A DNA stretch of 48,963 nt from Helicobacter pylori PMSS1 (lineage in GTDB: Bacteria; Campylobacterota; Campylobacteria; Campylobacterales; Arcobacteraceae): assembly GCA_945883785.1 (NCBI GenBank), contig CAMCYD010000004.1, positions 1 to 48,963 on the forward strand, read 5' to 3'. The notes under the pieces are model-generated. The model made no database searches. It saw nothing but the letters and a program-made list of their open reading frames with translations, and was not told the origin of the DNA. Made by a program: the position numbers and the translations under genes. Shown here piece by piece: positions 1 to 48,963 of the stretch (positions are counted from its first letter, which is position 1; each line of letters opens with the position of its first letter).

Positions 1-131
1 TTCAAACAAATGATTATAAACAGTTTCAATCATCATCTTTCCCCTTTAAAAATAACCATTTGCATGGAGCAAAAAGTGATTTTTAAAGTGAAAATCTAAT
101 AATTGCTACTATTCATACTCAAAATCTTTGA
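1..131. repeat. Terminal direct repeat, left copy
   Basis: These 131 bases are identical to the last 131 bases of the window (48833-48963). The copy begins inside the final codons of galU (Ser-Asn-Lys-stop), whose full reading frame lies only at the right end, so this is not a mobile repeat but the same locus sequenced twice. It indicates circular closure, tandem duplication, or an assembler overlap. Length of the non-redundant unit is 48,832 bp. Confidence 0.95.
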
Positions 132-235
132 ATTTGTAAGTGGCTCTAAATAAAATAATAAATGCACACGGAATATATTTGTTGTTTTATTTTGTATCAA
201 TACTAAATAAAATAAAAAGTAGTATTTCAATTCCA

Positions 236-301
236 GTCACTGCGAGGCACGAAGCAGTCCAAGAAGCCGACTTTGTGGATTGCTTCGTGCCTCGCAATGA
301 C
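236..301. repeat. Dispersed palindromic (REP-like) element, copy 1
   Basis: Two 25-base arms (236-260 and 277-301) are inverted repeats with 23 of 25 positions matching, one exception being a G:T wobble. They are separated by a 16-base loop. The arm carries GCGAGGCACGAAGCA. A second member with the same loop theme lies at 3740-3804. Similar 'cattgcgag...cgaagcaatc' palindromes are scattered through genomes of many unrelated bacteria; that placement is from general knowledge, not a search. It could form a strong RNA or DNA hairpin. Confidence 0.85.
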
Positions 302-407
302 CAAATTTAACATATTACTATCTTTTTTAAATGGTATAACTGACGAACTTTTACTAAACTTCAACGAAGAAATCGGACAAAAGTATCATTGCATAGTTGA
401 CTCATAA
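297..407 (+). other. Possible 36-codon remnant ORF
   Basis: An ATG at 297, inside the right arm of the palindromic repeat, opens 36 codons ending in TAA at 405-407. The second half (Asn-Gly-Ile-Thr-Asp-Glu-Leu-Leu and onward to Cys-Ile-Val-Asp-Ser) reads like real protein. There is no Shine-Dalgarno sequence. It may be the tail of a decayed gene cut by insertion of the palindrome, or chance. I do not recognise the peptide. Confidence 0.2.
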
Positions 408-425
408 TCTTCTCTTAACTAAAAA

Positions 426-436
426 TTTGGCATAAT
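426..436 (+). promoter_or_regulatory. Extended -10 promoter for the aminotransferase-hisZ-purA operon
   Basis: TTTGGCATAAT matches the TTTGG-plus-hexamer pattern also seen before miaA (10841), the HAD gene (11780), DUF2892-purM (14610, minus) and purT (18165, minus). It would start a leader of about 75 nt that contains the hairpin at 446-478. Confidence 0.5.
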
Positions 437-445
437 CCAACCATA

Positions 446-478
446 ACAAAGGTGTCTATTTTTATAGATGCCTTTTGT
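446..478 (+). promoter_or_regulatory. Leader hairpin upstream of the aminotransferase operon
   Basis: ACAAAGGTGTCTAT pairs with ATAGATGCCTTTTGT around a TTTT loop, with two wobble pairs and one bulged A. The right arm ends in a weak T-rich tract. It lies between the predicted promoter (426-436) and the start codon at 516, so it could act as an attenuator or an mRNA-stabilising stem. No function is shown by sequence alone. Confidence 0.45.
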
Positions 479-515
479 AATGTTTAGAGAAATATTTATA
501 ATTAGGTAGGAAAAA

Positions 516-1612
516 ATGTTACTAACCCCTGGACCAACGCCAGTACCAGAATTTGTAAGAGCCGCTATGGCAACTGAAACTCTCCATCATAGAACTCCAG
601 AATTTGAAGCAATTTTTAAAAATACTAGAGAACTTCTTTTAGAAATCCTTGATATGCCAGAAGCTTTGATGCTCGCTTCAAGTGGAACGGGTGCTATGGA
701 AGCTTGTATTATAAATCTTACAACTCAAAAATCACTCACTATCAACAGTGGAAAATTTGGTGAGAGATTTGGAAAAATCTGTAAAGCGATGAATATCCCA
801 AATACTGAAATCAAAAATGATTGGGACACTCCAGTTTCAGTTGATGAAGTCCTAGAAATCATCAAAAATGATAGCGAAATCGACTCACTTTGTATCCAAA
901 TTTGTGAAAGTGCTGGAGGATTGCGACATCCAGTTGAGGAGATAGCGAAACAAGTAAAAGCAATCAATCCAGATATTATAATTATCGCTGATGGAATCAC
1001 TGCTGTTGGTGTTGAGAAAATCGACACGACAAATATCGATGCACTTATCACTGGAAGTCAAAAAGCACTTATGCTTCCACCAGGTCTTGCTATGATTGGA
1101 CTAAGCAACAAAGCGGTTGAGAAAATTGAAGCAAATCCAAAAGGGTATTATTTTAACTTAGCGATTGAGCTCAAAAATCAAAGAAAAAATACAACAGCTT
1201 GGACAGCAGCGACAACTCTTATCATAGGTCTTGGGGCTATTTTAGAGAAAATCAAAGCCGATGGATTTGATAAACTTTATAGCGATACAGCTTCAAGAGC
1301 AAATGCTACAAGAGAAGCACTTAAGGCAATCGGTCTTCCAATTTATCCAAAAACTCCAGCAGATGCGATGACTACAATTTTCAGTGAAAAATCAAATGAA
1401 ATCAGAAAAATCTTAAAAAATAAGTATGATGTCAATATCGCTGGTGGACAAGATGACTTAAATGGAAAGATTTTTAGAATCAACCATATGGGTCTTGTAG
1501 CTCCTTTTGAAGCTGCTTGGGCGGTGAATGCAGTTGAGAAAACTCTTGATGAACTTGGGATTAGAAAATTTGATGGAACAGCAAACAAAGTGTTTATGGA
1601 GAATATGTTTTA

Positions 1613-1613
<1 letters not shown>
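516..1613 (+). CDS. Class V aminotransferase (alanine/serine-glyoxylate aminotransferase-like)
   Basis: A 365-residue cytosolic PLP enzyme of the class V aminotransferase family that includes alanine-glyoxylate and serine-glyoxylate aminotransferases. It opens with the typical LTPGPTPVP start; SSGTGAMEA (55-63) is the cofactor phosphate region, ADGITAVG (158-165) carries the Asp that contacts the pyridine ring, and GSQKALMLPPG holds the Schiff-base lysine Lys183. The start has TAGGTAGG upstream. Its TAA stop shares a base with the next ATG, so hisZ-like and purA are probably co-transcribed. The substrate pair cannot be read from sequence; glyoxylate, alanine, serine and phosphoserine are candidates. 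Confidence 0.9.
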
Positions 1614-3720
<2,107 letters not shown>

Positions 3721-3739
3721 GTGATAGTATCTTTGCTGG

Positions 3740-3804
3740 GTCATTGTGAGGAACGAAGCAATCTAAGAAATCGACTTTTGGATTGCTTCGTTCCTCACAA
3801 TGAC
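3740..3804. repeat. Dispersed palindromic (REP-like) element, copy 2
   Basis: Perfect 24-base inverted repeats (3740-3763 and 3781-3804) flank a 17-base loop. The arm contains GAGGAACGAAGCAATC and the loop resembles that of copy 1 (aagaa..cgactttt). The element sits just after purA and before the promoter of the DUF507-carA operon, so it may protect the purA 3' end or terminate transcription. Arms differ between copies, but both copies keep pairing, consistent with selection or recent spread as a hairpin. Confidence 0.88.
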
Positions 3805-3860
3805 TGCTACAAAAAAGAATTTGGCTTGAAATAACATCGATTATAAAGGAAATAATTCTT

Positions 3861-4003
3861 CATTTGAGAATAAAAACCAACACAATCATCTGATTGTGCT
3901 TAGTAGGATTGATTTTATGAAGAACTTGTTCTGAATGAAATGAAACAAAAAAATGAAGCGAGGGTTGCCTTCATTTTTGGAACAAAAAATTAAGGAGTAG
4001 AAA
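3861..4003 (+). promoter_or_regulatory. Candidate structured leader RNA, copy A (before DUF507-carA)
   Basis: Aligns with 14783-14919. Hairpin 1 is CACAATC/GATTGTG (3881-3898). Hairpin 2 is an imperfect stem at 3907-3945 closing on GAA-CTTG-TTC. The shared core GGTTGCCTTCATTTTTG lies at 3963-3979. Its CTTCATTTTT can pair upstream with AAAAATGAAG (3949-3958, 10 bp). Alternatively CCTT plus ATTTTT pair downstream with AAAAAT and AAGG (3985-3995), hiding the Shine-Dalgarno AAGGAG (3992-3997). The two folds exclude each other. A TATAAA -10 lies just upstream near 3840. No known riboswitch class is recognised. Confidence 0.6.
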
Positions 4004-4555
4004 ATGAAACTAAGAAAACAACATGCGAATTTTTTAGCTAGAAAAATAACAAAAGATATAGTAAGTAGCGATTTTATAGAGGCTAGAAAAGACAGAATGG
4101 CCATCATAGCGGAGTGCGAAAGAATCCTTCTGGAAGATATAGAAAAAGAGATAAACCTTGATGAACATGTGAATGCATTGTTAGAAAATATGGAAGATGA
4201 CATCACATTTTACAATGCAGACTTCAAGCAACTCTTTTGGATGACAAAAAAAAGATTGGCAAATGACTTTGATGTAAATCTTAACTTTGAAGATAGATTT
4301 TCAAATATTGCCCACAATATCATGGACTTTTTGTACGAAGAAGATTTTATTCATTTTACAGTTTCAGACAATCAAGTAAAAAATCTCATTTCAAATGGCA
4401 TCGCTGAATTTATCAAGGGATACGATGAAGCTGATGTTTTAGCTTATGAAAAAATCAAAAGTTATAAACGAAAACTTATCCCTGGAACTGAAGATTATGA
4501 TCTGATTTTCAAAAGACTTTATGAGGAAGAACTAATAAAAAAAGGATTGTTATAA
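4004..4555 (+). CDS. DUF507 family protein
   Basis: A 183-residue charged, mostly helical cytosolic protein of the DUF507 family, opening MKLRKQHANFLARKITKDIV. Family function is unknown. It has no signal peptide or membrane segment. It follows the structured leader with AAGGAG six bases before the ATG, and its stop overlaps the carA start (TAATG), so its translation is probably coupled to carA. The pairing with carA suggests a link to carbamoyl-phosphate or general metabolism but does not prove one. Confidence 0.85.
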   Translation: MKLRKQHANFLARKITKDIVSSDFIEARKDRMAIIAECERILLEDIEKEINLDEHVNALLENMEDDITFYNADFKQLFWMTKKRLANDFDVNLNFEDRFSNIAHNIMDFLYEEDFIHFTVSDNQVKNLISNGIAEFIKGYDEADVLAYEKIKSYKRKLIPGTEDYDLIFKRLYEEELIKKGLL

Positions 4556-5676
4556 TGGAAAAAATTTATTTATATCTTGAAAATGGAACTTTTTTAGAAG
4601 CAGACAGCTTTGGTGCTAGCGGAACTAGCGTTGGAGAAATCGTATTTAATACCTCTCTTACTGGGTATCAAGAGATTACAACAGACCCAAGTTATGCAGG
4701 ACAATTTATCACTTTTACTATGCCAGAAATCGGTAATGTTGGGGTAAACGCGGCCGATAATGAGTCAAAAACCACTTACTGCAAAGGGGTAATCGTACGA
4801 GCTTATAATGAAACATACTCAAATTTTAGAGGAGAACGAGCATTTGGTGCACTTCTCAAAGAACAAGGTGTTTTAGGTATTTGTAATATCGATACAAGAT
4901 ATCTTACGAAAATGATACGAAACGAGGGTGCTATGATGATGATAGCCTCAACTGAGATTTCAAGTGCGGAAGAACTGAAAAATATCCTAGCTTCTAGTCC
5001 ACGAATTGAAGATATCAATTACATCAATCAAGTAAGTACAAAAGAGGCTTATATCCACAAACACGGTGCTTGGAATCATTCGACACTTTCATATAACAAA
5101 GCAATTATGAGTGATAAAAAAGTAGTTGTTCTTGATTTTGGGGTAAAAAGAAATATTTTAAATGAGCTTGTAGAAGCTGGACTTGAAGTAGAAGTTATCC
5201 CAAATACATTTCAAGCTGATGATTTGATTGCTAGATTTGAAGCTGGTGATATTGGTGGAATATTCCTCAGTAATGGACCAGGTGACCCGCTTACCCTTAC
5301 AAATGAAAAAGAGCAAATTCAAAAATTAATCGACAAAAATATTCCAATGTTTGCTATTTGTCTTGGACATCAAATGTTGAGTATCGCTCATGGTCACGAT
5401 ACTTACAAACTGAAATTTGGACAACACGGTGGAAATCATCCAGTAGGAAATGAGAGTAAAACAGTAGAGATAACTGCTCAAAATCATAACTACAATGTCC
5501 CTGACAGCATCACTGAAATTGCAGATGTAACACATATCAATCTTTTTGACCAAACAATCGAGGGTGTAAGATACAAAAATAAACCGATATTTTCAGTACA
5601 ACATCACCCAGAAGCAAGTCCAGGACCACACGAAAGCAAATATATTTTCAAAAAATTTGCCGAAAGCATAAGGTAA
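4555..5676 (+). CDS. carA: Carbamoyl-phosphate synthase small (glutaminase) subunit
   Basis: Releases ammonia from glutamine and passes it to CarB for carbamoyl phosphate, the precursor of arginine and pyrimidines. The 373-residue chain has the CarA N-terminal domain (about 1-150) and a class I glutamine amidotransferase domain (about 189-373). The catalytic triad is visible as Cys269 in ICLGHQM, His351 and Glu353 in HHPEAS. The start shares a base with the DUF507 stop. carB is not in the window; instead a DUF475 membrane protein follows five bases later. The split from carB is common in this phylum. Confidence 0.97.
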   Translation: MEKIYLYLENGTFLEADSFGASGTSVGEIVFNTSLTGYQEITTDPSYAGQFITFTMPEIGNVGVNAADNESKTTYCKGVIVRAYNETYSNFRGERAFGALLKEQGVLGICNIDTRYLTKMIRNEGAMMMIASTEISSAEELKNILASSPRIEDINYINQVSTKEAYIHKHGAWNHSTLSYNKAIMSDKKVVVLDFGVKRNILNELVEAGLEVEVIPNTFQADDLIARFEAGDIGGIFLSNGPGDPLTLTNEKEQIQKLIDKNIPMFAICLGHQMLSIAHGHDTYKLKFGQHGGNHPVGNESKTVEITAQNHNYNVPDSITEIADVTHINLFDQTIEGVRYKNKPIFSVQHHPEASPGPHESKYIFKKFAESIR

Positions 5677-5681
5677 ATACA

Positions 5682-6719
5682 GTGCAACATTTTAGATTTT
5701 CAATAATTTTCTCAATTTTCGCATTAGCTATTGCTGGATGGTGGGGCTTTTCAAATGGTGGAGTTTCTATGGCTCTTAGTTTGATTTGGTTAGCTATTGT
5801 CCTTTCTGTAATGGAAGTTTCTCTCTCGTTTGATAATGCAGTTGTGAATGCCGCAATTTTAAAAGATTGGGACGAGTGGTGGAGAATGCTATTTTTAACA
5901 GTGGGAATGGTTGTGGCAGTTTTTGGAATGAGGCTAATATTTCCACTTGCAATAGTTGCTATGACGGCTGATATGGGAATCATCGATGTTTGGAATTTGG
6001 CTATTTCAAATCCAAATGAATATTCAAAAGCACTTACTTCACATCATGGGGAAGTTTCAATATTTGGTGGAATGTTCCTTCTGATGGTGTTTTTAAATTT
6101 TATCTTTGACAATGAAAAAGATATCCATTGGCTAGGAATTATGGAAGAAAAGCTCGGTGTTTTAGGACGAGTTGAATCAATTTCACTTTTTATAGCTCTA
6201 CTTACTTTGATGTTTTCTTTAACTCTAGTACCTGAGAGTGAAAAATTTATAATACTTACCGCTGGAATTTGGGGACTTATTGTTTATGTCGGTGTCGCTA
6301 TGTTAGGGAGTCTTTTGGAACATGAAAATCCAAACATAGATGCTGGAGAAATTATCAAAAAAGGAACTATTGGTGGATTTATCTACCTTGAAGTTTTAGA
6401 TGCTTCTTTTTCATTTGATGGTGTTATTGGGGCTTTCGCTATTACAAAAGATATTGTTGTTATCATGATTGGACTTGGAATTGGTGCTATGTTTGTACGA
6501 TCTATGACTATTTATTTGGTCGAGAAAGAGACTCTTTCTGAGTATAGATACCTTGAACACGGTGCTCATTATGCGATTGGTATTTTGGCTATTATTATGC
6601 TTTTAAGTCTCAAATATCATATTCCAGAAGTTATCACTGGATTTATAGGGATACTTTTTATAGTGCTTTCTATTTGGTCTTCTGTTAAATTCAATCGAGC
6701 GGAAAGAATTAAAAATTAA
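5682..6719 (+). CDS. DUF475 / TerC-like integral membrane protein
   Basis: A 345-residue inner-membrane protein with about nine hydrophobic segments. It belongs to the DUF475 branch of the TerC/LysE-type superfamily: acidic residues inside membrane segments occur twice in related contexts, EVSLSFDNAVVNA (near 46) and EVLDASFSFDGVIGAFA (near 240), as in TerC proteins that handle metal ions (manganese export has been reported in the superfamily). It starts with GTG; AAGG overlaps the end of carA. Co-transcription with carA is likely. A short GC-rich terminator follows. The substrate is unknown. Confidence 0.8.
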   Translation: MQHFRFSIIFSIFALAIAGWWGFSNGGVSMALSLIWLAIVLSVMEVSLSFDNAVVNAAILKDWDEWWRMLFLTVGMVVAVFGMRLIFPLAIVAMTADMGIIDVWNLAISNPNEYSKALTSHHGEVSIFGGMFLLMVFLNFIFDNEKDIHWLGIMEEKLGVLGRVESISLFIALLTLMFSLTLVPESEKFIILTAGIWGLIVYVGVAMLGSLLEHENPNIDAGEIIKKGTIGGFIYLEVLDASFSFDGVIGAFAITKDIVVIMIGLGIGAMFVRSMTIYLVEKETLSEYRYLEHGAHYAIGILAIIMLLSLKYHIPEVITGFIGILFIVLSIWSSVKFNRAERIKN

Positions 6720-6724
6720 AAAAT

Positions 6725-6740
6725 GCCGACTCTCGTCGGC
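6725..6740. terminator. Intrinsic terminator after the DUF507-carA-DUF475 operon
   Basis: Six-base-pair stem GCCGAC/GTCGGC with a TCTC loop, the most GC-rich stretch nearby. The T tract is poor on the plus strand (TTCTAA) but good on the minus strand (ATTTTTT), so it may work best as a block to antisense transcription. Confidence 0.6.
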
Positions 6741-6770
6741 TTCTAAAAAAATCACTTTATGGAGATAAAT

Positions 6771-7649
6771 TTGCCATTTATACTAAAAAAATACAATTTT
6801 ATCACTACCCAAAAAATACAATTTTTACTCCAAAACGAATTAGGTTTTGACAAAAGTATCGCCCAAAGGCTTCTTTCTAAAGGACGAGTTTTTGATAAAA
6901 ATGGGAAATCCTTACTCTATGGGGAAGTGGCTACTCCTGATTTCGTAGAAATTGCTATATTTGAAGGGCAAACAAGAGGATTGCAACCTCTTTATATTTG
7001 TGATGATTTTGCATTATTTGACAAACCATCTGGACTTATGGTTCATCCAATATCAAAAAAAACAGAATATTCCTTGCTTGACGAGATACGATATCATTTT
7101 GGTCAAAATGCAAATTTGGCACATAGAATAGATCAAGAAACTTCTGGACTAGTACTTGTCACAAGAAATAAGCAAAGTGATGTGATACTAAAAGCTATGT
7201 TTCTTGACAAAAAATATGAAAAAAAGTATCTAGCTTTTGTACATGGGAAGGTGGATAAAAAACTCACAATAGATATGCCCATCGGGAGAGAAAATGGAGC
7301 TATTGGGGTCAGAATGGCGGTAAGAGATGATGGAAAAGAATCACTTACCATCATAAATCCACTCCGATATGATGAAAATACAAATCAATCATTAGTTGAG
7401 GCGATACCAAAAACGGGGAGACAACATCAGTTGCGAGTGCATCTTCATAGCATTGGACATACAATCGTTGGAGACCCGATTTATGGAGTTGATGATGAAA
7501 TCGCAGATAGATATCTTTGTAAAACATTGGACAAAGAGGGGAGACTTAAATATTGCAAAGGGGAGAGACTTATGCTTTTGGCAAAAAGTTTAGAGTTTAA
7601 TTATCTAGGAGATGATTATAAATTTGTTTCGCAACAAATATTTGAGTAA
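6771..7649 (+). CDS. RluA-family RNA pseudouridine synthase
   Basis: Isomerises uridine to pseudouridine in rRNA or tRNA. An S4-like N-terminal region (TQKIQFLL...AQRLLSKGRVF) precedes the catalytic domain with the signature HRIDQETSGLVL, whose Asp is the nucleophile, then TGRQHQLRVHLHSIGH. I prefer the TTG at 6771: GGAG at 6761-6764 is six bases upstream, whereas the in-frame ATG at 6759 has no ribosome-binding site and would overlap that motif. The protein is then 292 residues. Which RNA site is modified (RluC/RluD/TruC-like) cannot be told. Confidence 0.9.
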   Translation: MPFILKKYNFITTQKIQFLLQNELGFDKSIAQRLLSKGRVFDKNGKSLLYGEVATPDFVEIAIFEGQTRGLQPLYICDDFALFDKPSGLMVHPISKKTEYSLLDEIRYHFGQNANLAHRIDQETSGLVLVTRNKQSDVILKAMFLDKKYEKKYLAFVHGKVDKKLTIDMPIGRENGAIGVRMAVRDDGKESLTIINPLRYDENTNQSLVEAIPKTGRQHQLRVHLHSIGHTIVGDPIYGVDDEIADRYLCKTLDKEGRLKYCKGERLMLLAKSLEFNYLGDDYKFVSQQIFE

Positions 7650-7662
7650 AAAAGGAAAACAA

Positions 7663-8556
7663 ATGGCAAATATAGCAGTCATAGGGGCTGGGAAATGGGG
7701 GCAAGCCTTGCATTTTGCACTGTCTCAAAAAAATGAAGTTTTTATCACTTCGCGAACAAAAAAAGAGCTCAAAAACTTTGTTTCTCTTGATGTGGCTCTA
7801 GGATGCGAATATCTTATCATAGCCATCCCTGCTCAAAATATACGAAGTTGGCTTAAAGAAAATTTTATCTACAACGGGCAAAAAGTTTTAGTCGCAGCAA
7901 AAGGGATAGAAGCAGATACGGGCTCATTCTTGCAAGAGATTTATGGAGATTTTATCCCAAATGAAAATTTAGGATTTATCAGTGGTCCATCCTTTGCTAG
8001 TGAAGTTATGAAAGGTTTACCAACTGCTCTTGTCTTAAACTCTTCAAGTAAACTTTTATATGATGAATTTGCTCTTTTTTTTCCTGATTTTATCAAAACA
8101 TACTATAGTGATGATGTGATAGGTGCTGAGATAGCAGGGGCTTATAAAAATGTTTTAGCGATAGCTAGTGGGATTTGCACTGGCTTAGAACTTGGACAAA
8201 ACGCAAGTGCAAGTTTGATTTCTCGTGGATTGGTTGAAATGGAAAGATTTTCTAAGTATTTCGGAGATACAAAAACAGAAACTTTTATAGGATTAAGTGG
8301 TGCAGGTGACCTCTTTTTAACTGCATCTTCAGTGCTGAGTAGAAACTATAGAGTTGGGCTTGGCTTAGCTAAAAATAAACCTTTGTCCGAAATTTTAGAA
8401 GAATTAGGTGAAGTTGCAGAAGGGGTGAAAACGAGCGAAGCTATCTATAATCTTTCAACAAAGCTTGGGATATACACCCCAATAGCAAAAGAAGTGAAGC
8501 TTATCCTTGATGGTAAAAATCCAAAAGAGAGTCTCAAAGACTTACTTAGAAATTAA
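7663..8556 (+). CDS. gpsA: NAD(P)-dependent glycerol-3-phosphate dehydrogenase
   Basis: Reduces dihydroxyacetone phosphate to sn-glycerol 3-phosphate for phospholipid synthesis. The 297-residue protein starts with a Rossmann motif IAVIGAGKWGQAL, followed by VAAKGIE, GPSFASE, the catalytic-lysine segment GAYKNVLAIASG and GLSGAGDL. The open frame extends 17 codons upstream into the pseudouridine synthase gene, but ATG 7663 has AAGGAAAAC before it and gives the family start. It follows the upstream gene by 13 bases, so the two are likely one operon. Confidence 0.95.
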   Translation: MANIAVIGAGKWGQALHFALSQKNEVFITSRTKKELKNFVSLDVALGCEYLIIAIPAQNIRSWLKENFIYNGQKVLVAAKGIEADTGSFLQEIYGDFIPNENLGFISGPSFASEVMKGLPTALVLNSSSKLLYDEFALFFPDFIKTYYSDDVIGAEIAGAYKNVLAIASGICTGLELGQNASASLISRGLVEMERFSKYFGDTKTETFIGLSGAGDLFLTASSVLSRNYRVGLGLAKNKPLSEILEELGEVAEGVKTSEAIYNLSTKLGIYTPIAKEVKLILDGKNPKESLKDLLRN

Positions 8557-8632
8557 CAAAATTCTTATAACTAAAAGAGTTTCTTTAATAACTATTAATG
8601 TACAATTTTTTAAAATCAAAAAAGGACGATAA

Positions 8633-9817
8633 ATGAATAAGATTGTAAAAAATTCACTTCTTTCAGTAGTTGCCATCACGCTAATAACAGGTTGTGGAAA
8701 AAATGAGATTGATATCGCTACATATCCAACAAAAATAAATAATAAAGTAGAGATTCCTGAAATTTGTATGCCACAGTATAAATCAGCAATGCCTACAGTT
8801 GCGGTAATAGATTTCACAAACAATTCAACTTTTGGAAAAGCTGATATTAGTAATAGTAATTCAAGAAGAGATAGTGCAGCTATTGTTGGTGTAGGTGTAG
8901 GTCCAACTGGTTTTATAGCTGGAGGAGCTAGTCAAACGAACACTGTTTCCAATAGTGAAAATCGATCAGTTGATGCGAAATTAGCAGAGTCTTTAACAGG
9001 TCCTGTGGAAACTTTAATAGTAAACTCAGGTGGAGCAAAACTTTTGAGCAGAAGTGATATGTCAAAAATCAATGCTGAACTTAAATTTCAAGATAGTGGT
9101 TTGGTTGACCCTGAGAGTGTTGTAAAATTTGGAAAATTATCTGGTGCTAAATATATCGTCACTGGTTCAATTGACAATGTGGATCAAAAATATAGAGACA
9201 ACTCAGGTGCAGCAAATGCAGTTGGTAAATCAACTGCTCAATCAGATAATAATACTGTAAAATTAATAGGATTTCTTTTACAAGCAGGAGCTAGTGTAAC
9301 TGATGGTATGGTTATCACAAGTAAAATAACAGTCAAAATTCTTGATGTTGAAACAGGGCAAATTGTACTTACAAAAGCTTTAGAGAAATCAGCAAATATT
9401 GGAAAAATTAGAAATCCAAACTATGACCAAGTAGTAGGTGCCATCAAAACTGCTATGATTGAATCGTTACCAGAACTTGAAGCTGATTTTGCCGATTATT
9501 TTTCTGTAAAAGGGTATATCACTCAACTTAAAGCGAAAGATAAAGAGGTTATTGCCCAAGTAAATATCGGTAGAGATTTAAAAGTGGTAGAAAATCAAAT
9601 CTTTAAAGCACTCAATTTTGACACTTTAACAGACCCTATGAATGGAAAAGAGAGTTGTGATGTCTCTATCAGTGCTGTAAAACTTCGAGCAACACAACAA
9701 ATTACACCAACAACAACTTGGGTAACTGTAGAAGATGGAGATGGAACAAGTTTAAAAGTGGGACAATTAATACAAAAAACACACGAAAAGGCTGGCTTTG
9801 CAATACCTAAGTTTTAA
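8633..9817 (+). CDS. CsgG-like outer-membrane lipoprotein
   Basis: A 394-residue lipoprotein: a type II signal peptide ends at LITGC (Cys21), followed by a CsgG/curli-assembly-like domain (PTVAVIDFTNNSTFG near 54, and KYIVTGSIDNVDQ). CsgG proteins form secretion pores in curli systems, but this broader family also includes lipoproteins of unknown role; no csgA, csgE or csgF is present. It has AAAGGACGAT before the ATG and its own short promoter region. The next gene, another lipoprotein, overlaps its end by 20 bases, suggesting the two act together in the envelope. Confidence 0.8.
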   Translation: MNKIVKNSLLSVVAITLITGCGKNEIDIATYPTKINNKVEIPEICMPQYKSAMPTVAVIDFTNNSTFGKADISNSNSRRDSAAIVGVGVGPTGFIAGGASQTNTVSNSENRSVDAKLAESLTGPVETLIVNSGGAKLLSRSDMSKINAELKFQDSGLVDPESVVKFGKLSGAKYIVTGSIDNVDQKYRDNSGAANAVGKSTAQSDNNTVKLIGFLLQAGASVTDGMVITSKITVKILDVETGQIVLTKALEKSANIGKIRNPNYDQVVGAIKTAMIESLPELEADFADYFSVKGYITQLKAKDKEVIAQVNIGRDLKVVENQIFKALNFDTLTDPMNGKESCDVSISAVKLRATQQITPTTTWVTVEDGDGTSLKVGQLIQKTHEKAGFAIPKF

Positions 9818-10799
9818 AAAATCGTTAGCTACTCTCTCATTGGCTGTAGCTTTTAGTGGTTGTGTTGGGGGATTTGGAGCGAAACAAGAGGTGCCACTTC
9901 CGCAGTGGTATCTCGTCGCTCCAACCAATACTGCTCAGTTTTTATATGGTGAAGGGGAAGGAACTAGTTTAGAAGAAGCGAAAAAAAATGCTCTGAATAC
10001 TATGGCTTCAGGGCTTGTAGTTTCTGTCTCTTCAACAATGCAAACTTCGACAAAATCAACAACGGGAACATCAGGGAGTACTTACTCAAAAGATGTTTCA
10101 CAAGATGTCAAACTCGAAGTGCAAAAGATAAAATTCACAAATGCTGTTGTTAAAAATAGTGAGATGATAGCTGGAAAATTTTATATCTTGATGCAAGTAA
10201 ACAGACAAGAACTTTTTGCACAGCAAAAAGGGGAATTTGACTCAAAAGATAGTAGAGCAGATGAACTTTTTGGTTCACTTGAAGGGAAAGCAAAACTTGA
10301 CCAAATCCATATTTTACAAGATATGTATCCACTATTAAAAGAGACAAAAGCACAAACTATTGTTTTAAATGCTATCAACAATAATTTCCCATATGCAACT
10401 TATACAAAAAAATATGATAGCTATATCGATAAATTGGATGATATCAAAAGTAGTTGTGTTATCAATGTAACCACAAATCAAGCAGAACAATATTTTAGTG
10501 ATAACTTGATAGATTTACTCAATCAAAATAAATTCAAAATATCAAATAGTGCTACGAATAGTGATATTATGGTACAACTCAGTAGCTCTCCGAAATATAG
10601 TGTAGCAAGTGGTTGGAATATCGCAAAAGTTTCTACAACTTTAAGTGTACTCTCCAATGGAAAAGTAGTATCCAATAAGATAATATCTACAGTTGGTCGC
10701 TCTTCAACATCAAAAGAAAGTGCTCTAGAAGATGCTTCTAAAAAGTTTAGAGAAGAGATTTTGAAACAAACTCTTGATAGTGTCATTTTCGCGAAATAA
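9798..10799 (+). CDS. LPP20-family lipoprotein
   Basis: A 333-residue lipoprotein with lipobox AFSGC (Cys22). The stretch PQWYLVAPTNTAQFLYGEGEG and the following helix EEAKKNALNTMASGLVVSVSS are typical of the LPP20 family, which in Campylobacterota includes the antigen Lpp20 and the flagellar protein FlgP. The only plausible start is TTG at 9798, inside the end of the CsgG-like gene in a shifted frame, with AAAAGG at a suitable distance. The tail half (about 170-333) is not recognised. A joint role with the CsgG-like protein is inferred from the overlap. Confidence 0.75.
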   Translation: MQYLSFKKSLATLSLAVAFSGCVGGFGAKQEVPLPQWYLVAPTNTAQFLYGEGEGTSLEEAKKNALNTMASGLVVSVSSTMQTSTKSTTGTSGSTYSKDVSQDVKLEVQKIKFTNAVVKNSEMIAGKFYILMQVNRQELFAQQKGEFDSKDSRADELFGSLEGKAKLDQIHILQDMYPLLKETKAQTIVLNAINNNFPYATYTKKYDSYIDKLDDIKSSCVINVTTNQAEQYFSDNLIDLLNQNKFKISNSATNSDIMVQLSSSPKYSVASGWNIAKVSTTLSVLSNGKVVSNKIISTVGRSSTSKESALEDASKKFREEILKQTLDSVIFAK

Positions 10800-10840
10800 T
10801 ATTCTCTTACCAAAGCAAAAACGGTTAAATTCCGCTTTAC

Positions 10841-10851
10841 TTTGGTATAAT
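10841..10851 (+). promoter_or_regulatory. Extended -10 promoter of miaA, leaderless spacing
   Basis: TTTGGTATAAT ends seven bases before the miaA ATG at 10859. Transcription normally starts six or seven bases after the -10 hexamer, so the mRNA would begin at or next to the start codon. There is no Shine-Dalgarno sequence between. Confidence 0.65.
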
Positions 10852-10858
10852 CTTCATT

Positions 10859-11773
10859 ATGAAACAAATAGCCATAATCGCCCCAACAGCTTCAGGAAAA
10901 ACTGCCCTATCGATACAACTAGCTCATCAAACAAATAGCATCATACTCTCCCTTGATAGCCTCTCTATCTACAAAGAGATAGATGTCAGTTCAGCCAAAC
11001 CTACCTTAATAGAACGAGATGGGATAAAACATTTTGGAATTGATGAAATCTATCCAAATGAAAAATTTGATGTGATGCAGTTTATAGAGATATATCAAAA
11101 AGCAAAAGATTTTGCTCTACACAATAACAAAAATATCATCATAGTTGGGGGGACTGGATTTTATCTCAAAGCGATGATTGATGGTATCTCACCAAGTCCT
11201 GAGATCTCTCAATCTATCAAAGAAGAAGCATCTATACTATTGCAAAATCTTCCAAAAGCTTATGAGTTTTTGTATCGGTTAGATAGTGAGTATATGAAAG
11301 GTATCAAACCAGAAGATAGTTATCGGATAGAAAAAGCACTTGAGCTGTATCTTCAAACCTCACTAATCCCAACACTCTACTTTAAAAACAATCCTCCCAT
11401 TCCAACGATACAAAAAAGGGATATTGGGCTTTTTGAAATAGTTTGGGATAGGGAAATTTTAAGACAACGGATAGCACTCCGAACAAAAATTATGATAGAA
11501 AATGGGCTTATTGATGAAGTTATTTATTTGGAGCAAAAATATACAAGGGATATCCCACCGATGGGGGCTATTGGCTTAAAAGAGGGGTTGGAATATCTTG
11601 ATGGGAAGATTGATAGAAAAAGGCTACAAGAAAAAATAGCCTTTGCAACCAATGGTTTAGCAAAAAGGCAACGAACTTTTAATAATGGTCAGTTTGAGAA
11701 TGTTATCAAAGGGGATTTAAAACTATTACAAGTTGAGGTATTGAAATATTTTAATTCTCATTTCACTTATTAA
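10859..11773 (+). CDS. miaA: tRNA dimethylallyltransferase
   Basis: Transfers a dimethylallyl group to N6 of A37 in tRNAs reading codons that start with U. The P-loop IAPTASGKT (7-15), the SLDSLSIYKEIDVSSAKPT block, the GGTGFYLKAMIDG motif and GLAKRQRTF near the end define the family; 304 residues is normal. No ribosome-binding site precedes the ATG and a strong -10 ends seven bases before it, so the message looks leaderless. The HAD phosphatase follows 24 bases later, with a promoter of its own. Confidence 0.95.
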   Translation: MKQIAIIAPTASGKTALSIQLAHQTNSIILSLDSLSIYKEIDVSSAKPTLIERDGIKHFGIDEIYPNEKFDVMQFIEIYQKAKDFALHNNKNIIIVGGTGFYLKAMIDGISPSPEISQSIKEEASILLQNLPKAYEFLYRLDSEYMKGIKPEDSYRIEKALELYLQTSLIPTLYFKNNPPIPTIQKRDIGLFEIVWDREILRQRIALRTKIMIENGLIDEVIYLEQKYTRDIPPMGAIGLKEGLEYLDGKIDRKRLQEKIAFATNGLAKRQRTFNNGQFENVIKGDLKLLQVEVLKYFNSHFTY

Positions 11774-11779
11774 TAGCTG

Positions 11780-11791
11780 TTTGGATAGAAT
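11780..11791 (+). promoter_or_regulatory. Extended -10 promoter of the HAD gene, leaderless spacing
   Basis: TTTGGATAGAAT ends six bases before the ATG at 11798, again with no Shine-Dalgarno sequence. It has the same TTTGG extension as the miaA promoter. Confidence 0.55.
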
Positions 11792-11797
11792 TGTTTA

Positions 11798-12418
11798 ATG
11801 AAATTAATAATATTTGATATGGACGGGACACTCATTGATAGCGGAAATGTTATCTCTAATACAATAAATTTTGTCCGTAGTCACTTAGGTTTGGAGAGTC
11901 TTTCTAAAAATACTATGCTCAAAGCGATGAACGACCCAGCTATCAATAGTGCGGAATTTTTTTATGGAACTAGCCATTTTACAGATACACAAACGGAGCT
12001 TTTTAAAATCTACTACGATGAACATTGTATTAGTGATATTGTTCTTTATGCAGGAATCAAAGAGCTTTTGGAAGAGTTACAAAGTGAATATAGGCTCAGT
12101 GTCGCAACAAATGCGAATAGTGTGTATGCCCATAAAATGCTTGATTTTCTAGGGATAAAAGAACATTTTTCGTTGATTGTTGGTGCTGATATGGTGGAAC
12201 ATCCAAAACCAAAAGGGGATATGCTCTCTTTTACTTGTGAAAAATTGGGGATACAAAAAGAACACTCCGTTTTGGTCGGGGATAGCAAAAAAGATTTGTA
12301 TGCAGCAAATGATTTTGGGATAGATTGTATCCTTGTGAACTGGGGTTTTACTGATTTTACGGAAAATGTAGCTTGTAGCGTTGATGATTTAAAAAAACAA
12401 ATAATGGAGAAATTATGA
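11798..12418 (+). CDS. HAD-superfamily phosphatase (Gph-like)
   Basis: A 206-residue cytosolic hydrolase with all four HAD motifs: DMDGTLIDS (7-15, nucleophile Asp7), the Thr in VATNANS, the Lys in HPKPKG, and GDSKKDLYAA with the acidic metal ligands. An alpha-helical cap lies at about 18-80. Similar proteins are phosphoglycolate phosphatases or nucleotide phosphatases; the substrate is not evident. Its stop overlaps the start of the next gene (ATGA). A leaderless start is likely (see promoter at 11780). Confidence 0.85.
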   Translation: MKLIIFDMDGTLIDSGNVISNTINFVRSHLGLESLSKNTMLKAMNDPAINSAEFFYGTSHFTDTQTELFKIYYDEHCISDIVLYAGIKELLEELQSEYRLSVATNANSVYAHKMLDFLGIKEHFSLIVGADMVEHPKPKGDMLSFTCEKLGIQKEHSVLVGDSKKDLYAANDFGIDCILVNWGFTDFTENVACSVDDLKKQIMEKL

Positions 12419-12717
12419 AAATTATAGTCCCTGTAGATAGTGATAATTTGGAAGAAGCGAAGCTTACTCCTCTCAATGATGTGAGGTTTTGGCTTTGTTT
12501 TGATATGGATGGTGGCCAGTCGTCAAATGAACAATTTTATGCAACTTGGGAAGAAATAGAGGATTTTATTGATATTTTGATTGTCCAAAATCAAAATGAA
12601 TATGTTTGGCCATTTATGGAAAAAAATATCGCTATTCTTGTCGCACCAACGCAAAGATATTTTGAAGATATAGTGGAAGCTTATATTTTCAAAGAACTTT
12701 ATGATTTAAATATTTAA
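12415..12717 (+). CDS. NifX/NafY-like (dinitrogenase Fe-Mo cofactor family fold) protein
   Basis: A 100-residue protein opening MKIIVPVDS, with the alternating beta/alpha pattern and the central DILIVQNQNEYVWPFMEKNIAILVA and C-terminal DIVEAYIF segments that resemble the NifX/NafY/NifB-C superfamily. The glycine-rich and histidine residues usual in cofactor carriers are largely absent, and no nif genes are nearby, so nitrogen fixation should not be inferred. It overlaps the HAD gene by four bases. The assignment rests on pattern only. Confidence 0.45.
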   Translation: MKIIVPVDSDNLEEAKLTPLNDVRFWLCFDMDGGQSSNEQFYATWEEIEDFIDILIVQNQNEYVWPFMEKNIAILVAPTQRYFEDIVEAYIFKELYDLNI

Positions 12718-12733
12718 AAAATTAGGAATGAAA

Positions 12734-13315
12734 ATGTACAAAAAAATTATATTTGCTCTCGCTTTAGTTACGAGTCTTTTTGGAAATGATACAGATGGAA
12801 AATATCTTGATGATTCAAAAATGGATTATTCAGATTTACGAATTTTTGTTGGAGTTGATGGAAGTTATAACTACCAGAGTGCAAGTGAAAGTCTTGATAA
12901 AAGTGCTCTTGGATATAGTGTTTATGTTGGCATACCACTTTATGAACTTGAACTTATCGCAAAAAAAACAACAGCATTTTCAAATAATTTAGACCTCGAC
13001 AGCCAAAGTCTTGCACTTAATATCCCAATAAGTGGTACTGGTTCAAGAAGTGTTTATGTTGGATTTTTGGGGGGAAATGCAAAAGTAACTTACAACGATA
13101 GCACAAAACTTTCTTTAAATCTTGTAGAAAATTCAACCGATGGAAATTTTTATGGTGCTCATTTGGGAAAAAGATATAAATTTAGCCAGAACTTTTTTGG
13201 GAGAATGGAGTTTGAATATCTCAAGTACAATCTTCAAACAAAAACTACAAGTGGAAGCACTCTTGATGTAACCAATAATTTTGCATTTGTTTATGGATTG
13301 GAATACAGATTTTAA
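12734..13315 (+). CDS. Small outer-membrane beta-barrel protein
   Basis: A 193-residue secreted protein with signal peptide MYKKIIFALALVTSLFG. The mature part is rich in alternating hydrophobic/polar strands with glycine and tyrosine (LRIFVGVDGSYNY, GYSVYVGIPLY, SVYVGFLGG) and ends GLEYRF. A terminal aromatic is the usual barrel-assembly signal. An in-frame ATG exists two codons earlier (12728) but the AGG at 12724-12726 is correctly spaced only for 12734. Eight strands, OmpW/OmpX-size, is a reasonable guess. No specific function recognised. Confidence 0.75.
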   Translation: MYKKIIFALALVTSLFGNDTDGKYLDDSKMDYSDLRIFVGVDGSYNYQSASESLDKSALGYSVYVGIPLYELELIAKKTTAFSNNLDLDSQSLALNIPISGTGSRSVYVGFLGGNAKVTYNDSTKLSLNLVENSTDGNFYGAHLGKRYKFSQNFFGRMEFEYLKYNLQTKTTSGSTLDVTNNFAFVYGLEYRF

Positions 13316-13322
13316 ATTTAAA

Positions 13323-13356
13323 AAGGGGAGTAATTCAAAATTGAACTCCTCCCCTT
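13323..13356. terminator. Hairpin between convergent OMP and purM genes
   Basis: AAGGGGAG (13323-13330) pairs with CTCCCCTT (13349-13356), with an inner TTCAA/TTGAA stem. It lies between two genes that converge and probably stops both, although neither side has a long T run. Confidence 0.65.
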
Positions 13357-13379
13357 GCACAACTCTAATATGTAGAGTA

Positions 13380-14375
13380 TTACACTAAATCACACCCTTT
13401 TTCACCTTCAACAATCTCTCCAATGATATACCCATCAGTATTTGTTAAAATGGCATCTACATTTGAAGGGTTCACCACCAAAATCATCCCAACACCCATA
13501 TTAAATGCTCGATACATTTCAGATTCCTCTACATATTTCCCCATAAGTTCAAATATAGGGAGTACTCTCACTTTTGATTTTGTAACTCTAGCTCGTAAGT
13601 GGTCTGGCAAAACTCTTGGAAGATTTTCGATAATTCCCCCACCAGTGATATGAGCTAAGGCATTGATTTTGTCTTTGTTTGCTTTGAACTCTTTTACATA
13701 AATTCTAGTTGGTTCAAGTAAAGTTTCAATCAAAGTTCGTCCATTAAACTCATCTTCAAATTTCATTCCTAGTTTTTCTAAAAGAAGTTTTCTAACCAAG
13801 CTAAATCCATTTGAGTGAACTCCGCTACTTGGAAGTGCAATTAAAATATCTCCAGCTTGAACTTGCTCAATTCTATTCATCTCGGCTTTTTCAGCTATCC
13901 CTACACAAAATCCAGCAAGGTCAAAATCACCCTCTTTATACATCCCTGGCATCTCAGCAGTTTCCCCACCAATCAATGCACACTCGCTTCTGATACAGCC
14001 CTCAGCTATCCCTTTAACTACTTGTGTAGCTTCAGCAACTTCAAGTTTAGCAGTCGCATAATAATCTAGGAAAAAAAGTGGCTCTCCGAAGTTACAAAGC
14101 AAATCATTTGTACACATAGCAACTAAATCTATCCCAACTGTGTCAAAAATTCCACTATCGATTGCAAGTTTAAGTTTTGTCCCAACACCATCTGTTCCTG
14201 CTAAAATAACAGGTTCTTTATACCCTTTTGGAAGTTCAAAAGCACCAGCAAAAGAGCCAATTCCACCTAAAACTCCAGGAATTCTTGTAGCTTTTACATA
14301 AGGTTTGATATTCTCAACAAAGCTATTTCCAGCATCTATATCTACTCCAGCATCTTTATATGAAATCGTACTCAT
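13380..14375 (-). CDS. purM: Phosphoribosylformylglycinamidine cyclo-ligase (AIR synthetase)
   Basis: ATP-dependent closure of the imidazole ring in purine synthesis (FGAM to AIR). The 331-residue protein starts MSTISYKDAGVDIDAGN and has the ATP-binding VILAGTDGVGTKLKLA, LIGGETAEMPGMY, and SGVHSNGFSLVRK motifs, then HITGGGIIENLPRVLP. AAGGATTAT precedes the start. It is 13 bases after the DUF2892 gene and probably shares its promoter. purT, which acts upstream in the same pathway, is 2.5 kb away on the same strand with a near-identical promoter. Confidence 0.97.
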   Translation of the reverse strand: MSTISYKDAGVDIDAGNSFVENIKPYVKATRIPGVLGGIGSFAGAFELPKGYKEPVILAGTDGVGTKLKLAIDSGIFDTVGIDLVAMCTNDLLCNFGEPLFFLDYYATAKLEVAEATQVVKGIAEGCIRSECALIGGETAEMPGMYKEGDFDLAGFCVGIAEKAEMNRIEQVQAGDILIALPSSGVHSNGFSLVRKLLLEKLGMKFEDEFNGRTLIETLLEPTRIYVKEFKANKDKINALAHITGGGIIENLPRVLPDHLRARVTKSKVRVLPIFELMGKYVEESEMYRAFNMGVGMILVVNPSNVDAILTNTDGYIIGEIVEGEKGCDLV

Positions 14376-14388
14376 CCTATAATCCTTT

Positions 14389-14574
14389 TTATTTAATTGA
14401 ACATTTTTTTGTAATCATACAAAGTGGACAGAAATCAACTAAACCAGCGACAAGAGGTATGATTCCTAAATAAAACCAATAAATCCCTGTAAATACCCCA
14501 GCACCTATCAAAACTACCCCTATAACTATTCTAAATTTTCTGCAAAAACTTCTTATTTTGTCGTATGTATTCAT
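14389..14574 (-). CDS. DUF2892 (YgaP-type transmembrane domain) protein
   Basis: A 61-residue protein with two hydrophobic segments (IVIGVVLIGAGVFTGIYWF and LGIIPLVAGLVDFCPLC). It matches the small inner-membrane DUF2892 family found at the C-terminus of the sulfurtransferase YgaP or as stand-alone proteins. The DFCPLCMITKKC cysteines follow the second segment. It is first gene of a two-gene operon with purM. Function unknown. Confidence 0.8.
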   Translation of the reverse strand: MNTYDKIRSFCRKFRIVIGVVLIGAGVFTGIYWFYLGIIPLVAGLVDFCPLCMITKKCSIK

Positions 14575-14609
14575 CTTTTTTCCCTCTAAATCACATTAAT
14601 TTTTACGAG

Positions 14610-14622
14610 ATTGTACCAAAAA
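14610..14622 (-). promoter_or_regulatory. Promoter of DUF2892-purM
   Basis: On the minus strand TTTTTGGTACAAT has its -10 edge exactly 36 bases from the start codon base at 14574. The identical 13-mer lies 36 bases before purT (18165-18177). Confidence 0.6.
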
Positions 14623-14698
14623 GAGGTTTAATACCTGAAAAAAGCAATAAGGCAGTTTTATTGAGAATTTATAAGAATGGATTATAAGAGTGTTTCTT

Positions 14699-14751
14699 AT
14701 CGTAACAAACAGTAAAAACAAATACCAATAAAGTAACAAAATAGTTACGAT
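14699..14751. promoter_or_regulatory. GTAAC-type operator cluster upstream of the DUF485-actP leader
   Basis: ATCGTAAC (14699-14706) and GTTACGAT (14744-14751) form an exact 8-base inverted repeat. A third GTAAC lies at 14733-14737. The same core is repeated with 11-base period before the OmpR-type regulator gene (20362-20378). This suggests a transcription-factor site near the actP promoter; the regulator is not identified. Confidence 0.4.
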
Positions 14752-14782
14752 GCTATTTTAATGCTATTTACAAAACTTAGAC

Positions 14783-14919
14783 TTCAAGTGAAAATAAAAA
14801 TGGACACAATCTTCTGATTGTCTTTAGGATGATTTTGTATTGGATTTTATTCCATACAAAATCAAACAAAGCAAATAAAAGGTTGCCTTCATTTTTGAAA
14901 AAAAATTAAGGAGAATATC
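14783..14919 (+). promoter_or_regulatory. Candidate structured leader RNA, copy B (before DUF485-actP)
   Basis: Aligns with 3861-4003. Hairpin 1 is ACAATC-TTCT-GATTGT (14806-14821). Hairpin 2 is a perfect 10-bp stem GATTTTGTAT/ATACAAAATC (14831-14863) with an inner GGA/TCC; its sequence differs from copy A but a stem is kept. The core GGTTGCCTTCATTTTTG is at 14881-14897. CCTT (14886-14889) pairs with AAGG (14908-14911) and ATTTTT with AAAAAT, hiding the Shine-Dalgarno. A competing AAGG-TTG-CCTT hairpin (14879-14889) would free it. The ATG is at 14920. Confidence 0.6.
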
Positions 14920-15237
14920 ATGGATAAAATGTTGGTTGAAAAAATCAAAGCAAATCCGAAGTATCAAGAACTTATTGCAAAACGAGGTTCTTTTGCATTA
15001 AAACTTACCATTATTATGCTTGTAATGTATTATGCATTTATACTCGTAATTGCTTTTGATAAGTCACTTTTAGGTGTTAGTTTAAGTGGTGGAGTTACTA
15101 CTGTTGGGATTCCTGTTGGAGTTTTAATTATTGTCATCTCTTTTGCATTAACTGGAATTTACACAAATAGAGCAAATGGAGAGTTTGATGATTTAACAAA
15201 TGCCATCAAAAAAGATGTTGCAAAGGGGAGTAAATAA
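14920..15237 (+). CDS. DUF485 membrane protein (YjcH-like)
   Basis: A 105-residue inner-membrane protein with two hydrophobic segments (about 26-46 and 60-82) and a conserved N-terminal [15 protein letters not shown] pattern of the DUF485 family. In other bacteria such genes (yjcH) precede the acetate permease actP. Here the TAA stop overlaps the ATG of the symporter gene (TAATG), so the two are translated together. GGAG lies six bases before the ATG and is predicted to be masked by the leader hairpin. Confidence 0.9.
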
Positions 15238-16886
15238 TGAAGAAAATTTTATTACTTTTAACATTACTTGCAGTTAGTGTTTTTGCTGCTGGTGGAGATA
15301 TGGGAGTTGAAGGTCAAAGAGGTGTAAATATGCCTGCTATCATTATGTTTTTACTTTTTGTTGGTGCAACACTTGGTATCACATATTGGGCTGCAAAAAG
15401 AACAAAAACAGCAAAAGATTTTTATACAGCTGGTGGAGGAATCACAGGTTTCCAAAATGGTTTAGCAATTGCTGGGGATTATATGTCGGCTGCATCTTTC
15501 CTTGGTATTTCTGGAATGGTTTATATGAAAGGGTATGATGGTCTTATCTATTCTATCGGTTTCCTTGTTGGTTGGCCAATTATCCTTTTTATGGTTGCTG
15601 AACAACTTAGAAATCTTGGGAAATATACATTTGCCGATGTTGCTTCATATAGACTTGGACAAAAAGAGATTAGAACTCTAGCTGCTATTGGTTCACTTGT
15701 AACAGTTGTTTTATATCTTATCGCTCAAATGGTTGGGGCTGGTCAACTTATCAAAGTTCTTTTTGGACTTGATTATGAAGTTGCGGTTGTTTTAGTTGGT
15801 ATTTTGATGATACTTTATGTAACTTTTGGTGGTATGCTTGCAACTACTTGGGTACAAATTATTAAAGCGATTCTTTTACTTTCAGGTGCTACTTTTATGG
15901 CGTTAGCTGTTCTGTATTCATTTGATTTCTCATTTGAAAGTTTATTTGCAAAAGCGGTAGAAGTGCATGAAAAAGGTGGAGAGATTATGGCTCCAGGTGG
16001 ACTTTTAAGTGATCCTGTCTCTGCTATTTCTCTTGGACTTGCTCTTATGCTTGGAACTGCTGGTTTACCTCATATTCTTATGAGATTCTTTACAGTTGCT
16101 GATGCTAAAGAAGCTAGAAAATCTGTATTTTTTGCAACAGGTTTCATTGGATATTTCTATATCTTAACTTTTATCATCGGTTTTGGTGCTATCGTTTTAC
16201 TTACAAATAATCCTCAGTTCTTTGATGATGCTGGAAAATTAATTGGTGGAACAAATATGGCTGCTATTCACTTAAGTCAAGCTGTTGGTGGAGATATTTT
16301 CTTAGGATTTATTTCAGCAGTTGCATTTGCTACAATCTTAGCAGTTGTTTCTGGACTTACTCTTGCTGGTGCTTCTGCGGTTTCACATGATTTGTATGCA
16401 AGTGTTATTGCAAAAGGGAAAGTAGATGAAGCAAAAGAGATGAGAGTTTCTAAAATTTCTACAGTTGTACTTGGTATTGTTGCTATTGTACTTGGTATTG
16501 CATTTGAAGAACAAAATATTGCATTTATGGTTGGTCTTGCATTTGCTATCGCAGCATCTTCAAACTTCCCTGTTTTATTCTTGTCTATTTATTGGAAAAA
16601 ACTAACAACAAGAGGAGCACTTATCGGCGGAAGCTTAGGACTTGGAACAGCGATTATTCTTGTGATACTTGGACCAACAGTTTGGGTTGATACATTGAAA
16701 AATGCTGAAGCTATTTTCCCTTACAAATATCCAGCGATATTTTCTGTAACGGTTGCATTTGTTGGTATTTGGTTCTTCTCTATCACTGATAGAAGTGAAA
16801 GAGCTAGACTTGATCAAGAAGGTTTTGAGGCACAAAATATCAGATGTCAAACTGGTATTGGAGCTGATGGAGCATCTGCTCATTAA
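15237..16886 (+). CDS. actP: Sodium:solute symporter, cation/acetate symporter ActP-like
   Basis: A 549-residue sodium/solute symporter (SSS) family permease with about 13 membrane spans. As in E. coli ActP the N-terminus begins with a cleavable-looking signal ([20 protein letters not shown]). Family segments include [30 protein letters not shown] (a long motif spanning about 62-91), [12 protein letters not shown] and [10 protein letters not shown]. It probably imports acetate or another short organic acid. Located after DUF485 under the structured leader; a strong terminator follows. Substrate is inferred from family and gene pair. Confidence 0.88.
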
Positions 16887-16910
16887 AAGAAGCTTTTGCT
16901 TCTTAAAATA

Positions 16911-16942
16911 AAAAAGCCCCAGAGTAAAATCTGGGGCTTTTT
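16911..16942. terminator. Bidirectional intrinsic terminator between actP and purT
   Basis: A 13-base stem AAAAAGCCCCAGA/TCTGGGGCTTTTT with a six-base loop gives T runs on both strands and separates two convergent genes. A smaller AGAAGC/GCTTCT hairpin lies at 16888-16903. Confidence 0.95.
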
Positions 16943-16962
16943 TATTTTAGAAAAAAGGAAAA

Positions 16963-18129
16963 TTATTCGCTAATCTTTCCTATCAACTCTTTTGCATTTT
17001 CTAATGCAACTGCTGAACTTTCTTTATCAAAAGTAAGGGCAACTGCCATTCTTCTTCCAAGATGTGTTTGAGGTTTTCCAAATACCCTTACAAAAGAATT
17101 TTTAGTAAACACTTCATTTGCTATTTTTAGTTCTGGTGTGCATGTATCTGTTGTGCTTTTATAAGCTGCACTTGCCCCTGCTCCATAAGTGATAAAATCA
17201 AGTGGAAGCCCTAAAACAGCCCTTACATGAAGTGCAAATTCACTTTGAGATTGTGTTATTAAAGTAACCATCCCTGTATCGTGTGGTCTTGGACTCACTT
17301 CAGAAAAATATACCTCATCACCTTTTACAAAAAGTTCCACTCCAAAAAGTCCTCTTCCACCAAGACCATCAGTTATTTTTTGAGCGATTTCAATTGATTT
17401 TGCCTTTACTACTTCACTCATCTCCATTGGTTGCCATGAGAAGATATAGTCACCATCTTTTTGAATATGCCCTATAGGCTCACAAAATACCGTTCCCGTT
17501 TCATTTCTTACAGTTAAAAGGGTAATCTCATAATCAAAAGTGATAAACTCCTCCACTATAAGTTCACTTGCATCACCTCTAGCTTCTTTTGCAAGTTCCC
17601 AAGATTTTTCTAAATCATCAGCACTTCTAGCTACACTTTGTCCATGTCCGCTACTACTCATAACTGGTTTTATAACACAAGGAAATCCCATTCTATTTGC
17701 AGCAATATTCAGCCCTTCAAAAGTAGTTACAAACTCATATTTTGAAGCTGGAAGTTGCAACTCTTCACAAGCAAATACTCTGATATTTTTTCGATTCATT
17801 GTTTTATTGACCGCTTCCGCATTTGGGATTATATGGAAACCCTCTTTTTCAGCCTCAAAAAGTGCAGCGATACTTATAGCTTCCACTTCAGGAAGGATAA
17901 AATCTGGCTTTTCTCTTCGTATAATCTCAAGTAACTCCTCTTTATTTTTCATATTAACCACATACGATTTGTTTGCTACAAGATGCGCTGGTGCATTTGC
18001 ATAACTATCAACTGCAACCGTTTCAATTCCAAGTCTTTGTGCTTCAATAACCACTTCTTTCCCAAGTTCCCCACTTCCAAGAAGCATAATTTTTGTACTA
18101 TTTGCTTTTAATGGTGCTGTAAATGTCAT
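16963..18129 (-). CDS. purT: Formate-dependent phosphoribosylglycinamide formyltransferase (GAR transformylase 2)
   Basis: Uses ATP and formate to formylate GAR, the folate-free alternative to PurN in purine synthesis. The 388-residue ATP-grasp protein has [12 protein letters not shown] near the start, [16 protein letters not shown] for ATP binding, and [15 protein letters not shown] in the active site. The frame opens 15 codons upstream, but the ATG at 18129 follows AAGGAAAAAAAT and gives the normal N-terminus. Divergent from hemD. Confidence 0.96.
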
Positions 18130-18164
18130 ATTTTTTTCCTTGTTTTTTGTAAATATATGACTAA

Positions 18165-18177
18165 ATTGTACCAAAAA
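18165..18177 (-). promoter_or_regulatory. Promoter of purT
   Basis: TTTTTGGTACAAT on the minus strand, 36 bases from the purT start base; same 13-mer and same spacing as before DUF2892-purM. Confidence 0.6.
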
Positions 18178-18239
18178 ATAGCTCTATTTTAGGAGTTAAT
18201 ATATATAATCAACCAAATAAATTTGAGGAATTTTAAACT

Positions 18240-18911
18240 ATGAATATTTATCTTTTAGGAGACAAAGAGGTGCCACCAGCTATCACTTTACAGATGATAG
18301 AGATAAAATACATTGATAGTTTTGTAGATGTGAAAAGATATGATGCACTTATTTTTACTTCAAAAAATGGTGCCATTGGAATTGATAAAATCACAAAAGA
18401 ATGGCTCTCTCTTCCTAGCTATACAATAGCCCAACAAACAGCGAATACAATCAAAGAACTCGGTGGAAATTTAGCTTTTGTGGGGAGGAAAAATCATGGA
18501 AATGAATTTGCAAATGAACTTATTTCTCTTTTACAAAATAAAAAAGTACTTTATATTAGAGGAAAAGAGGTAGTTTCTGATGCTATATCGATTCTGAAAA
18601 GCAACGATATTATCTGCGATGAACTTATAGTCTATGAAACTATTTGCAAAAAATATGAGGGAAAACCTACTTTACCAAAAGATTCAATTATCATTTTCTC
18701 CTCACCATCAACACTAAAATGTTTTTTAAAGAATTACGATTGGGAGACGAATTATACAGCTATCGCTATCGGGCATACAACTGCTAAATATTTTCCACCC
18801 TATATAACGCCACTTATCTCAGAAGAAACTTCCCTCGAATCTTGTGTCAAAAAAGCTCTTGAAAAGAGTGACCTTGCTATAATTGAAACAAAAATTAGGA
18901 AAAAAATATGA
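18240..18911 (+). CDS. hemD: Uroporphyrinogen-III synthase
   Basis: Cyclises hydroxymethylbilane with inversion of ring D, giving uroporphyrinogen III for haem and related tetrapyrroles. The 223-residue two-domain protein is poorly conserved as the family always is, but shows DALIFTSKNGA (near 35), VLYIRGKEV (near 100), IVYETICKK and SIIIFSSPSTLKCFLK followed by AIGHTTAKYF. A TATAAT-type -10 lies at about 18202. Its stop overlaps the thyX start (ATGA), so the two are coupled. Confidence 0.88.
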   Translation: MNIYLLGDKEVPPAITLQMIEIKYIDSFVDVKRYDALIFTSKNGAIGIDKITKEWLSLPSYTIAQQTANTIKELGGNLAFVGRKNHGNEFANELISLLQNKKVLYIRGKEVVSDAISILKSNDIICDELIVYETICKKYEGKPTLPKDSIIIFSSPSTLKCFLKNYDWETNYTAIAIGHTTAKYFPPYITPLISEETSLESCVKKALEKSDLAIIETKIRKKI

Positions 18912-19585
18912 AAGTAGAATTATTACAGCACTCGTCTCTAGCCATTTGTGCAACAGCTATAAGAACTTGTTGGGCCAGTCACGACAAAAGTGACAATGGT
19001 GGAGAAAAAGATAGAGATTTGATTGATAGAGTTGGAAATAAATTTAAACATGCTTCGACTTTAGAACATTTAACATACACATTTTACATCAGTGGTGTAA
19101 GTCGTGCATTACTGCAAGAATTAGCACGGCATAGAATGGCAAGTCTATCTGTAAAAAGTACAAGATATACTCTCAAAGAACTCAAAGATGAAATTAGCTT
19201 CACGGATAATGCAAGTATGAGCGACCTAAAAGCAAAATATACAAATCTTGTAGAAGTCTATATGGATAAACATATGGTAAGAGCTTCTAAATACCTTGTT
19301 TGGACAGATATTTTGAGTGTAGACTTCGCTTCTGTAGTTGCTTTAGAAAATTTACGGCTTATCTTAAATGATGGAGTGAGTAATGATAAAGCAAAATATT
19401 GTTTACCAGAAAGCTACAAAACTGAATTAACTTGGACGATAAATGCGAGAAGTTTACAAAATTTTATCCATTTAAGAAGTAGTAAATCAGCACTTTGGGA
19501 AATACGAGATTTAGCTAAAACTTTATTTGATATTTTGCCTGAGGAACATAGATATTTATTTGAAGATTGTATAAAAGAAGATTAA
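18908..19585 (+). CDS. thyX: Flavin-dependent thymidylate synthase
   Basis: Makes dTMP from dUMP using FAD and methylene-tetrahydrofolate. The ThyX signature RHRxxxxxxxS is present as R74-H75-R76 and Ser84 (RHRMASLSVKS), with an upstream HASTLEHLTYTF segment and NARSLQNFIHLR near the C-terminus. 225 residues is typical. It overlaps hemD by four bases. ThyX in place of ThyA is usual in Campylobacterota. Confidence 0.96.
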   Translation: MKVELLQHSSLAICATAIRTCWASHDKSDNGGEKDRDLIDRVGNKFKHASTLEHLTYTFYISGVSRALLQELARHRMASLSVKSTRYTLKELKDEISFTDNASMSDLKAKYTNLVEVYMDKHMVRASKYLVWTDILSVDFASVVALENLRLILNDGVSNDKAKYCLPESYKTELTWTINARSLQNFIHLRSSKSALWEIRDLAKTLFDILPEEHRYLFEDCIKED

Positions 19586-19607
19586 AGTAGCTCTAAAATA
19601 AAAAAAT

Positions 19608-19653
19608 ATTTGGATAATAAGTGACAAAAGATGATGAGTCATACAATCCAAAT
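19608..19653. terminator. Hairpins between convergent thyX and response-regulator genes
   Basis: ATTTGGAT (19608-19615) and ATCCAAAT (19646-19653) are exact inverted repeats with an inner TGAC/GTCA. A second exact pair, AATATAATTTA (19671-19681) and TAAATTATATT (19694-19704), overlaps the regulator stop. Together they probably end both transcripts. Confidence 0.5.
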
Positions 19654-19692
19654 AATTGAAACCTCAAAATAATATAATTTATAATTGACTCT

Positions 19693-20340
19693 TTAAATTA
19701 TATTTACAATATACCCATTTGAACTGTAAGTTTCTATAATATTAAAAGAAATTTTTCGTCTCAATTTTGCTACTAACTGTCTTACATGACCATTTTTGAA
19801 GCTTTCATCCCAAACATACTCTTCTATTTGATCATGTGAAACTATATTATTTGCGTTTTTCAAAAGTAACTCAAAAAGTAATAATTCCTTCCCTGTCAAT
19901 CTTATCTCTTTTCCATCATAAATAAATATTTTCTTATCTCTATTATAGATAGCTAATGGACAATTTACAAATCTGATGTTACCTAAAGGAATTTTGAGTG
20001 TGTGTTTTATTTTTGCGATTATTTCTCGTATATCAAATGGTTTTTTAATATAATCAATACAACCAATATCATAAGCTTTCAAAATAGTTTGTATATCAAG
20101 ATCTGCACTCATAATAAAAACATTTGCATCTTTATTGATTCTTTTGATTTGTTTTACTAATTCAATACCATTTACATTTGGTAAATTAATGTCGATCATA
20201 AATAAATCATATGATTTATTTATATTGTCAAATGCTGTTTTACCATCATCAAAAGAGGTTACATTATAACCCAAACTTGAAAATGTAACTGCTATTGCTT
20301 CGTTTAATAATACATCATCTTCTACTAAAAATATTTTCAT
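19693..20340 (-). CDS. OmpR-family response regulator (orphan)
   Basis: A 215-residue two-domain regulator. The receiver domain (1-115) has acidic residues Glu7-Asp8-Asp9, phospho-acceptor Asp50 (FMIDINLPN) and the DYIKKPF lysine. The C-terminal winged helix (about 125-215) contains LTGKELLLFELLLKN and HVRQLVAKLRRKI. No histidine kinase is adjacent, so the partner is elsewhere. A TATAAT sits six bases before the ATG with no Shine-Dalgarno sequence, and two TGTAAC repeats with 11-base period lie near -35, suggesting autoregulation of a leaderless message. Confidence 0.88.
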   Translation of the reverse strand: MKIFLVEDDVLLNEAIAVTFSSLGYNVTSFDDGKTAFDNINKSYDLFMIDINLPNVNGIELVKQIKRINKDANVFIMSADLDIQTILKAYDIGCIDYIKKPFDIREIIAKIKHTLKIPLGNIRFVNCPLAIYNRDKKIFIYDGKEIRLTGKELLLFELLLKNANNIVSHDQIEEYVWDESFKNGHVRQLVAKLRRKISFNIIETYSSNGYIVNII

Positions 20341-20346
20341 ACGAAA

Positions 20347-20378
20347 ATTATATCTTTTTAATGTAACTTTTCTGTAAC
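20347..20378 (-). promoter_or_regulatory. Response-regulator promoter with tandem operator repeats
   Basis: The minus-strand TATAAT (20347-20352) ends six bases before the ATG. Upstream are GTTACA direct repeats (20362-20367 and 20373-20378 as TGTAAC on the plus strand), 11 bases apart. Tandem direct repeats of about one helical turn are the usual target of OmpR/PhoB-type dimers. Confidence 0.55.
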
Positions 20379-20392
20379 TTTCGCTATAAAAA

Positions 20393-20857
20393 TTATAATC
20401 TTTGGCAATGTGTCAGTCCTACTGCTATAGCATCTGTTACATCAAATGGTTTTATCTCTTGTTTTAAATTAAGTAATCTTTTTACCATAAAAGAAACTTG
20501 CTCTTTTGTTGCTTTTCCATTTCCTGTAACTGCTTTTTTAACTTGTAAGGGTGTATATTCGTAAAAATTTCCAAAATCTTGTAGAATTTTCAAAGTAATA
20601 GCCCCTCTAAATTGTGCAAGTTTTATCACTGTTTTTGGATTAAAAGCATAAAACATATCCTCCATAGCCACTTGACTTATTGTATGATTTTTTACAACTA
20701 AATCAATTCCTTCTATAAATTCAACAATTTGCTCTTGCAAAATTCTTGACTTCATCTTAATAAGACCAGCTTCAACAAGCTTAGGTTTTTTATTAATCAC
20801 TTCTAAAATGCAATAACCACAATTTATGGTTCCTGGGTCAATACTTAATATTTTCAT
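20393..20857 (-). CDS. ruvC: Holliday junction endodeoxyribonuclease RuvC
   Basis: Resolves Holliday junctions with RuvAB. The 154-residue RNase H-fold nuclease starts [15 protein letters not shown] (catalytic Asp7), has [12 protein letters not shown] with the catalytic Glu, and ends with [12 protein letters not shown] carrying the last acidic residues. It diverges from dnaA across the origin. TATTAT lies seven bases before the ATG with no ribosome-binding site, so a leaderless transcript is possible. Confidence 0.95.
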
Positions 20858-20883
20858 AAATAAAATAATATCTAAAAATAAAC

Positions 20884-21062
20884 CTATTCACACCCATTTT
20901 CATTTTCCCTTCGGCCATACCAAATTATATAAAGCCTACAAGTTCAAGCCTAAAAGAGTGAAACTATTCACTCTTTCTTAACAACTTTCACTAATTCACT
21001 TAAAGTTATTCACATATTTCACGAGAATTTTAAATAATTTTTAGATACAATCTCTAACATTT
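20884..21062. other. oriC: oriC part 1 (upstream of dnaA): DnaA boxes and AT-rich region
   Basis: Contains the consensus DnaA box TTATTCACA (21006-21014) and near-boxes CTATTCACA (20884-20892) and CTATTCACT (20964-20972). The latter lies in a perfect 10-bp hairpin AAAGAGTGAA/TTCACTCTTT (20953-20976). An AT-rich stretch (about 21018-21050) could be the unwinding element and also holds the dnaA -10 TACAAT. With the boxes after dnaA this forms a bipartite origin as established for Helicobacter pylori. Confidence 0.8.
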
Positions 21063-21085
21063 TTAGAAGAGTAGGATTGTATAGT

Positions 21086-22399
21086 TTGTCAAAAATAAAC
21101 ATCATAGAAGAGTTAAAAAAAGAAATTTCAACCTCAGATTATACTAAATTTATAAAACAACTCATATTCAAAAAAACAAGCTCAAGTGATGAGTTAATTG
21201 TATTTGAAGCTCCAAATAGATTTATTGCAACTTATATCAAAACAAAATTTATTCCTATTATTCAAGATATTTACTTCAATCAAACATCAATTAGACCATC
21301 AGTTGAAATACTTTTAACAGGTGAAAAACGAAGATCTAAAAAAGATATTATCAATGAACAATCAGCTGTAAATACACCAGAAAATACCATTTTAAATCAA
21401 TCATATACTTTTGAATCATTTGTTGTTGGTAGTTCAAACCAAATGGCTTACAATGCAAGTAAAGCCGTTGCTTCAAATTTAGGGAAACAATACAATCCAC
21501 TTTTTATTTATGGTGGAACTGGACTTGGAAAAACTCACCTTCTTCAAGCTATTGGAAATGATGCTATTGAACACAACAAAATAGTGATTTATGTGACTAT
21601 TGAACAATTTATGAACGATTTTACTTTTAGTTTAAAAAATAAAAATATGGAACATTTTAGAAATAAATATCGTAAATGTGACTTACTTTTAATCGATGAT
21701 ATCCAATTTTTAAGTGGAAAAGAGGAGACTCAAAAAGAGTTTTTTCATACTTTTAATGAACTTCACACTACAAATAAACAAATCATCCTCACAAGTGATA
21801 AACTTCCTTCACAAATAGCAGGACTTGAAGATAGGCTCAAAAGTAGATTTGAATGGGGACTTACAACTGATATCCAATTTCCAGAACTCGAAACTAAAAT
21901 CGCTATCGTTGAGAAAAAAAGTGAACTAAATGGTATTCATCTTTCCAAAGAAATTATTAATTATATCGCTACAACTCTTGATAGTTCAATCAGAGAAATT
22001 GAAGGACTCCTTATTAAAATCAATGCAAGTGCTGATTTATTAGGGCAAAAAATAGATATGGATTTGGTAAAAAATCTTTTAAAAGACCAAATAAAAGAGA
22101 AAAAAAATAATATTACCCTACCAAATATTATAGAAATCGTTTCTACTGAACTTAATATCAAACCAAGTGATTTGAAATCATCAAAAAGAACCGCAAATAT
22201 TGTAAACGCAAGAAGAATAGTAATCTATCTTGCCAGAGAATTAACTCACAATTCTATGCCAGATATTGCAAAATTTTTAGGAATGAAAGACCATTCTAGT
22301 GTTTCTAAAAATATTTCAAAGGCAAATGAGCTTATAGAAAAAGATGAAAATTTTAAGTTAATTTTAGAAAATTTAAAAAACAAAATTTTAACAAAATAA
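21086..22399 (+). CDS. dnaA: Chromosomal replication initiator DnaA
   Basis: Binds DnaA boxes and opens oriC. Domain I (about 1-75), a short linker, then AAA+ domain III with Walker A GGTGLGKTH and Walker B LLLIDDIQFL, and domain IV with the DNA-binding signature MKDHSSVSKNISKA. I prefer TTG at 21086, which is nine bases after GTAGGA; the in-frame TTG at 21077 abuts that motif. The protein is then 437 residues. DnaA boxes lie on both sides, so autorepression is likely. Confidence 0.95.
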   Translation: MSKINIIEELKKEISTSDYTKFIKQLIFKKTSSSDELIVFEAPNRFIATYIKTKFIPIIQDIYFNQTSIRPSVEILLTGEKRRSKKDIINEQSAVNTPENTILNQSYTFESFVVGSSNQMAYNASKAVASNLGKQYNPLFIYGGTGLGKTHLLQAIGNDAIEHNKIVIYVTIEQFMNDFTFSLKNKNMEHFRNKYRKCDLLLIDDIQFLSGKEETQKEFFHTFNELHTTNKQIILTSDKLPSQIAGLEDRLKSRFEWGLTTDIQFPELETKIAIVEKKSELNGIHLSKEIINYIATTLDSSIREIEGLLIKINASADLLGQKIDMDLVKNLLKDQIKEKKNNITLPNIIEIVSTELNIKPSDLKSSKRTANIVNARRIVIYLARELTHNSMPDIAKFLGMKDHSSVSKNISKANELIEKDENFKLILENLKNKILTK

Positions 22400-22415
22400 G
22401 GAGTTAGTATAAATA

Positions 22416-22505
22416 TGTGAATAAATGTGAATAAAATAAGAAACTTAATCCTCGTTTCAAATAGCGACTAGTAAGTTTCTTAACTCTTATTTTCATCTAT
22501 TCACA
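22416..22505. other. oriC: oriC part 2 (dnaA-dnaN intergenic): DnaA boxes
   Basis: Two consensus boxes in reverse orientation, TGTGAATAA at 22416-22424 and 22426-22434, are spaced 10 bases start to start. A near-box CTATTCACA is at 22497-22505. Between them an exact inverted repeat AAGAAACTTA (22438-22447) / TAAGTTTCTT (22472-22481) can form a hairpin, which may also terminate dnaA. The 155-base gap has no gene. Confidence 0.8.
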
Positions 22506-22554
22506 TAGTCTACTACCACTACTAATTTTAATTAAATATACAAAAAGGATAAAT

Positions 22555-27831
<5,277 letters not shown>

Positions 27832-27863
27832 TAGTTTGTATTTAAGAATGAAAGGAATTTGAA

Positions 27864-28340
27864 ATGAAAAAAATTGGTATATTAGGAATATTTGTATTAT
27901 TTATTTTTATTGGATGTGGTGAAAAGAAAATTGAATTTTATGGTTACGAGGTTAATTCTAAGATTGATAAAAGCACAGTAGAAAAAGGCGAATCTGGTTT
28001 TCCAGAATATGTTTTATACACACCAAAAATAAAAGATAAGATGTTCGATGAAGTTAAAATATTTGTTGATAATGAAGAAAAAATTAAACAGATATATTTA
28101 ACTAAAGAATGTAAAAAATCAGAAAATCCATATATTTATCAAAAAGAAATTTTAAATAAATTGACTTCTAAATTTGGAGAATTTAGTTGTAAAGAAATAC
28201 CAATGGGGGAATTCTGTGAATCAAAAATAATAGCTAACTTTCGAGTCGATATATCTGTTTTTGGAGACACATTGTATGTTAATATAATACAACCAAAAGA
28301 AAAAGAAAATACCGAGGGCAAAGCAATGAATAAATTTTAG
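27864..28340 (+). CDS. Hypothetical lipoprotein
   Basis: A 158-residue protein with a type II signal peptide ending in lipobox FIGC (Cys18). The mature part is charged, with two later cysteines (TKECKK and FSCKEIP) and a third in GEFCESK that could form a disulfide. No family recognised. AAAGGAATTTGAA precedes the ATG. It stands alone after mnmG and is followed by a strong hairpin. Confidence 0.65.
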   Translation: MKKIGILGIFVLFIFIGCGEKKIEFYGYEVNSKIDKSTVEKGESGFPEYVLYTPKIKDKMFDEVKIFVDNEEKIKQIYLTKECKKSENPYIYQKEILNKLTSKFGEFSCKEIPMGEFCESKIIANFRVDISVFGDTLYVNIIQPKEKENTEGKAMNKF

Positions 28341-28352
28341 ATTTCTTTTTTT

Positions 28353-28381
28353 AATACTCACAAGTTTTACTTGGGAGTATT
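28353..28381 (+). terminator. Hairpin after the lipoprotein gene
   Basis: AATACTC-A-CAAGT, loop TTT, ACTTG-G-GAGTATT: twelve base pairs with one mismatch. It is followed by CGCTCTC rather than a T run, so it may stabilise the 3' end rather than terminate by itself. The remaining bases to 28518 hold no other gene that I can see. Confidence 0.5.
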
Positions 28382-28518
28382 CGCTCTCAAAACCCACTAA
28401 TCATAGAATTCAAAGCACTTATTTTCAATCTGGAGCTTGTGAGACTAGAAAATAATTTTGTTAAACATATCATTAGAAGAGAACAGTTAAAATTCAGTAT
28501 CTTTTTAAAAGGCAATCA

Positions 28519-28803
28519 ATGAACAATAAACAAACATTTCAAGTAGAAAATGTCAAATGTGGCGGTTGTGTAAATACCCTTAAAAAGTCACTTTTAGAGG
28601 AGTTTGGGGAAGTGGAAGTCAATCTTGAAGTGATGCCACGAGAGATAACTTTGAAGATAGAAAAAAACCAAATTGAAAGCTTAAAATCAAAACTTAAAAC
28701 TCTTGGTTATCCTCTTTCATCAGATGAATTAAATACAATTGAAAAAATAACAACAACAGCAAAGAGTTTCGTTTCTTGTGCTATTGGAAAGATGGATAAT
28801 TAA
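28519..28803 (+). CDS. Heavy-metal-associated (HMA) domain-like protein
   Basis: A 94-residue cytosolic protein. Residues 5-72 follow the HMA beta-alpha-beta-beta-alpha-beta pattern with the metal-binding loop VKCGGCVNTLKKSL, the CxxC site of copper chaperones and P-type ATPase N-termini. A third cysteine (SFVSCAIG) lies near the end. No copper ATPase is adjacent. AAAAGG precedes the ATG; the last base of its TAA is the first base of the next ATG. A copper chaperone role is plausible but not shown. Confidence 0.7.
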   Translation: MNNKQTFQVENVKCGGCVNTLKKSLLEEFGEVEVNLEVMPREITLKIEKNQIESLKSKLKTLGYPLSSDELNTIEKITTTAKSFVSCAIGKMDN

Positions 28804-29639
28804 TGACTTTATATTTATATGCAAGAAGTGGACACAATTTTGGTTTGGAAAATATTAGAAGATGCTCGGTTATTTATAAAAAACTAGCTCATCTTGACCC
28901 GATTTTAGCAACAGCTGACTATAGGGCAGCGAGTTTTGCTAAAAGTGAACTTGGTGTGAAAAAAGGGGTTGGTGTAGATATCATAGGGAATCTTCCACAT
29001 ATGATGCGACGGAAAGATATTCTTATTTTTGATTCGCTAGAACCTAGTGAAACGATGCGGGAGTATATGGCTGAGTTTTGTGAGATACTTTTGGAAGTTG
29101 GTGTTGATATCCCTTATGATATCGTTGATGAGGAGTATTTTACTAAAGGTGAAACTATTAATGAAAAAGGATTTTTCTTTGCTGATGATGACTATGAAGC
29201 AGAGATGTTAAAAATCACAGAAAATTGTAAAAATAGTGAGATTTCACTTTTACTTGGGCACTATTTTTTCCTTGGAACTGAAGATAAACTTGCTCCATTT
29301 TTTAGTGAACTGTATGAAGATGAAGGGTATGCAAAATTTATTAAAGGGACAAAATATCTCCTCACTTCATCGGTAAATGCTGCTTTAGAATCTCTCGCAA
29401 GTGGGAACCATCCAGTATTTTTTGCTAGAAATATTAAGCCTTATAAAGGGGAGTTGGCACTTTTAGAAAAATACAATATCCCACAAATAAGTGGTGCAAA
29501 TCTTGATGAGTTGGTGGCAAATTTTGACAAAGTCATAGCAAATTATCCACAGACAAATGAGATAAAAAAAGTTGATATAAGTTCGATAATAGGAAATATT
29601 GAGACCACTATGAAAAAATATGAGGATATGTTCCAATAA
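28803..29639 (+). CDS. PseG/MurG-like (GT-B fold) protein of unknown substrate
   Basis: A 278-residue soluble protein. The N-terminal LYARSGHNFGLENIRRCSVIYKKL resembles the nucleotide-sugar-binding start of PseG/MurG-type proteins, and DILIFDSLEPS (about 76-86) and the C-terminal GANLDELVANFDKVI region support a two-Rossmann layout. No flagellin-glycosylation genes are nearby, so a PseG role is doubtful. Start and stop overlap both neighbours by one base, suggesting coupled expression with the HMA-like and MORN-repeat genes. Confidence 0.45.
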   Translation: MTLYLYARSGHNFGLENIRRCSVIYKKLAHLDPILATADYRAASFAKSELGVKKGVGVDIIGNLPHMMRRKDILIFDSLEPSETMREYMAEFCEILLEVGVDIPYDIVDEEYFTKGETINEKGFFFADDDYEAEMLKITENCKNSEISLLLGHYFFLGTEDKLAPFFSELYEDEGYAKFIKGTKYLLTSSVNAALESLASGNHPVFFARNIKPYKGELALLEKYNIPQISGANLDELVANFDKVIANYPQTNEIKKVDISSIIGNIETTMKKYEDMFQ

Positions 29640-30937
29640 TGAAAACTTTTGTTTTTCTTTTTTGCACTTTGTTTGCAACAACTTATCTGTATTGCGAAAA
29701 TGCAACAACTTTTTATAATTCAATCGAATTGGACAAAGAGAAAAATAAACAAATTGAAGTTCTCAATAAATATTATGATACAGGTGAATTAAAATCAAAA
29801 CAATTGTATAGCAATGGACAAGCTTTTGGAATTAAAACAACATTTGCGAAAAATGGTTCTGTTATGATGGAAGAGCCATTTTCAAATAATCAATTAGAAG
29901 GTATTCAAAAAATATATTACCCAAATGGAAACATACACTTTGAGACAAATTTTCAAAATAATAACAAAAATGGGAAAAGAGCAGAATATTACGAAAATGG
30001 CACTCTTAAAATGGAAGAGAGTTATAAAAATAATCAACTTTTCGGGATTACAACAAAATATTTTACAAATGAAAAAGTAGAGTCCACGATACCTTATGAA
30101 AATGATTTGAAAAATGGAATAGAGACAAATTATTTTAAACTAGGGGGAATGAAATCAGAGATACCTTACAAAATGGGGGAAATTAATGGAGTGTACAAAG
30201 AGTATTCTGCTTCAGGTGATCTATTAACAGAAACAATGTTTGAAAATAATGTAGAAAATGGTTTTTTTAAGCAATATGATAAAAAAGGCATCATTGTCAA
30301 AAAATTAGAATATCGGGATGGACTTATTTATGATAAGAACATTATTCTGACAAAAGATTATCAAAATACACTTCCCTCTAAAACACAATCTGATGCAATT
30401 AAAAGTGCAAAGGTAGGAGATACTATTAATCCAAAAACTAAAAGTGGTTTGCTGAAAGAGTTTTATCCTGATGGAAAACTTCAATCAAATGTAGTTTATA
30501 AAAATGGTGTACCAATTGGTGTGCGAAATATATACTATAAAAATGGGAATTTAAAATCATCCGAACCGTATCAAAATGGTAAAATAAACGGTACAGTTGT
30601 AGTTTATATGGCAGATAAAACACTGTATACAAAATCAGAAGTGAAAGATAATAAGCTCAATGGTCTAAAAACTACATACTATGAAACTGGAAATCTCAAA
30701 GAAGAAGCTTATTATAAGGATGGAAAACAAAATGGTTTGGCTAAGATGTATTTTAAGGATGGAAAAATTAAAGCAGAAGGTGAGTACCTCGATGATAAAA
30801 ATGACGGGGAATTGACTACATATTATAATAATGGCAAGATTGAAATAAAAACTCATTATAAAAATGGGCTGGAATATGGGTTGAAAAAATATTATGATGT
30901 TAATGGTAATTTGCTGAAAGAGATAGAGATTAAATAA
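29639..30937 (+). CDS. Secreted MORN-variant (YwqK-type) repeat protein
   Basis: A 432-residue protein with a signal peptide (MKTFVFLFCTLFATTYLYC) and about 14 repeats of roughly 23 residues of the MORN_2 type, each with a YY..NG.L/K core and a Y.NG...G turn. They form two blocks (about 45-230 and 275-430) split by a linker with KTQSDAIKSAKVGDTINP. Such proteins are often auto-labelled 'YwqK antitoxin', but no toxin is seen. Probably periplasmic or surface-exposed. The ATG shares a base with the preceding stop. Confidence 0.75.
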   Translation: MKTFVFLFCTLFATTYLYCENATTFYNSIELDKEKNKQIEVLNKYYDTGELKSKQLYSNGQAFGIKTTFAKNGSVMMEEPFSNNQLEGIQKIYYPNGNIHFETNFQNNNKNGKRAEYYENGTLKMEESYKNNQLFGITTKYFTNEKVESTIPYENDLKNGIETNYFKLGGMKSEIPYKMGEINGVYKEYSASGDLLTETMFENNVENGFFKQYDKKGIIVKKLEYRDGLIYDKNIILTKDYQNTLPSKTQSDAIKSAKVGDTINPKTKSGLLKEFYPDGKLQSNVVYKNGVPIGVRNIYYKNGNLKSSEPYQNGKINGTVVVYMADKTLYTKSEVKDNKLNGLKTTYYETGNLKEEAYYKDGKQNGLAKMYFKDGKIKAEGEYLDDKNDGELTTYYNNGKIEIKTHYKNGLEYGLKKYYDVNGNLLKEIEIK

Positions 30938-30952
30938 AAAAGGGATATAAAA

Positions 30953-31456
30953 ATGGAATTTTATAAATTAGATACTAAACAAAAAGAAAATGTGCATACG
31001 ATAGTGCTTGAAATTGCGATGAGTTTTGGGGGTAAAAATAGCTTTTTGAAAGTTATTGAAGATATGAGAAGGGAAAAAACAAACCCACTTGTACATCAAA
31101 GTTCAGTGTTTCATCATCCAAATTTCAAAATAAATTGGGGAAAAGTTATCCACAAAGATTCCCTTACGGCACTTTTTTATGCAGTAAAAAAAGAGGAAAA
31201 AGATGGAAATATCTTACAAAACCTAGCTCCAAAAGATTTTAAAACGACACTCAATATGATAAAAGCATTGAAAAATATAGAGTTTGTAGTGACACCAAAA
31301 GTGGATAGTGTCCAAAGTTTGACTTTCCCACTGTTTAGCGAAGTGAACGAAAATGATGCAAAAATAGGGATAGTTTTCAAAGCTTTCTTTTTTTATCCTA
31401 TTGAGTACCTTAAAAAAACATTAGCATATGAGACAAGGGAAGCAAAAGAGATTTAG
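30953..31456 (+). CDS. Conserved hypothetical protein
   Basis: A 167-residue soluble protein with no signal peptide or membrane span. The N-terminal half has LEIAMSFGGKNSFLKVIEDMR and a His-rich HQSSVFHHPNF; the C-terminal half is beta-rich. I recognise no family. It follows the MORN-repeat gene by 15 bases with AAAAAGGGAT before the ATG, so it may be in the same transcript. Confidence 0.55.
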   Translation: MEFYKLDTKQKENVHTIVLEIAMSFGGKNSFLKVIEDMRREKTNPLVHQSSVFHHPNFKINWGKVIHKDSLTALFYAVKKEEKDGNILQNLAPKDFKTTLNMIKALKNIEFVVTPKVDSVQSLTFPLFSEVNENDAKIGIVFKAFFFYPIEYLKKTLAYETREAKEI

Positions 31457-31473
31457 GTATAGCTATTCTAATT

Positions 31474-31595
31474 AGTTGGAGACACTTACCATTTAAAACA
31501 AATCAAAGGTTATTTTTTGGAACCGCCAACTTGTTCGGGGCTTTGAGTATTAAGATAGAGTGCAACAAGTTACGGGTTCTGAAAAACTATAGTTT
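31474..31595 (+). promoter_or_regulatory. Structured intergenic segment upstream of the hemerythrin gene
   Basis: GAACC (31520-31524) pairs with GGTTC (31575-31579) and, inside it, AACTTGTT (31528-31535) with AACAAGTT (31564-31571), leaving a 28-base loop. AGTTGG (31474-31479) could instead pair with CCAACT (31526-31531), giving two exclusive folds. A perfect 12-base palindrome AAACTATAGTTT follows at 31584-31595. No gene or tRNA is seen in 31457-31692. It could be the 3' end of the upstream transcript, a small RNA, or protein-binding DNA. Confidence 0.35.
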
Positions 31596-31623
31596 GCTTT
31601 TGGATAGTTATATTCATCCTATC

Positions 31624-31637
31624 TTGATACAAATCAA
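31624..31637. promoter_or_regulatory. FNR/DNR-type box upstream of the hemerythrin gene
   Basis: TTGAT-ACAA-ATCAA is a perfect match to the FNR-family consensus. Its centre is about 41 bases before a plausible start site near 31671 (TAATAT -10 at about 31659), the class II activator position. A Crp/Fnr protein with the matching recognition-helix residues is encoded at 33536-34147. Confidence 0.75.
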
Positions 31638-31692
31638 CCGAAAATGGTTTCTGTTTTATTAATATTACGAAAATAAATCCAAGGAAAATAGT

Positions 31693-32124
31693 ATGACAGT
31701 AAATCAATTTATGACAAAAGAACACAGAAATTGCGATGAAGAGTTTGCAGAGCTAGAAAATATCGTTGATAGTGGTGATTTTACAAAAGCAGAGCCAATT
31801 TTAAAAGATTTTTTAGACCATATGAATCATCATTTTTCAATGGAAGAAACTGTTATGTTTCCTGAATATAATAACTGCACAGGCGGTGGATGCAATCCTA
31901 CGACTGTTATGATTATAGAGCACGAGCAGATGAGAACGCTTTTCTCTCAAATGGAAGAAGCTTTGATAAAAAAAGATAAAAATCAATTTTTAGGGTCTAG
32001 TGAAAATCTTCTTTTTGTGATGCAACAACACAATATGAAAGAGGAGCAGATGATGTACAATATGGTAGATAGTGCCCTTAATAGTGAAGATATTATCACT
32101 AAAATGAAAGCAGTTTCGCTTTAA
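31693..32124 (+). CDS. Hemerythrin-like di-iron protein
   Basis: A 143-residue four-helix protein with the hemerythrin ligand pattern: HRNCDEEF (His11), MNHHFSMEETVMFPE (His and Glu), IEHEQMR, and QQHNMKEEQMMY. Bacterial single-domain hemerythrins bind oxygen or NO or repair damaged Fe-S clusters. A CTGGGC-like cysteine pair (NNCTGGGCNPTT) lies in the loop between helices 2 and 3. AAGGAAAATAGT precedes the ATG and an FNR-type box controls the promoter. First gene of a three-gene run with DUF2249 and a membrane protein. Confidence 0.88.
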   Translation: MTVNQFMTKEHRNCDEEFAELENIVDSGDFTKAEPILKDFLDHMNHHFSMEETVMFPEYNNCTGGGCNPTTVMIIEHEQMRTLFSQMEEALIKKDKNQFLGSSENLLFVMQQHNMKEEQMMYNMVDSALNSEDIITKMKAVSL

Positions 32125-32125
32125 A

Positions 32126-32344
32126 GTGCGAGAAGACATTGTGATTGATTGTAGAGATTTGGAAGCACCAGAGCCTCTTAGTCTGGTGGTTTCAAAACTC
32201 CCTTTGCTTCACAAAACAAATCGTCTTAAGATGCTTCATAGACTCAAACCACAAATGCTTTTTACGATTCTCAATGAAAACAATTTTCGCTATGAGACGA
32301 TTGAAAATGACGAGATGGTTCAAATTTTTGTTTGGAAAGAGTGA
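32126..32344 (+). CDS. DUF2249 domain protein
   Basis: A 72-residue cytosolic protein with the DUF2249 pattern (IDCRDLEAPEPLSLVV, then PLLHKTNRLKMLHRLKPQMLF). DUF2249 proteins are SirA/TusA-like in fold and often accompany hemerythrin and denitrification or NO-response genes. GTG at 32126 is used as start; it lies one base after the hemerythrin stop with no clear ribosome-binding site, so translation is probably coupled. The GTG at 32141 is an alternative. Confidence 0.75.
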   Translation: MREDIVIDCRDLEAPEPLSLVVSKLPLLHKTNRLKMLHRLKPQMLFTILNENNFRYETIENDEMVQIFVWKE

Positions 32345-32353
32345 GGTTTTTCT

Positions 32354-33547
32354 TTGTTTGTAGGACTTTCGCTTGATCAAGCTCCACCATTTGAAGCGCC
32401 TTTGAAATTTTTTCTCACAGCGCCTATTTTGGCAATTATTGGGTGTTTCATAGTTCTTTTTTTTGGAGTAAGTCTTGTAGCACTGCATCTTGTCACTATT
32501 GGATTTATGATTATGATGATGTTTGGTGCGATGCTACAAATGCTTCCAGTTGTAGCAGGGGTAGTTATCAAAAAACCACTTTTTATAGCAAACTTTACTT
32601 ATCTTTTTTTACTTATTTTTCTTTTTACATTTTCTATAGGACTTTACTTTGAAGACAAAATAGTCTTACAACTTTCTATGATAACTTTATTGCTAAGTAT
32701 CGCTTTGTTTAGTTTCGCTAGTTTAAGAGGACTTTTGAGTGTTCAAAATCGCTCACTTATTGTAAATGGATTGATTGCTAGCTTTGTTTTTTTTGTCATA
32801 GCTTTTTCGCTTGGATTGTATATGACTCATCTCCATACTATTTCAAATATTGACCAATCATATTCCTTATTTCTCGTTCTTCATTTTAATATTATCTTTT
32901 TTGGTTGGGTATTTTTGCTTATCGCAAGTATCAGTTTTCAAGTTATTCCAATGTTCTGGGTATGTGATGCTTACAAAAAAAATGAGCAAAAAATAATACT
33001 TTTTGGGACATTTTTTGCCTTGCTATTTTTATTGCTTGATACAATTTTTAGTTTTGAATTGTATATTATTTTTAAAATTCTTACCACTCTTATTGGCTTG
33101 TACTTTACTTTTTTGACCTATAAAAAACTGAAGAATAGAAGAAGAAAACTCAAAGACCAAAGTGTTTTATTTTGGCAAATTGGATTAGTATTTTTTGTTT
33201 TTGGACTTTTTTCTTTTATTTTAGGTGAATGGATAGAGCTAAATGGAGTTATTACCCTTGCTTTATTCGGAGGTTTTGCCATCTCTATCATAAATGGTAT
33301 GGCTTATAAAATTATCCCTTTTTTGACTTGGTTTCATCTTTCAAGTAAAGGGGTTTTTTCGATTCCAAATATGCGAGATATGATAAATGACAAACTCATT
33401 ACAGTTCAAAGATATCTTCACATTTTGGCTTTTGCAACTTTTATGATTGATACTAAAATAGGAGCATTTTTCTTTTTACTTTCAAATGCACTTCTTTTTT
33501 ATAATCTTTTGATTCCTGCTAGAATCTATTTTTCTTTAAAAGTTTAG
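32354..33547 (+). CDS. Polytopic membrane protein, NnrS- or haem-copper-oxidase-subunit-like
   Basis: A 397-residue inner-membrane protein with about 11-12 hydrophobic helices. Histidines lie at or in membrane segments (VALHLVTIGFM, MTHLHTI, VLHFNIIFFGW, WFHLSSKG), as in NnrS and the cytochrome-oxidase subunit I superfamily, so haem or copper binding is possible. TTG start with GAGG eight bases upstream. Its end overlaps the convergent Crp/Fnr gene by 12 bases. With hemerythrin and DUF2249 it suggests a nitrosative or oxygen response. Family assignment is tentative. Confidence 0.55.
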   Translation: MFVGLSLDQAPPFEAPLKFFLTAPILAIIGCFIVLFFGVSLVALHLVTIGFMIMMMFGAMLQMLPVVAGVVIKKPLFIANFTYLFLLIFLFTFSIGLYFEDKIVLQLSMITLLLSIALFSFASLRGLLSVQNRSLIVNGLIASFVFFVIAFSLGLYMTHLHTISNIDQSYSLFLVLHFNIIFFGWVFLLIASISFQVIPMFWVCDAYKKNEQKIILFGTFFALLFLLLDTIFSFELYIIFKILTTLIGLYFTFLTYKKLKNRRRKLKDQSVLFWQIGLVFFVFGLFSFILGEWIELNGVITLALFGGFAISIINGMAYKIIPFLTWFHLSSKGVFSIPNMRDMINDKLITVQRYLHILAFATFMIDTKIGAFFFLLSNALLFYNLLIPARIYFSLKV

Positions 33548-34147
33548 TAAAACCTCAAGTTTATTTCTATTGATGATATTCGATTCTTTATCTAAAATCT
33601 TCAAATCTTTGAGTTTTTTGAGCACTCTTGAGAGGGTTTCGGGGGCGATATTGAGTTCACTTGCAATCAGTTTATTTTTTTTGGTTTTAAAGAGCTCCTC
33701 GTTGTGATAGATATAAGAGGCTATCGTTGTGGTCGCATTAAATATCAAACTACGATTGAGAAGCTCTTCTAATGCTTTTATTTTTCTCGTGAGTGACTTA
33801 GTGAGTAGAAAAGATATCTCAGGATTGGTTTTTAAAATCTCTATAAACTCATTTCTTTTGATAATGGCTATTTCGCAGTCGCTAAGTGCTACAGAACTTG
33901 CTGGAAATTTAAAGTTTTCAATACTCGCCATCTCCGCTATAAAAATCGTTGGGGCAAAGTTATGCAAAACTATCTCGTTGCATTTATGGTCAGTCTTGTA
34001 GACTTTGACAAATCCACTAAGAAGTAGATAGAAATAGTGTGGCATCTCCCCCTCAAAAAAGATAATCTCCCCTTCGCTATATTTTTTTGTTGCTGTTATA
34101 GCCTCAACTTGCGGAAATTTTATAAGTGCTGTTAAATCATTTTTCAT
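33536..34147 (-). CDS. Crp/Fnr-family regulator, DNR/NssR-like
   Basis: A 203-residue regulator: cyclic-nucleotide-type beta-barrel (about 15-110), dimer helix (115-140), winged helix (150-203). The recognition helix IAPETLSRVLKKL carries Glu170, Ser173 and Arg174, the E..SR triad of FNR that reads TTGAT. There is no N-terminal Cys cluster, so it does not sense oxygen through a 4Fe-4S centre as FNR does; haem-based NO sensing, as in DNR or NssR, is likelier. The start overlaps the end of the PAS regulator gene by 11 bases. Confidence 0.85.
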   Translation of the reverse strand: MKNDLTALIKFPQVEAITATKKYSEGEIIFFEGEMPHYFYLLLSGFVKVYKTDHKCNEIVLHNFAPTIFIAEMASIENFKFPASSVALSDCEIAIIKRNEFIEILKTNPEISFLLTKSLTRKIKALEELLNRSLIFNATTTIASYIYHNEELFKTKKNKLIASELNIAPETLSRVLKKLKDLKILDKESNIINRNKLEVLLNF

Positions 34148-35198
34148 ATATAAATTTTTCCTTTTTTAAAGTAGTAATCTCAGTTTCTTGGTGTTTGATG
34201 AGGTCTTCACAATAAGATAATTGAAGAAGTAATTTACTATTTTTCTTTTTTTCATTATTTACTTTTTCCATTAGTATCTCTATTTGGTCGGTATGGTATT
34301 TTTCGTTGAGTTGTGTTTTAAGGTGGGTAATCTCCTGTTTCAATTCAACTTGCGTTAATTTGCTATCTTTGATATTTTGGATAACTTTTTTCTTAAAATC
34401 TCGTTTTTCTAGTTCCTCTTCGGTAATAAGATATTGCACTGTCATATATTCAATAATATTTTCTCCATACTCATCAAACACTGGAAATATAGTAGCATAG
34501 ACAAAATAAGCAGAACCATCTTTGGCTTTATTTTTGATTTTTCCTTTCCAAACTTTTCTCATCCGTAAAGTATTCCAAAGGTCATCAAAAAAGATAGTTG
34601 GCATATCTTCATGTCGTATTATCCTTTGATTTGCTCCAATAAGCTCTTCATTACTATAGCCAGATACCATGCTACATAATTCATTTGCAAAAGTAATATA
34701 CCCACCTAAATCTGTTTTTGAAACAATAGTTGTCTGGTTTATAATCTCAACATATCTATCATTTTCAATTTGTTTTGTTTCTATTATTTTTTTATCAAAA
34801 TATTTCATAGTAGCATCTTGAATAGCAAGAGTAAGTTGTTTCATTTTGATAGGTTTGATGGCGTAATGATATACATTGTGATTAATAGCATCTAAAAAAT
34901 ATTTGCTATCAGAATGAGCCGTAGTGAGTATGATGGGAATATTTTCATTTATCTTTCTTATGAGTTCAATCATCTCTAAGCCATCCATTATTGGCATATT
35001 GATATCACTTACAATGATGTCAAAATTCATTCCATGTTCATAGTGAAATTTGAATTTATCATAACCATCTTGCCCATTTGTAGCAATTACAGTGTGTTTA
35101 AATAATTTTTCAAAAATAATTTGCATAGAATTTCTAATAATCGGTTCATCTTCAACATAAAGAACAGTAAGTCTTTTTAGAAATTCCTGATGAAACAT
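34137..35198 (-). CDS. Response regulator with PAS domain and coiled coil
   Basis: A 353-residue signalling protein: receiver domain (1-125; Asp65 in VSDINMPIMDG, Lys115 in AIKPIK), a PAS domain (about 150-265; ITFANELCSMVSGYSNEELIG and WKGKIKNKAKDGSAYFV), then a long coiled coil (270-350). There is no DNA-binding, kinase or GGDEF output, so it probably acts by protein contact, perhaps with a separate kinase. GGA precedes the ATG at suitable distance. It is upstream of, and overlaps, the Crp/Fnr gene. Confidence 0.85.
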   Translation of the reverse strand: MFHQEFLKRLTVLYVEDEPIIRNSMQIIFEKLFKHTVIATNGQDGYDKFKFHYEHGMNFDIIVSDINMPIMDGLEMIELIRKINENIPIILTTAHSDSKYFLDAINHNVYHYAIKPIKMKQLTLAIQDATMKYFDKKIIETKQIENDRYVEIINQTTIVSKTDLGGYITFANELCSMVSGYSNEELIGANQRIIRHEDMPTIFFDDLWNTLRMRKVWKGKIKNKAKDGSAYFVYATIFPVFDEYGENIIEYMTVQYLITEEELEKRDFKKKVIQNIKDSKLTQVELKQEITHLKTQLNEKYHTDQIEILMEKVNNEKKKNSKLLLQLSYCEDLIKHQETEITTLKKEKFIYEK

Positions 35199-35255
35199 TG
35201 AATGATTCCTTTTTTAATAGTGTCGTTTTGATTTTACACTAATAGTATCATATCT

Positions 35256-35783
35256 TTATTTTGAAATATCTATAACCTTATCAATATTTTGAAATATCTC
35301 TTCCACTCTTTCTTGCCAAGCAGTTTTTGTTGATTTTAAAAGAGAAGGATTGTAAAAAACATCAACAAATTCTTTTGTATCAGTTCTTGTAAATCGTACA
35401 TTTGAGTCTATTGGTGAGCCATAAAACATTAGATTCGTTCTAGCAAATTTTCCACTAAGCCCTTTGAAGCCATAGTTTGTTGTCGCTCCCGTGATATTTG
35501 CCATAACAGTTCCGATGACTCCAGTAACTCCTTCTGTGACATCATTTGGAAGTTCAACTTTTATCTCTCCTCTTTTTGGCAAACTATTTGGATAAAGTGC
35601 CTTAAGTCCAACTAGAGTACAAAGATAAGCACCTGTAACCGTTGGGCAACTGTGCCCAGCACATTTCACTACATCAAGATAGGAAAATTCAACTACCCCA
35701 TCCTTAAATGTTCCTAATGCTAGTGCTAAATCATCTTGTAAAACTATTTTTTCGATTTCGTCAAAAAATTGTGGGTATGTCAT
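35256..35783 (-). CDS. FmdE-family protein
   Basis: A 175-residue protein of the FmdE family (named after a gene in a methanogen molybdenum formylmethanofuran dehydrogenase operon). The signature KCAGHSCPTVTGAYL holds the Cys and His usually bound to metal. No zinc-finger tail is present. AAGGAACTGAAAAT precedes the ATG. No methanogenesis or molybdoenzyme gene is nearby, so only a general metal-binding redox-related role can be suggested. Confidence 0.8.
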   Translation of the reverse strand: MTYPQFFDEIEKIVLQDDLALALGTFKDGVVEFSYLDVVKCAGHSCPTVTGAYLCTLVGLKALYPNSLPKRGEIKVELPNDVTEGVTGVIGTVMANITGATTNYGFKGLSGKFARTNLMFYGSPIDSNVRFTRTDTKEFVDVFYNPSLLKSTKTAWQERVEEIFQNIDKVIDISK

Positions 35784-35881
35784 ATTTTCAGTTCCTTTTG
35801 GTTGGCTATATTTTGAGTAATTTTAGTCAAAAGGATAAGTAAACGGATTGATATATGTCAACATTATATAAAGATGAGGTG

Positions 35882-36295
35882 CTATAAAATGAACTCTCCA
35901 CTATGATAAAGCCACATAGTATTTGGTTTCAAAAATCTGCTTTTTTCTGTAAAACTTATATCGTTATTATCAGAAAATAAAGTGGCTTCAAAAGTAACAA
36001 AAGCTTCATCTTCCCCATCTATAAATTCTAAAACTTTTAAATTTACGAACGAGGTATTTTTACAAAAATTGAAGATATCTTTTTTCCAACTTTCACTATC
36101 AACCATAAAGTCTTGATTTTCTTGGTGAGTTGTTTTTATGATATATGAGGGGAGTGAAAAAACATAAGCACTATATCTACTTTTCATTAGTTCGAGTGCT
36201 GTTTTTGGGTACTTTCCTTTATGAAAAACTTGACAACATTTTTTGTACTTTTCTTTACTTCCGCAAGGGCAAGATGAATTAATCGAATATTTCAT
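35882..36295 (-). CDS. YchJ-like SEC-C motif protein
   Basis: A 137-residue protein of the YchJ/UPF0225 family. The N-terminal zinc-binding SEC-C motif is CPCGSKEKYKKCC, followed by the YchJ domain (TALELMKSRYSAYVFS). Function unknown; the SEC-C motif is shared with SecA. Its ATG overlaps the sixA-like stop by four bases, completing a typA-sixA-ychJ operon. Confidence 0.88.
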   Translation of the reverse strand: MKYSINSSCPCGSKEKYKKCCQVFHKGKYPKTALELMKSRYSAYVFSLPSYIIKTTHQENQDFMVDSESWKKDIFNFCKNTSFVNLKVLEFIDGEDEAFVTFEATLFSDNNDISFTEKSRFLKPNTMWLYHSGEFIL

Positions 36296-36780
36296 TTATA
36301 AAGTTTTGGATACTCAAAAAATAAAAGGTTACCTTTTTTAGGATTTATCTCATCCCAGTTATCTATATCAAATTCGATTCCAACAACACCACAAGTTGGT
36401 ATATTTTCATTTATATCTAAATATCTTTCTACAAACATATTAAAATTTGGATTATGCCCAAATAAAAAAACACTTTCATATTGATTGTCTATATTTCTTA
36501 CAATATCTTCTAAAGAGTCTAAGGTCGCTTCGTAAATATTTTCATCATAAGTAATTTTTAGTGGTGAGGTAAATTGTTCGTTAATAAGTTTTGCAGTTTG
36601 TTTTGCTCTCATAGCTGGACTTGAAAAGATTATATCGGCGGATAGTTTTTTAGTATTTAAGATTGAACCCATAAAAGAAGCATCATTTAATCCTCTTTTA
36701 TTTAATGGTCTTTCGAAATCATCTAAAGTTGTATCTTTCCAGCTTGATTTGGCATGCCGTACAAGATACAACCTTTTCAT
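36292..36780 (-). CDS. SixA-type histidine phosphatase
   Basis: A 162-residue phosphoglycerate-mutase-fold phosphatase with the RHG-type motif LVRHAKSSWKD (His8 nucleophile), FSSPAMRAKQTA and the second histidine in FLFGHNPNF. SixA dephosphorylates phospho-histidine in the ArcB or PTS-Ntr systems of E. coli; the target here is unknown. It begins six bases after the typA stop and overlaps the ychJ-like gene, so expression with typA is likely. Confidence 0.88.
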   Translation of the reverse strand: MKRLYLVRHAKSSWKDTTLDDFERPLNKRGLNDASFMGSILNTKKLSADIIFSSPAMRAKQTAKLINEQFTSPLKITYDENIYEATLDSLEDIVRNIDNQYESVFLFGHNPNFNMFVERYLDINENIPTCGVVGIEFDIDNWDEINPKKGNLLFFEYPKLYK

Positions 36781-36786
36781 AGATAA

Positions 36787-38601
36787 TTATGAGTTTTTAG
36801 AATTTTTTGCAGCTCTTTTTCTTGCACTTGGGTCAAGTTCCCTTTTTCTAATTCTGACAGAAACTGGCGTAACTTCAACAAGCTCATCATCTTCAATCCA
36901 TTCAAGAGCAAGCTCAAGTGACATATCTCTTGGTGGTACAAGTTTGATAGCTTCATCAGCTCCACTACTTCTTACGTTTGATTGTGCTTTCCCTTTGATA
37001 ACATTTACATCAAGATCATTTTCTCTCGCATGCTCACCGATAACCATTCCATCGTATACTTTATCTTGTGGTTTAATAAACATACCACCTCTATCTTGAA
37101 GATTGAAGATAGAATAAGCAGTTGCTACACCATTTTCCATAGAAACTAAAGCCCCATTTTTTCTACTTACAACTGTTCCAGAATATGGTCTAAATTCTAA
37201 GAATGAGTGATTCATAACACCCTCACCTTTTGTATCTGTTAAAAATTCATTTCTATAACCGATTAATCCTCTTGCTGGTATTTCAAACTCAACTCTTGTT
37301 TGGTCATTTCCCATAGGAATCATATTTGTCATAACGGCTTTTCTTTTTCCAAGAGTTTCGATAACACCCCCAGCATATTCAGAAGGGATATCGCATACAA
37401 GATGTTCAAATGGTTCCATTTTTTTACCATCTTCCATTTTTGTGATAACTTGTGGTCTTGAAATTGAGAATTCATATCCTTCTCTTCTCATATTTTCAGC
37501 CAAAATAGTGATTTGAAGCTCACCTCTTCCATTTACTTCATAACTTCCTTCTGCCTTTTGCTCATAGTTCATAGCAATATTTGTATTCATCTCAGCTGCA
37601 AGTCTCTCTTGAAGTTTGTTTGAAGTTACAAATTTACCTTCAGTTCCTGCAAGTGGTGAGTTATTTACTGCAAAAGTTACAGATAAAGTTGGTTCCTCAA
37701 TGTGCATTGGGTCAAGTGGCATTGGATTTGCTGGGTCACATAAGCTGTCTCCAACATCAATAGTTTCAAAACCAGCAACAGCTACAATATCACCGTGACC
37801 TGCAGTTTTGATATCCATTCTTTCAAGCCCTTTAAATCCGATAAGTTTAGAAACCCGTCCTTTGATTTTTTCTCCATCAGCTTTACATAAAACTACAGTT
37901 TCACCCAGAGAGATAGTTCCATTGAATATTCTAGCGATACCAATTTTCCCTATAAAGTTATCATAATCAAGTGTAAATACTTGAAGTTGAAGACCATTAT
38001 CATCACTTCCTGTTGGAACTGGAACTTCTGTTAAGATTTTTCTAAATAGTGGTGTTAAATCTTTACTTTCATCTTCAAGATTATCTTTAGCATAGCCATC
38101 TCTAGCTGCTGCATATACAATTGGAAAATCAAGTTGCTCTTCAGTTGCACCCATTTGAGCAAAAAGGTCAAATACTTCATCTACAACTCTATCAGGTTCA
38201 GCTGCTGGTTTGTCGATTTTATTTACAACAACAATTGGACGATGCCCAAGTTCAAGTGCTTTTTTAACAACAAATTTTGTTTGAGGCATAACACCCTCTT
38301 GAGCATCAACAAGCAATAAAACAGAGTCAACCATCTTAAGAACCCTCTCAACTTCTCCACCAAAGTCGGCGTGCCCTGGAGTATCGATGATGTTAATTCT
38401 TACACCCTCATAATCAATAGCTGTATTTTTAGAAAGGATTGTAATCCCTCTTTCTTTTTCGATAGCATTGCTATCCATCATTCTTTCACCTGCTTCAGTT
38501 CTCTCATCAAAAGTTCCTGATTGTTTTAATAACTCATCTACAAGTGTAGTTTTACCGTGGTCAACGTGTGCAATAACTGCAATATTTCTAATGTCTCTCA
38601 T
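36787..38601 (-). CDS. typA: Translational GTPase TypA/BipA
   Basis: A ribosome-binding GTPase of the EF-G type that helps 50S assembly and stress growth. The 604-residue protein has G1 AHVDHGKTT (10-18), G2/RGITI, G3 [14 protein letters not shown], and G4 NKIDK, then domain II, the EF-G-like C-terminal domains, and the TypA-specific end. First gene of the typA-sixA-ychJ operon. Confidence 0.97.
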
Positions 38602-38721
38602 TGTTTTTCTCTTCTATTTTGGATTTTAGCATAAGATTTTTTGCTAATTTTCGCGGATTTTAGCCAAAAAAAGCTTTATTTGTTTTTAAGCTTATTTGTT
38701 TTTGTACATAAAATAAAAAAA

Positions 38722-38746
38722 AGGTAGCTGGAAAATCCAACCACCT
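38722..38746 (-). terminator. Intrinsic terminator of the peroxiredoxin gene
   Basis: On the minus strand AGGTGGTTGGA, loop TTT, TCCAGCTACCT followed by seven further T residues: 11 base pairs including two wobbles. A classic intrinsic terminator 30 bases after the prx stop. Confidence 0.9.
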
Positions 38747-38775
38747 CTGAAAAACGAGTTAAATTGAAATAAATA

Positions 38776-39372
38776 TTATAATTTTTCGCTATTTTTCGCC
38801 AAATATTCAGCAACACCTTCAGTTGAAGCTTTCATACCCTCATCACCTTTTACCCAACCAGCTGGACAAACTTCACCATGTTCATTTGTAAATAACATAG
38901 TGTCAACCATTCTTATCATCTCATCAATATTTCTTCCAAGTGGCAAATCATTGATAACTGAATGTCTTACGGTTCCGTCAGCATCGATAAGAAAGCTCCC
39001 TCTAAGTGCTACTGATTCGCCAAAAAGGACATCATAATCTCTTGAAATTTGTTTATTTAAGTCTGCCACAAGTGGATATTTTACTCTTCCAATTCCGCCC
39101 TGATTTACTGGTGTTTCTCTCCAAGCAAAGTGTGAGAATTGACTATCAACTGACACACCAATAACATTTACTCCTCTTGAAGTAAAGTCTTCAATTCTGT
39201 GTGAAAATGCAATAATCTCAGATGGGCAAACAAAAGTAAAGTCCAGTGGGTAAAAAAATAATACCACACCTTTTGGTCCTAAATTACTCATTAAATTAAA
39301 TCCATCTACTATTGAACCATCTGCCAATACAGCCGTTGCTGTGAAATCTGGAGCTTTTTTTGTTACTAACAT
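38776..39372 (-). CDS. 2-Cys peroxiredoxin (AhpC/TsaA type)
   Basis: Reduces hydrogen peroxide and organic peroxides. From the ATG at 39372 it is 198 residues; peroxidatic Cys49 lies in FVCPSEIIAF and resolving Cys169 in HGEVCPAGW. The frame runs open 24 codons upstream, but MLVTKKAPDF is the family start and AAGGAAAGAA precedes it. It lies beside rubrerythrin and a PerR-like gene, a peroxide-defence cluster. No ahpF is present; thioredoxin is the likely reductant. Confidence 0.95.
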   Translation of the reverse strand: MLVTKKAPDFTATAVLADGSIVDGFNLMSNLGPKGVVLFFYPLDFTFVCPSEIIAFSHRIEDFTSRGVNVIGVSVDSQFSHFAWRETPVNQGGIGRVKYPLVADLNKQISRDYDVLFGESVALRGSFLIDADGTVRHSVINDLPLGRNIDEMIRMVDTMLFTNEHGEVCPAGWVKGDEGMKASTEGVAEYLAKNSEKL

Positions 39373-39486
39373 TTTTTCTTTCCTTTTTTCCTTTTTAAAT
39401 TTCGAGAAGTGTATCAAACAAAATTTAATTTTATAAATTTTCAAATAATAAACTTTTTCCTTTAAGTTAAGATTTATGAACTTTAC

Positions 39487-40146
39487 TTATCCAACAGTTA
39501 CATCTTTATTTCTTTTTTTGAAAAACTCTTTGTCCACTTTGCATAGAGGACAAGCTGTAGGTGGTTTCTTCCCTCTATGAATATGTCCACATACTTCACA
39601 AACCCATTCTTCCTCTTTATCGCTGCTAAAAAATCCTTCAGCTTCTAAAGCTTCCAAAAGTTCTCTATACTCTTTTTCGTGCTCAACTTCTACTTTCCCA
39701 ATAGCTTTAAACATTCTTGCTATCTCTTTAAGACCTTCTTCTTTTGCCACCTCTTCAAATTCTGGGTACATTATCTCATGTTCATATTTTTCACCATCAG
39801 CGGCATATACAAGATTTTTAGCTGTACTATCAAATTCAAAATCGTGTAGAAGTTTATTGTAGGCTTTGTACTGTGCATAAGCATGATATTTTTCATTTTC
39901 AGCTGCTTCTTGTAAAAATTTGGCAATTCTATGATACCCCTCTTCAAAAGCAATTTCAGCAAAAAACTCATATTTATTTCTCGCTTGAGATTCACCTGCA
40001 AATGCTTTCATTAAATTAACTGCTGTTAAATTTGTAGTAGTACATTCCATATGTTCTCCACAACAAATTAAAGTTCCCCCACCAACGATTTGCACTTCTA
40101 CTTCATTTCCGCACTTGTTACATTTATATGTTTGATATTTTTTCAT
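39487..40146 (-). CDS. Rubrerythrin with N-terminal desulforedoxin-like domain (desulforubrerythrin, Rrc type)
   Basis: A 219-residue peroxide-scavenging iron protein with three modules: an N-terminal desulforedoxin-like site (CNKCGNEVEV...CCGEHM, 9-34), a four-helix di-iron domain (about 45-165; FAGESQARNKYEFFAE, ENEKYHAY, VEHEKEYREL), and a C-terminal rubredoxin (WVCEVCGHIHRGKKPPTACPLC). This order matches Campylobacter jejuni Rrc. It diverges from the PerR-like gene, sharing a 154-base promoter region, so peroxide regulation is likely. Confidence 0.93.
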   Translation of the reverse strand: MKKYQTYKCNKCGNEVEVQIVGGGTLICCGEHMECTTTNLTAVNLMKAFAGESQARNKYEFFAEIAFEEGYHRIAKFLQEAAENEKYHAYAQYKAYNKLLHDFEFDSTAKNLVYAADGEKYEHEIMYPEFEEVAKEEGLKEIARMFKAIGKVEVEHEKEYRELLEALEAEGFFSSDKEEEWVCEVCGHIHRGKKPPTACPLCKVDKEFFKKRNKDVTVG

Positions 40147-40300
40147 TTTTCATTTTCCTTATATTTTATTAATGGATAATTTTTTTCCACTATAAATATT
40201 ATGCTAATAATTCTTACAATTGTATAAAATATTTTTTTTATATGAGAATAGTTATTACATAAAAAAGTACAAAAAAAAATATTTATGGAATAATTCCGAT
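40147..40300. promoter_or_regulatory. Divergent rubrerythrin/PerR promoter region
   Basis: AT-rich 154-base gap between divergent genes. CTAATAATTCTTAC (40204-40217) and GAGAATAGTTATTAC (40244-40258) are related in inverted orientation and resemble the AT-rich imperfect palindromes of Per boxes. This is suggestive only; base composition alone produces similar patterns. Confidence 0.3.
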
Positions 40301-40702
40301 ATGAATACATTTACAGAAATATTAAGACAAAACAATTTGAAAGTTACACCTCAAAGGCTAGCAATTTTACATATTATAAGCAAGCACGGGCATATAAATA
40401 TTGACACTTTATATAGTGAGATTAAAGAGCAATTTGGTTCTATATCCTTAGCAACTATTTATAAAAATATTAATTCTATGACAGAAGCTAAGCTTTTGGC
40501 GGAAGTAAAGCTACCAAATGCAAAATCAGTTTATGAGGTAGTCAAAGAGGGACACGCTCATTTGAAATGTGAAATTTGCGGAAAAATCGAAGATATGATT
40601 ATTGATACAAATAGTATTTTTGGCGAAATATCACAAGTGCATCACTTTAAAATAAATTATTCTGATGTTGTACTCAGTGGTGTCTGTAAAAATTGTCAGT
40701 AG
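40301..40702 (+). CDS. perR: Fur-family regulator, PerR-like
   Basis: A 133-residue Fur-fold repressor. The winged helix (about 1-80; NNLKVTPQRLAILHII, SLATIYKNINSM) precedes the metal-binding dimer domain with HAHLKCEICGKIEDM and a final CKNC, giving two CxxC pairs for structural zinc. The frame is open 27 codons upstream, but MNTFTEILRQ at 40301 gives the family length. Position next to rubrerythrin and peroxiredoxin favours PerR over Fur. The stop codon abuts an 84-bp insertion. Confidence 0.82.
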   Translation: MNTFTEILRQNNLKVTPQRLAILHIISKHGHINIDTLYSEIKEQFGSISLATIYKNINSMTEAKLLAEVKLPNAKSVYEVVKEGHAHLKCEICGKIEDMIIDTNSIFGEISQVHHFKINYSDVVLSGVCKNCQ

Positions 40703-40786
40703 GGAGACCACTGTACAACGATGCTTTTGTCCAATTTTTTCGCAGCCTTGAACTTGAACAAAATCTTCTATTGTGCAGTGGTCTCT
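40703..40786. mobile_element. 84-bp MITE-like element with terminal inverted repeats and TAG duplication
   Basis: The ends GGAGACCACTG (40703-40713) and CAGTGGTCTCT (40776-40786) are inverted repeats with 10 of 11 matches, extending inward through TACAA/TTGTG. Further in, TTTTGTCCAA and TTGAACAAAA also pair imperfectly. The element is flanked by TAG at 40700-40702 (the perR-like stop) and 40787-40789, a possible 3-bp target duplication. It is too short for a gene. The GAGACC ends recall IS5-type insertion sequences; this is an impression. It could instead be a long bidirectional terminator. Confidence 0.6.
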
Positions 40787-40791
40787 TAGGG

Positions 40792-41862
40792 CTACATATC
40801 TATGATAGTTTTTAAATCTTTTATCACTGAGATATCCAATCTTCGACCTTTTCCATCTTCTTCTAAAATTTTAAAAATCTCATTTTGGCTCAAAGTTTCT
40901 CTATAAGGTCGCATTTCACTCATAGCTTGATAGATACAAAGTACCGCACAAACTCTCTCTTTCAAAGAGAGTTCATTTCCTTCAATATGGTAAGGATAAC
41001 CACTTCCATCAAGCTTTTCATAATAAGTTGCAACCAATTTTGCAATATCGTCAAAACCAAAAATCATAGACAAAATTTCTTTTGAATAATAAGGGACAGA
41101 TTTGATTGTGTCATATTCCAAGGGAGTTAAAGAATCTCTTTTAGTTATTATCTCTTTTGGAATTTTGAGCAATCCAATACGATGCAAATAACCACTTAAA
41201 ATAAATCGTGAAGTATCTTTATTATCAAAATTATATAGTTTAGCCATCACAGACAAAAGCTCATTTATAGAATGTTTTGAAGTTCTATTTGCATATTTGT
41301 AGATTATTTGCTCTATTGTTTTTCCTATCAAAAGCAATTTATCATACTCAAGCTCAAGAGTTGTATCTTCAAGCATATCAAGTATAAAAAAAGGCAATCT
41401 TTGCAAAGATGCGAGATCTAGCCAAAAACTTTCATTTTCAGCCAAATAAAGAAAATTTTCTTGTATCACTTCATCCAATAATAGGGATTCTGCAAGAGAA
41501 ATAATTTCAGATTTATTGACCACAAAATTATTTTTCATCTCAAGATGGTTTTCAACGGCATCGCATAAATGGAGAATATTGTGCAAAGTGTCATTCTCAA
41601 AAATAGCAAAATTTATAAAAGGAAATTGCTTCAAGATTCTAGTATCAAGATGGTGTTTTGAAAGGATTATATACGATGTGATATCACTCAAATCTTGTTT
41701 TGAAAAGTCATTAAAAGAGGCAATTTTCAAAGCAATATAGGCAACTCTTAGTGAACTGTATGGGATGTTATGTTTATTTTTTTCTATCGCATTGTCAATT
41801 CCACTGCTGATAGCCAATAAAAAATTATTGAAATTAAATTTTGCGTGCGTCATCTTGTCCAT
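40792..41862 (-). CDS. Degenerate HD-GYP domain protein
   Basis: A 356-residue protein whose C-terminal half follows the HD-GYP fold but lacks nearly all metal ligands: the HD pair is His227-Arg228 (LHRIGLLKIP), the next His is Val (IKSVPYYSKEIL), and HHE is YYE (YYEKLDGSGYP). DGSGYP and RPYR are kept. The N-terminal half (about 20-110) looks like a further degenerate HD-like repeat (SSLRVAYIALKIA). It probably binds rather than hydrolyses c-di-GMP, if it binds it at all. It starts three bases after the ATPase stop, so both share a transcript. Confidence 0.75.
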   Translation of the reverse strand: MDKMTHAKFNFNNFLLAISSGIDNAIEKNKHNIPYSSLRVAYIALKIASFNDFSKQDLSDITSYIILSKHHLDTRILKQFPFINFAIFENDTLHNILHLCDAVENHLEMKNNFVVNKSEIISLAESLLLDEVIQENFLYLAENESFWLDLASLQRLPFFILDMLEDTTLELEYDKLLLIGKTIEQIIYKYANRTSKHSINELLSVMAKLYNFDNKDTSRFILSGYLHRIGLLKIPKEIITKRDSLTPLEYDTIKSVPYYSKEILSMIFGFDDIAKLVATYYEKLDGSGYPYHIEGNELSLKERVCAVLCIYQAMSEMRPYRETLSQNEIFKILEEDGKGRRLDISVIKDLKTIIDM

Positions 41863-41865
41863 TGG

Positions 41866-43176
41866 TTATTTTACCCCTAAATTTTCAAGATAAGTGTTTT
41901 TAGAAACGATGATGTAGTTCTTTTTGAGCGTTGTTTTAAAATGGTTTGCCATCTCGATGAGTCTATTTAAGTTCATTTGGGCAACTTCTTTTGCTTCCCA
42001 GACTATCATAATAAAAACTATTTGCTTATTGTCATACGCGATCAAATCAATATTATTTCCATAATTATCCCACCATGAACCAATTTTATTTGGTGTGAAG
42101 GGGAGATATCTTTCTGGATTTTTATGTATTAAATCTTTTATAAATCCACAATATGCAGGGGTTAGAATATTTTTAATGATAGTGTCATCAAGCTCCTTTA
42201 TGATTGGCAGATGTTTTTTGAGTTCAAGATTTCCAATATTTGGATAAATATAGCAAAACCAATATTTTAAGAAATTGTCATTTATATGATATCTTCCATA
42301 TTTTGAAAAGATTTGGTCTTTTGAAAGGGGGAGCTCTTTTCGTATAATCATCATCTCTTGAAGTTTTTCAATATATCTCGAAAGGTAAGTCGATTTGAGT
42401 TTGAGAGAATTTGCAATATCACCTAGTTTATTATTTCCAAGTGATATGGCATATAAAATAGATGCATATGTTCCAATCTCTCCTAAATCTTTTTTGAGAT
42501 AAGAAAAACCATAATCAAAAAATGGACTGCTTGGATTAAGGGTAAGTTGGTAGATGTTTTTTATAAAATCATTTTTGGTATTGTAAAATGATAAGATATA
42601 ACTTGAAGCCCCAAAAATAGAGTAAATATACATTTTATCGGTAAGGGTTAAACTGGCTCTATTTTTGATATATTCAAAAGAAAAATTTTCCATAAAGATA
42701 GTTGAATTTGAAATCTTGGCTACCTTTTTATAGAGTAGATTATCAGGGATAATTGACGAAGAAATTATGAGTATTATGGATTTATTTACAAAAGTTTTTT
42801 CCCAAAATTTAAGTAAGATATGAAATGCATTTTTGTCTATTTTTTGAAGTTCTTCAAAACTATCAAAAATTACAGCAATTTTTTCATCAATATTTTGCTC
42901 ATCCAATAAAGTTAAAATTTTTTCAAATTTATCGTAGTAAGTGCTTGAATTTTGAATTTTGAATTTTTTATTTATCGTGTCTACAAAATGAGGGAAAAGA
43001 ATAGTCTCTATACCACTAAATGAGGAAAAGAAGATATAGTTTTTTTTCACTACAAAATCTCTTAAAAAGGCACTTTTACCACTTTTGGTTCTTCCAAATA
43101 TAAAATGAATAGAAGAATTTGGAGAGTGATAGGCTTCATTGAGTGCAATTAAATCGTCTTGGTTTATAGGTATCAT
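41866..43176 (-). CDS. Archaeal-type STAND-like ATPase with DUF234 C-terminal domain
   Basis: An AAA+/STAND-like ATPase of the PF01637 type: Walker A FGRTKSGKSAFL (Lys34 from this start), Walker B IAVIFDSFEEL, a winged helix (GNNKLGDIANSLKLKSTYLSRYIEKL), and a C-terminal DUF234 nuclease-like region (NKIGSWWDNYGNNIDLIAYD). I choose ATG 43176 (436 residues): a minus-strand TATAAT ends seven bases before it, suggesting a leaderless message; ATG 43224 is the alternative and neither has a ribosome-binding site. Family members are frequent in archaea; the role is unknown. Downstream lies the degenerate HD-GYP gene. Confidence 0.75.
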   Translation of the reverse strand: MIPINQDDLIALNEAYHSPNSSIHFIFGRTKSGKSAFLRDFVVKKNYIFFSSFSGIETILFPHFVDTINKKFKIQNSSTYYDKFEKILTLLDEQNIDEKIAVIFDSFEELQKIDKNAFHILLKFWEKTFVNKSIILIISSSIIPDNLLYKKVAKISNSTIFMENFSFEYIKNRASLTLTDKMYIYSIFGASSYILSFYNTKNDFIKNIYQLTLNPSSPFFDYGFSYLKKDLGEIGTYASILYAISLGNNKLGDIANSLKLKSTYLSRYIEKLQEMMIIRKELPLSKDQIFSKYGRYHINDNFLKYWFCYIYPNIGNLELKKHLPIIKELDDTIIKNILTPAYCGFIKDLIHKNPERYLPFTPNKIGSWWDNYGNNIDLIAYDNKQIVFIMIVWEAKEVAQMNLNRLIEMANHFKTTLKKNYIIVSKNTYLENLGVK

Positions 43177-43246
43177 AGGGGAGATTATATCAAAAGATTT
43201 ATTATTTATGATAGAATAATCCATAAAATTAGATTGGAGAAAAGTG

Positions 43247-44155
43247 ATGAAAAAGATTGTTTTTGGGATGTTATTGTTGTGGATGAGCTTTGCAAATGGT
43301 ACAGAATTTGGCACACTAGCTACCGCATCTAAAACTGGAAATTACTATAAAATAGGAAACAACATAAGTGCCTTGCTTAAAAATTATAAAATCAATCTCC
43401 AGCCAATTGTGACAGGCGGAAGTTTTGAAAATATGTCTATTCTTAATGGAAATTTTATAGAAAATCAAAATACTTTTTTTGCTATTGTGCAAAAAGATGT
43501 TATTTCGTATTACAATTATTTGCAATATACAGAGAATAACGTGAGTATTCTAGACAAAATACCTGCTGTAATATCGCTTGGTGTGGAACAAATTCATCTT
43601 ATAACTCTTGAAAATACTGAGTACGATTATGATAAAAGAAAAGCTTTTAAAGTTTGGTGTGGAGATGAAAATGGAGGAAGTTGCGTCACTGCAAAGTACA
43701 TAGCAAAAGCATACAATTTTAATTTTACCTATGTAAATGCAAAAAAAGAAAATAGATTTGAAAGACTCAAAGATGGGACAGTAGATATTGTTATCTCTGT
43801 TATTGAAGCACCTGCAGGGGATTTTGCTGATATGAAAGGATTTAAACTTATAGATTTTCCTACAAATTTTATTATGGAAGATATGTATACGCATAGCGTT
43901 ATTTCAAAAAAAGACTATCCATGGCTTAGTGAAGATATCCATGCTTTTGCTGTTCCTAGAGTACTTATTACCAATTTAACGGATGAAAAATACAATCCAA
44001 TTGTAGAAAATTTTACAAAAATACTTATTTTAAATAAACCATATTTGGCAAAAACCTATGGGGACTATTGGGATAAAATCGATTTTTCATACACAAGTTT
44101 CAAAAAGATGGCAAAACCAGCAAAAGAGGTAATTTCAAAAAGCATAGCAAAATAA
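43247..44155 (+). CDS. TAXI-family (TRAP-type) periplasmic solute-binding protein, orphan
   Basis: A 302-residue secreted protein with signal peptide ending near SFANG. The mature start FGTLATASKTGNYYKIGNNISALLK matches the TAXI family, where GS..G.YY..G lines the ligand pocket; VTGGSFENMSIL and TVDIVISVIEAPAGDF follow. TAXI proteins usually serve TRAP transporters, but no dctM/dctQ-type gene is near, so it may be a sensor input. GGAG is seven bases before ATG 43247 (the GTG at 43244 is too close). It diverges from the ATPase gene. Confidence 0.8.
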   Translation: MKKIVFGMLLLWMSFANGTEFGTLATASKTGNYYKIGNNISALLKNYKINLQPIVTGGSFENMSILNGNFIENQNTFFAIVQKDVISYYNYLQYTENNVSILDKIPAVISLGVEQIHLITLENTEYDYDKRKAFKVWCGDENGGSCVTAKYIAKAYNFNFTYVNAKKENRFERLKDGTVDIVISVIEAPAGDFADMKGFKLIDFPTNFIMEDMYTHSVISKKDYPWLSEDIHAFAVPRVLITNLTDEKYNPIVENFTKILILNKPYLAKTYGDYWDKIDFSYTSFKKMAKPAKEVISKSIAK

Positions 44156-44175
44156 GTTTTTGACCTTATTTTTGC

Positions 44176-44201
44176 TAGAAAAATGCGAAGTACTTTTTCT
44201 A
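44176..44201. terminator. Bidirectional terminator between TAXI protein and barrel genes
   Basis: TAGAAAAA (44176-44183) and TTTTTCTA (44194-44201) are exact inverted repeats with a 10-base loop, located between convergent genes and slightly overlapping the 3' end of the barrel gene. The stem is AT-rich, so efficiency is uncertain. Confidence 0.45.
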
Positions 44202-45209
44202 AAATCTGTATCGAAAACCAAACGAGGTGTATTTTTGTAGGAATAGGAGCTTATCGTTGGATATTATGTTCGCAACTGGATCTGTATCAGGTAGAGCATC
44301 TCTAACGGCTGTATGATAGTTTTTAAGATTGGTTTTCTTATAGTAGCTTGTCACAAAAAATGAAAAATCTTTCCAATAAGCTTCAGCAGTCAATTTGTAT
44401 CCATACCCAAATCCTTTAAATTTCCCATCAGTTGCAAGATAATCAGCAATTTTTGCATCTCCTCTACTTGTATTAAAAACATTAATACTAACTATTGTTC
44501 CGTTCCCATCGGTGGTGTTATAGTTTGCCTCACCATCGCTATAATCATGTTGCTCGTAAGATGCTATTGCTACACCATATAGTCTAAACATAGAATTAAA
44601 ATTTTGAGAAACTGATACCCAATAGAAATAGTTTTCCCCATCTAATGCATTCTCCTTTACATGATTATAAAGATTTTCGCTCGTAAGCGTAATTTTTTCA
44701 TAATCCATACTTCTATATACAGTTACCGGACCAAATAAACCAGTTTGTGCAGTATAATTTTGGTAGAAGTTTTCTTGATCCGTTGAGGTGATTTTGTTTT
44801 TTTCTATAGTCAAAATATCATAAATTGTATATTTGCTAGTTTCTCTATTGTGAACTCTTGTGTTATAGTGAATAGTTGTTTTATCTTGTTGAAAGCTTAA
44901 AAATTTTGTTTTGCTCGAACCAAAATAAACCTCTTTACTGTCAAAACTATCGGGAGAGCTTAAGTTGTTTTTGTAATAATTGAAGCCCACAATATTATTA
45001 AAATTTCCACCTATATGCAATTCATTGTAACTTAATATTTTCTCTAATTTTCCAGTTTTTGTGGTATTAATGTCACGAGTTACATTAATATCATTAAACA
45101 AGTAATCTTCAAAATGATAATTTGACTTATTTTCCAATGTTATATCAAGATAATCAGCATTTAAAAATGAGTAAAAAAGTATTGTCACAAAGAGGAGAAT
45201 TCTTTTCAT
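44199..45209 (-). CDS. Outer-membrane beta-barrel protein (hypothetical)
   Basis: A 336-residue protein with a signal peptide (MKRILLFVTILFYSFLNA) and alternating polar/aromatic beta strands, ending SFGFRYRF with the terminal Phe typical of Bam substrates. Strand-like stretches include FYWVSVSQNFNSMFRLYGVAI and DFSFFVTSYYKK. No family recognised. AAAGGCAACTTT precedes the ATG. It diverges from the M23 peptidase gene. Confidence 0.65.
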   Translation of the reverse strand: MKRILLFVTILFYSFLNADYLDITLENKSNYHFEDYLFNDINVTRDINTTKTGKLEKILSYNELHIGGNFNNIVGFNYYKNNLSSPDSFDSKEVYFGSSKTKFLSFQQDKTTIHYNTRVHNRETSKYTIYDILTIEKNKITSTDQENFYQNYTAQTGLFGPVTVYRSMDYEKITLTSENLYNHVKENALDGENYFYWVSVSQNFNSMFRLYGVAIASYEQHDYSDGEANYNTTDGNGTIVSINVFNTSRGDAKIADYLATDGKFKGFGYGYKLTAEAYWKDFSFFVTSYYKKTNLKNYHTAVRDALPDTDPVANIISNDKLLFLQKYTSFGFRYRF

Positions 45210-45289
45210 AAAGTTGCCTTTTTTTGAATTTTTATTTCAGTTTTGGTCGCTATTATAACTAATGATAAATTAATCCCGTGGAGTTAATA

Positions 45290-46090
45290 TTGCTAAAGTT
45301 TTTATTTCTTTTCTTTTCTATCATTTTTTTATTTGCCAAAGATGGTGTGCAGACTTATGGTGAAGTAGAAAATGATGAACTTTTTGTTTATATCATAAAT
45401 AATAATCCATTTGATATTACATATAAATATATAGCAACTTATGATGCATTGTATCCTATACAAGAGCTCCCAATAGAGCAAAGTCTTGAAGCAAATAACA
45501 CAGGTTTGCTTGCAAAATTTATGATAGTTGGGAAAGAATATAAGCTTACAAATAGCTACTCATGGACTATGGGGAATAAAAATTCAATACACAATAACAA
45601 TTATTTTTATAGATTACCTTATGAAATAGGTGAAACACATCCAGTTACACAGGGTTTTCATGGGAGTTTTAGTCACAGTGGAGATTCTCTTTATGCTATT
45701 GATTTTGGGATGGATATCGGAACTAAAATTTATGCTTGCAGAGGAGGTAAAGTGGTAATGACAAAAAGTGATGGGTATAGAAGTGGACCAAATCGTGGTT
45801 TTGCAGAAGAAGCAAACCATATCACAATCAAACATGACGACGGAACTTATGGGAAATATGTCCATCTTAAACTTAATGGAGTGGCGGTTACGGTTGGGCA
45901 AAAGGTAAACAGAGGTGATTTTTTGGGATATAGTGGAAATACAGGATTTACAAATGGACCACATCTTCATTTTGTTGTTTTTAAAGGGAAAGATTCCAAA
46001 AGTAGAGAATCTATCCCTATGAAATTTATCGCTCAAAGTGGATATGTTATTGTTCCAATCGTTGGAAATCGTTATACTGCCGTAAAATAA
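45290..46090 (+). CDS. M23-family (LytM) metallopeptidase
   Basis: A 266-residue secreted peptidoglycan-type peptidase. The catalytic domain (about 110-250) has the zinc ligands in SHSGDSLYAIDFGMD and HLHFVV, with NHITIKHDDGTYGKYVHL between. The N-terminal hydrophobic segment LLKFLFLFFSIIFLFA is a signal peptide. TTG at 45290 is chosen because GGAG at 45280-45283 is six bases upstream; the GTG at 45278 overlaps that motif. It may cleave stem peptides and influence cell shape, as its relatives do in Campylobacterota. Confidence 0.88.
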   Translation: MLKFLFLFFSIIFLFAKDGVQTYGEVENDELFVYIINNNPFDITYKYIATYDALYPIQELPIEQSLEANNTGLLAKFMIVGKEYKLTNSYSWTMGNKNSIHNNNYFYRLPYEIGETHPVTQGFHGSFSHSGDSLYAIDFGMDIGTKIYACRGGKVVMTKSDGYRSGPNRGFAEEANHITIKHDDGTYGKYVHLKLNGVAVTVGQKVNRGDFLGYSGNTGFTNGPHLHFVVFKGKDSKSRESIPMKFIAQSGYVIVPIVGNRYTAVK

Positions 46091-46096
46091 AATTGT

Positions 46097-47512
46097 TTAG
46101 CAGATAACAACAGACTTTATCTCTGTAAATTCCTCTATCGCAAATCTCGGTCCCTCTTTCCCTATTCCACTCATCTTCGTCCCACCATATGGCTGGATAT
46201 CAAACCTCAAAGTTGGGATATCATTTACAACAACTCCTCCACAATCAGCCTCACTGATAAATCTTTTTGTTTGTCCTAAATTATTTGTAAAGATACTAAA
46301 CTGCAATCCATACGGACTATTGTTCATCTTCTCTATCGCTTCATCATATCCGCTAACTCGCACAATACTTACAATCGGAGCAAAAACCTCTTCACAGATG
46401 ATTTTCATCTCATCAGTCACATCAACCATCACCGTTGGATAAAAGTTAAGCCCCTCATGAATATTCCCACAAAGTACCTTCGCCCCCTCTTTGACCGCAC
46501 TTTTGACCCATGAAACTGCTCGTTTTAATGATTCTTCATTGATAAGTGGTCCTGCAAAAGTATCATCAAGATAAGGATCTCCGATTTTCAGTTTCAAAGT
46601 TTCCTCTTTTAAAGCCTCTGCAAACTTATCATACACCTCACCATCGACATAAATTCTTTGCAAACTAATACACACTTGCCCACTATTGACAAATGCACCA
46701 TACGCACATCGCACAGCCGCTAAGCCAATATCCGCCGTTTTATCGATATATGTTCCAGCATTTCCCCCAAGCTCTAAAGAAACTTTTTTTATCCCAGCAT
46801 TTTTTGTGATAATATTGCCTACGGGGACACTTCCAGTAAAACTAAGCACTCGTGGAATATCACTTGCCACCATCGTACTTCCAACCTCCACATCTCCATA
46901 CACTAAACTAATCGCATCACGAATAGCAAATGGGCTTTCGACAAAAAGCTTCACAAATTTGTAAGCGGTAAGTGGAGCTTCTGGAGTTGGTTTGAGTACA
47001 ACTGCATTTCCAGCAACCAAAGCAGGTGCGATTTTATGCGCAACAAGATTGAGCGGAAAATTAAAAGGGGTGATACAAGCGACAACCCCAACAGGCTCCC
47101 TGAAATAATATGCCATAGTCTTTTTTCCACTTCCCATCGCATCGGTGTTCATCGTATGCCCTTCAAGATTTACCATCGCATAGACTGAAAGTTTTATCGT
47201 CTCAATCGCTCGTTCCACCTCAATTCTCGCAAATGTGATAGGTTTTCCCACCTCATCTGTGATAGTTCGAGCGATATCCTCTTTTTCTATCTCCAATTTC
47301 TTTGCAACATCTTCAAGCCAAGCTATCCTTTGAGACAACAATGAAGCTTTTGTATATTTTGAAGCTTTTTTTGCTATCTCCAAAGCTTTAAGAGTATCTT
47401 GTACAGTACATTTTGGATATCTTGAAACTATCTCTTGTGAGTATGGATTGACAATATTTATAAAATCCCTATCCCCATCTTGCTCACTCCCAAAAAATAT
47501 ATTTGCTAACAT
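46097..47512 (-). CDS. NAD(P)-dependent aldehyde dehydrogenase
   Basis: A 471-residue aldehyde dehydrogenase: FNFPLNL and the nucleotide site VLKPTPEAP (172-180), FTGSVPVG, general base Glu247 in LELGGNAG, and catalytic Cys281 in SGQVCISLQR. The GQVCI-type active site and length suit lactaldehyde, succinate-semialdehyde or non-phosphorylating glyceraldehyde-3-phosphate dehydrogenases; sequence alone does not decide. The start overlaps the end of the Cys-rich gene by seven bases, so they are expressed together. Confidence 0.9.
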   Translation of the reverse strand: MLANIFFGSEQDGDRDFINIVNPYSQEIVSRYPKCTVQDTLKALEIAKKASKYTKASLLSQRIAWLEDVAKKLEIEKEDIARTITDEVGKPITFARIEVERAIETIKLSVYAMVNLEGHTMNTDAMGSGKKTMAYYFREPVGVVACITPFNFPLNLVAHKIAPALVAGNAVVLKPTPEAPLTAYKFVKLFVESPFAIRDAISLVYGDVEVGSTMVASDIPRVLSFTGSVPVGNIITKNAGIKKVSLELGGNAGTYIDKTADIGLAAVRCAYGAFVNSGQVCISLQRIYVDGEVYDKFAEALKEETLKLKIGDPYLDDTFAGPLINEESLKRAVSWVKSAVKEGAKVLCGNIHEGLNFYPTVMVDVTDEMKIICEEVFAPIVSIVRVSGYDEAIEKMNNSPYGLQFSIFTNNLGQTKRFISEADCGGVVVNDIPTLRFDIQPYGGTKMSGIGKEGPRFAIEEFTEIKSVVIC

Positions 47513-47916
47513 TTATCTCTCCTCCAAATTATCACTTCTCTCATAGCATTTTCCCAGTCTCTATCAAAATTTGCTCTAATATAGCTCACTTTATGGGGTA
47601 TTTTGCATCTTGTACAATCTTGATGGACAAATCCATCAGGTGCTTCACTTTTCCCACCAAATCTACTCTCTATTTTACAAAAACTTTTTGTATTTCCAAG
47701 GCGAAAAAGGGGACAAGCACAAAAATAACAATTCAGCTGTTCCATCTCGTGACATTTTTTATTTTCAGCATACAAAAGGCAAAAATCTGGTTCAACTTTT
47801 CGCATATTTTCAAAATCAAAATACTCCATCACCTCAACATCGCTAAGATGTGTAAGTTTCTCCATTATCCTCTTGTGTTTCTCTTTGTGTTGTTTTATCC
47901 ATTGTTCATAAGTCAT
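47506..47916 (-). CDS. Cysteine-rich hypothetical protein
   Basis: A 136-residue soluble protein with nine cysteines (46, 55, 63, 66, 68, 80, 101, 104, 136), including CYFCAC and CTRC, which could bind zinc or an Fe-S cluster. The N-terminal 40 residues are helical and charged. I do not recognise the family. It overlaps the aldehyde dehydrogenase start by seven bases, so it may assist or regulate that enzyme. A minus-strand TATAGT lies five bases before the ATG with no ribosome-binding site, so the start may be leaderless. Confidence 0.7.
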   Translation of the reverse strand: MTYEQWIKQHKEKHKRIMEKLTHLSDVEVMEYFDFENMRKVEPDFCLLYAENKKCHEMEQLNCYFCACPLFRLGNTKSFCKIESRFGGKSEAPDGFVHQDCTRCKIPHKVSYIRANFDRDWENAMREVIIWRRDKC

Positions 47917-47999
47917 AACAAACTATACTCAAATATTTTTAATAAACACTAAACCAACAATAGTATAAAATCCTCTCATTAAAAAATAAGGCAAAAACT

Positions 48000-48845
48000 A
48001 TGATAAAAAAATGTTTATTCCCAGCTGCAGGGTATGGTACAAGATTTCTCCCAGCTACAAAAGCTATCCCAAAAGAGATGCTTCCAATTCTTACAAAACC
48101 ACTCCTCCAATATGGTGTAGAAGAGGCTTTAAGTGCAGGTTGTGACACTATGGCGATAGTGACAGGGAGAGGAAAAAGAGCTATAGAAGACCACTTTGAT
48201 ATCAGCTACGAACTCGAACACCAAATCCAAGGAACTTCAAAAGAACATTTTTTAAGAGAAATCAGAGCTATCATCGACAACTGCACTTTTAGTTACACGC
48301 GACAAATTGAGATGAAAGGTCTAGGGCATGCGATACTTACAGGGGAAACTCTTATCGGGCATGAAGAGAGTTTTGCTGTTATCCTTGCCGATGACCTTTG
48401 TGACAACAATGAAGGGGAAACGATTTTACGACAAATGGCTCATATTCACAAAAGATTTCCTGATTGTTGTATAGTTGCTATCGAAGAGATAGACAAAAAA
48501 GAAACAAATAAATACGGAATAATAGCAGGGGAGCTTATAGAAGAAAATCTCTATAAAGTGACCGATATGGTAGAAAAACCAGAACCAAAAGATGCTCCAT
48601 CAAATCTAGCTATCATCGGAAGATATATTTTAGTCCCAGAGATTTTTGATGTTCTTAGGGAGACTAAACCAGGGAAAGGTGGAGAGATTCAGATAACAGA
48701 TGCTCTGCTGAAACTCGCACTTGATGGAAAAGTTTTGGCTTATAAATTTACTGGACAAAGATTTGACTGCGGAAGTGTCGATGGTTTTGTAGAAGCTACA
48801 AACTATTTTTATAATAAAGAGCCACTTGCAAATTCAAACAAATGA
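48000..48845 (+). CDS. galU: UTP-glucose-1-phosphate uridylyltransferase
   Basis: Makes UDP-glucose for envelope polysaccharides. The 281-residue nucleotidyltransferase has the N-terminal AAGYGTRFLPATKAIPKEMLP signature (about 8-28), a VEKP segment (about 196-199) and FDCGSVDGFVEA (255-266). AAGG lies before the ATG and TATAAA further upstream. The last four codons fall in the 131-base terminal repeat. In C. jejuni galU is next to pgi; here no pgi follows, only a 29-codon frame overlapping the stop. Confidence 0.96.
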   Translation: MIKKCLFPAAGYGTRFLPATKAIPKEMLPILTKPLLQYGVEEALSAGCDTMAIVTGRGKRAIEDHFDISYELEHQIQGTSKEHFLREIRAIIDNCTFSYTRQIEMKGLGHAILTGETLIGHEESFAVILADDLCDNNEGETILRQMAHIHKRFPDCCIVAIEEIDKKETNKYGIIAGELIEENLYKVTDMVEKPEPKDAPSNLAIIGRYILVPEIFDVLRETKPGKGGEIQITDALLKLALDGKVLAYKFTGQRFDCGSVDGFVEATNYFYNKEPLANSNK

Positions 48846-48963
48846 TTATAAACAGTTTCAATCATCATCTTTCCCCTTTAAAAATAACCATTTGCATGGA
48901 GCAAAAAGTGATTTTTAAAGTGAAAATCTAATAATTGCTACTATTCATACTCAAAATCTTTGA
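48833..48963. repeat. Terminal direct repeat, right copy
   Basis: Exact copy of bases 1-131, continuous with the complete galU gene. See the left copy. Joining the ends gives galU followed by the palindromic repeat region and then the aminotransferase operon. Confidence 0.95.
48842..48931 (+). CDS. Possible 29-residue ORF overlapping galU stop (also at 10-99)
   Basis: The ATG overlaps the galU TGA (ATGA), an arrangement typical of coupled genes, and opens 29 codons to TAA at 48929-48931. The same frame is at 10-99 in the left repeat copy. The peptide (Met-Ile-Ile-Asn-Ser-Phe-Asn-His-His and on) is not recognised. It may be a degraded start of a following operon gene, or chance. Confidence 0.25.
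   Translation: MIINSFNHHLSPLKITICMEQKVIFKVKI

Follow-up and report, generated by a model that had tools for sequence, protein, structure and literature searches.

A covarying leader RNA before many unrelated operons of Arcobacteraceae, with a predicted two-state fold at the Shine-Dalgarno sequence

Results

Two leaders of one family in the window

The window, by which we mean the whole stretch of 48,963 nucleotides that was analysed, carries two copies of the same structured RNA family, copy A at 3880-3997 and copy B at 14805-14913. Their parts, and the genes that follow them, are these.

3881..3898, + strand: copy A hairpin 1, CACAATC-ATCT-GATTGTG, 7 pairs; covaries, with A-U/G-C and C-G/A-U/U-A swaps that stay paired
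3899..3909, + strand: copy A junction CTTAGTAGGAT; family consensus CUUUAGRN, in relatives a near-invariant single-stranded linker of both hairpins
3910..3943, + strand: copy A hairpin 2; covariation at alignment A4 columns 47-67 (AU, GC, UA, CG)
3949..3958, + strand: copy A antisequestor arm AAAAATGAAG; complementary to 3969-3978 in all 10 bp, part of the minimum-energy fold
3963..3978, + strand: copy A core GGTTGCCTTCATTTTT, the arm common to both alternative stems
3985..3997, + strand: copy A masking arm AAAAATT and Shine-Dalgarno (SD) AAGGAG; the SD-masking helix is conserved with compensatory changes
4004..4555, + strand: DUF507 protein (PF04368), first gene 3' of copy A
4555-5676: carA, next after the DUF507 gene
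14806..14821, + strand: copy B hairpin 1, ACAATC-TTCT-GATTGT
14822..14829, + strand: copy B junction CTTTAGGA
14830..14864, + strand: copy B hairpin 2, unlike that of copy A in sequence but the same in pairing
14881..14896, + strand: copy B core GGTTGCCTTCATTTTT
14901..14913, + strand: copy B masking arm AAAAATT and SD AAGGAG
14920..15237, + strand: DUF485 protein (PF04341), first gene 3' of copy B
15237-16886: actP acetate symporter, next after the DUF485 gene

Both leaders keep one order: hairpin 1, a CUUUAG-like junction, hairpin 2, GGTTGCCTTCATTTTT, AAAAATTAAGGAG and the start codon. AAGGAG lies at 3992-3997 with its ATG at 4004 in copy A, and at 14908-14913 with its ATG at 14920 in copy B. 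When the window was searched for the 16-base core with zero mismatches, only these two copies were found. In each of them CCTT-c-ATTTTT pairs with AAAAAT-t-AAGG, and in copy A AAAAATGAAG (3949-3958) can pair instead with CTTCATTTTT (3969-3978) to form a perfect 10-bp stem. An initial annotation of this DNA had described the elements of both leaders, and all of them are present at the positions listed above; its description of a second hairpin that differs in sequence between the copies while keeping its pairing was accurate, as was its proposal that the SD can be hidden in both copies and that copy A has a flawless alternative stem.

The same annotation regarded the leader as an unrecognised RNA common to unrelated operons, and named a comparison with Rfam as one way in which this could be overturned. 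At the gathering threshold Rfam 15 gave no match in the window, and permissive thresholds gave weak sub-threshold matches only (best E 0.067). Among 20 related loci the leaders were likewise unmatched, the only matches being an unrelated tRNA and 5_ureB away from the leader. In the window and in these loci the leader thus corresponds to no Rfam family.

Just 5' of copy A, at 3740-3805, there is also a long inverted repeat, GTCATTGTGAGGAACGAAGCAATC and its complement, with 24-nt arms. It looks like a dispersed intergenic palindrome lying outside the leader.

At least 19 copies in the source genome

The assembly from which the window comes (2.65 Mb, 193 contigs) was searched throughout. A core search returned six copies with the full anatomy, the four beyond the window lying 5' of napB, panD, glnA and luxS; when the six are aligned, compensatory changes are seen to preserve the pairing of both hairpins and of the masking helix. 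A covariance model built from these six (R1) detected 12 copies in the genome at E < 1e-6, and a second model, built from 28 relatives (R2), added seven, making at least 19. Since six full-anatomy copies were found by pattern alone, followed by 12 and then seven by covariance models, chance is excluded as the source of the resemblance between the leaders, and the phenomenon is confirmed to be far larger than the first two copies suggested.

The remaining copies precede genes for enoyl-ACP reductase, trxA, cobA/cysG, carB, dnaK, an outer-membrane protein (TIGR04219), der, prs, a CdsZ-like zinc-ribbon protein, nifU, purD and lepA, and one more precedes a small thioredoxin-like gene. The latter, behind the leader at C17:26453-26572, stops after 28 codons, where its same-genus counterpart reads 77; a frameshift or an assembly error is possible.

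Distribution and downstream genes

With R2, the element was found in 80 of 104 Arcobacteraceae genomes and in 16 of 20 genera, often at 10 to 29 copies per genome and never more than 29. Searches of 399 genomes from the order and 397 from the phylum placed all strong matches (E < 1e-10) in Arcobacteraceae and weaker ones (E 1e-4 to 1e-9) in other families of the same order; among the matches listed, none lay outside the order. In an exact-pattern scan of named genomes, matching records were mostly Arcobacteraceae MAGs, and one was labelled Desulfosporosinus.

The copies have the placement of a cis-regulatory leader, nearly all of those analysed in Arcobacteraceae being in the sense strand at a fixed position 5' of genes: where an open frame follows, the start codon lies 5-10 nt past AAGGA in 141 of 149 copies. 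The downstream genes, named by reading N-termini except for a subset, are led by dnaK (10 of 155 analysed copies), with glnB at 6 of 155; others include those for ferredoxin, HIT and rubredoxin, thrC, cysK, hypA, hypB, nifD, hisA/H, folA, ispH, groEL, secF, nuoH, dnaJ and many single cases. They span chaperones, GTPases, nitrogen, carbon and sulfur metabolism, respiration and flagella, and so share no single metabolic theme. No promoter signature was found at a constant distance 5' of the element. Some single genes, such as those for ferredoxin and nifU, are preceded by leader or module copies in tandem.

Covariation of the helices

Recurrence and covariation in related genomes were the second ground on which the initial annotation could have failed, and the covariance models revealed both. 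Among 85 sequences of the GGUCCC type, 93.8% of base-pair cells are paired, against 70.7 +/- 0.6 in shuffles, these absolute percentages being somewhat favourable because the loci were chosen by the covariance models from best matches. There are 606 double-sided changes where shuffles have 170, and a covariation score of 0.600 where shuffles have 0.167; with the partners slid by 1-3 columns the score is at most 0.21. Both hairpins and the SD-masking helix far exceed the shuffled and the slid controls (four helices counted; 28 and 85 sequences), and RNAalifold, unaided, picks the SD-masking helix together with hairpin 1 and the tip of hairpin 2. The structure therefore covaries as that of a cis-regulatory leader RNA would.

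Helix by helix, double-sided changes occur at 7 of 7 pairs of hairpin 1, 7 of 7 of the hairpin 2 tip and 7 of 10 of the masking helix. All 7 pairs of the hairpin homologous to hairpin 1 of copy A covary in the 85 relatives, and every pair of the hairpin 2 tip does so in alignment A10. In this tip, G-U pairs outnumber A-C mismatches 17:2, an excess that indicates selection acting on the RNA; no such bias is seen in hairpin 1 (10:10). Platform variants such as ATTTTA/TAAAAT and ATTTTG/CAAAAT hold the masking helix by compensation, and where extra hairpins are inserted in the shared loop (the napB and lepA copies) the flanking platform arms are intact.

Conservation is mainly in pairing, and high conservation is rare among single-stranded positions. 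The CUUUAG junction hardly varies, and the base of hairpin 2 has three invariant or nearly invariant U-A pairs; junction and pairs together are likely contact points for an effector. A long-range pairing of junction with core, visible by eye in some sequences, is not conserved and was rejected.

Alternative folds around the Shine-Dalgarno sequence

Two folds are predicted for leaders of the GGUCCC type. In the open one, GGUCCC pairs with GGGACC (helix P3) and the SD is free; in the masked one, CCUUnnAAnUU pairs with AAnUUnnAAGG and the SD is buried. The two are mutually exclusive because both need the CC; a pseudoknot containing P3 and the masking helix together was rejected on steric grounds, zero loop nucleotides remaining between them. 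P3 is 95.3% paired and nearly invariant, so that its support comes from conservation and only weakly from covariation. In leaders of the window type, the predicted open fold joins an upstream arm AAUGAAGG to CCUUCAUU, which competes for CCUU; copy A has a perfect 10-bp version of this stem, and in copy B the local open state is weak (-2.4 kcal/mol), the predicted alternative there being long-range. Thus, in most copies one or the other alternative hairpin is predicted to rival the masking helix for CCUU, which is the arrangement of a translational riboswitch: mutually exclusive helices, one of which masks the SD.

According to these predictions the two states are nearly balanced. Over 154 copies the masked state differs from the open one by a median of -0.55 kcal/mol, the difference is within 3 kcal/mol in 71%, and the two energies correlate (r = 0.60). 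With 29 start regions of the window as controls, a masking helix of -5 kcal/mol or better was predicted in copy A alone.

Related modules and platforms in other families

In a second family of the order (f16; genomes of 2.1-3.0 Mb) single genomes carry as many as 11 instances of the same SD platform, CCTTCATTTTATGAAATAAAATTAAGGA, and the reversed control pattern had no match there. The platform precedes groEL, thiG, hemE, ilvC, tkt, hypA, hypB, nifU, luxS, flgD and others (names by reading), behind different upstream hairpins, with a CUUYAG junction in one subgroup. A second leader architecture was also seen in this family, consisting of a hairpin, GCTTYAGTG, a small GCC/GGC hairpin, TAGCGNAG, a further hairpin and then the same SD platform.

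Conversely, some related modules outside Arcobacteraceae lack the SD platform. A third family (f20) has the two-hairpin module before a plain SD, once in tandem 5' of nifU; in one genus (g52) of family f10, near-identical modules are scattered within longer intergenic repeats, some near flagellar genes; and in two genomes from other families of the order the spacer between 23S and 5S rRNA holds the module in antisense orientation. It follows that the recognition module can be separated from the platform. Across families, nifU, hypA, hypB, luxS and groEL are repeatedly tied to the leader.

The CUUUAG junction resembles part of the boxA sequence, UGCUCUUUAACA. We regard this as a resemblance only and set aside boxA-like antitermination, against which the antisense orientation of the rRNA copies speaks.

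Discussion

One of the main questions raised by these leaders is whether they regulate translation and, if so, in response to what. We think it probable, though well short of assured, that they are cis-acting regulated translational switches with a broad effector. The initial annotation had spoken of switch-like logic; the two-state layout around the SD does generalise beyond its two copies, and a single-metabolite ligand is unlikely given the breadth of the downstream genes, which leaves a global signal or a trans-acting binder.

Several other explanations deserve consideration. First, the leader might be constitutive, its hairpins shielding the 5' end of the mRNA or fixing a level of translation, with no regulated switching. 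This would suit downstream genes that are mostly housekeeping, functionally scattered and devoid of an apparent common ligand. A constitutive enhancer, however, would have no need of a covarying SD-masking helix with an energy-matched competing stem, nor of an upstream module kept in a specific three-part layout, and we consider this explanation unlikely.

Second, a classical riboswitch for one compound, such as glutamine, acetate or a nucleotide, would have just such an aptamer-plus-platform layout with SD sequestration, and genes of nitrogen and amino-acid metabolism do recur (glnA, glnB, carA/B, thrC, cysK, hisA/H, nifD). Yet dnaK, groEL, lepA, der, trxA, rubredoxin, luxS and napB have no common metabolite, and pairing is conserved more than the unpaired bases, whose conservation is below that of typical metabolite aptamers. 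The breadth of downstream genes thus makes a riboswitch serving a single pathway improbable, and it also tells against acetate, acetyl phosphate, glutamine and carbamoyl phosphate, all of which had been suggested as candidates for probing.

Third, a dispersed hairpin repeat of the REP or MITE kind could land in intergenic DNA and be carried along in leaders. The high copy number, the tandems before the ferredoxin gene and nifU, the near-identical scattered copies in one related genus and the antisense copies in the 23S-5S spacer all have this flavour. The Arcobacteraceae copies analysed, however, are nearly all in sense and at a fixed distance to the start codon, their stems vary from copy to copy yet stay paired, and their SD platform shows covariation with the SD. 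Near-identical copies placed without regard to the direction of genes are not the pattern in Arcobacteraceae but are partly the pattern in the one related genus. We hold a repeat origin to be very unlikely. Lastly, a simple RNA thermometer, for which the AU-rich masking helix with its conserved internal mismatch and the presence of dnaK, dnaJ and groEL might be cited, is scarcely credible, since the predicted SD accessibility of full leaders is near flat (0.25 at 5 °C to 0.27 at 42 °C), the target genes are mostly outside the heat-shock set and the covarying upstream module would be superfluous.

For a regulated translational switch, we envisage the following. Hairpin 1, the CUUUAG junction and hairpin 2 would form a recognition module, and the 3' part an expression platform, in which pairing of CCUU with the AAGG of the SD would turn the gene off, and pairing of CCUU elsewhere would free the SD and turn it on. 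With the states predicted to be near-equal in energy, a small contribution from the module could be enough to shift translation. While the family, its structure, its place before start codons and its breadth are matters of observation, we infer that the leaders switch in vivo and that an effector exists. With about 20 operons per genome standing behind such a leader, many of which are housekeeping operons, the signal would most likely be a general physiological one: the module may be read by something that reports the general state of the cell, and binding of this reader would tip the balanced platform. The reader is probably a trans-acting protein or a small molecule of wide significance, as opposed to a single-pathway metabolite.

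Having raised this possibility, we would go one step further, and more tentatively. The leader may constitute an order-wide switch regulon, built of a separable recognition part and SD platform and copied before 10-30 housekeeping operons per genome so that a single signal coordinates their translation, in the place of Hfq and CsrA; we put this forward as a possibility somewhat harder to accept than to doubt. Neither CsrA (PF02599) nor Hfq (PF17209) was detected in any of the 104 Arcobacteraceae genomes, in searches where controls were detected, and on this ground we rejected both membership of a CsrA regulon and targeting by Hfq-dependent sRNAs. As a rule, a riboswitch or a protein-bound leader governs a single pathway. 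If true, the proposal would amount to an unusual kind of global post-transcriptional control, in which one leader RNA serves dozens of unrelated housekeeping operons in bacteria lacking Hfq and CsrA. The leader family would make the coordination of translation in these bacteria directly testable, and the covariance models and the gene list offer an immediate experimental entry.

Our literature search found no published description of the element. An earlier, unnamed sighting is possible: Stav et al. 2019 (PMC6429828) analysed intergenic regions of Arcobacter sp. L and, according to the main text, obtained unnamed Arcobacter-confined motifs and four wider ones. That main text, on which our comparison is based, mentions none of luxS, carA, glnA and actP, and the motif sequences sit in the supplements. 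An earlier transcriptome study of Epsilonproteobacteria reports, for the 5' UTRs of C. jejuni, no metabolite-sensing riboswitch other than the TPP riboswitch (PMC3847290).

Three kinds of known system invite comparison with the leader described here. The first shares with it a 5' leader in which an upstream module is followed by a platform able to mask or free the SD, as in the SD-sequestering translational riboswitches preQ1-II, SAM-II and THF; unlike these, the present leader has no Rfam family, precedes dozens of unrelated genes per genome and is conserved mainly in pairing. The second is exemplified by the CsrA/RsmA regulons, which exert global post-transcriptional control and do so at the SD sites of numerous unrelated genes whose leaders are structured. 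The present leader is likewise structured and located at the SD of many unrelated genes, but the 104 genomes have no CsrA gene and GGA is not conserved in the junction. The third comprises RNA thermometers that mask the ribosome-binding site, such as FourU and ROSE. A zinc-resistance thermometer is known from Campylobacter jejuni as well (PMC7592916). Like these, the present leader has a structure predicted to mask the ribosome-binding site, in an AU-rich helix with a mismatch; unlike them, it adds a covarying upstream module and a competing open hairpin, and its predicted response to temperature is flat.
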